Source: a bacterium
GTDB taxonomy: Bacteria; SZUA-182; DTGQ01
Assembly: GCA_040755755.1 (NCBI GenBank)
Contig: JBFLZW010000030.1
Coordinates: 1 to 64,000, forward strand
Length of the DNA stretch: 64,000 bases
Direction of reading: 5' to 3'
Below, one piece after another: positions 1 to 64,000 of this stretch. The notes beneath the pieces are model-generated. The model was not told the DNA's origin and did no database searches. It was given only the letters and a program-made list of their open reading frames with translations. The position numbers and the translations under genes are program-made. How positions within the stretch are numbered: position 1 is the first letter of the stretch; each line of letters opens with the position of its first letter.

Positions 1-2
1 AT

Positions 3-107
3 TGTGATCAACTCAATGCTCATCCTAAACCAATACACTGGACTTATACGAAAGAAAAGTTCCTGCTCCAATTTGCTCCACCAGGCCCAAAACAACTGGC
101 CGCGTAA
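3..107 (+). mobile_element. IS630-type transposase, C-terminal remnant
   Basis: One plus-strand frame is open from the window edge to a TAA at 105-107. It encodes about 34 residues including LNAHPKPIHWTYTKEKF. A 'W-T-Y-T-x-E-K' segment near the end is typical of the C-terminus of IS630/Tc1-type transposases, so this is probably the tail of such an enzyme, with the rest left of the window. Its stop codon lies directly against the point where the minus-strand methyltransferase loses recognisable sequence, so the element probably truncated that gene. The identification rests on a short segment and memory of the family. Confidence 0.45.
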
Positions 108-434
108 TTATGGCGACGTGTACTTAGCTGCTTCACGGGTATGAGATAGAGTTTCAGCATTATATACACCTACCTTAACCTTACCAAGCCACACGAGAAA
201 CGGGTTAATTTCTAACGAAATTGATTCAAGGTTTCTATACGCTGCACAGAGAGAGGTTGTAGCTGTTCCGGAAAAAGGATCGAGTACACAAGTATGGACA
301 GGAGATTCCTTTAAGATTTCTTCGACAACTTTTATAGAATATGCAGGAGTCAATCGTAACCACCCATGTCTACCTACATTCTGATTAAACTTATAAGTAT
401 AATCTACACGCTGCTTGACAATAAGTTGCTGCAT
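108..434 (-). pseudogene. DNA methyltransferase, 5' part only
   Basis: The 108-residue product carries the S-adenosylmethionine-binding motif of amino-methyltransferases, DPFSGTATT (about residues 51-59), followed by LEINPFLVWLGK, a stretch seen in N4-cytosine/N6-adenine methyltransferases of restriction-modification systems. Such enzymes are usually 300 residues or more and need a catalytic DPPY/SPPY-type motif, which is absent here. The reading frame stops at 108-110, where transposase-like sequence on the other strand begins. The start is an ATG at 432-434, 17 bases after the stop of the restriction-like gene, a usual R-then-M arrangement. It is very likely a non-functional fragment. Confidence 0.7.
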
Positions 435-451
435 TTCTTTTACCGTTTATT

Positions 452-1008
452 TTATTGAGTTGAGAGAAGGTTCTGTAATACCTGATCAATCTCTGCTTTT
501 AGGATATTTTGATTTCGTTCAAAGAACGATGCTAAATCATAGCCGATTATGTCACGCATAAATGAGTAAATTGATACCAATGGAGATGATGTTTCTGTTA
601 TACCTGTAAGCAGAATCCATTTTTCATTTTTGTACCTGATTAAAATATCCTTGTCAATTTGAGTAGAAAATACTGCCACACAAGGCAAATAACCTTGAGT
701 ATAAGCTGTCACGGCATTTCTAATATCAGCATTTTGTCTTTTTGAATCTTTGCTTTTGTACCCTTGTCGGACTTCAAAAACAACACCTTGTATAGATTTA
801 ATAACTTGAGGTGCAATATCCAGTGATTTTGCACAATCTTCAATCCATTGAATAACCTTTCCTTTCACTTGTCTATTCTTTAATGGCTTCAGAGGTATCC
901 TGCTGTCAAGAGATAAGGTCTGAATTTTACCACTTAATTTGGGAACATCATATGACCATTTAACATCTTCATCTGAGAGATCAAGTGTATCTTTCAGAAT
1001 TCTCTTAA
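452..1008 (-). pseudogene. restriction-endonuclease-like gene lacking its 5' end
   Basis: A frame of about 185 codons ends at 452. The part from a GTG at 866-868 is 138 residues, but the same frame is open upstream to about 1008 and reads as sensible protein (KRILKDTLDLSDEDVKW). A segment FEVRQGYKSKDSKRQNADI resembles the E-x(n)-K core of some PD-(D/E)XK-type nucleases, and the gene precedes a methyltransferase fragment, so a type II restriction enzyme is the most likely origin. Upstream of about 1008 the DNA encodes a HicB start in another frame, so the native 5' end has been lost by recombination. Function is inferred mainly from position. Confidence 0.45.
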
Positions 1009-1092
1009 TCCTACAACGATGCCTTTGAGCCCCAATGGGTAAGCAACATAACCGTCGGGATATTTTTCTACGATAACTTTGTATTGTCTCAT
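994..1092 (-). pseudogene. HicB-like antitoxin, N-terminal fragment
   Basis: The 32-codon frame starts with ATG at 1090-1092 behind a strong GGAGAGGAGG ribosome site. It reads MRQYKVIVEKYPDGYVAYPL and then GLKGIVVG, which is the N-terminal strand region of HicB/UPF0150-type antitoxins. After residue 28 family similarity stops and four foreign residues precede a TGA. The 3' sequence belongs to the restriction-like gene in another frame, so a HicB gene has been cut at about base 1008. No HicA gene is adjacent. Confidence 0.6.
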
Positions 1093-1459
1093 AATCTACC
1101 TCCTCTCCCTCAGAATAATGATACCATACCTGGATAACTCAGGACTATGCTATTAGGGTACTTACCCCAAAAGCCCCTCTCCCCAGAGGGGCGAGGGAGA
1201 AAAACGCTGCCTTGGGTTTAATGTCCATGAGCGAGATATTCACTATTGAGCAAAGGCCTGACCTTACCCCCCTTTATGGTAATGGCATCTTCCCCAAGGG
1301 AAAAGGAGTGAACAGTTATCCCTCACAGGAGAGGATGAACTGTTTCGACAGCATCAGGATTGGAGCCGCACCCACTTTTCGGATGGGCTCTTAGTGTCGG
1401 CAAACAGGTTACGTATGGTGTTTGGTGAGGGGGAAAGCCCTACTCTACATTTGCTCCCT
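1093..1459. other. intergenic stretch with a palindromic repeat
   Basis: No convincing gene is seen. At 1173-1198 there is a short hairpin-forming repeat (CCCCTCTCCCCAGAGGGG core) of the type found at several other intergenic places in this window. A 60-codon plus-strand frame at 1212-1394 has no recognisable motif or ribosome site and is not annotated. Confidence 0.5.
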
Positions 1460-1678
1460 TTACTCATGGAGCTCATCACGGGATTGGTAGTAAGGCCCGC
1501 CACCAAGTCGAATTCCTTTATCCATGCGCTCTAATTCCTGCTTCATAGCTATCATGAAGGATTGATCTATTCCACGGGCTTCAGGAAAAATGACTTCTAC
1601 CTCGACTCCATCTTTTGCCTTAACGGGCCCAAGGAGCTCGATAGTGTTTCCTCGATATGTACCTTTCACTTTGGTCAA
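1460..1678 (-). CDS. AF2212-like antitoxin-type small protein
   Basis: The 72-residue product begins TKVKGTYRGNTIELLGPV and continues with a V-E-V-E-V-I-F strand. This matches the DUF104/AF2212-like family, small beta-rich proteins usually encoded as antitoxins before a PIN-domain ribonuclease. The start appears to be TTG (1676-1678) with AGGTGA six bases upstream. The acidic/basic C-terminal tail is typical of toxin-wrapping segments. No PIN gene follows downstream; the next bases on this strand give only a short frame without catalytic acids. It is therefore an orphan antitoxin or a solitary regulator. Confidence 0.6.
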   Translation of the reverse strand: MTKVKGTYRGNTIELLGPVKAKDGVEVEVIFPEARGIDQSFMIAMKQELERMDKGIRLGGGPYYQSRDELHE

Positions 1679-1759
1679 GGAATATCACCTTTTCTCAGAT
1701 GTTCCCCGTTTCTCCTGTCTCGATGAGGATGGTGAAAACAACCATCACCCCCACCCAGA

Positions 1760-1780
1760 CTCCCCCCTCAAGGGGGAGGA
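1760..1780. repeat. short G/C hairpin repeat
   Basis: CTCCCCCCTCAAGGGGGAG is an inverted repeat with arms of about 7-8 bases lying between the ferredoxin gene and the small antitoxin gene. It belongs to the same loose family as the hairpins near 1173, 25388, 31651, 35881 and 43534. It could terminate transcription from the ferredoxin side, although no clear T-run follows. Confidence 0.4.
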
Positions 1781-1797
1781 GTTTTTGCGGCATCCCC

Positions 1798-2040
1798 TCA
1801 TCGCTCCTTAAACACGGCAATGGCCAGGTCCGGGCAAACTTCAGCGCACAGGGCGCAGCCGGTGCATCGCTCAGGATGCTGAGCTTGGGCAAAGTAATAT
1901 CCCTGCTGATTCAGGGCATCTCCAATGGTGATGGCCTTTTGCGGGCATTGGGACACACACAGTTCACATCCCTTGCATCTTTGCGGGTCAATTTCAATTC
2001 GTCCTGGAATTTTCCCCACCCTTTCATTATTTCTCGCCAT
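1798..2040 (-). CDS. 2[4Fe-4S] ferredoxin (2-oxoacid oxidoreductase delta-like)
   Basis: The protein (80 residues from the ATG at 2038-2040; a TTG lies four codons upstream) contains two full cluster motifs, CKGCELCVSQCP and CTGCALCAEVCP, each giving C-x2-C-x2-C-x3-C-P. Spacing and the short N-terminal arm resemble KorD/PorD, the delta subunit of 2-oxoacid:ferredoxin oxidoreductases. In many genomes korD begins a korDABC operon, but here the next gene is an antitoxin, so the catalytic subunits are missing from this locus. It should act as a low-potential electron carrier in the cytoplasm. The 5' side lies inside a degenerate G-rich repeat, making the start uncertain. Confidence 0.8.
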   Translation of the reverse strand: MARNNERVGKIPGRIEIDPQRCKGCELCVSQCPQKAITIGDALNQQGYYFAQAQHPERCTGCALCAEVCPDLAIAVFKER

Positions 2041-2042
2041 CA

Positions 2043-2098
2043 CCTTACCCAATCACCTTACCAAGTCACCTTATCCAACCACGTTACCACTCCATCAC
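2043..2098. repeat. degenerate GGTAAGGTGA-type repeat
   Basis: Read on the minus strand, the spacer between the kinase stop and the ferredoxin start consists of imperfect copies of GGTAAGGTGA and GGTGATGG variants. The G-rich composition continues back into the last 45 codons of the kinase gene. Confidence 0.5.
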
Positions 2099-2100
2099 CG

Positions 2101-3462
2101 TCACATTACCAACCCCGGCATATTGCCCTCATCCCCACCGGGCGCATTGCTCTCATCTCCCTGCCTGTGCCCATGTCCACCCCCATGCTCACTCCCAGCC
2201 CCATATCTGTCCCCCTCCGCATATTGCCTTTTGGGTATCTGGAAGATGAAGCGGGAGCCTTGGTGCGGTTCGCTTTCGAGCCAGATCCTGCCACGGTGGA
2301 TATCGATGAATTTTTTGGCGATACTGAGCCCCAGGCCGGTACCGCCAAGCTTTCGGGAAGCAGCCGAATCGAGCTGCCGGAACCTTTCAAAAATAACCTC
2401 CTGATCCTGCTGGCTGATGCCGATCCCCTGGTCTGATACGCAAACCTGAACACAATCATCCTGTGCTTCGAGCAGGATCAGAATCTGTGAATCCGGCTTC
2501 TCGGTAAATTTCACGGCATTGCTCACCAGATTCAGGATAACCTGTTTGATTTTCTGTCGGTCTGCCTCAATGACTTCATGGAAGTCAGAAGGAGCGAACG
2601 ACAATTGAAGGTGTTTCTCCCTGGCCATGGGCAGGGAAATGAGCAAAACCTCCTCGACAACTTCTTTCAGGTCGAATTTCTCCAGTTCGATACCGACCTT
2701 ACCAGCCTCGATTTTGGAAAATTCCAGAAGTTTATTGATCAGATCGAGGAGAATGTACCCGTTGCGGCTGATTCTGGTCAAACCATCGGTGGTTTCCGGC
2801 AACCGCTCTTCAGGACTCATATTCAGGAGGTAGGTGCTATATCCGATGATCGATGTCAGGGGGGTTTTTAATTCATGGCTGACCATAGCCAGAAACTCCG
2901 ATTTGAGCTGATCAAGCTCGGTGAGCCGCTCGTTTTTCTCTCGCTCTCTGGCCAGCTCCAGAGCCCGTTTTTCCACCTTGCTCTCCAGTTCCCGGTTGAA
3001 TTGCTCCAGTTGACGCGTGGCGGCCATAAGCTGCTGATTGTTTTCTTTCAGGACTTCCATCAGTCTGCGATTTTCCAGCGAAAGTCTCTGCTGCTCCAGA
3101 GCATTTCTGATAATCGCCCGGACTTCCCCTACCTGATAGGGTTTGGTGATATAGGCATAGGCTCCCTGGTTGAGGGCCTTGATTGCGGTTTCCAGGGAAG
3201 CATGGCCGGTCAGCATTATCGGGCATACTTCACGGTGGGCATTTTTAATGGCCTGCAAAACATCCAGGCCGCTCATATCGGGTAATTGAAGGTCGATAAT
3301 GGCCACCTGGATAAGCTGGCGGGACATTTCCCGTAAGGCATCCTCTCCGGAGTGAACAACGAGCAGTTCGTATTCGTCATCAGCCAGGACATCTTTAAAC
3401 GTTTCACAGAAGAGGACTTCATCATCAACGAGAAGTATCCTCATTGATCCGCAATCAGGCAT
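2101..3462 (-). CDS. response receiver-histidine kinase hybrid
   Basis: The 453-residue cytoplasmic protein begins with a receiver domain (about residues 7-125; phospho-acceptor Asp57 in IIDLQLPD, Thr85, Lys107), continues with a coiled coil (125-190), and ends with a HisKA/HATPase kinase (His196 in SHELKT; N box, GIGIS and GGTGLGLSIAKK motifs). No membrane or DNA-binding segment is present. The ATG at 3460-3462 overlaps the upstream gene's stop by 8 bases (ATGCCTGA), implying translational coupling; an ATG at 3442-3444 is the alternative. The last 45 residues are Gly/His-rich and encoded by G-rich degenerate DNA, unlike the family's usual end. It likely receives phosphate from, or passes it to, the neighbouring kinases. 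Confidence 0.88.
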   Translation of the reverse strand: MPDCGSMRILLVDDEVLFCETFKDVLADDEYELLVVHSGEDALREMSRQLIQVAIIDLQLPDMSGLDVLQAIKNAHREVCPIMLTGHASLETAIKALNQGAYAYITKPYQVGEVRAIIRNALEQQRLSLENRRLMEVLKENNQQLMAATRQLEQFNRELESKVEKRALELAREREKNERLTELDQLKSEFLAMVSHELKTPLTSIIGYSTYLLNMSPEERLPETTDGLTRISRNGYILLDLINKLLEFSKIEAGKVGIELEKFDLKEVVEEVLLISLPMAREKHLQLSFAPSDFHEVIEADRQKIKQVILNLVSNAVKFTEKPDSQILILLEAQDDCVQVCVSDQGIGISQQDQEVIFERFRQLDSAASRKLGGTGLGLSIAKKFIDIHRGRIWLESEPHQGSRFIFQIPKRQYAEGDRYGAGSEHGGGHGHRQGDESNAPGGDEGNMPGLVM

Positions 3463-5077
3463 GTGGAGCGTCCCTCTGAGAATCGGCTGCGGGAAGATCG
3501 ATAATGAAGGCTGTAAATTCGTCGACGCGGCTTTCAACTTCGATGGTTCCCTGGTGATCCTGGATGATGCCGTAGCTGACGCTTAAACCCAGGCCGGTTC
3601 CCTGGCCGACGGGCTTGGTGGTAAAAAAGGGATCAAACAATTTATTGAAATGTTTTTCCGGGATTCCCATGCCATTGTCGAAGATCTTGATGCGGATATG
3701 CTGCGTTCCATTATGTTCAACCTTATTGACGCTGATCCGCAGGACCTTGGCATCACTGTCAGCAATGCCTGGGGATTTCTTGTTCAAGGCATATTGAGCA
3801 TTATTGATAAGGTTCAGGAAAACCTGCTGGAGCCTTCCGCTGTTGGCGGCGATTTTCGGCAGGCCGGGCTCAAACTCCCTGATCACCTTGATGCCGTCGA
3901 GCTGGAGCTGATGTTCGGTAAGGGCCAGGGTCGCGCCGATGATCTCGGTGATATCCTCAAGGTGGTATTCCTGGCGGTTTTGCCGGGAAAAGGTGAGAAT
4001 ATCGCTGGCGATTTTTCCAATCCTGGTTCCTTCCTGCAATATCCTGTCGGCATAGTCGGCAATTTCGCTGTCCTGGTCCTTGATCTCGCTCTGGATAAGG
4101 CTGGCGAACAGGAGCATGCCATTTAAGGGATTTTTGATTTCGTGGGTGAAATTGGCCAGTAATTCTCCCATGGATGCCAGCTTCGAGGCCTGGATCAGCT
4201 GCTCCTGCAATTGCTTCTGCTCGGTAATGTCCCGGAAATTCTGGACCGCCCCGGTAATCCGTCCCTGTTTATCCCGCAGGAGCGCTGCGCTGACGCGAAT
4301 CGGAATCGTGTGATGACTCCTGTTCTGAATGTAGACCTCCATATGGGAAACCGTCTCTTTAGTTTTCAGAGACTCCATCAACTGCCTGGTGTAGTCGGTG
4401 TTCTGGCTTTTAAATATCTCGGCATGATACTTGCCGATAACCTCATCAGCCCGGTAGCCGGTGATCTTTTCAGCCTGACGATTAAAGGAGGTAATACACC
4501 AGTGCTCATCAACCGTACAAAGGCCATCGGCCAGGCTCTCGATAATAGCCTCGGTACGTTCCTTCTGGTCAAACAGTTCCTGTGTCCGCTGCCGGATTTT
4601 CGACTCCAGGGCACGGTTCAGGTCATCCACCTTCATCTTGGCTTCTTTCAGGGCGGCATTGGAAACCTGAAGCTCGCGGAGCAGTTTTTTATTCTCCAGG
4701 ACAAGGTGCTGTTCATCGGCAGCCCGCTTGACCGTATCTTTGAGCCCTTCCACCTGGAATGGCTTGACGATATAGGCATAGGCCCCCTGGTTCAGTGCCT
4801 TGATGGAGTTTTCAATAGTTGCGGCTGCCGTCAGCATGATCGAATAGAGATCAAGATTCATGCTGCGGATTGCCTTAAGAATTTCCAGCCCGCTGATATC
4901 CGGCAAATTGATATCGATAATTGCCACATTAAAAGAATTGTCGCGGATAGCATCAATGGCATCATTTCCATTGAGGGTAATGCTTACTCCATAACCATCG
5001 TCTTCCAGAATGTCCTTTATGGTGTAGCATACTCCGATCTCATCATCCACGATCAGAATGTTGGCTTTGGCAGACAT
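3455..5077 (-). CDS. receiver-PAS-histidine kinase (NtrB-like core)
   Basis: The 540-residue cytoplasmic protein has a receiver domain (1-120; Asp55 in IIDINLPD), a coiled coil (125-175), a PAS domain (about 175-290) and an NtrB-type HisKA/HATPase region with His312 in THEIKNPLNG and a GQGTGLGLSVSYG lid. The receiver at the N-terminus suggests it is a phospho-controlled kinase inside a relay rather than a primary sensor. The start ATG at 5075-5077 matches the usual receiver boundary. The gene is flanked upstream by a heptamer repeat array and overlaps the following kinase gene. The partner regulator is not fixed by sequence; the single-domain regulator upstream is a candidate. Confidence 0.9.
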   Translation of the reverse strand: MSAKANILIVDDEIGVCYTIKDILEDDGYGVSITLNGNDAIDAIRDNSFNVAIIDINLPDISGLEILKAIRSMNLDLYSIMLTAAATIENSIKALNQGAYAYIVKPFQVEGLKDTVKRAADEQHLVLENKKLLRELQVSNAALKEAKMKVDDLNRALESKIRQRTQELFDQKERTEAIIESLADGLCTVDEHWCITSFNRQAEKITGYRADEVIGKYHAEIFKSQNTDYTRQLMESLKTKETVSHMEVYIQNRSHHTIPIRVSAALLRDKQGRITGAVQNFRDITEQKQLQEQLIQASKLASMGELLANFTHEIKNPLNGMLLFASLIQSEIKDQDSEIADYADRILQEGTRIGKIASDILTFSRQNRQEYHLEDITEIIGATLALTEHQLQLDGIKVIREFEPGLPKIAANSGRLQQVFLNLINNAQYALNKKSPGIADSDAKVLRISVNKVEHNGTQHIRIKIFDNGMGIPEKHFNKLFDPFFTTKPVGQGTGLGLSVSYGIIQDHQGTIEVESRVDEFTAFIIDLPAADSQRDAPHA

Positions 5078-5104
5078 AGTACTATCCTTTTTCTCAACCG
5101 AGTT

Positions 5105-5190
5105 ATCAGCTTTTTACTGACCACTGTCCCCTGCTTTTACTGGCCACTGGCCACTGATCACTGACCACTGTCTTTACTGACCACTATCTT
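5105..5190. repeat. heptamer tandem repeat array (GTGRTCA type)
   Basis: The spacer between two signalling genes is filled with CAGTGGTCA, CAGTGATCA and CAGTGGCCA units (minus-strand sense), a degenerate period-7 array. It runs into the 3' end of the response-regulator gene and appears to supply its last codons (K-D-S-G-Q-stop). Related arrays lie at 30749-30799 and, inside a gene, at 32179-32210. Confidence 0.65.
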
Positions 5191-5560
5191 TACTCTTCTC
5201 CCTGATCTCTTCCACCAGTGAGATAATCTGCTCCGGAGGGAATGGTTTATTGACATACTGATAAATACCATAGCTCAAGGCCTCCTCAATGAGGGCCTCC
5301 GCAGAATAAGCGGTCATCAGGATAAACTCGGTTTTCCTGTCTATTTTTTTGTTTGTTTTTTGGATTTTCCTGATTGTTTCCACGCCGTTAATGCCCGGCA
5401 TGATAATATCAATCAAAATAACATCAAAGAATTGCTGGTCAGTCTTTTCAATGGCACCATATCCGTCTCCAGCGGATTCAACCTCGTATCCGGCGTCCTG
5501 GAGGATATCGATCAATGTTTCTCTCATACCCGGTTGATCATCCACAACCAAGATTTTCAA
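5174..5560 (-). CDS. single-domain CheY-like response regulator
   Basis: The 128-residue protein is a bare receiver domain. It has the acidic pair D7/D8, phospho-acceptor Asp51 in VILIDIIMPG, Thr83 and Lys105 (VNKPF). No effector domain follows, so it must act by protein contact or as a phosphate shuttle, as Spo0F- or DivK-type proteins do. It sits directly after the membrane kinase gene (24-base gap) and before the receiver-PAS-kinase, which suggests a linear relay from membrane kinase to this regulator to the downstream hybrid kinases. Its C-terminus is encoded by the heptamer array, hinting that the array altered the original 3' end. Confidence 0.9.
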   Translation of the reverse strand: MKILVVDDQPGMRETLIDILQDAGYEVESAGDGYGAIEKTDQQFFDVILIDIIMPGINGVETIRKIQKTNKKIDRKTEFILMTAYSAEALIEEALSYGIYQYVNKPFPPEQIISLVEEIREKSKDSGQ

Positions 5561-5584
5561 TGTATTGACCTCAGCAATTATTGA

Positions 5585-7471
5585 TTATGGGCTTTGCCCT
5601 ACGTCCTCCCTGATAGGGAATGATATAGTGAATGAGCTTCCCTGTCCAACCACACTCTTAACCGCAATGCTGGCCTGGTGGTTCTGGATAATCGATTTGG
5701 TAATGGTGAGTCCCAGGCCGATCCCGGTAGCCTTGGTGGTAAAGAAAGGATCGAACAGTTTTTCCAGATCAGCGGGAGAGATGCCATACCCCTGATCCGC
5801 GATTTCAACCTCGATCCTCCCCTGATTCTCCCGGGTGGCGATAAGTATTTCCCCACCTCCTTTTTGCATGGCCTGCTCAGCGTTAGTGATCAGATTGACC
5901 AGGACCTGATGCATTTGATGCTTATCGACCAGGATAAGGGGCAAACCGGGAGCAAGCTGTTGACGGGCAGAGATATTGGCCGGTAACTTAATCCGTGACA
6001 AAGATGTGTTGATCACCTGATTAATATCTTCGAGATGAAGCTCCGGCTTTCTGGTCCGGCAAAAACCCAGAAGGTCGCTGATGATTTTATTGGAGCTTTC
6101 AATTTCGTGTTCGATAATCTCGATATGTTTTTGTACTTTCGGGTCCTGGCAGTCAAGCTTGTTTTTCAGATAATAGGTCGAATTCTGGATCACCGCCAGA
6201 GGATTGCGCAGCTCATGGCTCACCGAAGATGCCAGACGCCCCAGGGCTGCCATTTTCTCGGAAAGAATCAGTTGCTCCTGAGTCTCTTTCAGTTCCCTGG
6301 TCATCCGCTTTTGCTCTGAAATGTCCCGGAATACCTCACATCCGCCCATAATTTCACCCCGTTCGTCCTTCAGAGAGGAGGCACTGGCCATAATCGGAAT
6401 AGCCCTTTCGTCTTTTGTCTGAATCTGGACTTCGACGTTCAGGGTTGGCGTTCCGTTTCTGGCTGAAGCTTTGATAGCGCATCGACCTTCGCAGATATCA
6501 CTTTTGAATATGTTATGGCATTTTTTACCAATAACTTCACTGCTGGTGTATCCTGTCAGGGACTCGCAGGCAGGACTGAAGTAAGTGATATTCATGCCCA
6601 TGTCCACGGTAAAAACCGGATCAGCTATGGCATCGAGAATAGTTCTGCTGGTTTTGATCTGGTGCCGGAGAGAAAGAATCATCTGGTTAAAGGAATTGGC
6701 CAGGCTGCTGATTTCTCCTTTCCGTTCGATTTGCAGCAGCTCATTCAGGTTTCCGTCTGCAATCCGCTGTGCTGAATCATCCAGAAGCTTGAGAGGGCGT
6801 AAAATAGACAGAGAAATATAGGTGGCTACCGTCAGGCTGATGACTGTGGCCATGATAAAAATCGCTATCATCCACAAATTGGCAGAACGCCAGGCATATT
6901 CAGCCTCATTCCGCGAATTGGCCATGTGTTCATCATGCATCCTGACCAGTTCCTGGATATGGTTCCGGGTTGAAATAGCCAGATCATCCATTTCCTTCAT
7001 CATAGCTCCGGCTACCTGCCGCTGGGTGATATCACTGGCCATGATTTTGCCTGAAAGAAACTGGATGTGGACAAAATCCTCACGGATGCGGTCGATTAAA
7101 GCTATCTCCTGAGGCCGGGATAGAGTGTAACAATGATTCAGAGCTTCGAGAACCTTTTTTTCCAGGGCCTTGGCTTTCTTATGCTCATTGATATTTCCCG
7201 TAATGAGAAAATCATTGGCAGGCATAATATAATCGGTTATGGCGGTCTGGATTTCATATATGGCTCTCTCGTGGGGAATTTCCTTGAGGATGTTTTCAAA
7301 GGCTGTGGTAACTTTAATATTCTGGCGGTAGGCAACAAGGTGGTTGACAACCATCAGAACGAGTAAGGTCAGAATGAGAGTAAACAGTCGAAGGGTAATC
7401 CCCACTCCCCTGGGACATGGTTTAAACCCCTGATCCTTTGAGAAATGGCCTTCTCCCCTTTTTCTGTGCAT
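5585..7471 (-). CDS. membrane sensor histidine kinase (HAMP-PAS)
   Basis: The 628-residue protein has a membrane helix at about 25-46, a helical periplasmic region (about 50-195, resembling a four-helix-bundle sensor), a second helix at about 198-220, HAMP (220-272), PAS (278-390), and a kinase core with His419 in SVSHELRNPLAVIQ and a GIGLGLTITKS lid. A Cys-containing stretch in the PAS region (CHNIFKSDICEGRCAI) is the CxxxC-type element often seen in PAS sensors and could sense redox state; that is inference. It is the only membrane sensor in the cluster, thus the probable input. A 23-bp tandem repeat lies upstream. Confidence 0.9.
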   Translation of the reverse strand: MHRKRGEGHFSKDQGFKPCPRGVGITLRLFTLILTLLVLMVVNHLVAYRQNIKVTTAFENILKEIPHERAIYEIQTAITDYIMPANDFLITGNINEHKKAKALEKKVLEALNHCYTLSRPQEIALIDRIREDFVHIQFLSGKIMASDITQRQVAGAMMKEMDDLAISTRNHIQELVRMHDEHMANSRNEAEYAWRSANLWMIAIFIMATVISLTVATYISLSILRPLKLLDDSAQRIADGNLNELLQIERKGEISSLANSFNQMILSLRHQIKTSRTILDAIADPVFTVDMGMNITYFSPACESLTGYTSSEVIGKKCHNIFKSDICEGRCAIKASARNGTPTLNVEVQIQTKDERAIPIMASASSLKDERGEIMGGCEVFRDISEQKRMTRELKETQEQLILSEKMAALGRLASSVSHELRNPLAVIQNSTYYLKNKLDCQDPKVQKHIEIIEHEIESSNKIISDLLGFCRTRKPELHLEDINQVINTSLSRIKLPANISARQQLAPGLPLILVDKHQMHQVLVNLITNAEQAMQKGGGEILIATRENQGRIEVEIADQGYGISPADLEKLFDPFFTTKATGIGLGLTITKSIIQNHQASIAVKSVVGQGSSFTISFPIREDVGQSP

Positions 7472-7530
7472 TGATTCCTCAAAAGTCGATAATAATTTTA
7501 TTATTACGGTGCTTTATCGATGGTTCCAAT

Positions 7531-7576
7531 ATTATAACCCAATGGTACTATATATTATAACCCAATGGTACTATAT
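7531..7576. repeat. perfect 23-bp tandem duplication
   Basis: The 23-bp unit ATTATAACCCAATGGTACTA+TAT occurs twice in direct succession (7531-7553 and 7554-7576) without mismatch. It lies between recN and the membrane kinase gene, in the position expected for the kinase promoter, so it may double an operator or simply be a slippage product. Confidence 0.85.
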
Positions 7577-7634
7577 TTAGCGATACAATTCAAGAGAGGG
7601 AAAAATTTCAGAAAGGAAAAAGATGCGGTCATGA

Positions 7635-9362
7635 TCACCCGGTTTCAATCAACTCCCGCGCATGAGTGAAAGTAATATCCGAAGCAACTCCACCTCCCAG
7701 CATTCTGGCCAATTCCTCAATCCGCTGTCCGTTCTGAAGGTGCTCTACAGTTGTACTGGTACGGTGATCGGTCGTCACTTTCCTGACCACGTAGTGATGA
7801 TCAGCCAGCGAGGCGATCTGGGGAGAATGGGTAATACAGAGTACCTGCTTTGCAGTTGACAGCTCCTTGAGCTTCCTGCCGACAATTCTGGAGATATCGC
7901 CGCCGATGCCGACATCCACTTCGTCGAACACCAGGACCGGCACCTCGTCTGCACTCTTCAGGCAGGCTTTGAGGGCCAGAAGAATCCGGGAAATCTCCCC
8001 TCCGGAGGCAATGCGGGCCAGAGATTTAAGCTCTTCCCCCTGGTTGGCGGAAAAAAGAAACTCGATCAGATCAATGCCTTTTGAGGTCAGCCGACAGGGG
8101 AACACAGGCAGTTGACGTGCGCCGGAAAGGGTGTCAGCTCCGGCGGCTTCCGCTTTTCCTCTCTGCTGACTCACCTGAAAACGGGCCTTGGGCAGGGAAA
8201 GATCAGCCAGTTCTTTGGTAATCCGCTGCTCAAGGCCGGAAGCTACCTTCTGCCTCTCGGCGGAGAGGTGTTCGGCCAGATCAAGAACCTGTCCTGCCAG
8301 CCGCTCGATCTGCTGGTGAACCCCTTCTATCTCATCTTCAGTCCGCTGCACCGACTGCCATTTTTCTTCCATTCCGGCTCTTGCATCCAGGATATCGGTG
8401 ATCGTCTGTCCATATTTACGCTTCAGCCGCTGGATTTCCGCTGACCGTGTCTCCAGCTCATCCAGAAGATGCGGCTCAAACTCTATGCCCTGAAGGTAAT
8501 CCGTACACCGGGATGATACCTCTTCCATCTGGTAGCAGACATTTTCCAGGGAATCGGCCAGGGGTGAGAAAAAATCATCTATTCTGGCCAACTGCCGCAA
8601 GGTGGCACAGATTTTGCCCATCCGCTCGTGCAGAGAACCTTCGCGTTCGTAAATTTCCTGGATAACCATCGTAAGGTCCTGAGACAGCCGCCCGGCATTC
8701 TGAAGCTGCCGCCTCCTCAGATCAAGCGTCTCCTCCTCCTCCCGGCTCAGGTTGGCCTGGTCGATTTCCTGCATCTGAAAATGCAGAAATTCAAGCTCCT
8801 GCTGATTGAGTTGCTTGCTCTTGATCAGAGCGAGCAACTGCCTGCCTTTTTCCTCATACTCCCTGTACAGGCCGGTAAACCGGTTTCGCAGCTCCTTCAG
8901 ATTGCCGAAGGCATCCAGGATATCGATATGCCGATCGGGAGATAAGAGGAACTGGTGCTCATGCTGCCCGTGGATGTCCACCAGCCATCGTCCGATTTCC
9001 GCCAGGAGAGACAGGGGACAGGGCTGGTGGTTGATATAGCAGCGGTTGCTTTTCTCGGCCTGAAAGATTTTTCGCTTGATCCAGATTTCCCCCTCATCCA
9101 GAAGATCGATGCCCTTGTCCCTCAGATGCGCAAGAGCGGTGGAGCTTTCCGCTACCCTGAAAACACCCTCGACCGTAGCACTCTCTCTGCCGGACCGGAT
9201 GTATTCCGTGTAGGCCCGCTCTCCCAGAAGAAGATTCAGCGCGGTGATCAGAATGGACTTTCCCGCTCCGGTCTCTCCTGAGAAAACGGAAAATCCTCCG
9301 CTCAACTCGATCAGCAGTTGATCGATAATGGCAAAGTTTTCTATCCGGAGTGTGACGATCAT
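7635..9362 (-). CDS. recN: DNA repair protein RecN
   Basis: The protein is 575 residues from the ATG at 9360-9362. The N-terminus MIVTLRIENFAIID and Walker A GETGAGKS (about 32-39) are typical of RecN, an SMC-like ATPase that acts on DNA double-strand breaks in the cytoplasm. A long coiled coil occupies the middle, and the C-terminal ATPase half has the ABC signature (LARIASGGEISRILLALK) and Walker B with DEVDVGIGG. Length matches the family (about 550-580). Its ATG overlaps the nadK stop as ATGA, so the two are translated together; the nadK-recN order is widespread in bacteria. A longer start four codons upstream is possible but less typical. Confidence 0.97.
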   Translation of the reverse strand: MIVTLRIENFAIIDQLLIELSGGFSVFSGETGAGKSILITALNLLLGERAYTEYIRSGRESATVEGVFRVAESSTALAHLRDKGIDLLDEGEIWIKRKIFQAEKSNRCYINHQPCPLSLLAEIGRWLVDIHGQHEHQFLLSPDRHIDILDAFGNLKELRNRFTGLYREYEEKGRQLLALIKSKQLNQQELEFLHFQMQEIDQANLSREEEETLDLRRRQLQNAGRLSQDLTMVIQEIYEREGSLHERMGKICATLRQLARIDDFFSPLADSLENVCYQMEEVSSRCTDYLQGIEFEPHLLDELETRSAEIQRLKRKYGQTITDILDARAGMEEKWQSVQRTEDEIEGVHQQIERLAGQVLDLAEHLSAERQKVASGLEQRITKELADLSLPKARFQVSQQRGKAEAAGADTLSGARQLPVFPCRLTSKGIDLIEFLFSANQGEELKSLARIASGGEISRILLALKACLKSADEVPVLVFDEVDVGIGGDISRIVGRKLKELSTAKQVLCITHSPQIASLADHHYVVRKVTTDHRTSTTVEHLQNGQRIEELARMLGGGVASDITFTHARELIETG

Positions 9363-10231
9363 CGCTCCCCCCATTTCAGCTTCGTCCGAAGCACCTGATA
9401 ATAGTCCTTGTTCGGGGCCTTGATCAAACGGATCTTACTGCTTCCCTTTTTGATGAGGATTTCCTCATCGCAGGAGATTTCCTTTCTGAATTCACCATCG
9501 ACTGTCAGGAGAATAGTTTTTTTCGATTTTGAAGTCACCCCGATAACCTGGTTATCCGGCACAACAATGGGTCTATTGGTCAGGATATGAGGGCAGATGG
9601 GGGTTATCAGAATGGCATGCATCGAAGGGTGAAGAATCGGTCCTCCGGCAGACAGAGAATAGGCGGTCGAGCCGGTAGGGGTGCTGATGATCAGGCCGTC
9701 AGCCAGGAATTTGTTGATCCAGATTCCATCCACTCTGATGGACAGCTCAATGAGCTGGCTTTCATGGATTCCTTTCGAAAAAACAACGTCATTGAGGGCA
9801 CAGGCCCTCTTTGCCTCCGGGGAATTGTCCAGAGAAAACGATGCCTCCAGCGTCATCCGCTCATCTACGGCATACGACCCCGCCCCGATGATGGCCGCAA
9901 GAGCAGGGATCAGCTCCGGAATGGTAATCTCGGTTAAAAAGCCGAGGCTTCCCAGATTGACTCCCAGGATAGGTATGCTTTTCCCTTCGATTACGTGTGC
10001 AGCCCGCAGCAGCGTTCCATCTCCTCCCAGGATGATTAAAAGGTCGATTGCAGCCGCAAGATCTGCCAGGGGCAGAACATGGGCCTTGTCAGGGAAGGAT
10101 ACCAATTCCGCTGCCGTGCATTCAAGGTAGGGCACAAGCTCTCTGGCCCTTATCCAGGCAAGTAATTCCGATAATACCTTGGGAGCCCGCTGCTGATCGG
10201 GCTTACAGAAAATTCCGATATTTTTTATCAT
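9359..10231 (-). CDS. nadK: NAD kinase
   Basis: The enzyme phosphorylates NAD to NADP with ATP or polyphosphate in the cytoplasm. The 290-residue protein shows the GGDGT motif (about 69-73), the LGSLGFLTE segment, the ALNDVV motif (usually NE, here ND), and the substrate-binding DGLIISTPTGSTAYSLSAGGP region. Length and domain order are normal. It is coupled to recN by a 4-base overlap and follows DUF4416 after 77 bases. Confidence 0.96.
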   Translation of the reverse strand: MIKNIGIFCKPDQQRAPKVLSELLAWIRARELVPYLECTAAELVSFPDKAHVLPLADLAAAIDLLIILGGDGTLLRAAHVIEGKSIPILGVNLGSLGFLTEITIPELIPALAAIIGAGSYAVDERMTLEASFSLDNSPEAKRACALNDVVFSKGIHESQLIELSIRVDGIWINKFLADGLIISTPTGSTAYSLSAGGPILHPSMHAILITPICPHILTNRPIVVPDNQVIGVTSKSKKTILLTVDGEFRKEISCDEEILIKKGSSKIRLIKAPNKDYYQVLRTKLKWGER

Positions 10232-10308
10232 GGTCGTGCTTGAGCCGTTAAAAAGATTTCTTCCCCATTTTAGCCTTTACAGCAAAAATGTCAAGGATAT
10301 CAACCATC

Positions 10309-10854
10309 TTATGCCATTGACCGGCGCGATGACAGCAGTTTGTCTCTCACCAGGGTAAAAAAATCCAGGGCTGCTTTTTCCCGGTAATCCGGATAGGTCC
10401 AGTCGAAGAACTGCCAGCCCTTATTTCTTCGGTAGCCCAGCGTTACTTCTCCATAAATCCCGGAGCCAAGATAAATCCTGTGGCTGTAATCTTTGGTGGA
10501 AGCAAGAACGATCTTCGAGTCGCTCACGTAGCCGGGATCAATATTGATCCGCCGCGATAATCTGTCATCCCCCCGCTGTGCCCGCTCTTCTTCCAGGCGG
10601 TTTGACACAATCTTCCACCCCGGCAGATTTCCCGGATCGGACAACCTGGCAAAACTGACCCAAAGGCGAAGGATGTGCTCTCCCATTTCAGGCCGGTAAT
10701 AGTCCGAATGCGAGAAGGGAATACTATCGCTGCACAGGTCAATCGGACCTAACAGCGACTCCAGGGCTGTTTTGGCCTCATCGAGCAGGGAGATATCCGC
10801 CAGCAGCAATCCGGCAAAAGGCTTTACTTTATCCGGTATCCTGATCTTACCCAT
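10309..10854 (-). CDS. DUF4416 family protein
   Basis: The 181-residue protein has the DUF4416 features: VKPFAGLLLADISLLDEA near the start, a SHSDYYRPEMG segment near residue 48, NIDPGYV near 106, and ILASTKDYSHRIYLG followed by GYRRNKG and WTYPDY. No biochemical role is established for the family. Its ATG overlaps the protease stop by eight bases (ATGGGTAA), so production is tied to the membrane protease, although the family is often found near other genes. It is probably cytoplasmic; there is no signal peptide or membrane helix. Confidence 0.85.
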   Translation of the reverse strand: MGKIRIPDKVKPFAGLLLADISLLDEAKTALESLLGPIDLCSDSIPFSHSDYYRPEMGEHILRLWVSFARLSDPGNLPGWKIVSNRLEEERAQRGDDRLSRRINIDPGYVSDSKIVLASTKDYSHRIYLGSGIYGEVTLGYRRNKGWQFFDWTYPDYREKAALDFFTLVRDKLLSSRRSMA

Positions 10855-11944
10855 GAGCTATGCGACCTATTCGCCTGGATATCGAGGGATGACTGTAGAA
10901 TATAAACTCGACAACGGCGCTCGGTTCCTGATCGCAGAGATTCTGCCGGGCCAGTTTTTCCAGGGCCGAGATGAAACTGTCCCGTTTGCCGGTAACCGAG
11001 ACTCCATAGTGGTCGGCCTGATATTCCAGGGAGCGGAGGTACATATTGACCAGGGGTAAAAATATCAGGGAAAACACGGTGGTAATGATAGTCAGGTAGG
11101 GCAGTCCGGCAATATCGTGGGGGCCTTGCAGGTGAAACCACACAACTCCCCTGTTCAGGCTGACGGCAACCAGGGAGAAAAGCAGGGTAATCAGCATGCT
11201 CTGAATCAGAATTCCCTTCCATAAATGGTTATAGACATGATGTCCCAGTTCATGGGCCATGATGCTTTCGATTTCGTCATGATTGTAGTTTTGCAGAAGG
11301 GTATCGGATAAGATGATCCGGCGGGTGCTGCCGATCCCTGCCAGGGCTGCATTGGCTGCCCTGGTTTTCCTGCTGAGATTCATCTCAAACACGCCATTGA
11401 TGCGGGTGTGTGCCTGATCAGTCAGTTTGAGGATTCTGGCTTCAAGGTCCTTATCGTCAAGACGCTGAAACCGGAAGAAAATGGGCATCAGCACAACAGG
11501 GGCCAGCTTTGTCAGGACAATGAGGACACCGTTGATAATGACGGATGCGATCAGCCACCAGAAAGAGGGAAATCCGGCAATCAGGGCATAGATGATCTCT
11601 CCGAGCAGCAGACCAAAGCACAGGGACAGTGACAGCGATTTCAGCTCATCGATAATCCATGAGATGTGACTTTCCGATGATAAGCCATATGCATGTTCGA
11701 GGACATAGCCGGAATAATAACTCAGGGGCAGGATTATCGTCTCGATCAGCAGCAGAAAGACGAGGATATAGAAACCGTTTCCTATCCATGCAGAGGAGGA
11801 GAAACCAAATAAAAAATTTTTCAGGGATACCGACCAGCCTCGATACATGAACAAGACCAGAAAAATCATTAACCAGCCCGTTTCGGCAATTTCAACGAGG
11901 ATTTTTTTCCGATTGTACTCTTTGGCTTTCCGCTCTTGAGTCAA
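10847..11944 (-). CDS. M48 family membrane metalloprotease (Ste24/HtpX type)
   Basis: The 365-residue inner-membrane protease has the zinc motif HELGHH (about 231-236) and a downstream third ligand Glu in SLEYQADHYG. Several membrane helices precede and follow the catalytic site (about 24-36, 58-78, 105-148, 240-290). The architecture is closer to Ste24/CAAX-protease-1 than to short HtpX. M48 proteases degrade misfolded membrane proteins or process lipoproteins; the substrate here is unknown. The start appears to be TTG at 11942-11944, two bases after the yjbQ stop; no better start is seen in frame. Confidence 0.9.
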   Translation of the reverse strand: MTQERKAKEYNRKKILVEIAETGWLMIFLVLFMYRGWSVSLKNFLFGFSSSAWIGNGFYILVFLLLIETIILPLSYYSGYVLEHAYGLSSESHISWIIDELKSLSLSLCFGLLLGEIIYALIAGFPSFWWLIASVIINGVLIVLTKLAPVVLMPIFFRFQRLDDKDLEARILKLTDQAHTRINGVFEMNLSRKTRAANAALAGIGSTRRIILSDTLLQNYNHDEIESIMAHELGHHVYNHLWKGILIQSMLITLLFSLVAVSLNRGVVWFHLQGPHDIAGLPYLTIITTVFSLIFLPLVNMYLRSLEYQADHYGVSVTGKRDSFISALEKLARQNLCDQEPSAVVEFIFYSHPSISRRIGRIAHG

Positions 11945-11946
11945 TC

Positions 11947-12366
11947 CTATTCACCAATCAATTGGACAATGATCTCGCGCGAACGGGGACGGTTATCAAA
12001 GTCGAGAAGAACGATCTGCTGCCAGGTGCCGAGAAAAATCCGTTTATTCTCAAAGGGCACGGTCAGAGAAGCACCCAGGAGGGCTGCACGGACATGGGCA
12101 TATCCGTTTCCATCTCCCCAGCGGGCATCGTGATCGTAGTGCAGGGATACGGGCACAAGCCGTTCGATGGCCGCGGCCAGATCATTGATCGCCCCCGATT
12201 CATATTCAATCGTCGTAATGCCTGCGGTTGAGCCGGCTACAAAAACGGTGGCTATTCCGGAAGACAATCCGGAGTCGAGGATTTGTCTTTTAACCTGCTG
12301 GGTGATGTCTAAAATCTGAGTATTTCCCCTTGTTTCAAGGGCAAAACTTTTGGTGATAACAGGCAT
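11947..12366 (-). CDS. YjbQ/UPF0047 family protein
   Basis: The 139-residue protein carries the family motifs GIATVFVAGSTAGITTIEYE, a His/Asp cluster HYDHDARWGDGNGYAHVRAAL, and a GTWQQIVLLDFD end. Members form trimers and have been reported to show weak thiamine-phosphate synthase activity; the physiological role is not settled. The ATG at 12364-12366 is chosen because GGAGGG lies nine bases upstream; a longer frame upstream has no ribosome site. It is the first gene of the minus-strand train. A direct repeat AACATGT (12393 and 12404) lies upstream and could be an operator, which is only a suggestion. Confidence 0.9.
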   Translation of the reverse strand: MPVITKSFALETRGNTQILDITQQVKRQILDSGLSSGIATVFVAGSTAGITTIEYESGAINDLAAAIERLVPVSLHYDHDARWGDGNGYAHVRAALLGASLTVPFENKRIFLGTWQQIVLLDFDNRPRSREIIVQLIGE

Positions 12367-12687
12367 GCTCGCTTTCCCTCCGTATTTGGTATAACATGTT
12401 AAAAACATGTAAATATAACATCTTTTCCCGGTAAAGTCAATAATTTGGGTCGGGAAGAATACCTTCAGGAAAGCCGGGTGGAGCCAGGGGAATATCCTGA
12501 TTCCATGCTGGAATTGATACCGATAAATAGTACAGGCGGGGAGTTTTTTGAAAATTTTTCCTTGATTAAAAATACGGAAGGTAATAAAATGAATTATTAT
12601 CTATGACTCTGCATGCAAGATTACGTGCCGGTCTATTATACATTCTCTTATAGGTTATTGATTATCGCTGCATCCTTAGGGGGTTTT

Positions 12688-14244
12688 ATGAAAAGGCTTA
12701 AATTGGCTTCAATATTTCTGGTTTTGATATTCGTTGCTTCCTGCTCATTAGGGAAAAAATATCTGTCCCCCAAGGGACCGGATTCCACTGCACCGGAACA
12801 AAACATCAGGCAGAATGAAAGTCCGCAGAAGTCCTGGGAAAGCGATTCGGAATCATATCTTCGGGCTGGAATCCAAAAGCTGCAAAATCAAGCGTATGAG
12901 GCTGCCATCCAGGAATTCAAAAAAGCCCTGATCCTGGACCCTCATCGGGCCGACGCTTACTATTATCTCGCCCTGGCAGAGCATAAAAGCGGGCATCTCG
13001 ATGATGCGGTCGAGGGGTATCGGGCAGCTCTGAAAGCCAATCCTGAGCTTTACGAGGCGATTTTTAACCTGGCAGTCATCTATAGCCTGCAAAGAAAGCA
13101 TGATCTTGCTCTGGAGCAGTATTATCAAGGACTGAACATTTTCCCCGATGATCCCGAGCTTCACTATAATATGGGCCTCTGCCTCGATCAAATGGGCAAA
13201 ACGGACAAGGCTGCCCTTGAATACCAGAAAGCCTGTCAGCTCGGTCCGCGGATGACAGATGCGTATCTGCAATTAGCCGGACTGTATGAGCGGCAGGGAA
13301 AGGTGCCCGAAGCTATCGCTGAATATCAGAAGGCTCTCAAGATATCTCCCGGCAATGAGGTGGCCCAGAAGAATCTTGCCGTACTTTCTTCCCGGGAGAG
13401 TGAAGGCGAAAAAACCGCACAGGCACAACCTGCTGCCGGTGAGCCGGAGGACAGCCAGCCCCAGGAAGGCAGCATGTTCAGCAAGTTAATGTTCTATCCC
13501 CAAAAGCTGTACCGGTCCATCAGGGGTGACGGCAGGGGGAAGGATGATAAAGGCGCTGATGAAGAAAGACTGAATATGCCGCAGGAGGCAGGGCATCCCG
13601 GCATCAAGAAAAGCTTCAATCTGGGCATTAATAATAAGCTGGTTACCCAAAAGAAAGTTGTCTTTACCAATAATGTCGGCGATAACACCATGAAATCCAA
13701 AAGGACCATCGCTCAGCTCGGATATACGCCCGGTTTGTTGAAAAATACCTGTCTCTACCTTAATCTCGGATCGATCAGTATGGGCTTCGATCAAGCTCTC
13801 GACCTGAATCCGCAGGTTAAGTTCGAAAAGGCCGTGGCCTTCGCATATGGTGCCGGAATCTCTTCCCATGTTTACAACGTCCCCGAATCCCCCCTGGGAA
13901 TCAAAGTCAATCTGGACCTCTTGCACTACTCTCCCAAGGGAAATGATAATGAGGCGGATACCAGCCTTTCCGCTGCGGCTGAAGTAACCGAGTATCAACT
14001 GGCTGCCGATACTGTCTATCAGGGGTTTCGGAAATTCTCTCCGTACCTGGGTCTTTTATATGCCAAGTCATCGGGAAGTCTTGATTTTTCCGATTCCACC
14101 GGAGACATCAGTTTTGATGAAAAAGATCAATTCGGATTCAGGATCGGGACTGGTTACGATTGGCGGGAAAATATCAAATTAACCGCCGAGTGCCGGCTCC
14201 TTGATGAAAGCGCTTTGTCGTTGTTGATTAATTATGCCTTTTGA
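12688..14244 (+). CDS. TPR lipoprotein with outer-membrane-barrel-like C-terminus
   Basis: From the ATG at 12688 (GGGGG seven bases upstream) the 518-residue protein starts with a lipoprotein signal ending FVASC (Cys19). Residues about 45-235 are five to six tetratricopeptide repeats (for example AYYYLALAEHKSGHLDDAVEGY). A charged linker rich in Glu, Gln and Lys follows. Residues about 335-518 are alternating hydrophobic beta-strands (LCLYLNLGSISMGF, SPYLGLLYAKSSGSLDF, ENIKLTAECRLLD) ending in a C-terminal Phe (INYAF), the usual end of an outer-membrane barrel. A lipidated TPR module fused to a barrel would lie at the outer membrane, perhaps as an assembly or secretion factor; function is unknown. 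Confidence 0.7.
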   Translation: MKRLKLASIFLVLIFVASCSLGKKYLSPKGPDSTAPEQNIRQNESPQKSWESDSESYLRAGIQKLQNQAYEAAIQEFKKALILDPHRADAYYYLALAEHKSGHLDDAVEGYRAALKANPELYEAIFNLAVIYSLQRKHDLALEQYYQGLNIFPDDPELHYNMGLCLDQMGKTDKAALEYQKACQLGPRMTDAYLQLAGLYERQGKVPEAIAEYQKALKISPGNEVAQKNLAVLSSRESEGEKTAQAQPAAGEPEDSQPQEGSMFSKLMFYPQKLYRSIRGDGRGKDDKGADEERLNMPQEAGHPGIKKSFNLGINNKLVTQKKVVFTNNVGDNTMKSKRTIAQLGYTPGLLKNTCLYLNLGSISMGFDQALDLNPQVKFEKAVAFAYGAGISSHVYNVPESPLGIKVNLDLLHYSPKGNDNEADTSLSAAAEVTEYQLAADTVYQGFRKFSPYLGLLYAKSSGSLDFSDSTGDISFDEKDQFGFRIGTGYDWRENIKLTAECRLLDESALSLLINYAF

Positions 14245-14695
14245 AGTGACTGGATATAAACTTGCCCCACGATTGAACCTTGGCGGTACCAGGGATTTTT
14301 AGATTTAAATCTGGTAGCACCACAGGCATTTTTACATACCGGCTAATTATCATACACTGCGGCGGCAGCCGCTTTGCGTTCTGGGGGTCCGGTAGTGAAG
14401 CGAATTTAACTGCTTTTACTCTAAAAAATATTCCTGGTTTGCAGAAATCATGAGAGTCTACTCAAGAGCCAATTCATTTATCTCTTCCAGAAGATAATGT
14501 ACTGCAAGAGACCGATCAAAAAGAATTGGAGAAAGTAATGCAGTGAGGCATCATTTTTGCTTTCAATAGACTATACTCATAGTAAGTACGAGACACTGGA
14601 TACCCACAAACGGTTAGGAGCGGGCGAAAAAGAGGAGCAGTGCGAATGAAATATCATATTCCGGTTGACCAATTCTGTTGTGGAAAGGAAGGCTC
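14245..14695. other. 450-base intergenic stretch
   Basis: An imperfect hairpin (GGTACCAG...TGGTAGCACC, 14283-14322) lies just after the TPR gene and may end its transcript. On the minus strand a 30-codon open stretch around 14460-14553 (FDRSLAVHYLLEEINELALE) looks like the decayed tail of some gene but could not be assigned. Nothing else is recognisable. Confidence 0.4.
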
Positions 14696-16423
14696 ATGCA
14701 GGGAATGCATTCACCTTTTTTGCTCAAGATTTCTCCTGACAAGTATATTTTTTTATCACTCCTGCTCCTGGGTCTTATCTTCCCTTATCCGGTCCGGGCA
14801 GCGATCTATCCGTATCCGGTTTCAGGTGCTCTCTACCCTCCCGGCGCATTTTTTTCTGTTCCCTCCGCCTATGTTCCCCGGTACCGGACTGGTGAAGTCC
14901 TGGTCAGATTCAAAGCAGGGGTCTCGCCTGCTCTCATGGGCAGTCTGAGCCGGAAATATGCCCTGAGGCAGGTTTCCAGCAGCCCATACAGCGGATTCCA
15001 CCGGGTTGCGACGGCTGCTGTTGCCGGTGATCTGGTTCAGGCCCTGCGGAGAGAGCCTGGGGTTGCCCTGGCTGAAGCAAATTTTATCCGCCACGTGGAG
15101 GAGTTTGTTCCCAACGATCCGGTCTATAACCTGCAGTGGCATCTGCATGTCAATGGATTGCCGCTGGCGTGGGAGCTGTCTGCCGGGCAAAATGTCGTGG
15201 TGGCGGTACTCGATACCGGCATCGCTTACGAGAATTATCTGAAATTCGCTCAGGCTCCTGACCTGGCCAACACGAGCTTTCTCCCCGGCTGGGATTTTGT
15301 CAATAACGATGCCAATCCGGATGACGACAACCGGCACGGCACCCATATTGCCGGAATCATTGCCCAATCCACCAATAACCTCACCGGCGGGGCCGGGGTC
15401 GCTTTCCAGTGCAGCCTGATTCCGGTCAAGGTGCTGGATGCCAGCGGTGCAGGTGATGTAGCCACTATTGTTGACGGTGTTTACTATGCGGTCAATAATG
15501 GCGCACAGATCATCAATATGAGTTATGGATCGATTGCCGACCCTTCAGCCGCCGAAGAGGAGGCCATCAATTATGCCGTGAGTCAGGGGGTACTGGTAGT
15601 CTGCTCGGCAGGCAATGAGGCATCGAGCCAGCCTCATTACCCTTCCTCCTATCCTGACTCACTGTCGATAACCGCCACCCGGTTTGATAACAGCTTTGCC
15701 TCCTCGTATTCGAACTATGGACCTGACGTTGACCTGGCCGCTCCGGGCGGGGACCTTTCCCTGGATCAGGATGGGGACGGAAATCCGGACGGGATATACC
15801 AGCAGACCCATGATGGAAGAAACTTCCGGCGGTTCGACTTTTATTATGCCGAAGGGACCTCAAGCGCCTGCGCTTATGCGTCAGGAGTGGCAGCCCTGGT
15901 CCTGGCCAGAGGCGGCGGTTTGCTCTCGGCAGCTCAGGTCAGAGAGATTCTGGAAAGTACAGCTATCGACCTGGACACGCCGGGCTGGGACCAATATTAT
16001 GGATGGGGCGTGCTTAACCCGCATGCCGCCTTACTGGCTGTGGATGCAGCCATCATCGCACCTGTGGCGGCAGCCCAGGGGCGGCTGTGGCCTTTTCTGG
16101 TTACTACCCCGGTTGATAATCTCATCCGAGCATACAATCCTCTCTCATCCCTGATTGGAAGCAGCACGGTCAGAGAATCGAGGGCTTCAGCAGGATATTT
16201 GCCCGCCGACCGCAGCATCTCTCCGGGCGGGTATTTCCCTCTGACCCAGGCAGCCGGTTTTCCTGCCTCCTGGCCAGGGATCCCGACATCCTTTGCCGGT
16301 GGCAGCCGAGTGACAGATACAATCTCCGGCCTGGGCTATTCACCCCTTATCGCCTCTTATTACGGTCTCCTTTGGCCGGTTGCAGTGAATATCTCTCCGG
16401 GAAAGGTTTTATTTGCACCATGA
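14696..16423 (+). CDS. secreted subtilisin-like (S8) serine protease
   Basis: From the ATG at 14696 (AGGAAGG just upstream) the protein has 575 residues. A signal peptide occupies about 1-36. An inhibitory prodomain (GEVLVRFKAGVSPALMG to about 140) resembles the fervidolysin-type propeptide. The catalytic domain shows Asp173 (VVVAVLDTG), His214 (NRHGTHIAG), oxyanion Asn307 (SAGNEAS) and Ser389 (EGTSSACAYASG), so it should be active. After about residue 440 there is a 135-residue Pro/Ser/Gly-rich extension with no recognised domain. It should be exported as a zymogen. Its gene precedes thioredoxin and two exported Tyr/Gly-rich proteins on the same strand; a processing role for them is speculation. 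Confidence 0.93.
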   Translation: MQGMHSPFLLKISPDKYIFLSLLLLGLIFPYPVRAAIYPYPVSGALYPPGAFFSVPSAYVPRYRTGEVLVRFKAGVSPALMGSLSRKYALRQVSSSPYSGFHRVATAAVAGDLVQALRREPGVALAEANFIRHVEEFVPNDPVYNLQWHLHVNGLPLAWELSAGQNVVVAVLDTGIAYENYLKFAQAPDLANTSFLPGWDFVNNDANPDDDNRHGTHIAGIIAQSTNNLTGGAGVAFQCSLIPVKVLDASGAGDVATIVDGVYYAVNNGAQIINMSYGSIADPSAAEEEAINYAVSQGVLVVCSAGNEASSQPHYPSSYPDSLSITATRFDNSFASSYSNYGPDVDLAAPGGDLSLDQDGDGNPDGIYQQTHDGRNFRRFDFYYAEGTSSACAYASGVAALVLARGGGLLSAAQVREILESTAIDLDTPGWDQYYGWGVLNPHAALLAVDAAIIAPVAAAQGRLWPFLVTTPVDNLIRAYNPLSSLIGSSTVRESRASAGYLPADRSISPGGYFPLTQAAGFPASWPGIPTSFAGGSRVTDTISGLGYSPLIASYYGLLWPVAVNISPGKVLFAP

Positions 16424-16662
16424 TGGAATTTTCATAGTAAATCATAAAAATTTCCTAAGCCTGACGAGAATACTATCCGAAGAGAAAAGAAAGGCTCGAA
16501 GAAGAGAAGAAAATAGCTCGAAAATAAATTGGCGGTCTAAAAGCCCTTCCATCGTCCCCTGGTGGAGAGATGGGACGGGAGGTGATGGGGATTATACTTA
16601 AGACAGGATTCATGAGCCAAGTATAGCTCTTGGTAATTAACCAGGGAAAGGGGAATGATGCT

Positions 16663-16992
16663 ATGGAAATACAACTGAGTGATGAAAATTTCCAAAAAGA
16701 GGTTCTGGAGTCGGAGCTGCCGGTCCTGGTAGATTTTTGGGCTGAGTGGTGTATGCCGTGTCGTGCCATTGCCTCTACGGTATCTCAAATCGCTGATGAG
16801 TATGCAGGAAAGTTGAAAGTGGGTAAGCTCAACATTGATGTCAATCCCAAAACGGCATCCACCTATCAGATAATGAGTATTCCAACGTTGGTGGTCTTTC
16901 AAAGCGGGGAAAAAAAAGAGCAGATTGTCGGCAATGTCCCCAAGAATTTCATTGAAGACAAGATCAAGCCATTTTTAGTATCCCGGAAATAA
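16663..16992 (+). CDS. thioredoxin
   Basis: The 109-residue protein has the thioredoxin fold signature with redox site WAEWCMPCRAIA (about residues 25-36), the buried VDFWA strand and the cis-Pro loop SIPTLVVFQSG. The active-site dipeptide is Met-Pro rather than Gly-Pro, a conservative departure that could shift redox potential. There is no signal peptide, so it acts in the cytoplasm on disulfides. ATG at 16663 gives the canonical N-terminus; a TTG 11 codons upstream is possible. A strong terminator follows, so the downstream genes need their own promoter. Confidence 0.93.
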   Translation: MEIQLSDENFQKEVLESELPVLVDFWAEWCMPCRAIASTVSQIADEYAGKLKVGKLNIDVNPKTASTYQIMSIPTLVVFQSGEKKEQIVGNVPKNFIEDKIKPFLVSRK

Positions 16993-17002
16993 CCCGGCAT
17001 GG

Positions 17003-17048
17003 ACCTGTAAAGCGAAGACCAATCGAATCCTTCGCTTTACAGGTTTTT
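17003..17048 (+). terminator. Rho-independent terminator after thioredoxin
   Basis: A perfect 15-bp stem (ACCTGTAAAGCGAAG at 17003-17017 with its complement at 17030-17044), a 12-base loop and a run of T at 17044-17048 make a textbook intrinsic terminator. Confidence 0.9.
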
Positions 17049-17452
17049 CCGTCTCTCCATCCTCCCGCCTCTGAACCTGCGTAGTTACGAAAATATTTCC
17101 GTAAGGTTTTATAACTCACAGCGCCTTTTATCGATAAGGATAAAATTTCGGTAACAGAATGCGGGTAGATGCGATCCTGGTTTCCTTTTCTGGCTTTCCA
17201 CTGCGTAATGCGTATGCGAGTGCTGTAATCCCACTTTGTCGTTGACCCATCTTACAGTTTCTGGTTGAAGGAAAAGACCCCATAAGCGGTATATTGATCA
17301 TAACTGCTTTATCCGCAGGATCAATATTACCCCAGCCTGAAAAGCCTGAAGGAGGTGATAACGAGAGCTTAATTGGAGAGAATGATACCGCGGGAAAGTT
17401 GTGAGGTTCAAGATGTTATTATATTTTTCAAAATGAAGGGAGTAATTCGGGT
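17049..17452. other. 400-base leader upstream of the YGGL-repeat gene
   Basis: No frame of substance is present. The last 150 bases before the start are AT-rich and probably hold the promoter. The length suggests a long untranslated leader, but no known riboswitch core (c-di-GMP, cobalamin, TPP) could be recognised. Confidence 0.4.
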
Positions 17453-18355
17453 ATGAGGTTTTTGAGAGAGAAAGCTGGTTGCGTAGTATTTCTGGTATTG
17501 GTTCTATCGGTAGCTTTATATGGCTCAAGTGCACAGGCTTACTATGGCGGTCTGTATGGTTACGGTATTGGCAGTATTACCGGCAGTGGCTCCAGTCTGG
17601 GAAGTGTATACTACAGCGGTCTGGGAAGCGCATATGGCGGACTGTATGGCGGCCTCTACGGCGGGCTCGGCCTCTATGGCGGGCTGTATGGTCTGTATGG
17701 CAGCAGCTTGTATGGCGGACTGTATGGCGGCCTCTACGGCGGGCTCGGCCTCTATGGCGGGCTCTACGGCCTCTATGGCGGACTGTATGGTCTGTATGGC
17801 AGCAGCTTGTATGGCGGGCTGTACGGCGGCCTCTATGGTGGTCTGTATGGTGGTCTGTATGGGGGGCTACTGGGTAGATATAGTTTGAGTGAAAGTGTTG
17901 ATCCCCTGGCCAGAGAGGCTCAGGTGCTTCTCCTGACATCGGGGACGACCCTGCCTGCTACCTCGACTACGGCCACTGCTCCCGTACCAACTGTCCCGGC
18001 ATTGCCAAATCCCACCGGAACCTGGAGTGGCACATGGCTGAGCTACATTACGCTGAAGGGCGGCATCGCCAATTTCGTTCTTACCTATAATCCCCTGACC
18101 TTGACCGTTTCCGGAACAGCAGGCCTTCTGCTGAACAAGCTGATTCCTGTTCCCATTCCTGTCTCCGGTTTAAACAGTGCAACCGGTTTCACTCTGAGCG
18201 GCAGTTATTTTGATCCTCTCAGTCTGGTAACGTATTATGCAGATTATACCTGCACTCTGGTTTCCCCGTCTTTTCTCACGGGAACGTATTTGATTCATGA
18301 TGCCCTGTATCTCAAGAGCGATGCAGGCGAATTTAACCTGAGCCTGGTCATCTGA
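17453..18355 (+). CDS. exported YGGL-repeat protein (novel family A, member 1)
   Basis: The 300-residue protein has a signal peptide ending SSAQA before YYGGLYG. Residues about 30-140 are almost entirely Tyr, Gly and Leu in units of YGGL and YGLYG, expanded at the DNA level by in-frame duplications of about 78 and 99 bases. A Thr/Ala/Pro linker (about 160-185) leads to a 115-residue C-terminal domain starting NPTGTWSGTW, predicted beta-rich, with LTVSGTAGLLLNK and DYTCTL segments. The low-complexity region resembles glycine-tyrosine structural or adhesive proteins; the C-terminal domain is shared with the next gene. The start is ATG at 17453 with GAAGGGAG upstream. Function is unknown; a cell-surface structural role is inferred. 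Confidence 0.85.
   Translation: MRFLREKAGCVVFLVLVLSVALYGSSAQAYYGGLYGYGIGSITGSGSSLGSVYYSGLGSAYGGLYGGLYGGLGLYGGLYGLYGSSLYGGLYGGLYGGLGLYGGLYGLYGGLYGLYGSSLYGGLYGGLYGGLYGGLYGGLLGRYSLSESVDPLAREAQVLLLTSGTTLPATSTTATAPVPTVPALPNPTGTWSGTWLSYITLKGGIANFVLTYNPLTLTVSGTAGLLLNKLIPVPIPVSGLNSATGFTLSGSYFDPLSLVTYYADYTCTLVSPSFLTGTYLIHDALYLKSDAGEFNLSLVI
17633..17880 (+). repeat. in-frame tandem repeats coding YGGL units
   Basis: A block beginning TATGGCGGACTGTATGGCGG at 17633 recurs at 17711 (offset 78 bases, 26 codons). The CAGCAGCTTG marker at 17701 recurs at 17800 (offset 99 bases, 33 codons). All units are multiples of three, so the frame is kept. Confidence 0.85.
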
Positions 18356-18602
18356 GTCTTGATAAGGACCTTTCGGTGAGGGCGATTGAAATTAGAGAGG
18401 AGGGGGTTGGTTATTTGGCAGCAGATTCAGGTAAACCACTACTTCAGGTATCTTTCGTGGCTCCAGGCCAAAGGTGCTCATTACGTTTTTAAAGCCGGTT
18501 AAAGGTTTAACAGCCGCTGCGCTGTTTCCTTGAAGGAGGATGGAGCTGAACAGTGAACATTCATTGCCCATCCCCCGCTATCCGGAAAGGGAGGTATTAA
18601 CC

Positions 18603-19280
18603 ATGAGGTTCACGAGAGCAAAACTAGTTTTTGTGGTTTCCCTGCTTTTAGCAGTGTCTTTGGTCATGTATAGCCAAAATGCCCCAGCATATTACGGCGG
18701 TCTTACCGCTGGTATTCCAGGAAGCGGCCTTTACGGCCTCTATGGCTTATTTGGTGGTGAATTCAGTCCATACGGTCCATATTATGGCCTTTATGGTGGT
18801 CTGGCCGGTTTATATGGGCTGGGGGGGGCAGGCTTTACTCCGGGTGCCGGACAACTGATCCGGCAGGCTCAGGCACCCCTGACAACCACGACTACTCTGG
18901 TCCCTGTTTTACCAAATCCCACGGGAAGCTGGAGCGGCACGTGGGTAAGTTATGTCAGCCTGAAGAGCGGAGTGGCTGATTTTCAACTGCTTTACACTCC
19001 GGGAACATTGGTTGTATCAGGAACAGCAGGGCTCCTCTTAAATAAGCTTGTTCCAGTTCCGATCAGTGTATCCGGCCTGAACAGTGCTACCGGATTTACC
19101 CTGACCGGCACCTATTTTGATCTGAACGCCCTTGTCAACTATACGGTGGATTATACCTGCACGCTGTCTTCTCCAAGCTTTATCACGGGAACCTACATCA
19201 TTCATGATCCCCTGTATCTGCAAGTCGATACCGGCACCGTGGGGCTGACACTGGCCAATCCCATACCGATCATCGTCTGA
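18603..19280 (+). CDS. exported Tyr/Gly-rich protein (novel family A, member 2)
   Basis: From the ATG at 18603 (GGGAGGT eight bases upstream) the 225-residue product begins MRFTRAKLVFVVSLLLAVSL and has a signal peptide ending around NAPA before YYGGL. The repeat region (about 30-80) is shorter and more degenerate (GLYGLYGLFGG, YGPYYGLYGG) than in the preceding gene. The C-terminal domain (about 112-220) is clearly homologous: NPTGSWSGTW, VSGTAGLLLNKLVPVP, VSGLNSATGFTL, DYTCTLSSPSF, GTYIIHDPLYL. It therefore arose by duplication with divergence of the repeat tract. It has its own 240-base leader and ends at a strong bidirectional hairpin. Confidence 0.85.
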   Translation: MRFTRAKLVFVVSLLLAVSLVMYSQNAPAYYGGLTAGIPGSGLYGLYGLFGGEFSPYGPYYGLYGGLAGLYGLGGAGFTPGAGQLIRQAQAPLTTTTTLVPVLPNPTGSWSGTWVSYVSLKSGVADFQLLYTPGTLVVSGTAGLLLNKLVPVPISVSGLNSATGFTLTGTYFDLNALVNYTVDYTCTLSSPSFITGTYIIHDPLYLQVDTGTVGLTLANPIPIIV

Positions 19281-19323
19281 TCGAAAGCCCTCTCTTGAAA
19301 ATTTATCCGTACGTTGCGTCATG

Positions 19324-19355
19324 ACCGGAGAACGAATCCCGTTCTCCGGTTTTTT
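19324..19355. terminator. terminator between convergent genes
   Basis: ACCGGAGAACG (19324-19334) pairs with CGTTCTCCGGT (19340-19350) over a 5-base loop and is followed by six T residues, ending transcription of the plus-strand paralogue pair before the minus-strand branching-enzyme gene. Confidence 0.9.
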
Positions 19356-19371
19356 GCTTGACCGCACAAAA

Positions 19372-21258
19372 TCACCGCCAGACGTCCAGTGATTTGAAAA
19401 CCATGCCATGCAAAGGGAGCAGCTTGGTGCACAGGCTGTTCTGATGGTGAAATGCCGGTTGATTTACCGCTTCGTATTCATTGATCCAGTTATGGCCGTT
19501 TCCGCCGAACTCCTGTGCATCGGTGTCGAGTACCTTAAAATATTTGCCTGCAAAGGGGACTCCCAGACGGAAGTTCTCAAAATGCTCTTTGGAAAGATTA
19601 ATCAAATAGACCATAAAGTCGTGATAATTTTTATCATAGCGGATAAAGGCAAGGATATTTTGCCGGTAGTTTTGACACTCGATCCATTCAAATCCGTTCG
19701 GAATATTATCACCTTCGTGCATGGCCGGAATATATTTATACACTTCATTCAATCGCTTGACAAACCATTGCATGGAGCGATGAAGATGGTCCCAGGTTGA
19801 GTCCCAGGACAGAGGCTGCTGCTCGTTCCACTCGTTTTTCTGGCCGAATTCCTGTCCCATAAACAGCAGCTTCTTATGCGGATAGCCGAATTGCAGCAAA
19901 TACATCAGCCGGAGATTGGCGAATTTCTCAAAATCGGTGAGGTCCTCCGTTTTATTGACCATGGTCCTTTTCATGTGAACAACTTCGTCATGGCCGAGAG
20001 GAAGGATAAAGTTTTCAGTATGATGGTAGAGCATGGGATAGGTGAGGTCTCCGTAGACGGTGCTTCTCTGGCTGGAGGGACGCCGGAAGTATTTCATCAT
20101 GTGAGAGGTGCATCCCAGATCCCACTTATAATCAAAGCCATGCCCGCCGTGCTCCACCGGCCTGGTAACCCCGCTGGCAATGGTCGAATCTTCCGCGATG
20201 AGCAGGGTTTCCGGATGCTCCTCCTTGACCGCCCAATTCATGGATTGCATGAAACGGAACCCTTCCGGGTTGTGGCAGTTGCCATATCGGTGTAAAAACT
20301 CCCGGTATTTCTGGTCACTGGAAAATTCATAATAGTGGAATTGGCCTGCGGCATCGAACCGGAATCCGTCAACGTAAAATTCCTCGATCCAGTGGAACAG
20401 GCAGGAGATAAGAAAGCTTTTGATCTCATTCCGGCCAAAATCAAAGTAAAAGGTATCCCAGGCCGTCATTTTCCGCTCCGGGATCGGGCTCTCGAACAGG
20501 TGATTGTCATTGTCGTAAAAAGCAAGACCGGTAATGTCCTTGGGGAAGTGGACCATGATAATGTCGATGATGACCCCGATTCCCGCCTGATGAAAAGCAT
20601 CGATCAATTGCTTGAATTCAGTCGGAGTCCCCATCCTGGAGGTAGGTGCATAAAATCCGATTACCTGATATCCCCAGGAAGGAATGTAGGGATGCTCCAG
20701 AATGCCCATAAGCTCAACGTGGGTATACTCCATGTATTTGACATAGGGAACCAGCTCATCGATCAGTTCCCGGTAGCTCAATGGCCGTCCATTCCGGTGC
20801 CGCCACGACAGAGGATGGACCTCGAAGATGTTTAAGGGGCTGCTGAATTTATCAGCCAGAGTAACCTTGGGATGTTTGAATTCATAGTAGGTTTCGGTCA
20901 AGATCGGAGTACGGTTTTCATCGTTTTGCATGAACCGGGCAAACGGGTCTGTCCGAAACTCCCATTTCCCTCCGGGTTTTTGGATGGCAAACTTATAGAA
21001 AATTCCATGATGAAGCCCCGGAATAAACCGTTCCCAGACACCCGTATTGCCGCGCCGCTCCATGGCGTGAGCGTGGATATTCCAATTATTGAAACTGCCT
21101 ACGACGGAAACCCGTTCTGCATTCGGCGCCCAGACAGCGAACCGGCACCCTCCTTCGATCAGATGAGCCCCGAGAAATTTGTGTACCCTGCGATGCTCTC
21201 CTACATTGAAAAGATAAAGATCCAGCTCGGGAATAGACTGAAGTTTGCTTGAATCCAT
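19372..21258 (-). CDS. glgB: 1,4-alpha-glucan branching enzyme-like protein (GH13)
   Basis: The 628-residue cytoplasmic enzyme has an N-terminal CBM48-like domain (FAVWAPNAERVSVVGSFNNW) and a GH13 barrel. Region II is DGFRFDAAG with the nucleophile Asp, region III is LIAEDSTIASGVT with the acid/base Glu, and region IV is LPLGHDEVVHMK. The MGQEFGQKNEWN segment is typical of branching enzymes, which make alpha-1,6 links in glycogen. Some residues differ from classical GlgB (MVHFPKD for SHFPKD; FDAAGQFHYY for VDAVASMLY), so it belongs to a divergent subgroup and may have another donor preference. The upstream gene on the same strand is unrecognised. Confidence 0.88.
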   Translation of the reverse strand: MDSSKLQSIPELDLYLFNVGEHRRVHKFLGAHLIEGGCRFAVWAPNAERVSVVGSFNNWNIHAHAMERRGNTGVWERFIPGLHHGIFYKFAIQKPGGKWEFRTDPFARFMQNDENRTPILTETYYEFKHPKVTLADKFSSPLNIFEVHPLSWRHRNGRPLSYRELIDELVPYVKYMEYTHVELMGILEHPYIPSWGYQVIGFYAPTSRMGTPTEFKQLIDAFHQAGIGVIIDIIMVHFPKDITGLAFYDNDNHLFESPIPERKMTAWDTFYFDFGRNEIKSFLISCLFHWIEEFYVDGFRFDAAGQFHYYEFSSDQKYREFLHRYGNCHNPEGFRFMQSMNWAVKEEHPETLLIAEDSTIASGVTRPVEHGGHGFDYKWDLGCTSHMMKYFRRPSSQRSTVYGDLTYPMLYHHTENFILPLGHDEVVHMKRTMVNKTEDLTDFEKFANLRLMYLLQFGYPHKKLLFMGQEFGQKNEWNEQQPLSWDSTWDHLHRSMQWFVKRLNEVYKYIPAMHEGDNIPNGFEWIECQNYRQNILAFIRYDKNYHDFMVYLINLSKEHFENFRLGVPFAGKYFKVLDTDAQEFGGNGHNWINEYEAVNQPAFHHQNSLCTKLLPLHGMVFKSLDVWR

Positions 21259-21403
21259 CCGGTATTTTCCCCCCTCTTTTTGAGGACAATGTCATGTTTT
21301 CTTTCCCTACCTGCAAGAACACCAAGGTTTGACCATCACTTGACCATCAATAACTCAAACTCATTGAGAAAAAAGGATGACCGCCTGCTTTTTTTATTCG
21401 GTT

Positions 21404-22114
21404 TTATTGAGAATGAATACCGAGATTTTGATACAGGGTGACCAGATCGTTCTGCAGCAGCGCATCGCCATTGAGCAGAAGCATGCACCGCTTGGCAAAA
21501 GTATGGTCCTCCTTTATCTTCTTCATGAGGAATTCTCTGACCACATCATCATTGACGGGCTTTGGTGCGTACAGGGCATCCACCTCTTCCTTCGTCCGGT
21601 AAAGGTACGGATCTTTATAGGAAAGCTCATCATCATAGATGGTTTCCCGGCTGACCCATTCCCAATCGACTCTCTGGAACCATATCCGTTCATCGCGGTA
21701 AATGGAATTGATGTTGATGGTGCAGTCATCGGTGACCCAGTAGAAGGTAAATGGGTCCTCATACATGGATCCCTGCACGGTGTTCGGTAAGGTTACATGA
21801 TTGCCGGAAAAAGTGCGAATGTTGGCGAAGGCATTTTCCGTAGTCCGGTAGGCAATGGACAGCTTGAGGTAAAGATTTTCCCTGGCGTACTTGTCCTTTT
21901 TCGGCAAAACATCACGAAAGCAGAGGGCCGGGCCCGCATCCCAGATTTCAATCAGATCCTGCCCGGGATCATAATACCAGTTGGAGCCGTAAATCACCGC
22001 CTCGGAAGCCCGAACCGTTCCGGACAGGCCAAGGACATCAGTCTCCGGCCTGACCACAGGCCTGGGAATAACAGTTTTTTTAATCTTTGGAAAAAATTCC
22101 CGCTTTAAATCCAC
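21404..22114 (-). CDS. unrecognised protein upstream of glgB
   Basis: The 236-residue protein begins at GTG (22112-22114) with GGGGG upstream. It has no signal peptide or membrane helix. A Trp/Tyr/Phe-rich beta region (SEAVIYGSNWYYDPG, DPFTFYWVTDDCTININ, RIWFQRVDWEWV) occupies about 35-160, followed by a helical C-terminus. Aromatic-rich strands would suit carbohydrate binding, and the gene precedes glgB by about 145 bases on the same strand, so a role in glycogen metabolism is possible. No family could be named. Confidence 0.6.
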   Translation of the reverse strand: MDLKREFFPKIKKTVIPRPVVRPETDVLGLSGTVRASEAVIYGSNWYYDPGQDLIEIWDAGPALCFRDVLPKKDKYARENLYLKLSIAYRTTENAFANIRTFSGNHVTLPNTVQGSMYEDPFTFYWVTDDCTININSIYRDERIWFQRVDWEWVSRETIYDDELSYKDPYLYRTKEEVDALYAPKPVNDDVVREFLMKKIKEDHTFAKRCMLLLNGDALLQNDLVTLYQNLGIHSQ

Positions 22115-22696
22115 GACATTTCCCCCTTTTCCCTCTCTATGACAAACTGTATAACAAAACTTTTCAGCTATTCAGCGCGCTACGCTTATAAATTACCCTT
22201 TAATTGGTTGATTGGAGGTAAGATATTTGGGAATAAAATATTCGAACTATATATTTCGGATTTTTTCATGGAAAGTATGAATAAAATATGAATAAAAAAT
22301 GAACCCACCCACCAATATTTTGACCATCCTGACCGATGGCCTGTATGGTATCATCCTTTCTGAACTTTTTTTCGAAAAATCAGTATATCAAAATTGAAAA
22401 CAGACGTAAAGGAGAATAGAAACTTTTTTTGTTCCTCAGCCCTTACGCCTTGGATCAAATTTACCTTGAATTAAATGATTGGATATGGCATAAATTTTAT
22501 GTATATTATGATAATAGATTAAAGTCTTTAAATATATTGTAATAATCTGACAATTATCTCGTCATTTTTACTCTTGATTTGGCTCTCAGATTGCAAGGTC
22601 TTTTCACTAACGAAAGGTGGACCTTCTAAGGTATCGTAATAATGAGGTGATACCGGGCAGATGTGGAGATAAAGGAAGATATTTCACAAGCCAGAC
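22115..22696. other. AT-rich divergent promoter region
   Basis: This 580-base stretch is much more AT-rich than its surroundings and separates divergently read genes. No frame of note is seen. It probably holds promoters for the glgB-side gene and the sigma-like gene. Confidence 0.4.
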
Positions 22697-23606
22697 TTGG
22701 TAAGTGCCGGCGACAGCAATGCCTGTGAGGTTTTTGTCAATGACTTTACTGACCTTGTGCTTTCACGGGTATGGGGGCTTATGAAGACTCATTGCCATTA
22801 TGCAGCCAGGGAGAAAATGTGCGCCCTGCTTTTTCTTCAAAAGCAAAAAAAGGGGAGCAATCGACCATGGCCGGAAGATCAATGTGATGAATGTCTGGAC
22901 TCTTACCTCTGGTTCTTTGATTTCCTAAAGAAGAAGGTCAAATCCTTCCAGGGGATTAATGATTGCAGTCTGAAAACCTATATCTGGTCAATCGTCTATT
23001 CACATTCAACTTACATAGAATGGTTAAGATGGAAATGTGGAAGAATCTTTTAGTGAATCGACTCCCCTCTCCAATTAAAGGCCTTGATGAAGACCACCAA
23101 AAGGTCTTTATTTATTTAAGGTTGAGGAAATCCGAGGATGAAATTTCCCGGCTCCTCAATCGTACTTCTCTCCAAACAAGCCAAATAATCAACACGATCA
23201 AACAAAGATTGATCCTGAGCAATCAGCTCTATCTGATAGAAGAACCAAAATTTATCCCCATGCAGGCAGATGATGCTGATGATACGCCAGACATTCCCCT
23301 CCCGCGGTCGATGAGCTTGGCAGTGACGACAAGCTTATCATTCGAGAGTTTCTCTCCTCTTTGAGAGAGGTGGCGGATAAACTGCCTGCCTGCCTGCAAA
23401 CTCTTCTGCGCCCGAGGTATAGACACGAGCTGTCAGCTAAGGAGATTCTTGCATTTGCCAGACAGATTGGTTTAAACCTCCTCCCGGACAGGTCCTTACA
23501 GGATACTTCCGAACAGGATACCTTCTATTCCCTGAATTATATCGAAAAATTCAACTTAAGCGTCTACTCAACTAACTTGCCTTATCCCCCCGCTTTGACG
23601 TGCTAA
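22697..23606 (+). pseudogene. sigma-70-like factor broken by two frameshifts
   Basis: Three consecutive frames make one sensible protein. The first (22697 to about 23045) contains NDFTDLVLSRVWGLMKTH and CSLKTYIWSIVYSHSTYIEW, resembling sigma region 2 (core binding, promoter -10). The second (to about 23300) contains EDHQKVFIYLRLRKSEDEIS and a TSQIINTIKQRL helix, resembling sigma region 4. The third (to 23606) continues with IREFLSSLREVADKLPACL and ends at TGC TAA. Homology-like continuity requires shifts near 23045 and near 23295. Either the gene is dead or the sequence contains indel errors. The start is uncertain (TTG at 22697; no ATG). Confidence 0.55.
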
Positions 23607-23617
23607 GGAAAAATTTA

Positions 23618-24832
23618 TTAATCGATTCCTGCCGATTCATTCCCTCTGCACCTTCTCCTTATCCCTGCCATAACTCCGATAATTCCCGCAGCCAGCAGGA
23701 ATATCAGAACAGGCTGGGATGATATCGGTACAGACATCGATTGAACCCGGCCTGCCAGAAATATTTCCCGGTCCGTGCCGGATGAGCTCTGCCAGACCAC
23801 GTATCCATTGTTGTTGATATTCGGAGTCAAATCATCGGAGGAGTTATCGGTAAGCTGGATGGTTCTGCTGCCATTATACAAGAATATCTCATTATCATGG
23901 CCATCGTGTCCATACCAGACCACATACCCTTGAGCATTTATCCGGGGCTGTTCGTCATCGGAGGAATTATCGGTAAGCTGGATGGTGCCCGTACCATTAT
24001 ACAGGTATATCTCACAATCACCGCCGTCATATCCACGCCAGACTGCATACCCTTGAGCGTTGATCGAGGGTTCCCAGTCATTAAAAGAGTTATTGGTAAG
24101 CAGGATGATTCTGGTACCATCATACAGGAATATTTCATAATCCCTGCCATCGGACCCACGCCAGACTACATATCCTTGGTCATTTATCTGGGGATATTCA
24201 TCATTATACGAGTTATTGGTAAGCTTGACAGGGGGTTTGGTCCCGTCATACAGGTATATCTCACCATCCCAGCCATCGGACCCATGCCAGACCGCATACC
24301 CCCGGTTATTTATCCGGGGATATTCATCATTATACGAGTTATTGGTGAGCCTGACGGTTTTAGTCCCATCATACAGGTATATCTCATAATCTCCTCCATC
24401 ATATCCATACCAGACCACATATCCATTGTTGTTGATATTGGGAGCCCAATCATCATACAAGTTATTGGTAAGCTGGGTTGTTGTGGTGCCATTGTAGAAG
24501 AATATCTCGGTATCATGACCGTGATCGTCATATCCATGCCAGACTACATACCCCTGGTTATTTATCTGGGGATATTCATCGTTATAGATGTTATCGGTAA
24601 GCTGGATGGTTCTGGTCCCGTTATACAGGAATATTTCGTAGTCTTGACCGTCATATCCTGCCCAGACCCCGCACCCATTGTCATTTATGCGGGGAAACTG
24701 CTCATCCAAAGAGTTATCCGTAAGCTGAATGGTTTCGTTCACTTGGGAATATGATAGAGAGGCCGGTGAAAAAAGCGTGATAAGCATTGTAGTCATAATC
24801 ATACATACAGCAGGTGAATATTTTTTTTTCAT
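23618..24832 (-). CDS. exported 8-repeat propeller with PEP-CTERM-like tail
   Basis: The 404-residue protein has a signal peptide (1-30) and then eight repeats of about 41 residues with the pattern QLTDNSxDDxxPxINxxGYVVWxGxDGxDxEIFLYNGT, a TolB/beta-propeller-type unit. The C-terminus has a VPISSQP segment, a hydrophobic helix (VLIFLLAAGIIGVMAG) and an IRRRCRG basic end. That tripartite layout resembles PEP-CTERM/exosortase sorting signals although the Pro-Glu-Pro core is missing. It would be a surface-anchored protein in an organism with an exosortase. The Cys in the basic tail is unusual. It ends 12 bases from the sigma-like pseudogene on the other strand. Confidence 0.8.
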   Translation of the reverse strand: MKKKYSPAVCMIMTTMLITLFSPASLSYSQVNETIQLTDNSLDEQFPRINDNGCGVWAGYDGQDYEIFLYNGTRTIQLTDNIYNDEYPQINNQGYVVWHGYDDHGHDTEIFFYNGTTTTQLTNNLYDDWAPNINNNGYVVWYGYDGGDYEIYLYDGTKTVRLTNNSYNDEYPRINNRGYAVWHGSDGWDGEIYLYDGTKPPVKLTNNSYNDEYPQINDQGYVVWRGSDGRDYEIFLYDGTRIILLTNNSFNDWEPSINAQGYAVWRGYDGGDCEIYLYNGTGTIQLTDNSSDDEQPRINAQGYVVWYGHDGHDNEIFLYNGSRTIQLTDNSSDDLTPNINNNGYVVWQSSSGTDREIFLAGRVQSMSVPISSQPVLIFLLAAGIIGVMAGIRRRCRGNESAGID

Positions 24833-24910
24833 AGGTAAGCTCCTTCAATAACGGATTTTCACATGTCTGAGATACATATACTGTGAAGGGGTGAATATTG
24901 AACTTTTTGC

Positions 24911-25016
24911 TCAGGAGTCAGGAGTCAGGAGCCAGGAGCCAGAAGAAGGTAAAAGAACTCCTCACTTAAGATGGCCCATACCTTCTTCTGAATTCCGACT
25001 CCTGACTCCCGGCTCC
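24911..25016. repeat. inverted heptamer arrays (TCAGGAG type)
   Basis: Five 7-base units (TCAGGAG x3, CCAGGAG, CCAGAAG) at 24911-24945 face an inverted degenerate array at 24981-25016 whose complement reads GGGAGTC-AGGAGTC-GGAATTC-AGAAGAAGG. Both arms end in AGAAGAAGG, so the pair can form a long imperfect hairpin. Confidence 0.75.
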
Positions 25017-25387
25017 TTTGGAAAAGTTCAGTTCTAAGCCGTTTATAGTATATATTCCCACTGCCGGATACTTTTCGGGAAATCGCCATGCGGGACTCCC
25101 TGTCAACAGGCAAAAACCTCAAAGCCTCAGCCGTCCTCTTGAGCTGAGGAAGCGTACTTCCTCTGGTATAACGAGATCAATGGCAGCCTATTGATTCATT
25201 GATTCAGTTACATGATGACATTGCCCTTGAAGGGGAGAAGAATCTTGAGGTGTGTCTCATCTATGATCCAGAGCTTGTTGCATATGGGGCATGCTCCATA
25301 ATCATAAAATGAGGAAAAAAGGAACCCTCCACCGGGCACTTAAACTTAGTACACTGCGCATTAAATCCGCGGCCGGTTAAAGCCGCC

Positions 25388-25436
25388 CATTCACTCCCTC
25401 GCCTCCCTTTGGGGGGAAAGGGCTGGAGTGAGGGAG
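25388..25436. repeat. dispersed hairpin repeat (TCACTCC...GGAGTGA)
   Basis: TCACTCCCTCGCC and GGGCTGGAGTGAGGGAG flank a CCTCCCTTTGGGGGG centre; the outer arms are complementary. The same arrangement occurs at 31651-31697 and in looser form near 35881 and 43534. Confidence 0.65.
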
Positions 25437-26010
25437 CTCTTATTTAACCGTCCGCGTAATTCCCGCGCCGTGCACTCAGATGTAAAACAGACCGGCAGTG
25501 CAATTTAATTAATTATACATATATTATAATGATTGATTTAATTTTTTTGCATAAATTATGCCGTATTTAATAATCATTATCATTAATTTATATATCTACA
25601 TTTTCAAGTAAATTCCAGTAAATATCGATAATCAGAGAATGAATCCTGATTACAAAATTCTTGTATACTATGAAAAAATATTCATACGTTATTTCCTATA
25701 TGAGATAACTCTATGATCTCATAAATCATATTGATATTGAACGCCATGTGAAATGAAGTGCAACAAAGTGCAACCTTATACTCTGCGACGATATACTGCG
25801 ATCTTTCATACGATAAGATACTATGAGTATACGAGTTGTCGCCTCTGCAGGTATCGTTTCCTGATGTCTTTCTTCTCTTGTGCACTCGGTATTTCAAGCT
25901 TCGGAAGGTGTGTTGGCACTTCGGATGGGTGGTCATTATCAGGTGCTGGGGAAAATTCCGGTGAAAAAGAATGCAGGACTTCACTGTAATCACCGGCAAG
26001 GAGGGAAACC

Positions 26011-26745
26011 ATGCGTACATTATTTATCCGGATGATATTGACTTTGGCAGCGTTGATTTTTTTGGCATTCAGCAGCCTGGCAGGGTTTGCTGGTGCGCAG
26101 GTGAACCTTGGGGTATCTCTGGGAGATGAGGGCTTACAGGGCTTTTACCTGGCAGTCGGAGATTATTACCAGGTCCCTCAGAAAGAAGTAATCGTTATCA
26201 GGGAGCGGCAGATACCGGATGAAGAAATACCGGTGGTACTCTTAATTGCCAAAAGGGCTCGTGTTGCTCCGCAGGCCGTAATGGATCTTCGGCTGGGTGG
26301 AAGGACCTGGATGGATATTACCCTGCATTTTGGCCTGAGCCCCGAAATATTTTATATACCGGCCAGGACCGAGAGGGTCTACTATGTGCCGGTGATTGTG
26401 GAAAAGGGGCCGCCGCATGGGAAAGCACACGGCCATTACCGGAAAATACCGAAGGGAGAATGGAACAGGGTAGTGCTGAAAGATGCTGATGTGGTAAATC
26501 TGGTGAACCTCAAGTTTGTCTCCGAACATTATCATCTTGCGCCGGATGAAGTGGTAAAAATACGAGAACAGGGAAACAGCTACGTGGAAATCAACAACAG
26601 GCTCAAAAAAGCAGGCAGAGAGCCAGCCGGGGGATGGGTAAGAAAAGAATCGGAAAAGGGGTATACCAAGGGAGGATCACGAGGGGGACATAAGGAAGAG
26701 ATGAAAGCGGTCAAGCACAAGGGAAAAGGAAAAGGCAAGGGATAA
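26011..26745 (+). CDS. exported protein with basic Gly/Lys tail
   Basis: The 244-residue protein has a signal peptide ending around GFAGAQ and begins at an ATG behind GGAGGG. The mature part contains two similar helical modules (LAVGDYYQVPQKEVIVIRE near 48; VSEHYHLAPDEVVKIREQG near 170), each reading like 'hydrophobic - Y - P - x-E-V - I-R-E', suggesting an internal duplication. A central segment MDLRLGGRTWMDITLHFGL is hydrophobic. The last 35 residues are Lys/Gly/His-rich, which would suit binding to anionic polymers. No family name is known to me. It is probably periplasmic. Confidence 0.75.
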   Translation: MRTLFIRMILTLAALIFLAFSSLAGFAGAQVNLGVSLGDEGLQGFYLAVGDYYQVPQKEVIVIRERQIPDEEIPVVLLIAKRARVAPQAVMDLRLGGRTWMDITLHFGLSPEIFYIPARTERVYYVPVIVEKGPPHGKAHGHYRKIPKGEWNRVVLKDADVVNLVNLKFVSEHYHLAPDEVVKIREQGNSYVEINNRLKKAGREPAGGWVRKESEKGYTKGGSRGGHKEEMKAVKHKGKGKGKG

Positions 26746-26789
26746 AACTCCCCTGGCCCCCAAACCTGCCCTGAGTGGAGAGAACGCAC

Positions 26790-26819
26790 AAGTCCCCCCT
26801 GGTATACCAGGGGGGACTT
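26790..26819. terminator. perfect 30-bp palindrome between convergent genes
   Basis: AAGTCCCCCCTGGTA (26790-26804) is followed at once by its exact complement (26805-26819). It lies between the exported-protein gene and pgi, which converge, so a bidirectional terminator is likely even though neither side has a long T-run. Confidence 0.7.
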
Positions 26820-26833
26820 ATGCGAGGACTTGC

Positions 26834-28492
26834 TCACCCCCGGTTCCCGTCGAGAAAGGTTTGCAGCAGGGCATTGGTTGCAGGGTTAAACTCGGTTACC
26901 CTGCCTGCAGGGTCACGGTTATAGTCAATCATCCTGGTTCGAATGCTTTTCCCCAGTGCCTTTCCCAGCTCTACGCCCCACTGGTCGAAGCTGTCGATTC
27001 CCCAGATAAATCCTTCCACCGCAGCCTGATGCTCATAGATTGCCAGCAGCATGCCGGTAGTCTTTGGGGTCAGCTTGGGGAAGAGCAGAAGGTTTGAAGG
27101 CCGGTTGCCGGGAAAGGTCTTGTGCGGAACCAGGAATTCCGGCACCCCCTCCTGCCGCAATTCTTCTTCGGTTTTGCCGAAAGCCAGGGCATCGGGCTGG
27201 GCAAAGAAATTCGCCATCAGCTCCTGGTGGTGGTCAACCGAAGCCCCCGATTTTTCACCGACCTGGTATTGGGGCCTGATGAAGCCGATAAAATCTGCCG
27301 GAACCACCTGCCCCTGGTGGAGCAACTGATAGAACGAGTGCTGCCCGTTGGTTCCCGGCTCCCCGAAAATGACCGGGCAGGTGGCAACCGGAACAGGATT
27401 GCCCTCAAGATCTACCCGCTTTCCGTTGCTTTCCATATCCACCTGCTGAATGTGGGCGGCAAAGCGGGACAATGCCTGGCTGTAAGGAAGGATAGCCCGG
27501 CTGGTGTACCCGAGGAAGTCATTGTTCCAGATGCCCAGCAGTCCCAGGGTTATTGGTATGTTTTTTTCACAAGGCGACTCCAGGAAATGGCGGTCGATGG
27601 CATATTGTCCGGCCAGCAGGTTGTAAAAATTTTCATATCCAAAGTACAGGGAGAGCGGTACCCCGCCGACTGCGGAGCTGACACTGAACCGTCCTCCTAC
27701 CCAGTCCCAGAACCCGAAGCTGTTGGCCGGGTCAATGCCAAACTCGGCCACTGCCGGAAGATTGGTGGATACGGCCACAAAATGCTTTTTCACCGTGTCA
27801 GGGTGCTGGTGCAGCCTGTTCATCATCCAGGCCCTGGCTGTCCTGGCATTCATCATGGTTTCGACCGTGGTAAAGGTCTTGGAAATGACTACAAACAGGG
27901 TTTCTTCAGGGTCTAAGCCTTCGGTCTTTTGGGCAAAATCGGTCCCATCCACATTGGCCACGAAGCACAGCCGCATCCCCGGCCTGGCATAAGCCCGGTT
28001 GGCTTCGGCCACAAATTCCGGGCCAAGGTATGATCCGCCGATGCCGATAGCGACGATGTTTCGTATCGGCCTGCCGGTTATCCCCCGCCACTCCCCCTGA
28101 TGGATCGAGCGGGAGAAGCTCTCTATTTTCGACAGGACGGCTTTCACTTCCGGCATGACATCCTCACCGTCCACTTCGATCGGCCCGCCCCAGAGGTTGC
28201 GCAGGGCCACGTGCAGCGCAGCCCGGTTTTCAGTCATATTGATCTTCCTGCCCTGAAACATGTGCCGGATTTTTTCCTTCAGGTTCCTGGCTTCGGCCAG
28301 AGCGTAAAGCAGCCTCATGGTTTTTCCGGTCACAAGCTGGCGGGAAAAATCAAGGATCACCTCTCCTTCGAGAGAAATACTCAAGGTTTGATAGCGGTTC
28401 GAGTCTGCGGCAAACTCCTGCCGAAGGCTCATCTTGTGTGCTTTTTGGGCTTCCCTCTCAAGCTCCTTCCACTGTGCAAGCCGCGTAATCAT
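26834..28492 (-). CDS. pgi: glucose-6-phosphate isomerase
   Basis: The 552-residue enzyme interconverts glucose-6-phosphate and fructose-6-phosphate. Diagnostic parts are the N-terminal TENRAALHVALRN, the sugar-phosphate site VAIGIGGSYLGPEFV, the SKTFTTVETMMNA segment, DWVGGRFSVSSAVG, and GEPGTNGQHSFYQLLHQG near residue 380, the last being the family signature. The ATG at 28490-28492 with GGAAAGGAG upstream gives the normal N-terminus; an upstream extension of 31 codons is not family-like. It is divergent from gmd, and fructose-6-phosphate is the precursor of GDP-mannose, the substrate of Gmd. Confidence 0.97.
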   Translation of the reverse strand: MITRLAQWKELEREAQKAHKMSLRQEFAADSNRYQTLSISLEGEVILDFSRQLVTGKTMRLLYALAEARNLKEKIRHMFQGRKINMTENRAALHVALRNLWGGPIEVDGEDVMPEVKAVLSKIESFSRSIHQGEWRGITGRPIRNIVAIGIGGSYLGPEFVAEANRAYARPGMRLCFVANVDGTDFAQKTEGLDPEETLFVVISKTFTTVETMMNARTARAWMMNRLHQHPDTVKKHFVAVSTNLPAVAEFGIDPANSFGFWDWVGGRFSVSSAVGGVPLSLYFGYENFYNLLAGQYAIDRHFLESPCEKNIPITLGLLGIWNNDFLGYTSRAILPYSQALSRFAAHIQQVDMESNGKRVDLEGNPVPVATCPVIFGEPGTNGQHSFYQLLHQGQVVPADFIGFIRPQYQVGEKSGASVDHHQELMANFFAQPDALAFGKTEEELRQEGVPEFLVPHKTFPGNRPSNLLLFPKLTPKTTGMLLAIYEHQAAVEGFIWGIDSFDQWGVELGKALGKSIRTRMIDYNRDPAGRVTEFNPATNALLQTFLDGNRG

Positions 28493-28666
28493 TTTTTTCT
28501 CCTTTCCTGGGGATTTTGCATGTCTGCACCTGGCTATTCTAAATGGTAACGGGCATTTTTTCAATACCCGACTTACGGCAGGCATTCTTCGAGTAAAGGT
28601 TTTAGCCGGAATCTGCCGATCTATAATAAAAGATAACCATTAAAATCCAGGAAGAGAGGGGTTCTC

Positions 28667-29689
28667 ATGAAGAAGGCTCTTATCACCGGCATTACCGGGC
28701 AGGACGGATCCTATCTGGCAGAATTGCTCCTTCAGAAGGGTTACGAAGTACACGGTCTCATCCGGCGGGCGAGCACTTTCAACACCGACCGGATCGAGCA
28801 TCTCTACAGCGACCCCCATGATCCCCGGTCCAGGCTTTTTCTCCACTATGGTGATTTATCCGTGTCCGGACACCTGACCGATCTGATTTATAACATCCAC
28901 CCTGATGAGATTTACCATCTCGGAGCCCAGAGTCATGTCAAGGTCAGTTTTGACATGCCTGAGTATACCGGCGATATTACAGCCATAGGGACCGTCAGGC
29001 TGCTTGAGGCTATCCGCAAATCCGGGATTAAAACCCGGTTCTACCAGGCATCGTCCAGTGAGATGTTTGGAAGTGCACCGGCTCCTCAGAATGAAACAAC
29101 CCCTTTTGAACCGCGAAGCCCCTATGCCGCAGCCAAAGTCTATGGCTATTGGATAGCCAGGAACTATCGTGAAGGGTATCGTCTTTTTGCCTGCAATGGC
29201 ATTCTGTTCAACCACGAGTCGCCCCGCCGGGGAGAGACCTTTGTCACCCGCAAGATCACCCGGGCAGTGACCAGGATCAAACTGGGGTTGCAGGACAAGC
29301 TCTATCTCGGCAATCTGGTCGCCAGACGGGACTGGGGGTACGCCCCGGAGTATGTCGAGGCCATGTGGACCATGCTGCAGCAGGATGGGCCTGACGATTA
29401 TGTTATCGGAACCGGCGAGGCACATTCGGTGAAGGAGTTCGTCCAGGAGGCTTTTTCGTATTGCGGGCTGGACTGGGAACGGCATGTGGAAATCGATGAC
29501 AAATACTTTCGCCCGACCGAGGTTGGATTGCTCCGCGCCGATGCATCGAAAGCCCGCAGGATGCTGGGCTGGGAGCCGAAAGTGAATTTCCGGGAACTGG
29601 TGCACATTATGGTTGACGCGGATCTGGAAGCCCTCAAAGAAATGCGGCATTGTCAGGATGTGGTCAGAACCCTGGTTGCCGCCTGGTGA
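28667..29689 (+). CDS. gmd: GDP-mannose 4,6-dehydratase
   Basis: The 340-residue short-chain dehydrogenase/reductase-type enzyme converts GDP-D-mannose to GDP-4-keto-6-deoxymannose. Sequence signs are the NADP-binding [19 protein letters not shown], the [15 protein letters not shown] segment, the catalytic region [10 protein letters not shown], and Y-x3-K in [31 protein letters not shown] is typical of Gmd. The ATG has GAGAGGGG upstream. It is followed after six bases by the next enzyme of the GDP-fucose pathway. Confidence 0.97.
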
Positions 29690-29695
29690 AGGCTG

Positions 29696-30664
29696 ATGGA
29701 GCATTCAGCGAAAATCTACGTTGCCGGTCACAGGGGATTGGTTGGCTCTGGCATTGTACGCCTGCTCAGGCAAAGAGGATATGATAACCTGCTCCTTCGC
29801 ACCCGTGATGAGCTGGACCTGACCCGGCAGCATGAGGTGGAGCAGTTCTTTCAGCAGGAGCGCCCTGAGTATTGTTTCCTGGCTGCGGCCAGGGTCGGAG
29901 GCATCAGCGCCAACAATACGTATCCTGCCGATTTCATTTACCAGAACCTGGCCATACAGAGCAATGTTATCCAGAGTGCCTATCGTTTCGGAGTCAAAAA
30001 GCTCCTCTTTCTCGGGAGCTCGTGCATTTATCCCAGACTGGCTCCTCAGCCCATGAGAGAGGAATCCCTGCTGGACGGCAAGCTTGAGCCTACCAATGAG
30101 CCCTATGCCGTGGCCAAGATCGCCGGTATCAAGATGTGCCAGGCGTATAACAGGCAATATGGCACCCGGTTTATCTGCGTTATGCCCACCAATCTTTATG
30201 GTCCCGGCGATAACTTCGACCTGGAGAATTCGCATGTCCTGCCCGCTCTGATCAGAAAATTCCACGAAGCCAGGGAGGAGCACAAGCCCCTGGTCGAGGT
30301 CTGGGGCACGGGAAGGGCACGCCGGGAATTTCTCTTCGTTGACGATCTGGCCGATGCCTGCCTGTTTCTCATGCAGCATTATACCAGCAGTGAGCCTATT
30401 AATGTCGGGGTGGGGAAGGACATTACCATCCATGAGCTTGCCCTTCTGATACAAAGAATTACCGGCTACCGGGGGGAATTGCGGTTTAATCCGGCCAGGC
30501 CGGATGGAACACCGCAGAAACTTCTGGATATAACCAAAATAAGCAGCCTGGGCTGGAAGGCCAGGACCCCTCTTGACCAGGGGATTGAGATTACCTGCCG
30601 CTCGTATGCCAATTCAGTCAAAAAGCTCACCCTGCAAGCTGAACCGGGAATTTTACCATCGTAA
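29696..30664 (+). CDS. fcl: GDP-L-fucose synthase
   Basis: The 322-residue epimerase/reductase completes GDP-L-fucose synthesis from the Gmd product. Motifs: [14 protein letters not shown] (NADP site), [17 protein letters not shown], catalytic Y-x3-K in [12 protein letters not shown], and the family-specific [13 protein letters not shown] and [16 protein letters not shown]. Start and length are standard. It is co-transcribed with gmd, so fucose is probably added to a surface polysaccharide or glycoprotein, although no glycosyltransferase is in the window. Confidence 0.97.
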
Positions 30665-30748
30665 TTGACAATCTTTTTGATAAATGCTATATAGACTATC
30701 ATATTTAGCCGCCAGACTGCTCTATTTAACTGATTTATCAGTTGTCAG

Positions 30749-30904
<156 letters not shown>

Positions 30905-30934
30905 TGAGAATATTTCAGGGTAGTGGAGATGGAT

Positions 30935-31321
30935 ATGCCTCATAAAATACATATTAAAGCCGGTAATATTGAACTTGAAGGAACATTGAACGATACACCT
31001 ACCGCCAAGCTCATTTGGGAGCGATTGCCTATCGAATCATCCGGGAACCTGTGGGGAGGGGAGATTTACTTCATGATCCCGATCAGCAGTGAATTGGACA
31101 AAACTGCCCGTGATACCGTAGAGATCGGCGAGCTTGGTTACTGGCCGACAGGCAAGGCATTATGCATTTTTTTCGGGCCAACGCCGTTGAGCGAAGGGAA
31201 TGAGATCGTCAGTGCTGATAAGGTCAATATCGTTGGCCGTATAACCGGTGACCCCACCAGGTTAAGAGAGTTTGAAGATGGAGATTTTATTACTTTATCA
31301 CGAGGAGGATTAACTCAATGA
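30935..31321 (+). CDS. cyclophilin-like fold protein (DUF369/TM1367 type)
   Basis: The 128-residue protein (ATG at 30935 with GGAG six bases upstream; GTG at 30923 and ATG at 30929 are alternatives) shows KIHIKAGNIELEGTLNDTPTA, a W-G-G-E-I-Y-F segment and GELGYWPTGKALCIFFGPTP. These are the hallmarks of the small cyclophilin-like family related to TM1367, which has the cyclophilin fold but no established isomerase activity. The gene overlaps the following ferredoxin as ATGA. A link with iron-sulfur proteins is suggested only by this overlap. Confidence 0.8.
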   Translation: MPHKIHIKAGNIELEGTLNDTPTAKLIWERLPIESSGNLWGGEIYFMIPISSELDKTARDTVEIGELGYWPTGKALCIFFGPTPLSEGNEIVSADKVNIVGRITGDPTRLREFEDGDFITLSRGGLTQ

Positions 31322-31512
31322 TAGCTATTATTGATGGCGAACTCTGCATAGGCTGTGGACAATGTGAAGAGCTTTGTCCGGACGTATTTGAAATTGAGGG
31401 TGAAAGAGCCCGCGTTATTTCTGATGAAGTCCCTGAGGACGCCCTGGATGCCTGCTATGAGGCAGTAGAGAGCTGCCCGGTCGATGCAATTATCCTCGAA
31501 GAGGACGAATAG
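31318..31512 (+). CDS. single-cluster [4Fe-4S] ferredoxin
   Basis: The 64-residue acidic protein has C-I-G-C-G-Q-C-E-E-L-C-P near the start and a lone C-P near residue 54, giving the four ligands of one [4Fe-4S] cluster; the second Cys pair of this fold may be a disulfide (CYEAVESCP). It belongs to the Fer4_13/15-type monocluster ferredoxins. It carries electrons in the cytoplasm. It is translationally coupled to the cyclophilin-like gene and followed by a strong terminator. Confidence 0.92.
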   Translation: MIAIIDGELCIGCGQCEELCPDVFEIEGERARVISDEVPEDALDACYEAVESCPVDAIILEEDE

Positions 31513-31566
31513 GAAGAGCTGCCAGAAGCGGCTACCCCACAATGCAGGTTCCGCTCTAAAAGGCAA

Positions 31567-31616
31567 GCAAATAAAATATAGGGTGGGGCAAAAGCTCCAC
31601 CCTATATTTTATTTGC
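31567..31616 (+). terminator. terminator after ferredoxin
   Basis: A 23-bp stem with one mismatch (arms 31567-31589 and 31594-31616, around GGGTGGGGC/GCTCCACCC) with an AT-rich base ending TTTTATTT closes the ferredoxin operon. Confidence 0.85.
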
Positions 31617-31650
31617 TCCATTTGATCGCTGCCTCTCCCGTGCGAGATAG

Positions 31651-31697
31651 CCATTCACTCCCTCGCCCCACGGGGGCGAGGGCTGGGGTGAGGGGGG
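31651..31697. repeat. dispersed hairpin repeat copy
   Basis: CCATTCACTCCCTCGCCCC faces GGGGGCGAGGGCTGGGGTGAGGG. It is the best-matching relative of the copy at 25388-25436. Confidence 0.65.
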
Positions 31698-31767
31698 TAC
31701 GTTTAGGCCAATTTCAACATTGACCATGAACGGTTGGGTGGATATTTAAGGCCGCAGCGGAAGCTAC

Positions 31768-31900
31768 TTTGGAGTGCGGACGCAAGAGGCTGCTTTCCTG
31801 GTACACCGCCCATCCTGGCATATCGCTAGCCAAGGAAAGCGGTGTCGTGCCACCGCAATCCAAAGCGGCTACCCCACACTGTGGGTACCGCCGCAGTGGA
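31768..31900. repeat. structured intergenic repeat
   Basis: Outer arms TTTGGAGTGCGG (31768-31779) and CCGCAATCCAAA (31853-31864) match with one mismatch. Nested inside are GCTTTCC and GGAAAGC arms. Next to it GCGGCTACCCCACACTGTGGG starts a second hairpin, part of which recurs at 31534-31560. No coding potential is seen, so this is probably a non-coding repeat or MITE-like element. Confidence 0.5.
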
Positions 31901-31939
31901 TGATAACCGGCTGCGGATTTATCGTGCTGGGTGTTAAGG

Positions 31940-34900
31940 TCAAAAGAGCCGCAGTTGCCGGGACTTGGCTGCGGAGGCGGTTGATACTCTGATCATCAGA
32001 TGAGCCGGAATCTCGGCCAGAAAAGAAGATGGCCTGGTCGGAACTACCTGGTGATATCGCTGACGACGGCGTGCCGAAAGAAGCACCAGTTCATCTTTGG
32101 CCCTGGTAAGGGCCACGTAGAACAATCGGCGCTCCTCCTCCCGCTGAAGGTTTCCCTGCGGTGTCTGTCCCTGTTTTTCACTGACCACTGACCACTGATC
32201 ACTGATCACTCCATAGGGCAGGAGTCCCTCTTCCAGCCCGCAGATGAATACTGCCGGAAATTCCAGCCCTTTGGCTGCATGGATGGTCATCAAAGAGACC
32301 GCATCTCCCCTGGCTGCATTCTTACCTCCCTGATATTCCAGGTCACCATCCCGGAAGAGAAGAAGACCCTTGAGGAATTCCGGTATTGAGGCAAATTGCT
32401 TCGAACACTGATACAGCCGGTCCATATCTCCAACGGGGTCCCCCATCAGGTCTTCAGCAGGGTCCTCATCAGACTGCTCCGAAGCCTTGGTTCCGGTTTT
32501 TGCTGACGGCATTTCCTGCCGGATCAGGTCCAGAACAAGCTGGTCCGCCCGCTCCTGAATCCGCAGGTGATACGTATCCCAGAGGGAGAGTATCCTGCGG
32601 AATATCTCTCTGCCCCCCTGAGAAAGGATATCCTGTCCATCTCTGGCCAGGCCATGCCTGATGGCCTGGAAAAGGGAACATTGCCGCTGGCTGGCTATTT
32701 TCTGCAGGCACTCCCCGGCCAATGATCCTGCAAAGGGTTCACCCTCCCGCCGGTGGAGAAGATTCTTCAGGGAAAAGTCATCTTCCGGATTGACCAGAAA
32801 GCGAAGCATGGCCACGATGGTTTGAACTGCGGGATTTTGCAGGAATCCCTTCTGGCCGACCACCCGGTAGGGAATTCCAGCCTGAAGGAAGCACAATTCC
32901 AGAGGACCTGCCTGCCGGCCGGTTCGAAACAGAACGGCAAAATCGGAAAATCCAAGCTCCCCGCATTCTTGTGCAGGGTGAATCGCCCCCTGGTGTTCCT
33001 GCCGGAAGTTCCTGCCCTGTCCCTGTCCATGAGCCTGGAGCATATCGACTCCTCCCATCATCCGGCTTATCTCCCGGACAATGCTGATCCCTTCAGCCTG
33101 TTCGCTGCCGACAGAATGCAGCCTGATGCCGCGGCGGGGTGCTCCTCCTTCTTCCTGCCGCGCCGGTTTCAGTTCAAGCCCGAAACGATCGGAATTATGC
33201 CTGATCAGGGCACCGGCGGCCTGAAGGATATACCCTTGGGACCGGTAGTTCCCGGTGAGATGGAAAAGGCGGTGGCCGGGGAAATCCTGCTGAAGCCGGA
33301 AAAAGAACCGGTAATCCGCTCCCCGAAAAGCATAGATGGCCTGGTCCGGGTCTCCGATCACCAGGAGTCCGGCACCATCCTCCCCGGCCAGAAGCTTGAC
33401 CAGGAGGTACTGGATCTCGTTGACATCCTGGAACTCATCCACCAGCACCTGGGAGAATCGGCTGCGATACCTGTGCAGGATCTTCGGGTCGGACTGGAAC
33501 AGCCGCACAACCCTGAGCAGAAGGTCATCGTAGTCGCAGACATGGTAGCGGTGCAGCAGATTCTGGTAGGCCAGACAGAATGACCAGAGCTCATCCGCTG
33601 ACAGGTCCGGCTGTGTGGATGCTGCAGATAAGTCAGCCATTGCTTCCTGCATCCACGGCGGGGGAGGGGGCTGTGCGGCCATCTGGCTGGACGAAGATTC
33701 CTCCGGGGGAAAATCCAGACCCCAGGACCTTGATTTTATTCTCGATATCCACTGATACATCCGCTGCGGCTGAAGCCGTCGGCGGCCAGAGCAAGATGAT
33801 TGTCCTGCCAGGGCATCTCTGACCAGCAGCAGGGCATCCTGCTCGTTGATCAGGGTTTTGCCGGGCTGTGCTCCGCTGCCGGACTCTTCCTGCAGAATGC
33901 TCAGGCAGAGCTGATGGAAGGTGCCGGTGACCAGGGCATCGGCTGTGATCTCAGGGGGGAGAATCTGCCGGATCCTGGCGGTCAGTTCCCGGGCGGCCTT
34001 GTTGGTAAAGGTAATGGCCAGAATCTGCTCCGCCGGGATTTTCCGGAATTGAATCAGGTGGGCAATCCGGCAAACCAGGGTCCTGGTCTTGCCGGTCCCC
34101 GGACCGGCAATGATAACGATCGGTCCGGAGTCAGCAGTGACGCACAGGCGCTGCTCCGCGTTCAGTTGAAGGATCCAGGGGGGAGGGCAGCCCTGAGACA
34201 GGCTTTGAGTTCCTTTGGCGGAGCTTTGAGCTTCGTCATTCTTCTCCTCCTTGCCGAAGGCTCTTTTCATTTCCTCTCCCTTAAGGCAGGGAGTCCCCGT
34301 GGCAGGGGATACCGGGTGAGTTTGATACAGGGGGGCGGTATTCTTTTCACCTCCCCGCCCCTTCCCGGACGGAATATCCCTGATCCCGAACAGGCTCATC
34401 TGGGCCTTGAATTTTTGCCGGTCCTGATCGTCGAATAATTGAACCTTGCCATATTCGCCATCGAATCCGGGACGGATTTTCACCTCACCTGTCCGCACTC
34501 TGCGGATGCCCTCGGCCAGAAGGACATCGGATTGGGCCTGGATATCTTCAAGAGGAATCGTCCGCAGGATTTCCAGCTCGGTTCCCAGGCTGGTCAAAAG
34601 CTGAAAATATGCCTGCTGGACTTTTTTGCTGCTCTCACCTGTCTGATAGAGCTCGGCCAGAATCTGGGGCAGGGGAACAATCGACTCATAGGCCGGAGTT
34701 GGCACATCGGGGCGTACACCATGAGGCCGGTCAGCCAGTTCAGCTACCCGGTGCATCACTCCGACCGTTACCTTCCTGCCGCAGCGGGGGCAAACTTTGC
34801 CCGCTGCCATCGTCTCTTCAGGAGACCAGCAAACCTGACAATTGCGGTGGCCATCGTAGTGGTATTTCCCTTCTTCCGGATAAAACTCGATGGTCCCGGA

Positions 34901-35679
34901 GAATTTGTGCAGGTCTTTGGTTTTGAGCGCCTGCCGCATGGCCGGATAGGAAAGCTCGGTATCGAACAGGTTGGCCTCCCTGGCCAGGTTTTTGGGCGAG
35001 TGGGCATCGGAGTTCGAAACGAGCGTGTAGCGGTCGAGGGCCGACAGTCTGAAGTTCATGGCCGGATCTGAAGACAGCCCTGTCTCCAGAGCAAAGATGT
35101 GCTCCGAAAGGTCCTCGAAGCATTCTTCAAGCGTATCAAAGCCGGACTGTGAGCCGAACAGGGAAAAATGCGGGGTCCAGATATGGGCGGGAATAAAGAT
35201 TGCCTGGGGGCAGCATTCCAGACAGATTTCCAGCACCTTTCTGCTATCCAGCCCCAGGATCGGACGGCCATCGGAGCGGATATTGCCAAGCCGGTCAAGT
35301 ATGGCATTGATCCCTTCCGCGCTGGCGATATCCGGGACCAGGAGCAGGTTATGGATTTTCCTGACCCGGCCGTTTTTTTATAGATAGAGCTGATCTCTGC
35401 CGAGAGCACAAACCGGACCTGCCCGCATCCTGCGCCTGCCGCCGGAATCTGCCGGGCAGGGAAGCCGGTATATTCGGGTTTAAGCCGATACAGCCCCTCT
35501 TCTGCCGGTTCGAGCTTGCTCTTGAGCTCCGCTATCCAGCCGGGGTGAGTAAAATCCCCGGTCCCGATCACCTGCAGCCCTTTGAGCCTGGCCCACTGGT
35601 CGAGCTGCTCCGGACAGCACTCTGTGCTGGTAGCCCTGGAATAATGAGAATGAATATGGAAATCAGCGATAAAACGCAC
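31940..35679 (-). CDS. PHP-domain/UvrD helicase fusion, frameshifted at an A7 tract
   Basis: Start is GTG (35677-35679) with GAGGAAA upstream. About 102 codons give the PHP-type metal site (FHIHSHYS, GTGDFTHPGW) up to EISSIYKK. At 35373-35379 (seven T on the plus strand) the frame must slip by -1 to continue as GRVRKIHNLLLVPD; the unshifted frame ends at 35056. The rest carries VSNSDAHSP, a zinc ribbon (CQVC...CPRC), and UvrD motifs: Walker A AGPGTGKT, DEFQDV, GDPDQAIYAFRGA, GNYRSQ, TIHAAKGLEF, ALTRAK. Total would be about 1,247 residues, normal for this PHP-UvrD family. A heptamer repeat is inserted in frame between motifs V and VI. It may be active through slippage, mis-sequenced, or dead. 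Confidence 0.85.
32179..32210. repeat. heptamer array inside the helicase gene
   Basis: Four GTGATCA/GTGGTCA units lie within the coding sequence and encode V-I-S-D-Q-W-S-V-V-S between the helicase motif V end (LEEGLLPYG) and motif VI (EEERRLFYVALTRAK). Normally this linker is short. Confidence 0.8.
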
Positions 35680-35962
35680 CGGCTTTCCTCATGCTGGGGT
35701 AAAAGGGATAGATTGATGGTAATCAGGTACGACCACCCTTCTTTATGCCCGTGGTACAAAACTATTGTACTCAATTCCTGATTTCCGTCAACAAATATAT
35801 CTGTTCCCTTGCCCTGACACGATAAAATTTGCCCGATGAGCTTGGCAATACTGAATTTCCCGGATAATCTCGATATCCATTCTCACTCTCCCCTCCGGGG
35901 AGATGACTGGCAGGGAGCCCCTGGGGCACAGGGAGCCCCCGGGGCGGGTGAGGGCCGGATTC
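35680..35962. other. intergenic stretch with palindromic repeat
   Basis: No convincing gene. 35881-35954 is a G/C-rich repeat with CTCACTCTCCCC at one end, GGGGCGGGTGAGGG at the other and two GGGAGCCCC-type hairpins between. Confidence 0.5.
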
Positions 35963-37243
35963 CTACGCCAGGCAGTATTCTCTGGGTTCTTGCAGGGACT
36001 TGAGCGCTGAATAAATACGGCCCTTGATGCTGTCCCAGACAACCACCGGATCTTCGGTCGAATTTTTCGGGAGCTTCTCCTGGATGCACTGAAAGGCCAT
36101 CTTGCCAGCCAGGCTGTTCAACTGTTTATCCTCCATTACCTGCAATTGACTGCGGATTTGGGAGGGGAGTCCCTGGATCAGGCGCATCATCTCCGGATCA
36201 AGATGCAGATGAGGAGCAGGTTCAGGAGCGGGGGACTGCTGCAGGTATAGTTCCCGGACATTTTCTCCCGGCTCATTGGCTTTCACCTTTCCAGGCTCTC
36301 TGGCCGCCACCTGTTGCTCTTCGATTGGAGTAATATCAGCCTTGGACACAGCCTGCTGGTCCTTCTCCTGCCAGGGCTGATCCATCTCCTCCTCCGGCTG
36401 GGTTTGCCGGGTCAGGGAAGACTTTTCTCGCTCGAACATGGAGGCGACAGCGTGAACCATCTCGGCCCCGATTTGTCTGACCTGATTGGTTTCCCCTGCC
36501 TTCAGGCAAAGTTTGGCAATTTTGTTGATCAGGCGGGGAACTCCCTTTTGAGAATGGTCCCAGATGGCAGCATAGGCATCCTGAGTGAATATGTCAGGGG
36601 ATCCTCCGCAGACCTGAATGCGGTGGGTCAGGTAATCCTGAACCTCCTGGGGACTTTCCAGCCCTCGAATCCGGCAATAAACGCCGACCCGCTGGAAAAG
36701 GTTTTCCATGGTTCTGGATTCCAGACGTCTTCCCAGCTCTTTCTGTCCGGCCAGGATAAAAATGACCATATTTTGCTGATCGTCCTGCAAATTGGTCATA
36801 AGCCGTACCTGATTCAACATCTCGGTGGACATGGCATTGGCCTCATCGATAAAGATGACTGCCTTTTGGCCCTCATTGGCGCACTTGAAAAGGATAGCAT
36901 TAAACTCTTCCATGAGCTGGTCTTTATAGCGGGTAGTGACTTTTTTGTTCTGCAGTTGGCCAATGATTTCTCTCATGAGTTGCATTGGTGATAAATCCGG
37001 ATTGGTAATAAAAGCGACCCGGTATTTTTCGGCATTCAACTCGTTCAGGATAACCCGCAAACCCATTGTCTTGCCGGTCCCGATATCTCCAGTCATAACC
37101 GCCAGGCAATCGTTTCCTTCCTCAATGGCAAATAAAATTTCTGAAACGGCATCTTCGAGCGAGCTGTTTTGGCTCCAATAAAGATCTGGGTCGGGCACGT
37201 TATCAAAAGGGGCCCGTTTCATTCCCCAATATTGATAGTACAT
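35963..37243 (-). CDS. ExeA/TniB-like AAA ATPase
   Basis: The 426-residue protein begins MYYQYWGMKRAPFDNVPDP, the classic ExeA/GspA start, with ATG at 37241-37243. An AAA module follows: Walker A GDIGTGKT (about 52-59), Walker B VIFIDEANAM, sensor AGQKELGRRLESR, and an arginine-rich lid ending FQRVGVYCRIRGLE. After about residue 270 comes a 155-residue charged, Pro/Glu-rich tail with no peptidoglycan-binding domain or membrane helix. ExeA proteins help insert secretins; related TniB/MuB-like ATPases serve transposition. No secretin or transposase is adjacent. The next gene upstream is a helix-turn-helix protein, 27 bases away. Confidence 0.82.
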   Translation of the reverse strand: MYYQYWGMKRAPFDNVPDPDLYWSQNSSLEDAVSEILFAIEEGNDCLAVMTGDIGTGKTMGLRVILNELNAEKYRVAFITNPDLSPMQLMREIIGQLQNKKVTTRYKDQLMEEFNAILFKCANEGQKAVIFIDEANAMSTEMLNQVRLMTNLQDDQQNMVIFILAGQKELGRRLESRTMENLFQRVGVYCRIRGLESPQEVQDYLTHRIQVCGGSPDIFTQDAYAAIWDHSQKGVPRLINKIAKLCLKAGETNQVRQIGAEMVHAVASMFEREKSSLTRQTQPEEEMDQPWQEKDQQAVSKADITPIEEQQVAAREPGKVKANEPGENVRELYLQQSPAPEPAPHLHLDPEMMRLIQGLPSQIRSQLQVMEDKQLNSLAGKMAFQCIQEKLPKNSTEDPVVVWDSIKGRIYSALKSLQEPREYCLA

Positions 37244-37270
37244 AAACTTTCATCTCCTTTCGGTCCTTCC

Positions 37271-37699
37271 CTAGGGGGTTAGAATAACTCGCCACTGCCG
37301 ACCAATTTTTAAACCGGATAAAGTGCCCTGATGCAATTGCCGATAGAGGGTATGTTCCGAAATCCGCAGGATAGCGGATGCCTCCTTGACCGTAAGGAAC
37401 TCTTTTGGGGGTAAATCTGAATCCAGAGGCTGAATAGCAACAACCATCTTCAGCGGTCGTTCAAGACCGGAAGTAATCTCCACGGTAAATTTCCTCTTCC
37501 TTTTCTCAGGAGTAACGATTTCTTTCTCTGGGGTAATGACTTCTTCATTGATCAGGGATTCCAGAAGAGAAAGCGGCACGGGTGTTTCAGACAGCTTCGG
37601 ACCAGCCAGCTCCAGAGCAGGTTCCCGATGATCAGTTTTGATTGGAATTAAGGTTGCCTGACGTTCTTGGCGTCGACGAGCAATACTGATTTTTTCCAT
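37271..37699 (-). CDS. helix-turn-helix (excisionase-type) DNA-binding protein
   Basis: The 142-residue protein (ATG 37697-37699 with AAGGATCAGGAG upstream) has an unstructured basic N-terminus (ARRRQERQATLIP), a Lys/Glu-rich middle, and a C-terminal MerR/Xis-type winged helix: FLTVKEASAILRISEHTLY, then R-Q-L-H-Q-G-T-L-S-G-L-K-I-G-R-Q-W-R. This domain is widespread in excisionases and small regulators. It forms a two-gene unit with the ExeA-like ATPase and may recruit it to DNA or regulate it; that is inference. Confidence 0.82.
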   Translation of the reverse strand: MEKISIARRRQERQATLIPIKTDHREPALELAGPKLSETPVPLSLLESLINEEVITPEKEIVTPEKRKRKFTVEITSGLERPLKMVVAIQPLDSDLPPKEFLTVKEASAILRISEHTLYRQLHQGTLSGLKIGRQWRVILTP

Positions 37700-37953
37700 A
37701 CTCCTGATCCTTTTCTTTATCGGTGACAAATGACAGTCTTCAAATTCTCTGCCAAATTTTTCTCAAGCAAGGATGATACCATGTCGGACAGAGGTTTTTC
37801 CGGCCACTTTTTTTTCGTTACCGGTTACATTTTTGTAATAATTCGTTCCAAAGAGATTACCCTTTGGTAATCATAGATTTCAATTTTGTATTCCCGCTCC
37901 AATGGAGGTATAATAAGAGTTTGTATGCAATCTTATTACCAAACGGGATAAAA

Positions 37954-39579
37954 ATGATTGCCACCTGTGGTTCTGGCTTTGATATTATTCTTATCGGCGG
38001 GGAGCCTTATGCAGATCATCCCCTGTCCGGAATCGGTGTGGTCGCCAGGGTCCTTGAAGCCAGAGGGTATCGGGTCGGTGTCATAGGCAGACCTGACTGG
38101 AAGCGGGACAAGGACTTTTCCCGGCTGGGGCGGCCACGCCTTTTTTTCGGGCTTACCTCGGGGTCTATCGACAGTCTGCTGGCCAATTATACTCCGCTCA
38201 AGCGAGAGCGGGCCAGGGACCCTTTTGCACCCTATTGTTCAGGGATGCCCGACCGGGCGACCCTGGTTTACAGCAATAAAATCCGGCACCTGTTTCCCGG
38301 CTCCATTATTGTCATCGGCGGGGTCGAGGCCTCCCTGCGGCGTTTTGGCCACTACGATTATTGGCAGAACCGGGTCCGCCGCAGTCTCCTGCTGGACTCG
38401 CGGGCCGATATTCTCGTTTACGGGCCGGGAGAATTGCAGGCCATTGAAATTGCCCGGCGGCTGGAAGAAGGGCAGGATCTTGCAGGCATTGCCGGAACCT
38501 GTGTTATACGGTCCGAAATACCCTGCGGATTTCAGGAAATCCCTTCCTTCGAGGAAGTCTGCGATGATCCGCAGGCATTTTGCCGGGCGCAGAACCTTTT
38601 TTCCAATCAGCATAACCTGGCTCAGGCCCATGCCAACCGCTTTGTCCTTCAGTACCGGATGCCGGACTATTGTCCGCAGGATCTGGACTGGATTTATGGG
38701 CTGCCCTTCTCCCGGAAAATCCCGGCTGAGTTTCCGGAACTGGCTATGGCCCGCTTTTCGGTCGTAACCCACCGGGGATGTTTCGGCAACTGCTCTTTCT
38801 GCTCCCTGGCCCTTCACCAGGGAAACCGGATTATATCCCGCAGTGAAGAATCCATTCTGGCCGAAATCCGGCAATTGACCAGATATCCGGACTTTCAGGG
38901 ATATATCGATGATCTGGGAGGGCCGTCAGCCAATATGTACGGCATGGATTGCCCGCGCTCCTGTGAAAAAGGGAACTGCCTGTCCTGCCCGGGACTGGAC
39001 CGGAGTCACCACCGGCTGATCCGTCTCCTTCAGGAGGCCCGGCGGATTCCGGGAGTCAAAAAGGTTTTCGTGCGCAGCGGCATCCGCTATGAGCTGGCCC
39101 TGGAAAGCCCGAAATATCTTGAGGAATTGTGCCGTCATCATCTTTCCGGCTGTCTGAAGATAGCCCCGGAACACGTATCCGGCCATGTTCTGTCCCTCAT
39201 GAACAAGGATGGTGGCCGGTTTGAAGAGTTTTGCCGCCTCTTCCGGCGGATCAATGGTGCCCGGCAGCAGCACCTGAAATATTACTTTATGGTGGCCCAT
39301 CCGGGGACCGGGCGGGCGGAAAGCCGGGAGCTGGCCAATGCCCTGCGCCGGCTTGAGCAGGAAGGAAACCATCATCCGGTCGAAGGGGTCCAGATATTCA
39401 CTCCGACACCGATGACCCGCTCTACCTGCATGTATCATACCGGCCTGGATCCCGCGACAGGCAAGCCGGTCTTTGTCCCCCGCACTTTTACGGAAAAGAA
39501 AGAGCAAAAGAAAATGCTTTCATCCTCACCTGGCTGCCAGCCAAAACAGCGGGCTCACCGTCGTGCATCTTCACGGTAA
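37954..39579 (+). CDS. YgiQ-family radical SAM protein
   Basis: From the ATG at 37954 the 541-residue protein matches YgiQ: IILIGGEPYADHPLSGIGVVAR (B12-binding-like N-terminus), RPRLFFGLTSGSIDSLLANY, IIVIGGVEASLRRFGHYDYW, and the radical-SAM cysteines in RGCFGNCSFCSLA. Later blocks (APEHVSGHVLSLMNKDGG; HPGTGRAESRELANALR; QIFTPTPMTRSTCMYHTGLDP) are typical. Substrate is unknown. The usual C-terminal extension is replaced by a short basic tail (KKEQKKMLSSSPGCQPKQR), so it is shorter than E. coli YgiQ. No operon partner is evident. Confidence 0.93.
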   Translation: MIATCGSGFDIILIGGEPYADHPLSGIGVVARVLEARGYRVGVIGRPDWKRDKDFSRLGRPRLFFGLTSGSIDSLLANYTPLKRERARDPFAPYCSGMPDRATLVYSNKIRHLFPGSIIVIGGVEASLRRFGHYDYWQNRVRRSLLLDSRADILVYGPGELQAIEIARRLEEGQDLAGIAGTCVIRSEIPCGFQEIPSFEEVCDDPQAFCRAQNLFSNQHNLAQAHANRFVLQYRMPDYCPQDLDWIYGLPFSRKIPAEFPELAMARFSVVTHRGCFGNCSFCSLALHQGNRIISRSEESILAEIRQLTRYPDFQGYIDDLGGPSANMYGMDCPRSCEKGNCLSCPGLDRSHHRLIRLLQEARRIPGVKKVFVRSGIRYELALESPKYLEELCRHHLSGCLKIAPEHVSGHVLSLMNKDGGRFEEFCRLFRRINGARQQHLKYYFMVAHPGTGRAESRELANALRRLEQEGNHHPVEGVQIFTPTPMTRSTCMYHTGLDPATGKPVFVPRTFTEKKEQKKMLSSSPGCQPKQRAHRRASSR

Positions 39580-40067
39580 GGGGAGGAGAATAGTGGAGTC
39601 TGGCTTGCCAAAAATCGAGCAAACCTGCTAAAAATCGATCACTGATAAGCGGTCGAAAGCAATGCAGCCGCCTATTGTCCAGTCCGCCATGCCCGCTCTC
39701 AAAGCTTCCGGCGGTCTCATATTATTAGCTGAAAAAGGTATAAGACACCGCTGTCCCTGAGTTGCCAAAAACCGGGCAAACCTGCAAAGAATAAGTCAAT
39801 ATTAACCGTTTTTTTTGAAATTATTCTGACATTCTGATCTTACGGTGGCGGGTTCTGCCTGAATCTTGTCACTCCCAAAACCGGTCAGGTGCAAGCCCAT
39901 GCTCTCTTTATGCCTGGCAACTTCCTGTAAATAATAACCTTCTACTCAAATTGCTCATTTTTAATCATTATGGCATAAAACTTGTCAGGAGAATATACCA
40001 GGGGACCCCATAAACTGAAGCAACAAGGAAAGCAAGAGCAATGTCCACAAACAAAAAAGGAGGCAGC
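39580..40067. other. 480-base intergenic stretch upstream of amtB
   Basis: A 24-base direct repeat (TTGCCAAAAATCGAGCAAACCTGC at 39605-39628 and a copy with two to three changes at 39764-39787) is separated by 159 bases. The 3' part is AT-rich and carries a sigma-54-like promoter. No gene is seen. Confidence 0.5.
39971..39985 (+). promoter_or_regulatory. candidate sigma-54 promoter of amtB-glnK
   Basis: TGGCATAAAACTTGT has the GG of the -24 element and the TTG of the -12 element at the correct spacing (TGGCAY-N5-TTGC), with GT instead of GC at the end. amtB-glnK operons are often controlled by sigma-54 and NtrC, so the position about 85 bases before the start is sensible. No NtrC sites were confirmed. 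Confidence 0.4.
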
Positions 40068-41420
40068 ATGATTTTCCGGGAGAGATTTAAGCGGACATCA
40101 GTAGTTGCAGTACTTACCATGATTTTCGGTATACTTTGGCTCAAGCCGGCTCTTGCTGAAGAGGCGGGGGGGTATGCCAGTTCAGTTGGCGTCGATACGC
40201 TGTGGGTTATGATCGCAGCATTTCTGGTCTTCGTCATGCAGGCAGGTTTTGGAATGCTGGAAGCTGGTCTGATCAGAACCAAGAACACCTGCAATGTCCT
40301 GATGAATAATTTTCTTGATTTTTGTATGGCCTCGGTGGTTTTTTTTATCTTCGGCTATGCGATCATGTTTGGAAAGGGTAACGGCTTCATGGGCTTCAGC
40401 GGGTGGTTCATGGTCAACGCAACACATCAGGGAAATCTCCCCCTTGAGGCGGCGTGGCTGTTCCATACAGTGTTCTGCGGTGCAGCGGCAACTATCGTCG
40501 CAGGCGGCATAGCGGAACGGATGAAGTTCAAGGCCTACCTTGCCTATTCTTTTCTTATCTCGGCTACAGTCTATCCGATCATCGGCCACTGGATCTGGGG
40601 TGGAGGGTGGCTGGCCGGCCTTGGTTTTGGTGATTTTGCGGGCTCCGCGGTAGTTCATACCGTTGGAGGCGTAGCGGCTTTGGTTGGAACGGCTATTGTC
40701 GGTCCCCGCATAGGAAAGTATAATCCGGATGGTTCGGCTAACGCTATTGAAGGCCATTCCATGTCGCTTGCTTCTCTTGGTACTCTGATCCTGTGGTTCG
40801 CCTGGTTTGGGTTCAATCCTGGTTCGACATTAAGCGTAGGTGACGGCAGCTTCATGGCCAAGGTAGCCGTAAATACCAATATGGCCGCTGTAGCCGGGTC
40901 ATTAACAGCCATGTTTTTTGCCTGGCGCATCTGCGGAAAGCCTGATCTGACCATGACCATGAACGGCTGTCTGGCGGGACTGGTAGCCGTGACAGCGCCA
41001 TGTGCCTATATAGTGCCTCATGAAGCCCTGATCATCGGCATAGTTAGTGGTATCCTGGTTGTCCTGGCCACCCTCTTCCTTGATAAGATCCACATTGATG
41101 ACCCGGTTGGCGCGGTTCCGGTGCATGCAGTGAATGGTATTTGGGGAACTCTGGCTGTTGGCATTTTCGGTCATAAGGGACTTGGCGGTCTGGCCAGAGA
41201 TGGATTACTGCACGGCGGAGGCTTCACTCAGCTTGGCATACAGGCCCTGGGATCACTGGCGACCGTGGCTTTTGTAGCCGTTTCCATGTCCGTCATTTAC
41301 ATGGTTATCGGTAAACTGGTCGGTCTGAGGGTCTCAAGAGAAGACGAACTGAAAGGGCTCGATATCAGCCAGCACGGCATGGAGTCTTATGCAGGATTTC
41401 AAATATTCACTACCCGCTGA
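40068..41420 (+). CDS. amtB: ammonium transporter
   Basis: The 450-residue protein (ATG 40068, AAGGAGG five bases upstream) has a cleavable signal peptide ending PALAEEAGG, as in other Amt proteins, and eleven membrane helices. Family motifs are MQAGFGMLEAGLIR, the conserved pore region GAAATIVAGGIAERMKF, HTVGGVAALVGTAIVGPR with the first pore His, and DDPVGAVPVHAVNGIWG with the second. It conducts ammonium across the inner membrane. It lies 21 bases before glnK, whose product blocks the channel when nitrogen is plentiful. Confidence 0.97.
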   Translation: MIFRERFKRTSVVAVLTMIFGILWLKPALAEEAGGYASSVGVDTLWVMIAAFLVFVMQAGFGMLEAGLIRTKNTCNVLMNNFLDFCMASVVFFIFGYAIMFGKGNGFMGFSGWFMVNATHQGNLPLEAAWLFHTVFCGAAATIVAGGIAERMKFKAYLAYSFLISATVYPIIGHWIWGGGWLAGLGFGDFAGSAVVHTVGGVAALVGTAIVGPRIGKYNPDGSANAIEGHSMSLASLGTLILWFAWFGFNPGSTLSVGDGSFMAKVAVNTNMAAVAGSLTAMFFAWRICGKPDLTMTMNGCLAGLVAVTAPCAYIVPHEALIIGIVSGILVVLATLFLDKIHIDDPVGAVPVHAVNGIWGTLAVGIFGHKGLGGLARDGLLHGGGFTQLGIQALGSLATVAFVAVSMSVIYMVIGKLVGLRVSREDELKGLDISQHGMESYAGFQIFTTR

Positions 41421-41441
41421 CGAGAAGGGAGAATAACGGTA

Positions 41442-41783
41442 ATGAAATTAATCATTGCGATGATACAGCCTCATAAATTACCTGATGTCAAGAAGGCACT
41501 CTTTGATGCAGAGGTCCACAAGATGACTGTTACCAACGCACTCGGATGCGGGCAGCAGAAGGGATATACCGAGAACTACCGGTGCGTTATCCATGAAGTA
41601 AACCTCCTGAAAAAGGTACGGCTTGAGATTGCGGTCAACGAAAATTTCGTCCAGCGCACCGTAGATGCAATTATCAAGGGAGCAAGAACCGGCTCAATAG
41701 GTGATGGCAAGATTTTCGTTCTCGATATCCAGGAATGCATAAGGATCAGAACCGGCGAAAAAGGCGGTGCGGCTATCGGATAA
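41442..41783 (+). CDS. glnK: PII nitrogen regulatory protein
   Basis: The 113-residue protein begins [20 protein letters not shown] and has the B-loop [14 protein letters not shown] and the C-loop R-T-G-E-K-G region. The T-loop reads [23 protein letters not shown]: the uridylylated Tyr is retained, but the usual acidic/hydrophobic pattern (EIYRGAEYTVDFLPK) is changed. PII trimers sense ATP/ADP and 2-oxoglutarate and bind AmtB. Coupling with amtB is typical of GlnK. A hairpin follows the stop. Confidence 0.95.
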
Positions 41784-41817
41784 GGGAAACTCCCCTGAAA
41801 ATATTTTATCCATCTTT

Positions 41818-41839
41818 GGTGGGGCATAAGCGCCCCACC
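41818..41839. terminator. hairpin between glnK and the THUMP gene
   Basis: GGTGGGGC (41818-41825) pairs with GCCCCACC (41832-41839). It lies between convergent genes. No T-run follows, so terminator function is moderately supported. Confidence 0.5.
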
Positions 41840-41844
41840 TTCCA

Positions 41845-42426
41845 CTATTCCCAGGCAGGCCCGCCAGCCTCACGGCGAGGTGTCTCGCCGGGCTGCCAGG
41901 CATTCCTCCAGATTCCAACCGCAGTGACTGGTCCCAAGACATCGGCGATGATTTTTATGTCAGGATTTCTGAGACTGATGGACGGCTCTTGCCCATATTT
42001 TTGCACAAGGGCCTCCCAAATGGCTCCCCCTATTTCATTCTCGATCTTCGGCGTATCCTGCTCCAGCCGGTGTGCGCCCCGTTTATTCAGCCTGAAGCAA
42101 AACCTTTCATTCTCACCGATCTGCTCTGTTCCTATTCTTACCGCTGCCTCCTTTATGGGATCGAAGCTGCTTTGAACCTCGGCGAATACGGCTGTTATAT
42201 GCCCGATGAGTCTGAAACACTCCTGATTCACCCTTTTGGCAAGTTCCTGGGGATCACCCTCCGACTCGAGGGCGAATATGGCCCGAAAGCCCGTACTCCG
42301 GATGCAGGCACCCGGCACCGCTCTTTTCAGCGCAGAAATAGTCCGGCGCGTGGTGGAAAGCTCCCGGCTGGTGACGATGAGCTTTGCCTTCCCCTGGCTA
42401 AGTGCTTGGAGTGATTCGGATTCCAC
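41845..42426 (-). CDS. THUMP-domain protein (Tan1-like)
   Basis: The 193-residue protein starts at GTG with GAGAGG seven bases upstream. It contains a THUMP fold: TSRELSTTRRTISALKRAV, CIRSTGFRAIFALESEGDP, RFCFRLNKRGAHRL, and NPDIKIIADVLGPVTAVGIWR. THUMP domains bind RNA, in tRNA-modification enzymes and in Tan1, an accessory of tRNA cytidine acetylation. No catalytic domain is attached, so it is probably an RNA-binding adaptor. It is read toward glnK and shows no operon partner. Confidence 0.8.
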   Translation of the reverse strand: MESESLQALSQGKAKLIVTSRELSTTRRTISALKRAVPGACIRSTGFRAIFALESEGDPQELAKRVNQECFRLIGHITAVFAEVQSSFDPIKEAAVRIGTEQIGENERFCFRLNKRGAHRLEQDTPKIENEIGGAIWEALVQKYGQEPSISLRNPDIKIIADVLGPVTAVGIWRNAWQPGETPRREAGGPAWE

Positions 42427-42581
42427 ACTATTACCTCTCGATCTTCAGTGCTATCCATATCTCACACGGTGGCAAGATGGGGTTTTCTCATCACAAAATA
42501 CATCGGATTTTTCCCGCTCAATTCTCTGCCGGTAAATACAGGAGGCCAGGGGTGTGTCATTATTACGCAAGGGTGCCCAAT

Positions 42582-42611
42582 AAAGGCAGGGCCATTACCG
42601 GCCCTGCCTTT
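42582..42611 (-). terminator. terminator after the chagasin-like gene
   Basis: AAAGGCAGGGCC (42582-42593) and GGCCCTGCCTTT (42600-42611) form a perfect 12-bp stem over a 6-base loop. Read on the minus strand the stem ends in TTTATT. Confidence 0.8.
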
Positions 42612-42643
42612 CTCATACTGACCGTTACCTTAATAATGATGCC

Positions 42644-43507
42644 TTAATCCGCAACCGTCACTTCCACCTCATAGGTGTCCAGAGCACTACTGTTTTCTGA
42701 CTCCTTGATTTCTAATCTGATGGTAGTAGTACCCGGAGCTGCAGCCTTGAATATCCACTGCTCATGTGCGCCGGTGAATCCGAATGACGTGCTGGAACTG
42801 TATTCATATCCTGGAAAGAACTCAGCACTCTCTTTGACTGCTATCGTCTCATCGAACTTATCGGCATCAAGGTACCACCTGCATCCTGAATCAGGGTTTG
42901 ACGGCAAAATAATACTGAGGGTTTGTCCCGTATTAATACTTACATCATTTCCCTTGTCACTGTAAGATATTGATACATCTGCATCTTTGAATTGTGATTG
43001 CATCGATTCATAGGGATTGATAGATGAGGCATACCCTGATGAGAACGGCTCCCCAAATGGACCGTACGGGGAATAAGGATCAAAGGAAGAAGGCAGGGAG
43101 GTGGCATATGCCGGTTGATAACCTGTGCTATGGGGTTGTGATGGAGAATAGCCGTAGTCTGAATAATATTGACCGTAGCCCATGACATACCCGCCTAGCT
43201 GAACAGGTGATGCTGCGTATCTTGGGAGTGAATAGTATTGGCTGTTCGGTGGATAACCATAACTATAACCAGGACTGCAATAGTAAGCACCATATGGAGA
43301 GGCTGGCTGGTTATAGCAAGAACTGCCTCCGGGAAACCCACAAAAATTTACATTAATGTTGATGTTGATAGATGGCAGCGAATAATATGATTGTATATAT
43401 GGTTGTGCAGATAATATCGAATAATATGCCGGCGATGGAGTGACAAGAAAGAATAAAGAAATAACAAAAAGGCTTATAATGATAATAATCTTGCCAAAGC
43501 GTTTCAT
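42644..43507 (-). CDS. exported chagasin-like (I42) protease inhibitor with Tyr/Pro-rich arm
   Basis: The 287-residue protein has a signal peptide (1-27), a segment PSININININVNF followed by CGFPGGS, a Tyr/Ser/Pro-rich region (about 65-165), and a C-terminal domain (about 185-287) resembling chagasin: SIILPSNPDSGCRWYLD (NPxTGYxW loop), FGFTGAHEQWIFKAAAPG and RLEIKES. Chagasin-type inhibitors block C1 cysteine proteases; the GxGG loop here reads FTGAHE, so potency is uncertain. The PSININI/GFPGGS segment recurs in the neighbouring gene. The start ATG has AAGGAG upstream. The product should be surface-exposed or periplasmic. Confidence 0.78.
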   Translation of the reverse strand: MKRFGKIIIIISLFVISLFFLVTPSPAYYSILSAQPYIQSYYSLPSINININVNFCGFPGGSSCYNQPASPYGAYYCSPGYSYGYPPNSQYYSLPRYAASPVQLGGYVMGYGQYYSDYGYSPSQPHSTGYQPAYATSLPSSFDPYSPYGPFGEPFSSGYASSINPYESMQSQFKDADVSISYSDKGNDVSINTGQTLSIILPSNPDSGCRWYLDADKFDETIAVKESAEFFPGYEYSSSTSFGFTGAHEQWIFKAAAPGTTTIRLEIKESENSSALDTYEVEVTVAD

Positions 43508-43533
43508 TGCTTAATCTCCTTAAATGATCAAGG

Positions 43534-43586
43534 TATCCCCCTCCCCCCGTTATCTCCCCAGAGGGGAGATGGCGATAGGGTGAGGG
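43534..43586. repeat. dispersed hairpin repeat copy
   Basis: TATCTCCCC-AGA-GGGGAGATGGCGATAGGGTGAGGG forms a hairpin flanked by the GGGTGAGGG end shared with other copies in the window. Confidence 0.55.
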
Positions 43587-43649
43587 AACTTTCATTCAAA
43601 CCGGGAATCCCGCATAAATAAAACGGAAACTCCTCTCAGGTCGAGGTGA

Positions 43650-45518
43650 TTAAAGAATTTCCAGATACTTATGGAAAATATAAAGGGCATCCGCCGGAGT
43701 AACCATGCCGTCCCCGTTGACGTCCAGATTTACGGCATTCGAATCAAAGCCTGTTGAATCGGAAGGAGGAATTGCAATTGGCGTCCCCGTCCCATACGCG
43801 GATGGACCAGTGCCAGTGCCATATGCATTGTAGGGCACGCCAGTAGGATATGTTCCACCGTATGATAATGGGTACAATCCGCCTATACTGCCATTCAAGC
43901 CGCCATCACCGTACACACCACCTGACATACCGCCGTATGCAGAATAAGCGGGAGGATTAGCAGACCCCCAATCTTTAAGCTCATCTCCGAGGATCTTACA
44001 GACATCCACGGTCTTGGCCATCGGTAGATTTTCCGGATTTGATGTATTGAAGATCTTTACAAATTCGTCAGTAACAAAAAATAGATTGTCATTATCAGCA
44101 AAATACAGGTTCAATCCTAAACCGTAAGAATTTTCGGTGATATCGACTAAATCAGGGTTCTGCAGATCCGATACATCAAAAACATAAACTTTCGTTCTCC
44201 GGGGATTATACGTAGTTGCCAGAACATAAGCATAATTATTCTCCAGTACCATGCCGTTGCTGCCGAATATTTGACTACCGGTCAGTTTTTTGGAAGCAGA
44301 CAGCACTTGCGGATTAGCGGGGTCGCTCACCTCGAAAATTTTAAGCTGAAATTCACCATCGACCAGCGGTCCAATAAATTCGCCAGCCCCGACGATAGTA
44401 AAAAGACGACTTCCATCGGTAGCCCCTACACTTATCTCCGGCTCACCCGCCGGGGGAGCGCCCAGATCATCGATAACCTTAACTAAGGCAAGGTTTTTCG
44501 GGTCTGAAGAGTTAATAATGTGAATCGACAGGCCATAATCATTCTGGACATATTTCTTTCCTGAAAGATAAAGATATCCTGGTGCAGAAATCATTCCATA
44601 AACCTTGTAATCCTTATCCACCGTGTAGGAACCAAGCAAGCCTTCCTCTTTAGTCAATTTCGCAGGATCGGAGATATCGAGAGCATGAACGATATAGTGG
44701 TCTTCATTGGTAAGGCCATCCAAATCTTCGATACATACAAACAGCACTCCGTTTTCAGCCGCTATTAAATCCAGCACTCTATCCACACCCTTATCTTGGT
44801 TGTCGGCAAGGCTTACTTTGTTGATGAGCTGTGGCTTATCCTTGTGGGAGATATCCACGAAATATACCATGCCCAGATCCTCACCGCCAATTATAGCCAG
44901 ATTATCTTTAATGATAATACTCGTAGGCATTGATGATTCTCCATCAGGATTGTACCAATGCCCACCCTCGGATAAGACGATATGGGAAAGATATCGATAA
45001 GTATCAGGACCGGCAGGCTCAAGAATTGCCAATCCCGATCTGCTCTCTCCATTTAATTCCCCAAACAGCACAAAAATATACTCTCCATCGGAAGCCGCTC
45101 CCATTATGTTAAACTTGGACGCGGTTGCTGCCATTCTTATTGAGTCAGGGTCAGGCATGAAGGAGGCAGGCACCGCGTAGCCAGAGGTGTAAGCAGGCAT
45201 CGTGAATACAGGCATGGAGGCATATGTGGATACAGGTATGGAGACAGGCATAGAGACAGGAGGTGAATAATACCCTCCGAATGGAGCAGCATAAGGGGTT
45301 CCCGTAATCAAGCCGCCGTATTGAGGAATTTGCTGGCTAAAGGCTGGCTGCCAATAGCTGTCAGAGGAAGGAAAGCTTCCTCCGGGGAAGCCGTAGAAAT
45401 TAATGTTAATGTTAATAGATGGATATGAAGACCATTGACATTGAGCTGACAGGGAAAGGAAGAATAAAGAAAATACAAAAAAGCAGACAATAACAGCAAT
45501 CTTAATAAAGCGTTTCAT
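43650..45518 (-). CDS. exported LVIVD-type propeller with C-terminal half-dockerin
   Basis: The 622-residue protein has a signal peptide ending SLSAQCQ, then SYPSININININFYGFPGGS, the same segment as in the chagasin-like neighbour. A Tyr/Pro/Met-rich arm (about 55-110) follows. Residues about 130-520 form a beta-propeller of LVIVD-like units (VHALDISDPAKLTKEEGLLG; VYVFDVSDLQNPDLVDI). A Ser/Gly/Tyr-rich spacer leads to the last 29 residues with one dockerin-type calcium loop, DVNGDGMVTPADALYIF. Typical dockerins have two such loops. It is exported and may be tethered by the dockerin. The start ATG has GAGGAGG upstream. Confidence 0.82.
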   Translation of the reverse strand: MKRFIKIAVIVCFFVFSLFFLSLSAQCQWSSYPSINININFYGFPGGSFPSSDSYWQPAFSQQIPQYGGLITGTPYAAPFGGYYSPPVSMPVSIPVSTYASMPVFTMPAYTSGYAVPASFMPDPDSIRMAATASKFNIMGAASDGEYIFVLFGELNGESRSGLAILEPAGPDTYRYLSHIVLSEGGHWYNPDGESSMPTSIIIKDNLAIIGGEDLGMVYFVDISHKDKPQLINKVSLADNQDKGVDRVLDLIAAENGVLFVCIEDLDGLTNEDHYIVHALDISDPAKLTKEEGLLGSYTVDKDYKVYGMISAPGYLYLSGKKYVQNDYGLSIHIINSSDPKNLALVKVIDDLGAPPAGEPEISVGATDGSRLFTIVGAGEFIGPLVDGEFQLKIFEVSDPANPQVLSASKKLTGSQIFGSNGMVLENNYAYVLATTYNPRRTKVYVFDVSDLQNPDLVDITENSYGLGLNLYFADNDNLFFVTDEFVKIFNTSNPENLPMAKTVDVCKILGDELKDWGSANPPAYSAYGGMSGGVYGDGGLNGSIGGLYPLSYGGTYPTGVPYNAYGTGTGPSAYGTGTPIAIPPSDSTGFDSNAVNLDVNGDGMVTPADALYIFHKYLEIL

Positions 45519-46222
45519 TAATTAACCTCCTCAAGGTGAAGAATTGAGACACGATTCCTCTAAAAAATCAGACGCTGCTTCCCGAGGCCTTAATTTCTTC
45601 ACTTTATTACGATCGCAACACCTGCCTTTTTTGCTACCTCTTTACATCCGGGTGAGGAGGGGGGGATTTATGTACAGCTATATTTTTGTAAGACGCTATA
45701 CAATATTTTTTATTACGGAATTTGGTATTAACGTTATACTTTAACTCTCTACCGGACACTTTTGAGGTAACAACCGCGAATGAACGCGAATGAACGCGAA
45801 CTGAACAAAGAGGACTCGATAGTAAAGGCAAATGAATGCAAATCAAAAGAATTTATTAGCGTCTATTCGTGTGCATTCGCGGTTGATTACAGGAATTGAA
45901 AAAAGTGTCCGCTAGCGAGTACTTTAAACCTCCTCTTGTTCCTTTCTGTCCTTCCTTTTATATTATGCTCAATGCAGGGAGATAAAGTAAAGAGGGGAAA
46001 TTTTCATCCCTTTGTCAGGTTCAAAACTACCTTCTATTTCCGCCTTGATCTTCGAATATCAATATAATATATTATTACTATAATGACTAATGAAATATTA
46101 CCAGGGGGGAGCAACCCGTTTCTTGAAAGCGCATGAGGGAGGTGATGGCAGTTATTGGCAGACCAGCTTTGAGCACTCAGGTTTCTTGTGTATAAATGAA
46201 GAAAGAAAAAGGAGTAAAAAAT
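45519..46222. other. 700-base intergenic region with a foldback element
   Basis: It contains the MITE-like element at 45753-45911 and otherwise AT-rich sequence. The 3' part (46090-46222) is the leader of the plus-strand exported pair. No gene is supported. Confidence 0.45.
45753..45911. repeat. MITE-like foldback element
   Basis: Terminal 11-bp inverted repeats CGGACACTTTT (45753-45763) and AAAAGTGTCCG (45901-45911) enclose a second perfect pair, AACCGCGAATG (45772-45782) and CATTCGCGGTT (45874-45884). Between them GAACGCGAAT units are tandemly repeated. No coding sequence lies inside. Confidence 0.65.
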
Positions 46223-46792
46223 ATGAAGGACAAGAAGCTGAAGAGTCGGCGGCTTTTCATCCTGCCCAGCTTCACCCTTATCTTCCTGGGAATACTTATC
46301 GTTCAACACTCAGCCACAATCATGGCCGCCAATTGGCAGCCGCTTCCACCCTACAATACACTCTGGCCTTTATGGTCACCGCCGTTATCTCCAATTGACA
46401 CCCTGACAGGGCTGCCCAAGCCGATTGTCAGCCAGATTACCAAAAGCACGTACCTGCCGGTGCAGCCCGGATTGACCTGGGATCCCCGGAAAACTTATCC
46501 CTGGCTGCTGTATAATACTCCCCTTGGGCTCTGCTATTATGACCCCTACTATGGAATCAACTCCTGGCCCCCGGCATCTCTTCTGAACCCGTTGACCGGC
46601 CTGCCTGCACCTATTGATTACCTCGCTCTCAAGATCGCTTATACCTCCCTGGCACCCACCAGTTCCGCCTGGCTTGCCGCAAATGTCCCCACAGCCAATC
46701 TCTATTATTACAACACGTATCCTCCTATAACCGTATCTTCCACTCCCCCGCTTTCATCTCTGTTGACCCCGGCCCTTTTGTTAGGTTGGTAA
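46223..46792 (+). CDS. exported protein, novel family B, member 1
   Basis: From the ATG at 46223 (AAAGGAG seven bases upstream; an ATG at 46196 lacks a ribosome site) the 189-residue protein has a basic start, a hydrophobic signal segment and a cleavage region around IMAANW. The mature part is rich in Pro, Leu, Trp and Tyr and has no Cys cluster. Conserved blocks with the next gene: LPPYNTLWPLW, LSP-x4-TG-x-P-x-PIV, QPGLTWDP, YP-x-LLYNTP-x-G, YYDP-x2-G, WPP, TGLP-x-PI, and PTSSAWLAANVP. I do not recognise the family. It is probably periplasmic or surface-located. Confidence 0.8.
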   Translation: MKDKKLKSRRLFILPSFTLIFLGILIVQHSATIMAANWQPLPPYNTLWPLWSPPLSPIDTLTGLPKPIVSQITKSTYLPVQPGLTWDPRKTYPWLLYNTPLGLCYYDPYYGINSWPPASLLNPLTGLPAPIDYLALKIAYTSLAPTSSAWLAANVPTANLYYYNTYPPITVSSTPPLSSLLTPALLLGW

Positions 46793-46840
46793 TTCTTTGA
46801 AAAGTACCAAAAACAGGCTTACGACGAAAGGAGACTGACG

Positions 46841-47464
46841 ATGAGTCGGAGATATCCCTTGAAAAATTTTTGCTTTTTTTTAACACTTTTAGCAGCTCTC
46901 GGCTTTTTACTGGTGCCGGGAGCCGATGCACAAAACTGGAAGGCACTTCCTCCTTACAACACCCTTTGGCCGCTGTGGACGGCAGCCCTGTCTCCCAAGA
47001 ATCCGGTGACTGGTGTGCCGACGCCGATTGTAACCAACCTGAAACCTACAACCGTATTACCGGCTCAGCCTGGCCTGACCTGGGATCCAAGCTGGCTCTA
47101 TCCCTTTCTTCTGTATAATACCCCGGTCGGCATGGCCTATTATGATCCCCTCCTTGGAGTGAAAACCTGGCCGCCCAAGTATCTGGTTAATGCAACGACC
47201 GGGCTCCCGCAGCCCATTACCCTGCCGGTAGGGTATCAGTATCTGACCCCTACCAGTGCAGCCTGGTTGTCGAACAATGTTCCGGTGGCCAATCTGACCT
47301 ATCTCAGCACCTATCCCACGTTCGCCCTGGCCGCTAATCCGATAACGCTGCCTCCTGCTCTGGCTACGGCCCTGCCGGGTTTAAGCTCTCTGCTGGTTTC
47401 CCTGGTTGCTCCGGCTCCCAGCATAACTACTCTGTTAACCGCGGCTTCCCTGATCTATCCCTGA
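46841..47464 (+). CDS. exported protein, novel family B, member 2
   Basis: The 207-residue protein starts at ATG 46841 behind GAAAGGAG and has a signal peptide ending PGADAQ before NWKALPPYNTLWPLW. It is about half identical to the previous product through QPGLTWDPSWLYPFLLYNTP, YYDPLLGVKTWPP and TGLPQPITL. It then adds a hydrophobic Ala/Leu/Pro-rich C-terminal tail of about 45 residues (LATALPGLSSLLVSLVAP). The 48-base gap and shared orientation point to tandem duplication and joint expression; a terminator follows. Function unknown. Confidence 0.8.
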   Translation: MSRRYPLKNFCFFLTLLAALGFLLVPGADAQNWKALPPYNTLWPLWTAALSPKNPVTGVPTPIVTNLKPTTVLPAQPGLTWDPSWLYPFLLYNTPVGMAYYDPLLGVKTWPPKYLVNATTGLPQPITLPVGYQYLTPTSAAWLSNNVPVANLTYLSTYPTFALAANPITLPPALATALPGLSSLLVSLVAPAPSITTLLTAASLIYP

Positions 47465-47498
47465 GCAGGAGGATATCCCCCCCTGCTGAATTATGAAA

Positions 47499-47532
47499 AA
47501 AAGAGCAGTGATGTGCTTCTCACTGCTCTTTT
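47499..47532 (+). terminator. terminator after family B pair
   Basis: AAAAGAGCAGTG (47499-47510) pairs with CACTGCTCTTTT (47521-47532) over a 10-base loop, followed by TTCC; preceded by an A-run, so it may work in both directions. Confidence 0.85.
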
Positions 47533-47669
47533 CCGCTTTATTTTCCCCCCTGCATGCTTCCTCTTTTCTTTCTTTGTAGCTCTCAGGATAAAAAAAACCG
47601 AATAAATATCTACTGCTGAATGAGAAAACTTCCCCAAAATTCCATAACCCTTTTGTAAGGAGAATGAAG

Positions 47670-48866
47670 ATGCTTACCAAGCCTCCCCGTATTTACTCCA
47701 TGATATCGTGCGGTTTATTCCTGCTCATTCCTCTGTTGGTTCTCTCCTCCTGCGGTGGCGGTGGTGGAGGGGGCGGTGATACCAGCGGCAGTAAAAGTCA
47801 AAACCCTGTCTATCAGCCTCTGGGATTGGAGGAAAAATGGGCTTTCTCCACCAGCGATAAGATTTACTCCTCCCCGGCCTGTGCTCCCAACGGGAATACC
47901 TTCTATGTAGGAAGCAACGATAAGCATCTCTACGCATTTTCGCCGCAGGGGACTGTTCTGTGGAAATTTCCAACAGAAGGGGCGGTTTTCTCTTCCCCGG
48001 CGGTTGGTGATGATGGAACCATCTATGCAGGAAGCTGTGACGGGAAATTCTACGCCATTAATCCAAACGGAACCCGGAAGTGGTCTTCTGACACGGGAGG
48101 CTGGATATTATCCTCTCCTGTTATTGACCGGCAGGGCATAATTTACGTGGGCAGCAACGATGGGAACCTTTACGCTCTCTATCCTTCCGATGGCAGCAGG
48201 AAATGGACGAAATCACTGGGAGGACCGGTGTCTTCTCCGGCAATCGGACAGGATGGTACCATTTACGTGGGAAGCGGCAATCTGGATTGGAACAGACCGG
48301 AGCGGTCAAGCGGAAAACTCTCTGCCCTGGACCCTGAAGACGGTGACATACTATGGACAGGGCAAATGCCGGTCTTTGCCAGACCGGCTGTCGATTCCGA
48401 GGGAACCGTCTATGCCGGAAGCACGAACGGCTTCGTATATGCCTTTGAACCAGGGGGGAATACAGGGGAGATGGCGGAAAAGTGGCGGTATCAGACCGGA
48501 GGGCCGGTTCTCTCCTGTCCTGTCCTTGATCTGGAGGAGGACACAGTTTATGTCGGCAGTGATGATGCCAGACTGTATGCCCTGCATACTGCCGATGGCT
48601 CACTCGAGTGGGCAGCAGCCACCGATGATAAAATCCGGTCATCGGCTGCCGTGAGCCAGAACGGGACCATCTATATCGGCTGTCATAATGGCTGTCTGTA
48701 TGCCTTCGAGGACCACGATGGGGCCCGTCAGGGGTTATTCCCGACGCATCGGCAGGAGCCGATTGTTTCAATCCCGCTCATCGGCCAGGATGGAACCATC
48801 TACTTTTGCGGGCAGGATTCCAGGGTCTATGCCATTCGGGATACGGCAGTTGATCGAGCCGATTAG
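47670..48866 (+). CDS. PQQ-propeller lipoprotein
   Basis: From the ATG at 47670 (AAGGAG correctly spaced; the ATG at 47664 is too close) the 398-residue protein has a lipobox LVLSSC (Cys28) followed by a run of eight Gly. The rest is a beta-propeller of about eight PQQ-like blades: IYSSPACAPNGNTFYVGSND, then repeats of 'SSPAVGxDGTIYVGSxDGxLYAxxPxG-x-x-KW'. Such propellers resemble BamB and PQQ dehydrogenases, but there are no catalytic residues, so binding or scaffolding is more likely. It is lipidated at the cell envelope. The following gene has the same propeller type. Confidence 0.88.
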   Translation: MLTKPPRIYSMISCGLFLLIPLLVLSSCGGGGGGGGDTSGSKSQNPVYQPLGLEEKWAFSTSDKIYSSPACAPNGNTFYVGSNDKHLYAFSPQGTVLWKFPTEGAVFSSPAVGDDGTIYAGSCDGKFYAINPNGTRKWSSDTGGWILSSPVIDRQGIIYVGSNDGNLYALYPSDGSRKWTKSLGGPVSSPAIGQDGTIYVGSGNLDWNRPERSSGKLSALDPEDGDILWTGQMPVFARPAVDSEGTVYAGSTNGFVYAFEPGGNTGEMAEKWRYQTGGPVLSCPVLDLEEDTVYVGSDDARLYALHTADGSLEWAAATDDKIRSSAAVSQNGTIYIGCHNGCLYAFEDHDGARQGLFPTHRQEPIVSIPLIGQDGTIYFCGQDSRVYAIRDTAVDRAD

Positions 48867-48941
48867 GTGCTTTATAACGGTTCTCGATCGCCTATACCAC
48901 CAAAAGATAAAAAGATAAAAGCATAAGGAATATGAGGGAAA

Positions 48942-51900
48942 ATGCTTACAGAGAAAGGATCATGCTATCCGAGCTATAAGCGCCCTTTTGCCCGTCTGTT
49001 CAGGAGAGCAATACCGCTTCTGATTCTCTTTCTTTCTTCCTGCGGGGGGGCTGGCAATGAAGGGAAGGGAACCGTCATGGTTTCTGGATTCGTTGACGGA
49101 GAAGTCCGGGATCGGGTGCTGGTCACGGTCAGCGGGGGAAGGAATCTTCAGACCCGGACCGAGACCAATGGATTCTATCACTTTTCCCTTCCCGGCGGGA
49201 AGTATACCCTCACCGCTTCGATGCCCGATTATCTGGTCATTCCCGAAAGCCGTGAGGTCGTTGTTTCCGGAACGGACAGCCCGAACAATAACTTTCTCCT
49301 GGTCAAAGACCTCAAATCCTCGGTCCTCTGGTGTACGGCGGTCGGAGGAGGGATTGCATCCTCACCGGCTACTGGCCGGGACGGCGTGGTATACGTGGGC
49401 AGCAGCGATGGCTCACTCTACGCCTTTCAGTCAACCGGTGATCCCAAATGGAGTTATGCCACTCAGGGAGCCATTCAATCCTCTCCGGCAATCGGTCAGC
49501 GGGGAACCATCTATTTTGGCAGCGACGATCACTGCCTCTATGCTGTAAATCCTGACGGAAAGCGGCAGTGGTCGTACCGGACCGGAGGAGCGATTCAATC
49601 CTCACCAGCCGTCGATGATTTTGGCAGGATTTATGTCGGCAGCGATGACAGCTCTCTCTATGCCTTCTCTCCGGGGGGAGGAATGCTGTGGTCATATCGC
49701 ACTGCCGGGGCGATTCAATCCTCTCCGGCTGTCGATGCCAACGGTATCATTTACGCCGGAAGCAGCGACGGGAACCTGTACGCCCTCTCGGCGCAGGGGG
49801 GACTGAAGTGGAAATTTCCCACTGGCGGACCCATCAGGGCTTCTGCAGTCATCGGTGCCGATAATACCATCTATATCGGCAGTTGCGATCATATCCTGTA
49901 TGCCATTACACCTTTGGGGGCCCGGAAGTGGGCCTTTCCAAGCGGCGGGCCGATCCGCTCATCCTGCGCTCTCGATGGGGATGGCACCATTTATTTTGGC
50001 AGTGATGACCACTGCCTGTATGCTCTCAACGCGGACGGCACCCGCAAGTGGGCTTATCAGGCCACAGGCGCTGTCTCTTCCTCTCCGGGCCTGGATCAGG
50101 CGCATATTGTTTATTTTGGCTGTGATGACGGGACGCTCTATGCCCTTACTCCCCAGGGAACTGTGTATGGACTCCTGCAGGCCGGTGAAGGCGCTTCTTC
50201 TGGCAGGATGAGTCCCGAAGGCATTACCCCCTCGCCCTGCCTGACCGGGAATGAAAAGATGGACGGCAGGATTTATGTCAGCAGCAGCGATGGTAAGCTC
50301 TCTGCCCTCGCTAACCCGGCACGGGGAGCTGCAACCTCTGTCTGGCCCATGTTCCGCAAAGAATGCAGGCACCAGGGAGCTTTACCCCTCAGTCTCCTGT
50401 GCTCGGTTTCCGGACGGGTTACCGGCGATATTCAGGGGAGGGTATCAATGTCCTTGAGGAGGATAGACTCGGATGAGGCAATCACAACTGAGACTGCCGT
50501 GGATGGAACATTCAGATTCACCGATATCCGTCCGGGAATCTATATCCTTCTCCCGACCAGGGAAGGCTCCTGTTTCACTCCCAAGAGTATTGAAGTCACT
50601 GTTTCCGGGGTTAAGAATGAAGGGTACGATTTTACCTCCTCCAGGGCATTCCGGTTGACTGGAGAGATTACCGGACCGGCGGCCCGGCAGGGAGTAACCG
50701 TCAGGGCAGCCAGAGGAGGCACCCTGATCGATACAGCCATATCCGATGCGGGCGGAAAGTTTTCCTTCTCGCTGCCTCAGGGGTCCTATGTTCTGACTCC
50801 ATCGCTGGATGGCTATACCTTCAGCCCGCAAACCTGTTCCATAAGTCTCACCGGCGACTCTGACGATCCATCCTTCCTGTCCCTTCTGAGAGCTTATATC
50901 ATCTCAGGCAGCGTCGCCGGAGATGCGCAGGACGGAGTGGCCCTTTACCTGGACGGAAATACCATTGAAGGAAATTCAATCAGGGGAATGACTACTTCAC
51001 GGGCTAACGGCAGCTTCGAATTTACCGTGTACCGGGGCTGCTACCGGATTACTCCCAGCCTGGCAGGATACTCCTTCCAGCCCTCTTCACGGCAGATCAG
51101 GATCGAGAGCGCAAGCCACTATGTCGGCAATAACTTTATTGCCCATGCCGCCTCTCAGCAGGAGTATACGCTGTCCGGAACCATAAGCGGTGATGTCCGG
51201 GATCAGGTAATCCTGACCCTGTCCGGGGACCTTTCCCGGACAACGGCTTCCGATAGCCAGGGAAGATTCAGTTTCCGTCTGCCCGACGGACACTATGTTC
51301 TCACGGCTTCCAAAGCGGGCTACAGCTTCTCTCCGGCTCAGAGGGAAATCACCATCCAGGGCGCCGACAGCTCCGGTAATAACTTTTCCGCTGTTCAGAG
51401 CAGCCTTTACCCGGTTTCCGGAAAAGTTACCGGAGATGTTACCGAAGGTATCACCCTGACCCTGACCAATTCCGGGGGAGTGAAAACCGCTGAAACTCTG
51501 ACCGACGGGCAGGGTAATTTCAGCCTGAGCGCTGCCGCCGGGAGCTATACCCTGAGGCCGGATAAGGCAGGCTGCACGTTTGAGCCGACATCCCTGAGTA
51601 TTACCGTTCAGGGCTCCGGCATATTCGGCCTGCAGTTCACCTCTTCGCGGTCTTCGGGAATCGAGCAATGGTCCGTCCCTGTTGGCGGACGCATTTTCTC
51701 TGGCCTGGCCCTTGGTTCTGACGGTACTATCTATGCCGGAAGCTACGACGATTACAAAATCCTGGCCATGAATCCGGATGGAAGCATCAAGTGGTTTCTA
51801 GTCACGCAGGGCCCGGTCTTTGCCTCGCCGGTGGTTGATCCGAAAGACGGCACCATCTATACCGGCAGCAGCGATCATTATCTCTATGCTCTGAATCCGC

Positions 51901-52643
51901 AGGGAGGAGTGAAGTGGAAGACAGCCCTGACTGACAAAATCATGTCCACCGCAGCCCTCGGCTCGGATGGTACCGTGTATGTCGGATGCAACGACGGATG
52001 CCTGTACGCCCTGGATCCGAAAGATGGCCGGATCAGGTGGTCAAGCCAACTGGAAAATATGGTTTCTTCGCCAGCAGTCGGAGCGGATGGAACCATTTAC
52101 GTGGGAGCGGGAAACTGGACGGACGGGGGGCACTTCTATGCCGTAAAGGCGACAGATGGAGGGAAAAAGTGGATTGCCGACATCTATACCCTTTCGCGAC
52201 CGGCACTCGGAAAGGATGGGACAATCTATGTGGGAAGCAAGGATAAGAATATCTATGCCCTCAACCCGTCGAACGGCACCCCGAAATGGGATTACCTCAC
52301 GGGAGGCGAAGTGGTTTCTTCCCCTGTTCTCGGCCCTGACGGTACGATCTATATCGGCAGCGACGATTGCAGGCTGTATGCCCTCAACCCCAACGGATCG
52401 CTTCGCTGGTCAGCAGTCACCGAAGGGGAAGTCCGATCCTCGGCTGCCATTGGCCCTGACGGCACCGTCTATATCGGAAGCCATGATTATTATCTGTACG
52501 CCTTCGATCCGGTCACCGGAAATCAAAAATGGCGATTTCTCACCGAAGGAGGGAAAATTACCGCCATTCCGATCATCGGAAAGGATGGCACTATCTATAT
52601 CGGAAGCCAAAATGGGCAGGTCTATGCCATTCATGGTAAATAG
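48942..52643 (+). CDS. giant lipoprotein: two PQQ propellers flanking carboxypeptidase-regulatory-like domains
   Basis: The 1,233-residue protein has a lipobox ILFLSSC (Cys34). Order: one carboxypeptidase-regulatory-like beta-sandwich (about 45-125: VSGFVDGEVRDRVLVTVSGG), propeller 1 (about 130-470, eight blades of 'SSPAVDxxGxIYVGSxDxSLYAF'), a string of about six further beta-sandwiches (475-905: VSGRVTGDIQGRVSMSL, LSGTISGDVRDQVILTLSG, VSGKVTGDVTEGITLTL), and propeller 2 (about 910-1233). Each sandwich has a 'TxxDGxFxFxxLPxGxYxLxPxxxGYxFxPxxxxIxVxG' pattern. It is a surface-anchored adhesin or scaffold by architecture. The start ATG has GAGGG upstream. It follows a smaller paralogous propeller gene by 75 bases. 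Confidence 0.88.
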   Translation: MLTEKGSCYPSYKRPFARLFRRAIPLLILFLSSCGGAGNEGKGTVMVSGFVDGEVRDRVLVTVSGGRNLQTRTETNGFYHFSLPGGKYTLTASMPDYLVIPESREVVVSGTDSPNNNFLLVKDLKSSVLWCTAVGGGIASSPATGRDGVVYVGSSDGSLYAFQSTGDPKWSYATQGAIQSSPAIGQRGTIYFGSDDHCLYAVNPDGKRQWSYRTGGAIQSSPAVDDFGRIYVGSDDSSLYAFSPGGGMLWSYRTAGAIQSSPAVDANGIIYAGSSDGNLYALSAQGGLKWKFPTGGPIRASAVIGADNTIYIGSCDHILYAITPLGARKWAFPSGGPIRSSCALDGDGTIYFGSDDHCLYALNADGTRKWAYQATGAVSSSPGLDQAHIVYFGCDDGTLYALTPQGTVYGLLQAGEGASSGRMSPEGITPSPCLTGNEKMDGRIYVSSSDGKLSALANPARGAATSVWPMFRKECRHQGALPLSLLCSVSGRVTGDIQGRVSMSLRRIDSDEAITTETAVDGTFRFTDIRPGIYILLPTREGSCFTPKSIEVTVSGVKNEGYDFTSSRAFRLTGEITGPAARQGVTVRAARGGTLIDTAISDAGGKFSFSLPQGSYVLTPSLDGYTFSPQTCSISLTGDSDDPSFLSLLRAYIISGSVAGDAQDGVALYLDGNTIEGNSIRGMTTSRANGSFEFTVYRGCYRITPSLAGYSFQPSSRQIRIESASHYVGNNFIAHAASQQEYTLSGTISGDVRDQVILTLSGDLSRTTASDSQGRFSFRLPDGHYVLTASKAGYSFSPAQREITIQGADSSGNNFSAVQSSLYPVSGKVTGDVTEGITLTLTNSGGVKTAETLTDGQGNFSLSAAAGSYTLRPDKAGCTFEPTSLSITVQGSGIFGLQFTSSRSSGIEQWSVPVGGRIFSGLALGSDGTIYAGSYDDYKILAMNPDGSIKWFLVTQGPVFASPVVDPKDGTIYTGSSDHYLYALNPQGGVKWKTALTDKIMSTAALGSDGTVYVGCNDGCLYALDPKDGRIRWSSQLENMVSSPAVGADGTIYVGAGNWTDGGHFYAVKATDGGKKWIADIYTLSRPALGKDGTIYVGSKDKNIYALNPSNGTPKWDYLTGGEVVSSPVLGPDGTIYIGSDDCRLYALNPNGSLRWSAVTEGEVRSSAAIGPDGTVYIGSHDYYLYAFDPVTGNQKWRFLTEGGKITAIPIIGKDGTIYIGSQNGQVYAIHGK

Positions 52644-52652
52644 AAGAACTTA

Positions 52653-52679
52653 AGGGGGACAGCTCTGTCAGCCCTTTTA
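52653..52679 (+). terminator. probable terminator after the giant lipoprotein gene
   Basis: GGGGGACAG-CT-CTGTCAGCCC forms a hairpin followed by TTTTAT. Confidence 0.55.
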
Positions 52680-52713
52680 TCAATGCGATTCCCCTGAAGA
52701 AGACGTTAGAACA

Positions 52714-53814
52714 TTAGAGGTTCTTGACAAAAGCCTCACAATCATGAACATCCTTGATCTTCTCCAGTTCCCTGAGTAACTGATTACACTGAGAGAAACT
52801 CAATCGATTCACGGCCACGAGCGCAGCGGCGGAAACATCAGGAAACTTATTGAAAATGACCTGCTGGCAAGTTGCCCTGATCTCTTGTTCTGCCTTTTCC
52901 AGCTCTGCCTTTTCCCTTTCCCTTTGCATTTCCAGTTGCTGTAATTTCCCTTCAAATTCCTGGGTCAGTCTTTTAACCACAGGAGCAACCAGAACCTCTT
53001 CATAAATCTTTCTGGCAGGTTCAGGCATAGTATCGACAAACGATTTCATTTTGAGACCTCCTTCATCGAAGAAATGAACCAGCTCAGGCAGGTCTTTAAA
53101 AAGCACCATTGTCTCATAAAATATCCTGCCATACTGTGTCTTATTCCAGATACAATCCAAAAAGCTCTTCAATGCCTCTAATCGGCCCATCGCCTCCTGA
53201 AGGCTGTCTTTGCTCAGCCATAATCTTCTTGCCCAATAGCTCAACAGCATGCTGCTGAATGATCTGTCGAGAACACTCTCCACCTCAGCCTGACACCAGT
53301 TCCGGGAAAGGCTCCCGAAATAGTCTTGATAGAAACCCTCATCGATCGGGTACAGATTGATCGAGGCAAAGCCGATGAAGGTTCGTGGTCCCAGGATATT
53401 GGTAATCTCAAGAAAAGGACAGGGCTTCCTGTCGATCCGGTGGATCGGGGAATCAGAAAGAGAGACGATGAGTGCAATCAGGGCCTTTCTCTTTTGTCCG
53501 GGCTCAAGGACAGCGGCCTCCTGCCTGAGCAGTTGATAGATGTCCTCAACCTCCAGGGAATCTTCCCCCTCGATGATAACCCTGGCATTATGAAAGAGGA
53601 ATCCCCCATCCAGGGTTTCCTGCTTGATGGCCTTGTTCAGGTCTTCCCTCTTCAACGGACCTTCAAACTTCTGGATATCCTTGCCTAATCCGATAACCTT
53701 CTGTTGCCAGAAGGAATCGGTAAAAAGCACATGCCGCAGGAAATCATCCATTGAGCCAAGATCGCTCATGGCTCTCTTGATGAGATAATCAGCATAATGC
53801 CGGTATGCAGGCAT
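52714..53814 (-). CDS. unrecognised protein, tandem duplicate copy 1
   Basis: The 366-residue cytoplasmic protein begins MPAYRHYADYLIKRAMSDLG. It has a mixed alpha/beta N-terminal half, a helical middle, a highly charged coiled coil (about 290-320, QQLEMQREREKAELEKAEQ) and a C-terminal helical motif FPDVSAAALVAVNRLSFSQC, reminiscent of the C-terminal segment of Rpn/PD-(D/E)XK-type transposase-like proteins (DUF4351 region), but no nuclease motif is visible. It is almost identical to the gene at 53852-54934 and differs chiefly by nine extra residues (LEMQREREK) in the coiled coil. Function unknown. Confidence 0.8.
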   Translation of the reverse strand: MPAYRHYADYLIKRAMSDLGSMDDFLRHVLFTDSFWQQKVIGLGKDIQKFEGPLKREDLNKAIKQETLDGGFLFHNARVIIEGEDSLEVEDIYQLLRQEAAVLEPGQKRKALIALIVSLSDSPIHRIDRKPCPFLEITNILGPRTFIGFASINLYPIDEGFYQDYFGSLSRNWCQAEVESVLDRSFSSMLLSYWARRLWLSKDSLQEAMGRLEALKSFLDCIWNKTQYGRIFYETMVLFKDLPELVHFFDEGGLKMKSFVDTMPEPARKIYEEVLVAPVVKRLTQEFEGKLQQLEMQREREKAELEKAEQEIRATCQQVIFNKFPDVSAAALVAVNRLSFSQCNQLLRELEKIKDVHDCEAFVKNL

Positions 53815-53851
53815 GAAGCTTGCTCCTTGTCGCTTCCTGTGAGCATATTAT

Positions 53852-54934
53852 TTATTCACCTCCGAGGTTTTTGACAAAAGCCTCACAATCATGAACATCC
53901 TTGATCTTCTCCAATTTCCTGAGCAACTGATTACACTGAGAGAAACTCAATCGATTCACGGCCACGAGCGCAGCGGCGGAAACATCAGGAAACTTATTGA
54001 AAATGACCTGCTGGCAAGTTGCCCTGATCTCTTGTTCTGCCTTTTCCAACTCCGCCTGTTGTAATTTCCCTTCAAATTCCTGTGTCAGTCTTTTAACCAC
54101 AGGAGCAACCAGAACCTCTTCATAAATCTTTCTGGCAGGTTCAGGCATAGTATCGACAAACGATTTCATTTTGAGACCTCCTTCATCGAAGAAATGAACC
54201 AGCTCAGGCAGGTCTTTAAAAAGCACCATTGTCTCATAAAATATCCTGCCATACTGTGTCTTATTCCAGATACAATCCAAAAAGCTCTTCAATGCCTCTA
54301 ATCGGCCCATCGCCTCCTGAAGGCTGTCTTTGCTCAGCCATAATCTTCTTGCCCAATAGCTCAACAGCATGCTGCTGAATGATCTGTCGAGAACACTCTC
54401 CACCTCAGCCTGACACCAGTTCCGGGAAAGGCTCCCGAAATAGTCTTGATAGAAACCCTCATCGATCGGGTACAGATTGATCGAGGCAAAGCCGATGAAG
54501 GTTCGTGGTCCCAGGATATTGGTAATCTCAAGAAAAGGACAGGGCTTCCTGTCGATCCGGTGGATCGGGGAATCAGAAAGAGAGACGATGAGTGCAATCA
54601 GGGCCTTTCTCTTTTGTCCGGGCTCAAGGACAGCGGCCTCCTGCCTGAGCAGTTGATAGATGTCCTCAACCTCCAGGGAATCTTCCCCCTCGATGATAAC
54701 CCTGGCATTATGAAAGAGGAATCCCCCATCCAGGGTTTCCTGCTTGATGGCCTTGTTCAGGTCTTCCCTCTTCAACGGACCTTCAAACTTCTGGATATCC
54801 TTGCCTAATCCGATAACCTTCTGTTGCCAGAAGGAATCGGTAAAAAGCACATGCCGCAGGAAATCATCCATTGAGCCAAGATCGCTCATGGCTCTCTTGA
54901 TGAGATAATCAGCATAATGCCGGTATGCAGGCAT
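53852..54934 (-). CDS. unrecognised protein, tandem duplicate copy 2
   Basis: The 360-residue protein matches copy 1 residue for residue over nearly its whole length; even silent positions are the same across most of the 1.1 kb, so the duplication is very recent. It lacks 27 bases of the coiled coil (QQAELEKAEQ here) and has Lys for Glu in LLRKLEKIKD. It ends KNLGGE rather than KNL because the DNA diverges at the 3' end. The unit spacing is 1,120 bases at the start and 1,147 at the end. This copy has the longer upstream region and probably the original promoter. Confidence 0.82.
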   Translation of the reverse strand: MPAYRHYADYLIKRAMSDLGSMDDFLRHVLFTDSFWQQKVIGLGKDIQKFEGPLKREDLNKAIKQETLDGGFLFHNARVIIEGEDSLEVEDIYQLLRQEAAVLEPGQKRKALIALIVSLSDSPIHRIDRKPCPFLEITNILGPRTFIGFASINLYPIDEGFYQDYFGSLSRNWCQAEVESVLDRSFSSMLLSYWARRLWLSKDSLQEAMGRLEALKSFLDCIWNKTQYGRIFYETMVLFKDLPELVHFFDEGGLKMKSFVDTMPEPARKIYEEVLVAPVVKRLTQEFEGKLQQAELEKAEQEIRATCQQVIFNKFPDVSAAALVAVNRLSFSQCNQLLRKLEKIKDVHDCEAFVKNLGGE

Positions 54935-55417
54935 GAAGCTTGCTCCCTTGTTGTCTCGTATCTGTTGCTTTCTCTAAGATTGCTCTGTAATTTAATTGTA
55001 CCTGATAAGCCTCTGTTAGACAATAGAAAATAAAAAAATGAACTTTCTTCCGAAAATTTTGGGGGGCAGGTCTCGAATTAATGTAATTCAATATCTGGCC
55101 CCTGCTATTTCTATGGCTCTGCCAAAAAAGGAGGCTACCACTGTTCTTTATAGATATTAGCATTATAACTATAATTATTAGTATATTCAAATAAAATGAC
55201 ATCAGTTCATGCGGCTACACTTCTGCGCAACGAGCGGATAATTTCGAAACCTTCCCTCTGTGCCTTTATGTCTGGTCTGCGGTTCACTGCTTACCTGCCG
55301 CCACCAGGATGACTGGCCGGTAAAAGTTAATATTCCGGGTTACATTTCTCCTTATTTTGGTGTACAATGGGGATTCTCCATGTACTATTCGAGGAAAGAA
55401 ATCAGCCGGAGGTAATC
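54935..55417. other. 480-base divergent intergenic region
   Basis: It holds the promoter side of the duplicated gene pair and of parE. A REP-like palindrome lies at 55062-55103. No gene is seen. Confidence 0.45.
55062..55103. repeat. REP-like imperfect palindrome
   Basis: GGGGCAGGTCTCGAATTA faces TAATTCAATATCTGGCCCC across ATG. The GGGGCAGGTCT...CTGGCCCC form resembles palindromes mobilised by REP-associated tyrosine transposases in other bacteria, but none of those genes is nearby. Confidence 0.45.
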
Positions 55418-57220
55418 ATGCTCGAAACAGACACCAGGTATGACGAGAGTAAAATCAAGACACTCTCGTCATTGGAACACATCCGACTTCGCTATGGGAT
55501 GTATATTGGCCGACTGGGAGACGGCTCGGACCACGATGATGGCATCTATATCCTGATGAAAGAGGTAATTGACAACGCCGTAGACGAGTATGTCATGGGC
55601 TATGGGAAAAAGATTATTATCCGGATCGGGGATGATAACCTGGTCAGCGTGCGCGATTTTGGCCGCGGGATCCCGCTGGGGAAAGTAATTGATTGTGTTT
55701 CCCGGATCAATACGGGGGCCAAATATGATCAGGACGTATTTCGATTCTCCGTGGGGCTGAATGGAGTAGGCTGTAAAGCGGTCAATGCCCTGTCGGAGCA
55801 TTTTCTGGTTCAGTCGTTCAGGGATGGCCAGTGCCGCACAGCTCACTTTACCCAGGGCGTTTTGCAGCAGGACCAGACCCTGAATATCAATGAGCCCAAT
55901 GGAACCTATATCGAATTCAGGCCGGACCGGTCCATTTTCCCGGCCTATCAATTTAAACAGCACCTGGTCGAGAAGCGTCTGTGGCATTATGCCTATCTGA
56001 ATACCGGCCTGGTGCTTCACTATAACGACAAGCCCATTGTTTCAAAACGAGGGCTGTTCGACCTGCTTCAGGACGAGCTTCAAGAAGCGGCCCTGTACCC
56101 GATCATCCATTATGCATCGGAGCGGCTGGAATTTTCCTTCACCCATACCGACAGCTACGGAGACACCTATTATTCCTTTGTCAACGGGCAATATACTACC
56201 GATGGCGGCACCCATCAGTCCGCATTCCGGGAAGGTGCCCTGAAAGGGATCAATGACTATGCGGGAAAATCCTTCAATGCGGCTGATGTGCGCGACGGCA
56301 TGGTCGGGGCCATTGCCATCCGGATCGATGAGCCGATTTTTGAATCGCAAACCAAGAACAAGCTCGGCAACACCGATATCCGCAGTTGGATTGTCGGCGA
56401 GGTGAAGGACCAGGTTTCGGATTTCCTGCACAAAAATGCGGACATTGCCGATGCCGTGCTGAAAAAAATTGCCGCCAACGAGAAAGTCCGCCTGGAACTC
56501 CAGGGAGTGAAGAAGGAAGCACGGGAGCTGGCAAAAAAAACCTCGATCAAAGTGCCCAATTTCAGGGATTGCAAACGGCACCGGGGGGACAGTTCCCCTG
56601 AAGGGGAAAAGTCCATGATTTTTATCACCGAAGGACAATCCGCAGCAGGATCCATGATCACCTGCCGGGATGTCATGACCCAGGCTGTCTTTTCGCTGAA
56701 AGGAAAACCCTTAAACTGCTGCGATGAAGGCCTGAGCAGGGTCTATAAGAATGAAGAGCTCTACAATATCATGAAAGCCCTGGGCATCGAAGAATCCATT
56801 GACGGGCTGCGGTTTCAAAAGATCGTCCTGGCCACTGATTCCGATGTCGATGGCCTGCACATCCGCAACCTGCTCCTGACCTATTTCCTGAAATTCTTCG
56901 AGCCCCTGGTCCTGAAGCGGCATGTTTTTATCCTGGAGACCCCGCTCTTTCGGGTGAGAGACCAAAAACGCACCCTGTATTGTTACAGCGAGCGGGAGAA
57001 AGAGGCGGCAGTGAAAAAACTCGGTCCCAAGGCGGAAATCACCAGGTTCAAAGGGCTTGGAGAGATCTCGCCCAAAGAATTCGGTCAGTTCATCGGACCG
57101 GATATCCGCCTGATTGAAGTGATCGTGGATGAATTGAAAAAGGTGCCGGAGATTCTCCAGTTCTACATGGGCAAGAATACTCCGGAGAGAAAAGAATACA
57201 TCATGGAAAATCTGGTTTAA
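55418..57220 (+). CDS. parE: DNA topoisomerase IV subunit B
   Basis: From the ATG at 55418 (GGAGGT upstream) the 600-residue protein has a GHKL ATPase domain (MKEVIDNAVDEYVMG, RDFGRGIP, NTGAKYDQDVFRFSVGLNGVG), a transducer with the QTKNKLG loop and a TOPRIM domain with ITEGQSAAGS and DSDVDGLHIRNLLL. The EGQSAAGS form and 'RDVMTQAVFSLKGKPLN' resemble the ParE branch common in Bacteroidetes and spirochaetes rather than GyrB (EGDSAGG). Together with ParC it decatenates chromosomes. It starts a four-gene operon. Confidence 0.93.
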   Translation: MLETDTRYDESKIKTLSSLEHIRLRYGMYIGRLGDGSDHDDGIYILMKEVIDNAVDEYVMGYGKKIIIRIGDDNLVSVRDFGRGIPLGKVIDCVSRINTGAKYDQDVFRFSVGLNGVGCKAVNALSEHFLVQSFRDGQCRTAHFTQGVLQQDQTLNINEPNGTYIEFRPDRSIFPAYQFKQHLVEKRLWHYAYLNTGLVLHYNDKPIVSKRGLFDLLQDELQEAALYPIIHYASERLEFSFTHTDSYGDTYYSFVNGQYTTDGGTHQSAFREGALKGINDYAGKSFNAADVRDGMVGAIAIRIDEPIFESQTKNKLGNTDIRSWIVGEVKDQVSDFLHKNADIADAVLKKIAANEKVRLELQGVKKEARELAKKTSIKVPNFRDCKRHRGDSSPEGEKSMIFITEGQSAAGSMITCRDVMTQAVFSLKGKPLNCCDEGLSRVYKNEELYNIMKALGIEESIDGLRFQKIVLATDSDVDGLHIRNLLLTYFLKFFEPLVLKRHVFILETPLFRVRDQKRTLYCYSEREKEAAVKKLGPKAEITRFKGLGEISPKEFGQFIGPDIRLIEVIVDELKKVPEILQFYMGKNTPERKEYIMENLV

Positions 57221-57249
57221 CGCTGGTTTTTTGATGAGAGAGGATACCC

Positions 57250-59166
57250 ATGAGTTTGAAGAGTTTGATGGGGCAGAATTTTATCGAATATGCCTCATAT
57301 GTTATCAAGGACCGGGCCATACCGGAAATCGAAGACGGGCTAAAACCGGTCCAGCGCCGTATCCTGCATTCTCTCTTTGAGATGGATGACGGCAAATTCA
57401 ACAAAGTTGCCAACGTGGTCGGACACTGCATGAAGTACCACCCGCACGGTGATGCTTCGATCTACGATGCCCTGGTCAATCTGGCAAACAAGGAATATTT
57501 TATCGAGAAGCAGGGTAACTTTGGCAATATCTATACCGGCGATGCAGCCTCGGCAGCCCGTTATATTGAGTGCCGGCTGTCTGCACTGGCCAAAGAGACC
57601 CTTTTCAACAAGGACATCACCGAATATGTGGATTCCTACGATGGCCGAAACCGTGAGCCGGTATTTTTACCCTGTAAACTTCCTGCGCTCCTGCTGATGG
57701 GAGCCGAAGGGATTGCCGTGGGTATGGCCACCAGAGTCATCCCCCACAATTTTGTCGAGCTTCTCGAAGGGCAGATCAGGATTTTGAAAAACCAGGAAGT
57801 GGAGATCTATCCGGACTTCCTCCAGGGTGGGATCATGGATGCCGCCGAGTATAACCAGGGGAATGGCAAGGTCAGGGTCAGGGCGGCCATTGACATCCGC
57901 GGGCCGAAGTCTCTGGTTATCCGGGAAATCCCCTTTGGAACAACCACCGAATCCCTGATCAGCTCGATTGAAAATGCGGCCAAAAGAGGAAAGATCAAGA
58001 TCGTCCAGGTCAATGACTTTACCGCCGAACAGGTGGAAATCGAGGTTATCCCGGCCAAGGGAATCAGTGCGGAAGAGCTTTTGCCTGCCCTTTACGCCTT
58101 TACGGACTGCGAAGTCTCGATCTCGACCAACCTGATCGCCATCCAGGATAACAAGCCCCGGCAGCTTACGGTCAATGAGGTGCTGCATCACAATACCCTG
58201 CTCCTTCGTGATTATCTGGAGCGGGAGCTGCGGATCAACCTGCACCACCAGCAGGAAAAGTGGCATGAGAAGACGCTGATCCAGATATTTATCGAAAACC
58301 GCATCTATAAGGATATCGAAGAGAAAAAGAGTTACGATGAAGTGCAGCAGGCTGTTTTGCAGGGGGTGAACCGCTTTCGCCATCTGCTGCAGCGTGATGT
58401 AACCATGGAAGATGTCGAGCTTCTGCTCCAGATTCAGATCAAGCGGATCTCCCGGTTCGATCTTGACAAGAACCTTAAGGAAATCCAGGAGATTCAAAAG
58501 AATATCCAGCAAATTCAAAAAGATCTGGATGATTTGACCGGTTACGCCATCCGCTATATCCAGAAACTTTTGAAAAAGTACGGCCATCTCTACCCCCGGA
58601 GAACCAGGATCCAGACCTTCGGAAGCATTGACGCCAAAAAGGTCGCCCTGGCCAATGTCAAAGTACGGTATGACGAGGAGAAGGGGTATCTGGGAACGGA
58701 AGTAAAAGAGGGCAGGATCATCACGGTCAGTGACTATGACCGTATCCTGTGTATTCAGCGCAACGGCACCTATATCGTGACCGCGATTCCCAAGAAAAAA
58801 TTTATCGGTGCTGACCTGCTCTATGTAGACAAATTCGATAAGGATGTCCTGTTCAATCTCATCTACTGCGATCCTGATTCAGGACTGTCCTATTGTAAAA
58901 GGTTTCGGATTGAAAAATTTATCCTGGATAAAGAATACCCGCTCTTTAAGGCCGGAGGCAAGGTTCAGGCATTTGCTGCTGGCGAGCAGTTTCGGGTGAA
59001 AGTAAAATACCGTCCGCAATCGCGGATGAAAATAACCTCCGAAGTACTGGATTTTGGAGGCCAGTTAGTCAAGGGAGTGACCAGTGTGGGAAACCGGGTA
59101 TCGACTAAAGAAATTGCTCACATCAGTCTGGTGGTTGAAAAGTTTGTCCAGGAAACAATAGTGTAA
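57250..59166 (+). CDS. parC: DNA topoisomerase IV subunit A
   Basis: The 638-residue protein has the breakage-reunion domain: MGQNFIEYASYVIKDRAIPE, DGLKPVQRRILHSLFEM, the HPHGDASIYDALVNLA helix, and the catalytic Tyr105 in SAARYIECRL. The GAEGIAVGMAT and tower/coiled-coil parts follow, with a short C-terminal region (about 500-638) that lacks the six-bladed GyrA pinwheel. It is therefore ParC-like, matching its ParE partner 29 bases upstream. Confidence 0.94.
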   Translation: MSLKSLMGQNFIEYASYVIKDRAIPEIEDGLKPVQRRILHSLFEMDDGKFNKVANVVGHCMKYHPHGDASIYDALVNLANKEYFIEKQGNFGNIYTGDAASAARYIECRLSALAKETLFNKDITEYVDSYDGRNREPVFLPCKLPALLLMGAEGIAVGMATRVIPHNFVELLEGQIRILKNQEVEIYPDFLQGGIMDAAEYNQGNGKVRVRAAIDIRGPKSLVIREIPFGTTTESLISSIENAAKRGKIKIVQVNDFTAEQVEIEVIPAKGISAEELLPALYAFTDCEVSISTNLIAIQDNKPRQLTVNEVLHHNTLLLRDYLERELRINLHHQQEKWHEKTLIQIFIENRIYKDIEEKKSYDEVQQAVLQGVNRFRHLLQRDVTMEDVELLLQIQIKRISRFDLDKNLKEIQEIQKNIQQIQKDLDDLTGYAIRYIQKLLKKYGHLYPRRTRIQTFGSIDAKKVALANVKVRYDEEKGYLGTEVKEGRIITVSDYDRILCIQRNGTYIVTAIPKKKFIGADLLYVDKFDKDVLFNLIYCDPDSGLSYCKRFRIEKFILDKEYPLFKAGGKVQAFAAGEQFRVKVKYRPQSRMKITSEVLDFGGQLVKGVTSVGNRVSTKEIAHISLVVEKFVQETIV

Positions 59167-59184
59167 AAAGGAGGGATAGAGGAC

Positions 59185-60489
59185 TTGGGACTGCTAAAAC
59201 TTTTTTCCGGCAAAAAACCTGAAGAGTATGAGCAAAAAGGGGATGCGCTGTTTGCGGCGAAAGAATATGGAGCTGCCAAGATAGAGTATGAGGCTGCTTT
59301 GGACAGGCTGGAGAAGGTATGCCCGGACAACGAGGACCTCAAATCCAGGCTCGGCCAAAAGCTCATCCAGGCCAAAGACAGTCTGGCCCGGATGCATCAG
59401 CAGACAGGACAGGAGCTTTTGGACTCCGACAATTTCGAGCAGGCTGAGGAAAAGCTTCGCCTGGCTCTGGAACTGGCCGAGGATCCCGAGCTGGTGGTTG
59501 AGATCGAAGGGCAGTTGCGGGAAATTGAAAACCGCATGACTGAAGAGATCGATGATTTTCCTCACCTTGACCTGAGCAAAGGGGATGTTGAAGATCCGGA
59601 TTATCAGGAGCGGGTGGATGAGTATTTCACTATCCTGTGCGGCTCATTGCCCGAAAAAATGGCTGAGGCTTACCAGGGCTATGGAGATGACTTTAAGATA
59701 GGCTATGTAGCCTTGAATCATGGAGATTTCGACCTTGCGCTGGCCAGGCTTGAGCAGGCCATGCAGGACAACCCCTATCCCAGCTTTATCCCCCTGGAGA
59801 TGGCCAAGGTGCATCTCAACCTCAATCAATATGAGGTTTCGATTCCGCTGCTGGAGAGCCTTTTGAAAGCTCATCCTGATCTTATGCAGGGGTATCAGCT
59901 CCTCTGCGAGGCACATTGGGGAATGGGAAATTTTGACCTGGCACAGAAGACGCTTTCCTCCCTCCCCGATGAACTGGCCGATTCATTGCCCGCTCACCTG
60001 CTGCGCGGAGAAACACTGTTTCGGGCCGGGCAATATAAGGAGGCGGAATCTTTCTACCTCGAGTGCATGGAATCCTTCGGCTGGGATGAAAATCTTGCCC
60101 GTGCTTTAGCCATAACCTATGAAGTGCTGGGAGAAAAGGAAAAAGCCCGCAATCTGTTTGGCGAAATCATGGATGAATGCCGCGGCTGCGGCTTCCGGAT
60201 CGACCCGTTCATCAAGCAAAAATTTGCAGACCTCTGGCTTGAGTCCGGAGGAGAGTGCACGACCAAGATCCTGGAATTGTACCTTTCCCTGGTTCACGAA
60301 GATCCCGACAACAGGGTTCATTACTACCGGAAGATCAGCCAGATTTATTCAGCCCAGGGGAATGAAAAGGAAGCCCGGCGCTATCAGTTGTTTGCCAAAA
60401 AGCTCCAGGCCGAGAAGCAGGAGGAGGCATCATCCGATGCTGAGTCCGATCCGCAGATCAATTTCGAAAGCTGTGAGGGTGAAGAATAA
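59185..60489 (+). CDS. cytoplasmic TPR protein
   Basis: The 434-residue protein starts at TTG (59185) behind GGAGGGATAGAGG and begins GLLKLFSGKKPEEYEQKGDA. The N-terminal 110 residues are helical repeats (ALFAAKEYGAAKIEYEAALDR); a linker to about 165 is acidic; residues 170-410 contain further TPR units (ALARLEQAMQDNPYPSFIPL, LLRGETLFRAGQYKEAESFY). The C-terminus is acidic. No signal peptide is present. It is wedged between parC and the formyltransferase-like gene (18-base and 0-base gaps), so it belongs to that operon; its partner is unknown. Confidence 0.85.
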   Translation: MGLLKLFSGKKPEEYEQKGDALFAAKEYGAAKIEYEAALDRLEKVCPDNEDLKSRLGQKLIQAKDSLARMHQQTGQELLDSDNFEQAEEKLRLALELAEDPELVVEIEGQLREIENRMTEEIDDFPHLDLSKGDVEDPDYQERVDEYFTILCGSLPEKMAEAYQGYGDDFKIGYVALNHGDFDLALARLEQAMQDNPYPSFIPLEMAKVHLNLNQYEVSIPLLESLLKAHPDLMQGYQLLCEAHWGMGNFDLAQKTLSSLPDELADSLPAHLLRGETLFRAGQYKEAESFYLECMESFGWDENLARALAITYEVLGEKEKARNLFGEIMDECRGCGFRIDPFIKQKFADLWLESGGECTTKILELYLSLVHEDPDNRVHYYRKISQIYSAQGNEKEARRYQLFAKKLQAEKQEEASSDAESDPQINFESCEGEE

Positions 60490-61281
60490 ATGCCTGGGTT
60501 GAAGCTGAAACCGCTGCATGATCCCTCCGTGGGTGTGCTCAGAGTGGTCGGCCTGATGTCCGGAACCGGCTCCAATCTGCAAAAGATCATCGAATGGGGA
60601 GAATCGCTCAAAAGTGAGAGGGGGCAGGCTGTGTACCAGGTGGTGGCTATTTTCACTGACACCGCTGGCAGCAGGGCGGGTGAAATCGGAAAATGCCATG
60701 ACATCCCGGTGGTAATCCGGGACCTTGAGGGATTTTATGCTCACCGGGGAAGGCCCCGAAGCGATTTACAGCTCAGGGAGGAATTTGACCGCGAGACGGT
60801 CAAAGCACTCTCCCCCTTTGAAGCCAGGGCGGCCGTCTATGCCGGGTATATGAGTATCGCCACCCGGCCGCTGACAGAAGCATACCTTGGAGTGAATGTC
60901 CATCCTGCTGACCTGTCAATCGAGGTTGGCGGAAGGCGCAGGTTTACCGGCAGCCAGGCGGTGAGAGATGCAATCCTGGCCGGTGAGCCTTTCCTGCGCT
61001 CGACTACCCATATCGTTGAACCTACCGTTGACGGCGGGCGAATCCTCATGATCTCTCCTCCCCTGCCGGTCAGAGCGGAGGGGGGCTGTGATCCCAGGAG
61101 CCCGGAACTGATCCGGAAGGTGGCGCACGATTATCAGGAGCGCCTGAAAAAGGCCGGCGACTGGGTCATCTTCCCAAGGACCTTGCAGTATATCGCCGAA
61201 GGAAGATACGCCCAGGATGAAGAAGGGCAACTTTTCTTCGACGGCCAGCCGATACCGCGAGGGGTGAGGCTCGAGAAGTAA
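60490..61281 (+). CDS. PurN-like formyltransferase
   Basis: The 263-residue protein shows the formyltransferase fold: VVGLMSGTGSNLQKIIEWG (phosphate loop), AAVYAGYMSIATRPL, the catalytic Asn-His in VNVHPADLS, and TTHIVEPTVDGGRILMISPP with the catalytic Asp. Classical PurN makes formylglycinamide ribotide in purine synthesis. Here the substrate loop (EVGGRRRFTGSQAVRDAI) and the inserted AHRGRPRSDLQLREEF differ, and the gene is not beside other pur genes, so the substrate may differ. It starts directly at the TPR stop codon (TAAATG). Confidence 0.8.
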   Translation: MPGLKLKPLHDPSVGVLRVVGLMSGTGSNLQKIIEWGESLKSERGQAVYQVVAIFTDTAGSRAGEIGKCHDIPVVIRDLEGFYAHRGRPRSDLQLREEFDRETVKALSPFEARAAVYAGYMSIATRPLTEAYLGVNVHPADLSIEVGGRRRFTGSQAVRDAILAGEPFLRSTTHIVEPTVDGGRILMISPPLPVRAEGGCDPRSPELIRKVAHDYQERLKKAGDWVIFPRTLQYIAEGRYAQDEEGQLFFDGQPIPRGVRLEK

Positions 61282-61584
61282 GGCATGATTGCCTGACAGG
61301 ATAGGCGTATGACGTTCTGAAAGGGCGGCATTATTCTTCAGTCAGGTCGCATTGGCACCTGATATGTCCTACTCACACCGTTTCTTAATTCATAAACCTT
61401 ATTTCGTGCTCTGCCTCAAGTCTGCAATACACTACCTGCAATTAAATTTCCAAAATACCTTTTGACTATCTATACAATGGGTATTATTATTGTTATATAC
61501 TTATCATTTTAGAAATATGGGGAAATGTAAATTTGAAAGGCATCAAAACACAATTGCTTGAAATTTTAAGGAGAGAAATAAACA
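61282..61584. other. 300-base intergenic region upstream of hicB
   Basis: The last 120 bases are AT-rich and probably contain the hicBA promoter. No gene is seen. Confidence 0.4.
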
Positions 61585-61776
61585 ATGAAAATCAAAATGA
61601 CTATGATTTATTGGAAGGAGGGGGAATTTTGGCTTGGGAAACTTCTGGAACATCCAGAAATCATGACTCAGGGAGAAACATTGGAAGAATTAGAAGAAAA
61701 TATTAAAGATGCCTATATAACGATGGCCTTGGATGATGTACCAGAAGAATATGAAACGAAAGAAATAAGTATATGA
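61585..61776 (+). CDS. hicB: HicB-family antitoxin
   Basis: The 63-residue acidic protein reads MKIKMTMIYWKEGEFWLGKL, continues LEHPEIMTQGETLEELEENI and ends with a partial helix, matching HicB/UPF0150 antitoxins that bind and neutralise HicA. It lacks the C-terminal DNA-binding domain found in longer HicB proteins. ATG 61585 has AAGGAGAG upstream. The stop overlaps the start of hicA (ATGA). Confidence 0.85.
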   Translation: MKIKMTMIYWKEGEFWLGKLLEHPEIMTQGETLEELEENIKDAYITMALDDVPEEYETKEISI

Positions 61777-61934
61777 ATCAAAGGGGATTAGTTCGTAAGC
61801 TATTGAAAGACGGATGTATTCTTTTAAGGCATGGATCAAGGCATGATATGAGCTTCTACTTACAAAAAGAAGAGCTTGGAAGTTTGAGGTCACAAATTGT
61901 GACCTCAAAGGTGGCTGAAAGGGATATAATATAG
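61773..61934 (+). pseudogene. hicA: HicA toxin start fused to an ORF6N fragment
   Basis: The 53-codon frame begins MNQRGLVRKLLKDGCILLRH, then GSRHD, the N-terminal half of HicA mRNA interferase with the catalytic His in the LLRHGSRHD area. After about residue 25 normal HicA sequence (Y-x-P-x(n)-PRH) is absent; instead SFYLQKEELGSLRSQIVTSK follows, which aligns with the ORF6N domain (compare FRLTKEEMENWRSQIVIS in the gene at 62057). The toxin is thus probably dead and chimeric. The junction lies near 61848, and a perfect 27-base hairpin encodes LRSQIVTS. Confidence 0.7.
61883..61909. repeat. 27-bp hairpin, copy 1
   Basis: TTTGAGGTCACAA-A-TTGTGACCTCAAA has perfect 13-bp arms around one central base. 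It lies inside the HicA/ORF6N chimera. Confidence 0.9.
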
Positions 61935-62056
61935 AGCGTACCTAGGGAAGGTGGTCTCCACTCTTGGTGGTATAATCCAGTATTGAACACAAGGTCTGCC
62001 ATTTCCAGGCATACTGAAATAATAGATACTCTGGTAAATAAAAAGGGAAAAGGGTA

Positions 62057-62431
62057 ATGTTTGACCGGGACTTGGCTATGATGTATGGAGTAGAGACCAG
62101 AGTATTGAATCAGGCAGTGAGAAGGAACATAGCCCGCTTTCCAGATGATTTCATGTTTCGGCTAACCAAAGAAGAGATGGAAAATTGGAGGTCACAAATT
62201 GTGATTTCCAATTCTGACAAAATGGGCTTGAGACACAAACCCTTAGCCTTCACAGAGTTGGGAATTGCTATGCTTTCCAGTGTGCTCAACAGCGAAAGAG
62301 CCATACAAGTAAATATCCAGATCATGAAAATCTTTACCAAAATGCGGGAAATGCTCATAAACTATCAGGAGATCAAGCAGAGAATTGATGATATGGAACG
62401 AAGGTACTGTTACCTTAACGGCTGTGGCTGA
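62057..62431 (+). pseudogene. ORF6N-domain protein, truncated at both ends
   Basis: The 124-residue product reads MFDRDLAMMYGVETRVLNQA, FPDDFMFRLTKEEMENWRSQ and LAFTELGIAMLSSVLNSERA, the ORF6N domain found in phage antirepressor-like and DNA-binding proteins of mobile elements. Normal members have about 15-20 residues before this point (ending IRGKRV); here a stop lies six codons upstream, and only K-G-K-R-V remains. At the 3' end family sequence stops after IKQRIDDMERRY and a different frame takes over. It is probably a remnant. Confidence 0.7.
62182..62212. repeat. 27-bp hairpin relative, copy 2
   Basis: AATTGGAGGTCACAA-A-TTGTGATTTCCAATT lies within the ORF6N coding sequence. Thirteen of 15 pairs are Watson-Crick and the other two are G-U, so the RNA stem is intact. 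Confidence 0.8.
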
Positions 62432-62555
62432 GCGGCTGGTAAAAAATGCTATTATGGCTGAAGTTGATGAAGATGTTGCAGCAGTATGGCAAACCATTAT
62501 TGAAGACGAAACCGGCGGTGAATGGCTAAGGAAACAGATCAGTAATTTTACATAG
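62388..62555 (+). pseudogene. short unassigned C-terminal fragment
   Basis: A 55-codon frame, +1 relative to the ORF6N gene and overlapping its end, reads TVTLTAVAERLVKNAIMAEV and ends GGEWLRKQISNFT. It looks like the genuine C-terminus of some protein now joined to the ORF6N remnant. I do not recognise the family. Confidence 0.4.
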
Positions 62556-62566
62556 AGAACATTCCC

Positions 62567-62716
62567 ATGCAAAATACTCATCATGAGAAAAAATATGAGC
62601 TTCTTATTGGAAGAAATCTAAACTGGATTCGAGAAGACAGAGAATTTTCTCAAGATGCGAAGCGTTTATCCGGAACGAGACTTATACAACAAAAAATCAT
62701 TGCCCCCTGTCTTTAA
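62567..62716 (+). other. 49-codon frame of unknown status
   Basis: MQNTHHEKKYELLIGRNLNW continues with IREDREFSQDAKRLSG and stops at 62716. It begins 11 bases after the previous fragment. Composition is protein-like, but there is no clear ribosome site or family match; probably another remnant of the decayed island. Confidence 0.3.
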
Positions 62717-62728
62717 GTGACAAGTGTT

Positions 62729-62755
62729 TTTGAGGTCACAAATTGTGACCTCAAA
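62729..62755. repeat. 27-bp hairpin, copy 3
   Basis: It is identical to the copy at 61883-61909 over all 27 bases. Read in one frame it again gives LRSQIVTS, flanked by a stop 12 bases upstream, so it is a stray piece rather than part of a gene. Confidence 0.9.
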
Positions 62756-62789
62756 CAGTCAGGATGACTTATCGTAACATCAGGCAATC

Positions 62790-64000
62790 ATGAATCCGAC
62801 CATCATCGGTGAAACATTAATCTCCTGTCTTGGCCTGGGGGCCGGATATCCGGCAGCGGACGAGTTCGCGGAGCTATCGCCCGCTGACTGGGACAGGATC
62901 GTACGGCAGGCGATCAGGTTTCAAGTGGCTCCCCTGCTCTATCACCGGCTGAAAGCCGCCGGTTCCGAAACCGTCATTCCCCTTCCTGTTACCCGGAAGC
63001 TGCGGGAGAGTTACCACGCCAATGCCTTGAAGAATATGCACCTGTACGAGGAGCTATCAACCATTGTCCGGACATTCCAGGATCATGGCCTTGCGGTCAT
63101 TGTCCTGAAAGGTGCGCACCTGGCCAAGGTTGTTTACGGTAATATTGCTCTTCGGCGGATGTGTGATCTGGACCTTCTGGTTAAAAGAAAAGACCTGGCA
63201 GCAGCGGTGAAGGTATTATCGGGCATTGGCTATCATCCCGCCAGGCCCTTTGAGATCGAGGAGGTATGTACCCAAAGTCGCCATCTGCCTCCCTTTGTCA
63301 AAGACAAGTCCGTCCCGATCGAGATTCACTGGCACATCGAGCCTCCCGATACTCCCTTTACCGTAGATATTGACGGGCTGTGGCAAAGAGCACGGCCAAT
63401 GGTGGTCAATGACGTCCAAATGCCGGTCTTATCCCCCGAGGACCTGATGCTGCATCTGTGCCTGCATGCGGTCCAGCATATCCTGGAAGGTGTGGGGTTA
63501 AGGCCATTGTGTGACCTGACCGAAACCATGAAGCGCTATCAGGCTGAAATGGATTGGCAGAAGCTCCTGGATCGCTCCAGGGAGTGGGGGACGGACAGGC
63601 CCCTCTATCTCATGCTCTCTCTCATCAGGGAATTGGGGGGGCAGGCTGCTTCGGGAAATCTCCTCGACATTCTCAAATCAAATCCTGTCGAGCCGCAGTT
63701 TGTGGCTGGATTGAAAGCTCATACCATGATGAAGACGAGCGACTGCCTGGCCCTGACGACGGATGTCGCCCGGTTTTGGAGACCAGAAAGCCCCACCGAG
63801 AGGATAGCCCTTCTTGTGAAAAAGGCATTCCCCTCCCGGGAATACCTGGCCAGGATATATCAGGTGCCTCAGGACTCAGCCCGGATATATTTCTACTATC
63901 CGGTGCGTATGAAGGATCTGCTCCTTCGCTACGGATATACCCTGTGGCGGCTGTTTCGCCGTGACGCCCAAGTAGTACCCCTGGCCAGGCTTGAGAGCAG
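62790..64000 (+). CDS. nucleotidyltransferase-family protein, 3' end beyond the window
   Basis: The frame is open from ATG 62790 to the right edge (403 codons). Residues about 105-135 read VIVLKGAHLAKVVYGNIALR then RMCDLDLLVKRKDL, the pattern LKG-x(n)-Y-x(n)-R-x2-D-x-D-L-L-V of the uncharacterised nucleotidyltransferase family (PF14907-type). A conserved His-rich helix (LMLHLCLHAVQHILEG) and IEIHWHIEPP also fit. Family members occur near surface-polysaccharide and peptide-modification genes; the substrate is unknown. Its GC-rich, well-formed coding contrasts with the decayed island just upstream. Confidence 0.8.
   Translation, partial: MNPTIIGETLISCLGLGAGYPAADEFAELSPADWDRIVRQAIRFQVAPLLYHRLKAAGSETVIPLPVTRKLRESYHANALKNMHLYEELSTIVRTFQDHGLAVIVLKGAHLAKVVYGNIALRRMCDLDLLVKRKDLAAAVKVLSGIGYHPARPFEIEEVCTQSRHLPPFVKDKSVPIEIHWHIEPPDTPFTVDIDGLWQRARPMVVNDVQMPVLSPEDLMLHLCLHAVQHILEGVGLRPLCDLTETMKRYQAEMDWQKLLDRSREWGTDRPLYLMLSLIRELGGQAASGNLLDILKSNPVEPQFVAGLKAHTMMKTSDCLALTTDVARFWRPESPTERIALLVKKAFPSREYLARIYQVPQDSARIYFYYPVRMKDLLLRYGYTLWRLFRRDAQVVPLARLES

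Follow-up and report, generated by a model that had tools for sequence, protein, structure and literature searches.

Exported proteins that join a Gly-Tyr-Leu tract to a predicted eight-stranded barrel: a lineage-restricted family in a bacterium of the SZUA-182 lineage

Described Gly-Tyr-Leu proteins and the two genes of the window

The soft block of squid-ring-teeth proteins, YGYGGLYGGLYGGLGYG (PMC10767161, PMC4555047), has been modelled as an amorphous, hydrogen-bonding segment (PMC4555047). Corneous beta-proteins of turtles carry a conserved beta core together with repeats such as YGGLYGLGGLGGYGG (PMC8074788). Searches of the literature yielded no counterpart of this animal Gly-Tyr-Leu block in bacteria. 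Here we describe two bacterial genes, A and B, whose products contain tracts that have exact words of 13–14 residues in common with the squid soft block. The genes lie in a stretch of 64,000 nucleotides (GCA_040755755.1, contig JBFLZW010000030.1, positions 1 to 64,000), referred to below as the window. Between low-complexity sequences, a resemblance of this kind is weak evidence of a shared mechanism.

Gene A (17453..18355, plus strand) encodes a protein of 300 residues. A signal peptide of 29 residues (17453..17539, ending AQA before YYGG, as read from the translation) is followed by a long YGGL/YGL tract of 114 residues (17540..17881), a Thr/Pro linker, and a C-terminal domain (18008..18346) recognized by profile match and by its AlphaFold model as an 8-stranded barrel. 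The tract is predicted to be disordered, being unstructured in the model of the full mature protein (pLDDT 33–43). Gene B (18603..19280, plus strand) is a paralogue of A with 225 residues and the same order of parts: a signal peptide of 29 residues (18603..18689, ending APA before YYGG, again read from the translation), a short Gly-Tyr-Leu tract of about 46 residues (18690..18827), a Thr/Pro linker, and a barrel domain found by profile match (18915..19253), which is 71% identical to that of A. The ATG at 18603 is favoured as the start of B, with GGGAGG ahead of it; the longer open reading frame from 18540 would place a prefix before the signal peptide. Both proteins end in Ile/Val, not in Phe/Tyr, whereas an aromatic last residue and a hydrophobic, lipid-facing outside would be expected of an outer-membrane beta-barrel.

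The translations thus confirm the architecture given in the first-pass annotation, although the GTWSGTW motif that it described as shared is present in A only, B having GSWSGTW. The observation was real and was understated, since the family is larger than two genes.

Predicted structure of the barrel domain

The AlphaFold2 model of the barrel, made with an alignment of seven rows, has eight strands with a mean pLDDT of 93.6, in agreement with the conserved beta domain proposed earlier, and the same eight strands are present in the model of the full mature protein. A Foldseek search of the PDB returned avidins, BFA1, the C-terminal barrel of NHBA and a designed barrel, with about 10–16% identity and TM scores to the query of about 0.55–0.66; the best of these matches are soluble barrels. 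Most strands have one hydrophobic face and one face rich in Thr/Ser/Asn, a two-faced pattern that would suit a small soluble barrel.

The modelled domain resembles avidin and streptavidin, which share the 8-stranded antiparallel barrel (Foldseek probability 1.00, E about 2e-4, TM about 0.55–0.66); however, the identity to the family barrel is only about 10%, and the Pfam avidin model gave no match up to E 10. Conserved Trp residues occur at two positions only, 9 and 13, both in strand 1. The avidin pocket has Trp over several strands, so the biotin pocket is missing. The predicted fold is avidin-like, and we do not assign the domain to the avidin family, given that neither the Pfam match nor the spread Trp residues of the biotin pocket were found. 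Antibody light chains, which came up in a sequence search of the PDB, were discarded as chance-like matches to Ser/Gly/Thr-rich strands that disappeared when the family profile was used. Foldseek against viral models gave weak matches only, to barrel-like proteins.

Size, modularity and evolution of the family

A profile search with the C-terminal domain, as the first-pass annotation had proposed, found 23 copies in the genome of the window (G000), of which 18 are joined to a tract; the domain of A alone as query recovered 22 places. At least seven further proteins in this genome have a tract and no barrel. It is apparent that A and B belong to a lineage-restricted, modular and unannotated family of exported proteins with at least 30 genes in G000. 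No usable match to the barrel or the tract was obtained from Pfam or NCBIfam, either with whole proteins or with domains, which together with the many paralogues upholds the claim of a new exported family. The family profile found 19 copies in a genome of the same genus (sister species, G001), 8 and 2 in two genomes of the same family, and 6 in a genome of the same order. Among the genomes searched with the domain profile, barrel relatives are confined to these 5 genomes of one order, with no match in 188 others (4 of the same class and 184 more distant). The tract itself is far beyond chance: a DNA pattern for GLYGGLYG matched 98 times in the genome of the window, compared with 0 for a reversed-pattern control, 115 times in the same-genus genome and 2–20 times in three other relatives, and outside the order a single isolated match, reading GFYGGFYG, was seen among 381 genomes. 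Several tract genes of G000 are truncated by the ends of contigs C5, C66, C79 and C87 (loci L115, L119, L114 and L116). Because many copies lie at contig ends, the tract repeats probably break assembly, and the copy number is to be read as a lower bound for a family that is probably undercounted.

The tracts are found on several different ends. Some carry, with or without a barrel, the roughly 45-residue block SPFGLQNMYYxxxTGxGLxYQVPFLQIAPLLGIAGLYNxLFPxLF, which like the barrel and the tract is not covered by a curated family. Other family proteins consist of the tract alone. Conversely, five of the 23 barrel proteins of G000 have other N-termini in place of the tract, which implies that the barrel serves some function by itself. 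Next to tract-less barrel proteins there are clusters of small secreted proteins rich in Pro, Tyr and Phe (L113:11034-13553; also L080 and L106), and these small proteins have a conserved C-terminal STANPLLFAxLSxLF or LTPTTLVFLILxLSL. In genome G002, a transglutaminase-core domain and a Big_6 domain are followed by a Gly-Tyr-Leu tail (L091:13404-14999, contig C212, in a frame that reaches the end of the stretch examined); its sequence suggests a possible cross-linking or matrix-anchored enzyme. Transglutaminase was rejected as a general partner, as none of the three in G000 was seen fused to a tract and the fusion was seen in G002 only.

One tract protein continues from the LQNMYY block into about 110 residues ending SCxQCHxN, and it is orthologous in three genera with 86% and 66% identity (L122:10171-10911 in G000 contig C6, L144:6237-6983 in G001, and L087:7801-8604 in G002). 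The motif is a putative single-haem attachment site; no Pfam model, including those for cytochromes, matched the protein. Could the family form an electron-carrying extracellular layer? The conservation of this haem-type member, and tracts that are 20% Tyr, would be in keeping with such a redox role, which we nevertheless regard as very unlikely, since one CxxCH protein with a single motif was found per genome and A and B have no CxxCH.

Taken together, the tracts examined contain 44% Gly, 22% Leu and 20% Tyr, and charged residues make up 0.3%; they are built mainly of YGGL and YGL units. Within the tract of A, Tandem Repeats Finder located in-frame tandem duplications (17633..17835) with units of 78 bp (94% matches) and 99 bp (92% matches), both multiples of three. 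Orthologous tracts differ in length between G000 and the sister species, at 114 versus 126 residues for A and 46 versus 62 for B. These observations could be read as neutral repeat expansion, with the tracts as products of slippage that have no specific role; this is the least probable of the explanations considered. The 17 GLYG units of A are written in 11 codon spellings, which implies that the peptide has been maintained as its codons diverged, and the same composition recurs in dozens of paralogues from three genera or more.

All 19 copies of the sister species pair with copies in G000 as reciprocal-best, one-to-one orthologues, indicating that the expansion is largely older than the split of the two genus members and that the copies have been retained. 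Barrels of orthologues have dS of about 0.6–1.8, dN of 0.04–0.17 and dN/dS of about 0.03–0.19, and these low ratios point to purifying selection on the barrel. The proposal that in-frame duplication alters the tract whereas the domain stays conserved is supported. The description of the system as fast-evolving holds for tract length and register, which drift, but not for the set of genes, which is paired one to one, or for the tract make-up, which is kept.

Strong conservation of the barrel between orthologues, with divergence among paralogues, would also be expected of diversified adhesins or ligand-binding proteins, in which an avidin/calycin-type barrel binds a separate ligand in each paralogue and the tract is a mere flexible stalk. 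The avidin-like fold and the five barrel proteins with tract-free N-termini are in favour of this explanation, which we consider possible, if rather unlikely. It is opposed by the restriction of conserved Trp to strand 1, unlike a biotin pocket, by the tract proteins that have no barrel, and by a tract make-up held more strictly than a stalk requires. The earlier suggestion of a structural or adhesive surface system is plausible, and the structural alternative seems preferable to the adhesive one.

Genomic neighbourhood, proposed role and comparison with animal proteins

A secreted subtilase (14678..16423, plus strand; Peptidase_S8 with a Fervidolysin-type prodomain by Pfam) lies 1 kb upstream of A and, given this co-location, is a likely partner. 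Of the eight subtilases scoring above threshold in G000, five have a tract gene no more than 1.5 kb away (on contigs C30, C5 and C13, and two on C1). Subtilases also sit beside tract genes in the other genomes, at three of seven in G001, three of ten in G002 and one in G003. Tract-free members of the class have 0–3 subtilases per genome, compared with 7–13 in relatives with tracts. About 2.6% of G000 is equally near a tract cluster, which puts the chance of five in eight near 1e-6 as a rough estimate that joint duplication of subtilase and tract genes may weaken. Thermolysin-type M4 proteases also recur near tract genes.

Upstream of the subtilase and A, a TPR protein whose C-terminal part is an outer-membrane barrel (12613-14244) matches TPR_Slam with 37.6 bits. 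Cargo of the T11SS (Slam), for example NHBA, resembles A and B in having a variable N-terminal part and a C-terminal 8-stranded barrel, and NHBA is among the Foldseek matches. The family barrel might thus be a Slam/T11SS-like secretion handle with the tract as passenger, an arrangement that we regard as improbable. Pfam models of T11SS cargo barrels did not match the family barrel. The barrel part of the TPR protein is short, with a weak match to the general OMP_b-brl model only, and proteins of this type do not recur beside other tract genes. Further, the SlipAM translocon (PF04575) has no above-threshold match in G000–G008, with none at all in G000 and one sub-threshold match in G002, and tract proteins without a barrel exist. 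We conclude that the secretion-handle explanation is not supported. G000 encodes seven secretins and so is very probably diderm with type II/IV machinery, which could be the exit route for the tract proteins.

Elsewhere in the window, two adjacent secreted proteins (46196-47464) share the N-terminus W(Q/K)xLPPYNTLWPLW, and with a relative in L098 (G002) they appear to form another small exported family. Short heptamer arrays (CACTGAC/ACTGACC, CTGACTC/TCAGGAG), apparently intergenic, are located at 5105-5200, 24905-24950, 30735-30910 and 32170-32215, and a 123-bp tandem array of 6.4 copies with 72% match (23841-24644) overlaps a minus-strand open reading frame of 404 residues (23618-24832). A phage origin was rejected, as there was no phage match and no relative in viral contigs; two viral-contig matches to the tract DNA pattern proved on inspection to contain neither a tract protein nor the domain.

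The family is most likely structural. From the composition, the predicted disorder, the number of paralogues, the occurrence of the tract on varied ends and the neighbouring proteases, we infer an extracellular material. A and B would then belong to a set of at least 30 secreted structural paralogues that jointly make a lineage-specific material, be it sheath, coat or biofilm matrix; in our judgement, this proposal has about an even chance of being correct. In such a material, the tracts would cohere after export by Tyr/Leu contacts and backbone hydrogen bonds, by analogy with the glycine-rich segments in squid ring teeth. The barrel would act as a soluble cap, holding the chain in solution as it is exported, and could also supply each paralogue with a contact of its own. 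Trimming or remodelling of the material would fall to the nearby subtilases and thermolysin-type proteases, and in-frame duplication, by altering tract length, might tune its mechanics. The same tract on different ends is expected if it is the tract that joins the components. If the proteins do assemble, material like that of squid ring teeth could be obtained from a bacterium. In that case they would also represent a new type of envelope or matrix in a lineage about which little is known, and a clear example of convergence in which a low-complexity structural sequence is maintained at the amino-acid level.

How far do the animal systems resemble this family? Suckerins of squid ring teeth are likewise secreted segmented structural proteins with disordered Gly/Tyr-rich blocks. 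However, they alternate soft blocks with Ala/Val/Ser/Thr/His-rich beta blocks, whereas the bacterial proteins have one tract and a folded barrel, and no such beta-crystallite block is present in the translation of any family member seen. In reptile corneous beta-proteins, similarly, glycine repeats of the YGGLYG type, variable in length, are attached to a conserved beta core (PMC8074788), but these proteins are a vertebrate skin family in which the beta region is short and not a barrel and the repeats are C-terminal to the core. Both likenesses are convergent analogy, not homology or membership. Only tentatively do we propose the fuller comparison, in which at least 30 Gly-Tyr-Leu paralogues with swappable folded ends (avidin-like barrel, LQNMYY, haem-type CxxCH, transglutaminase) and dedicated proteases would form a multi-component cuticle or sheath that arose independently in this bacterial lineage, convergent with squid ring teeth and with the proteins of reptile scales.
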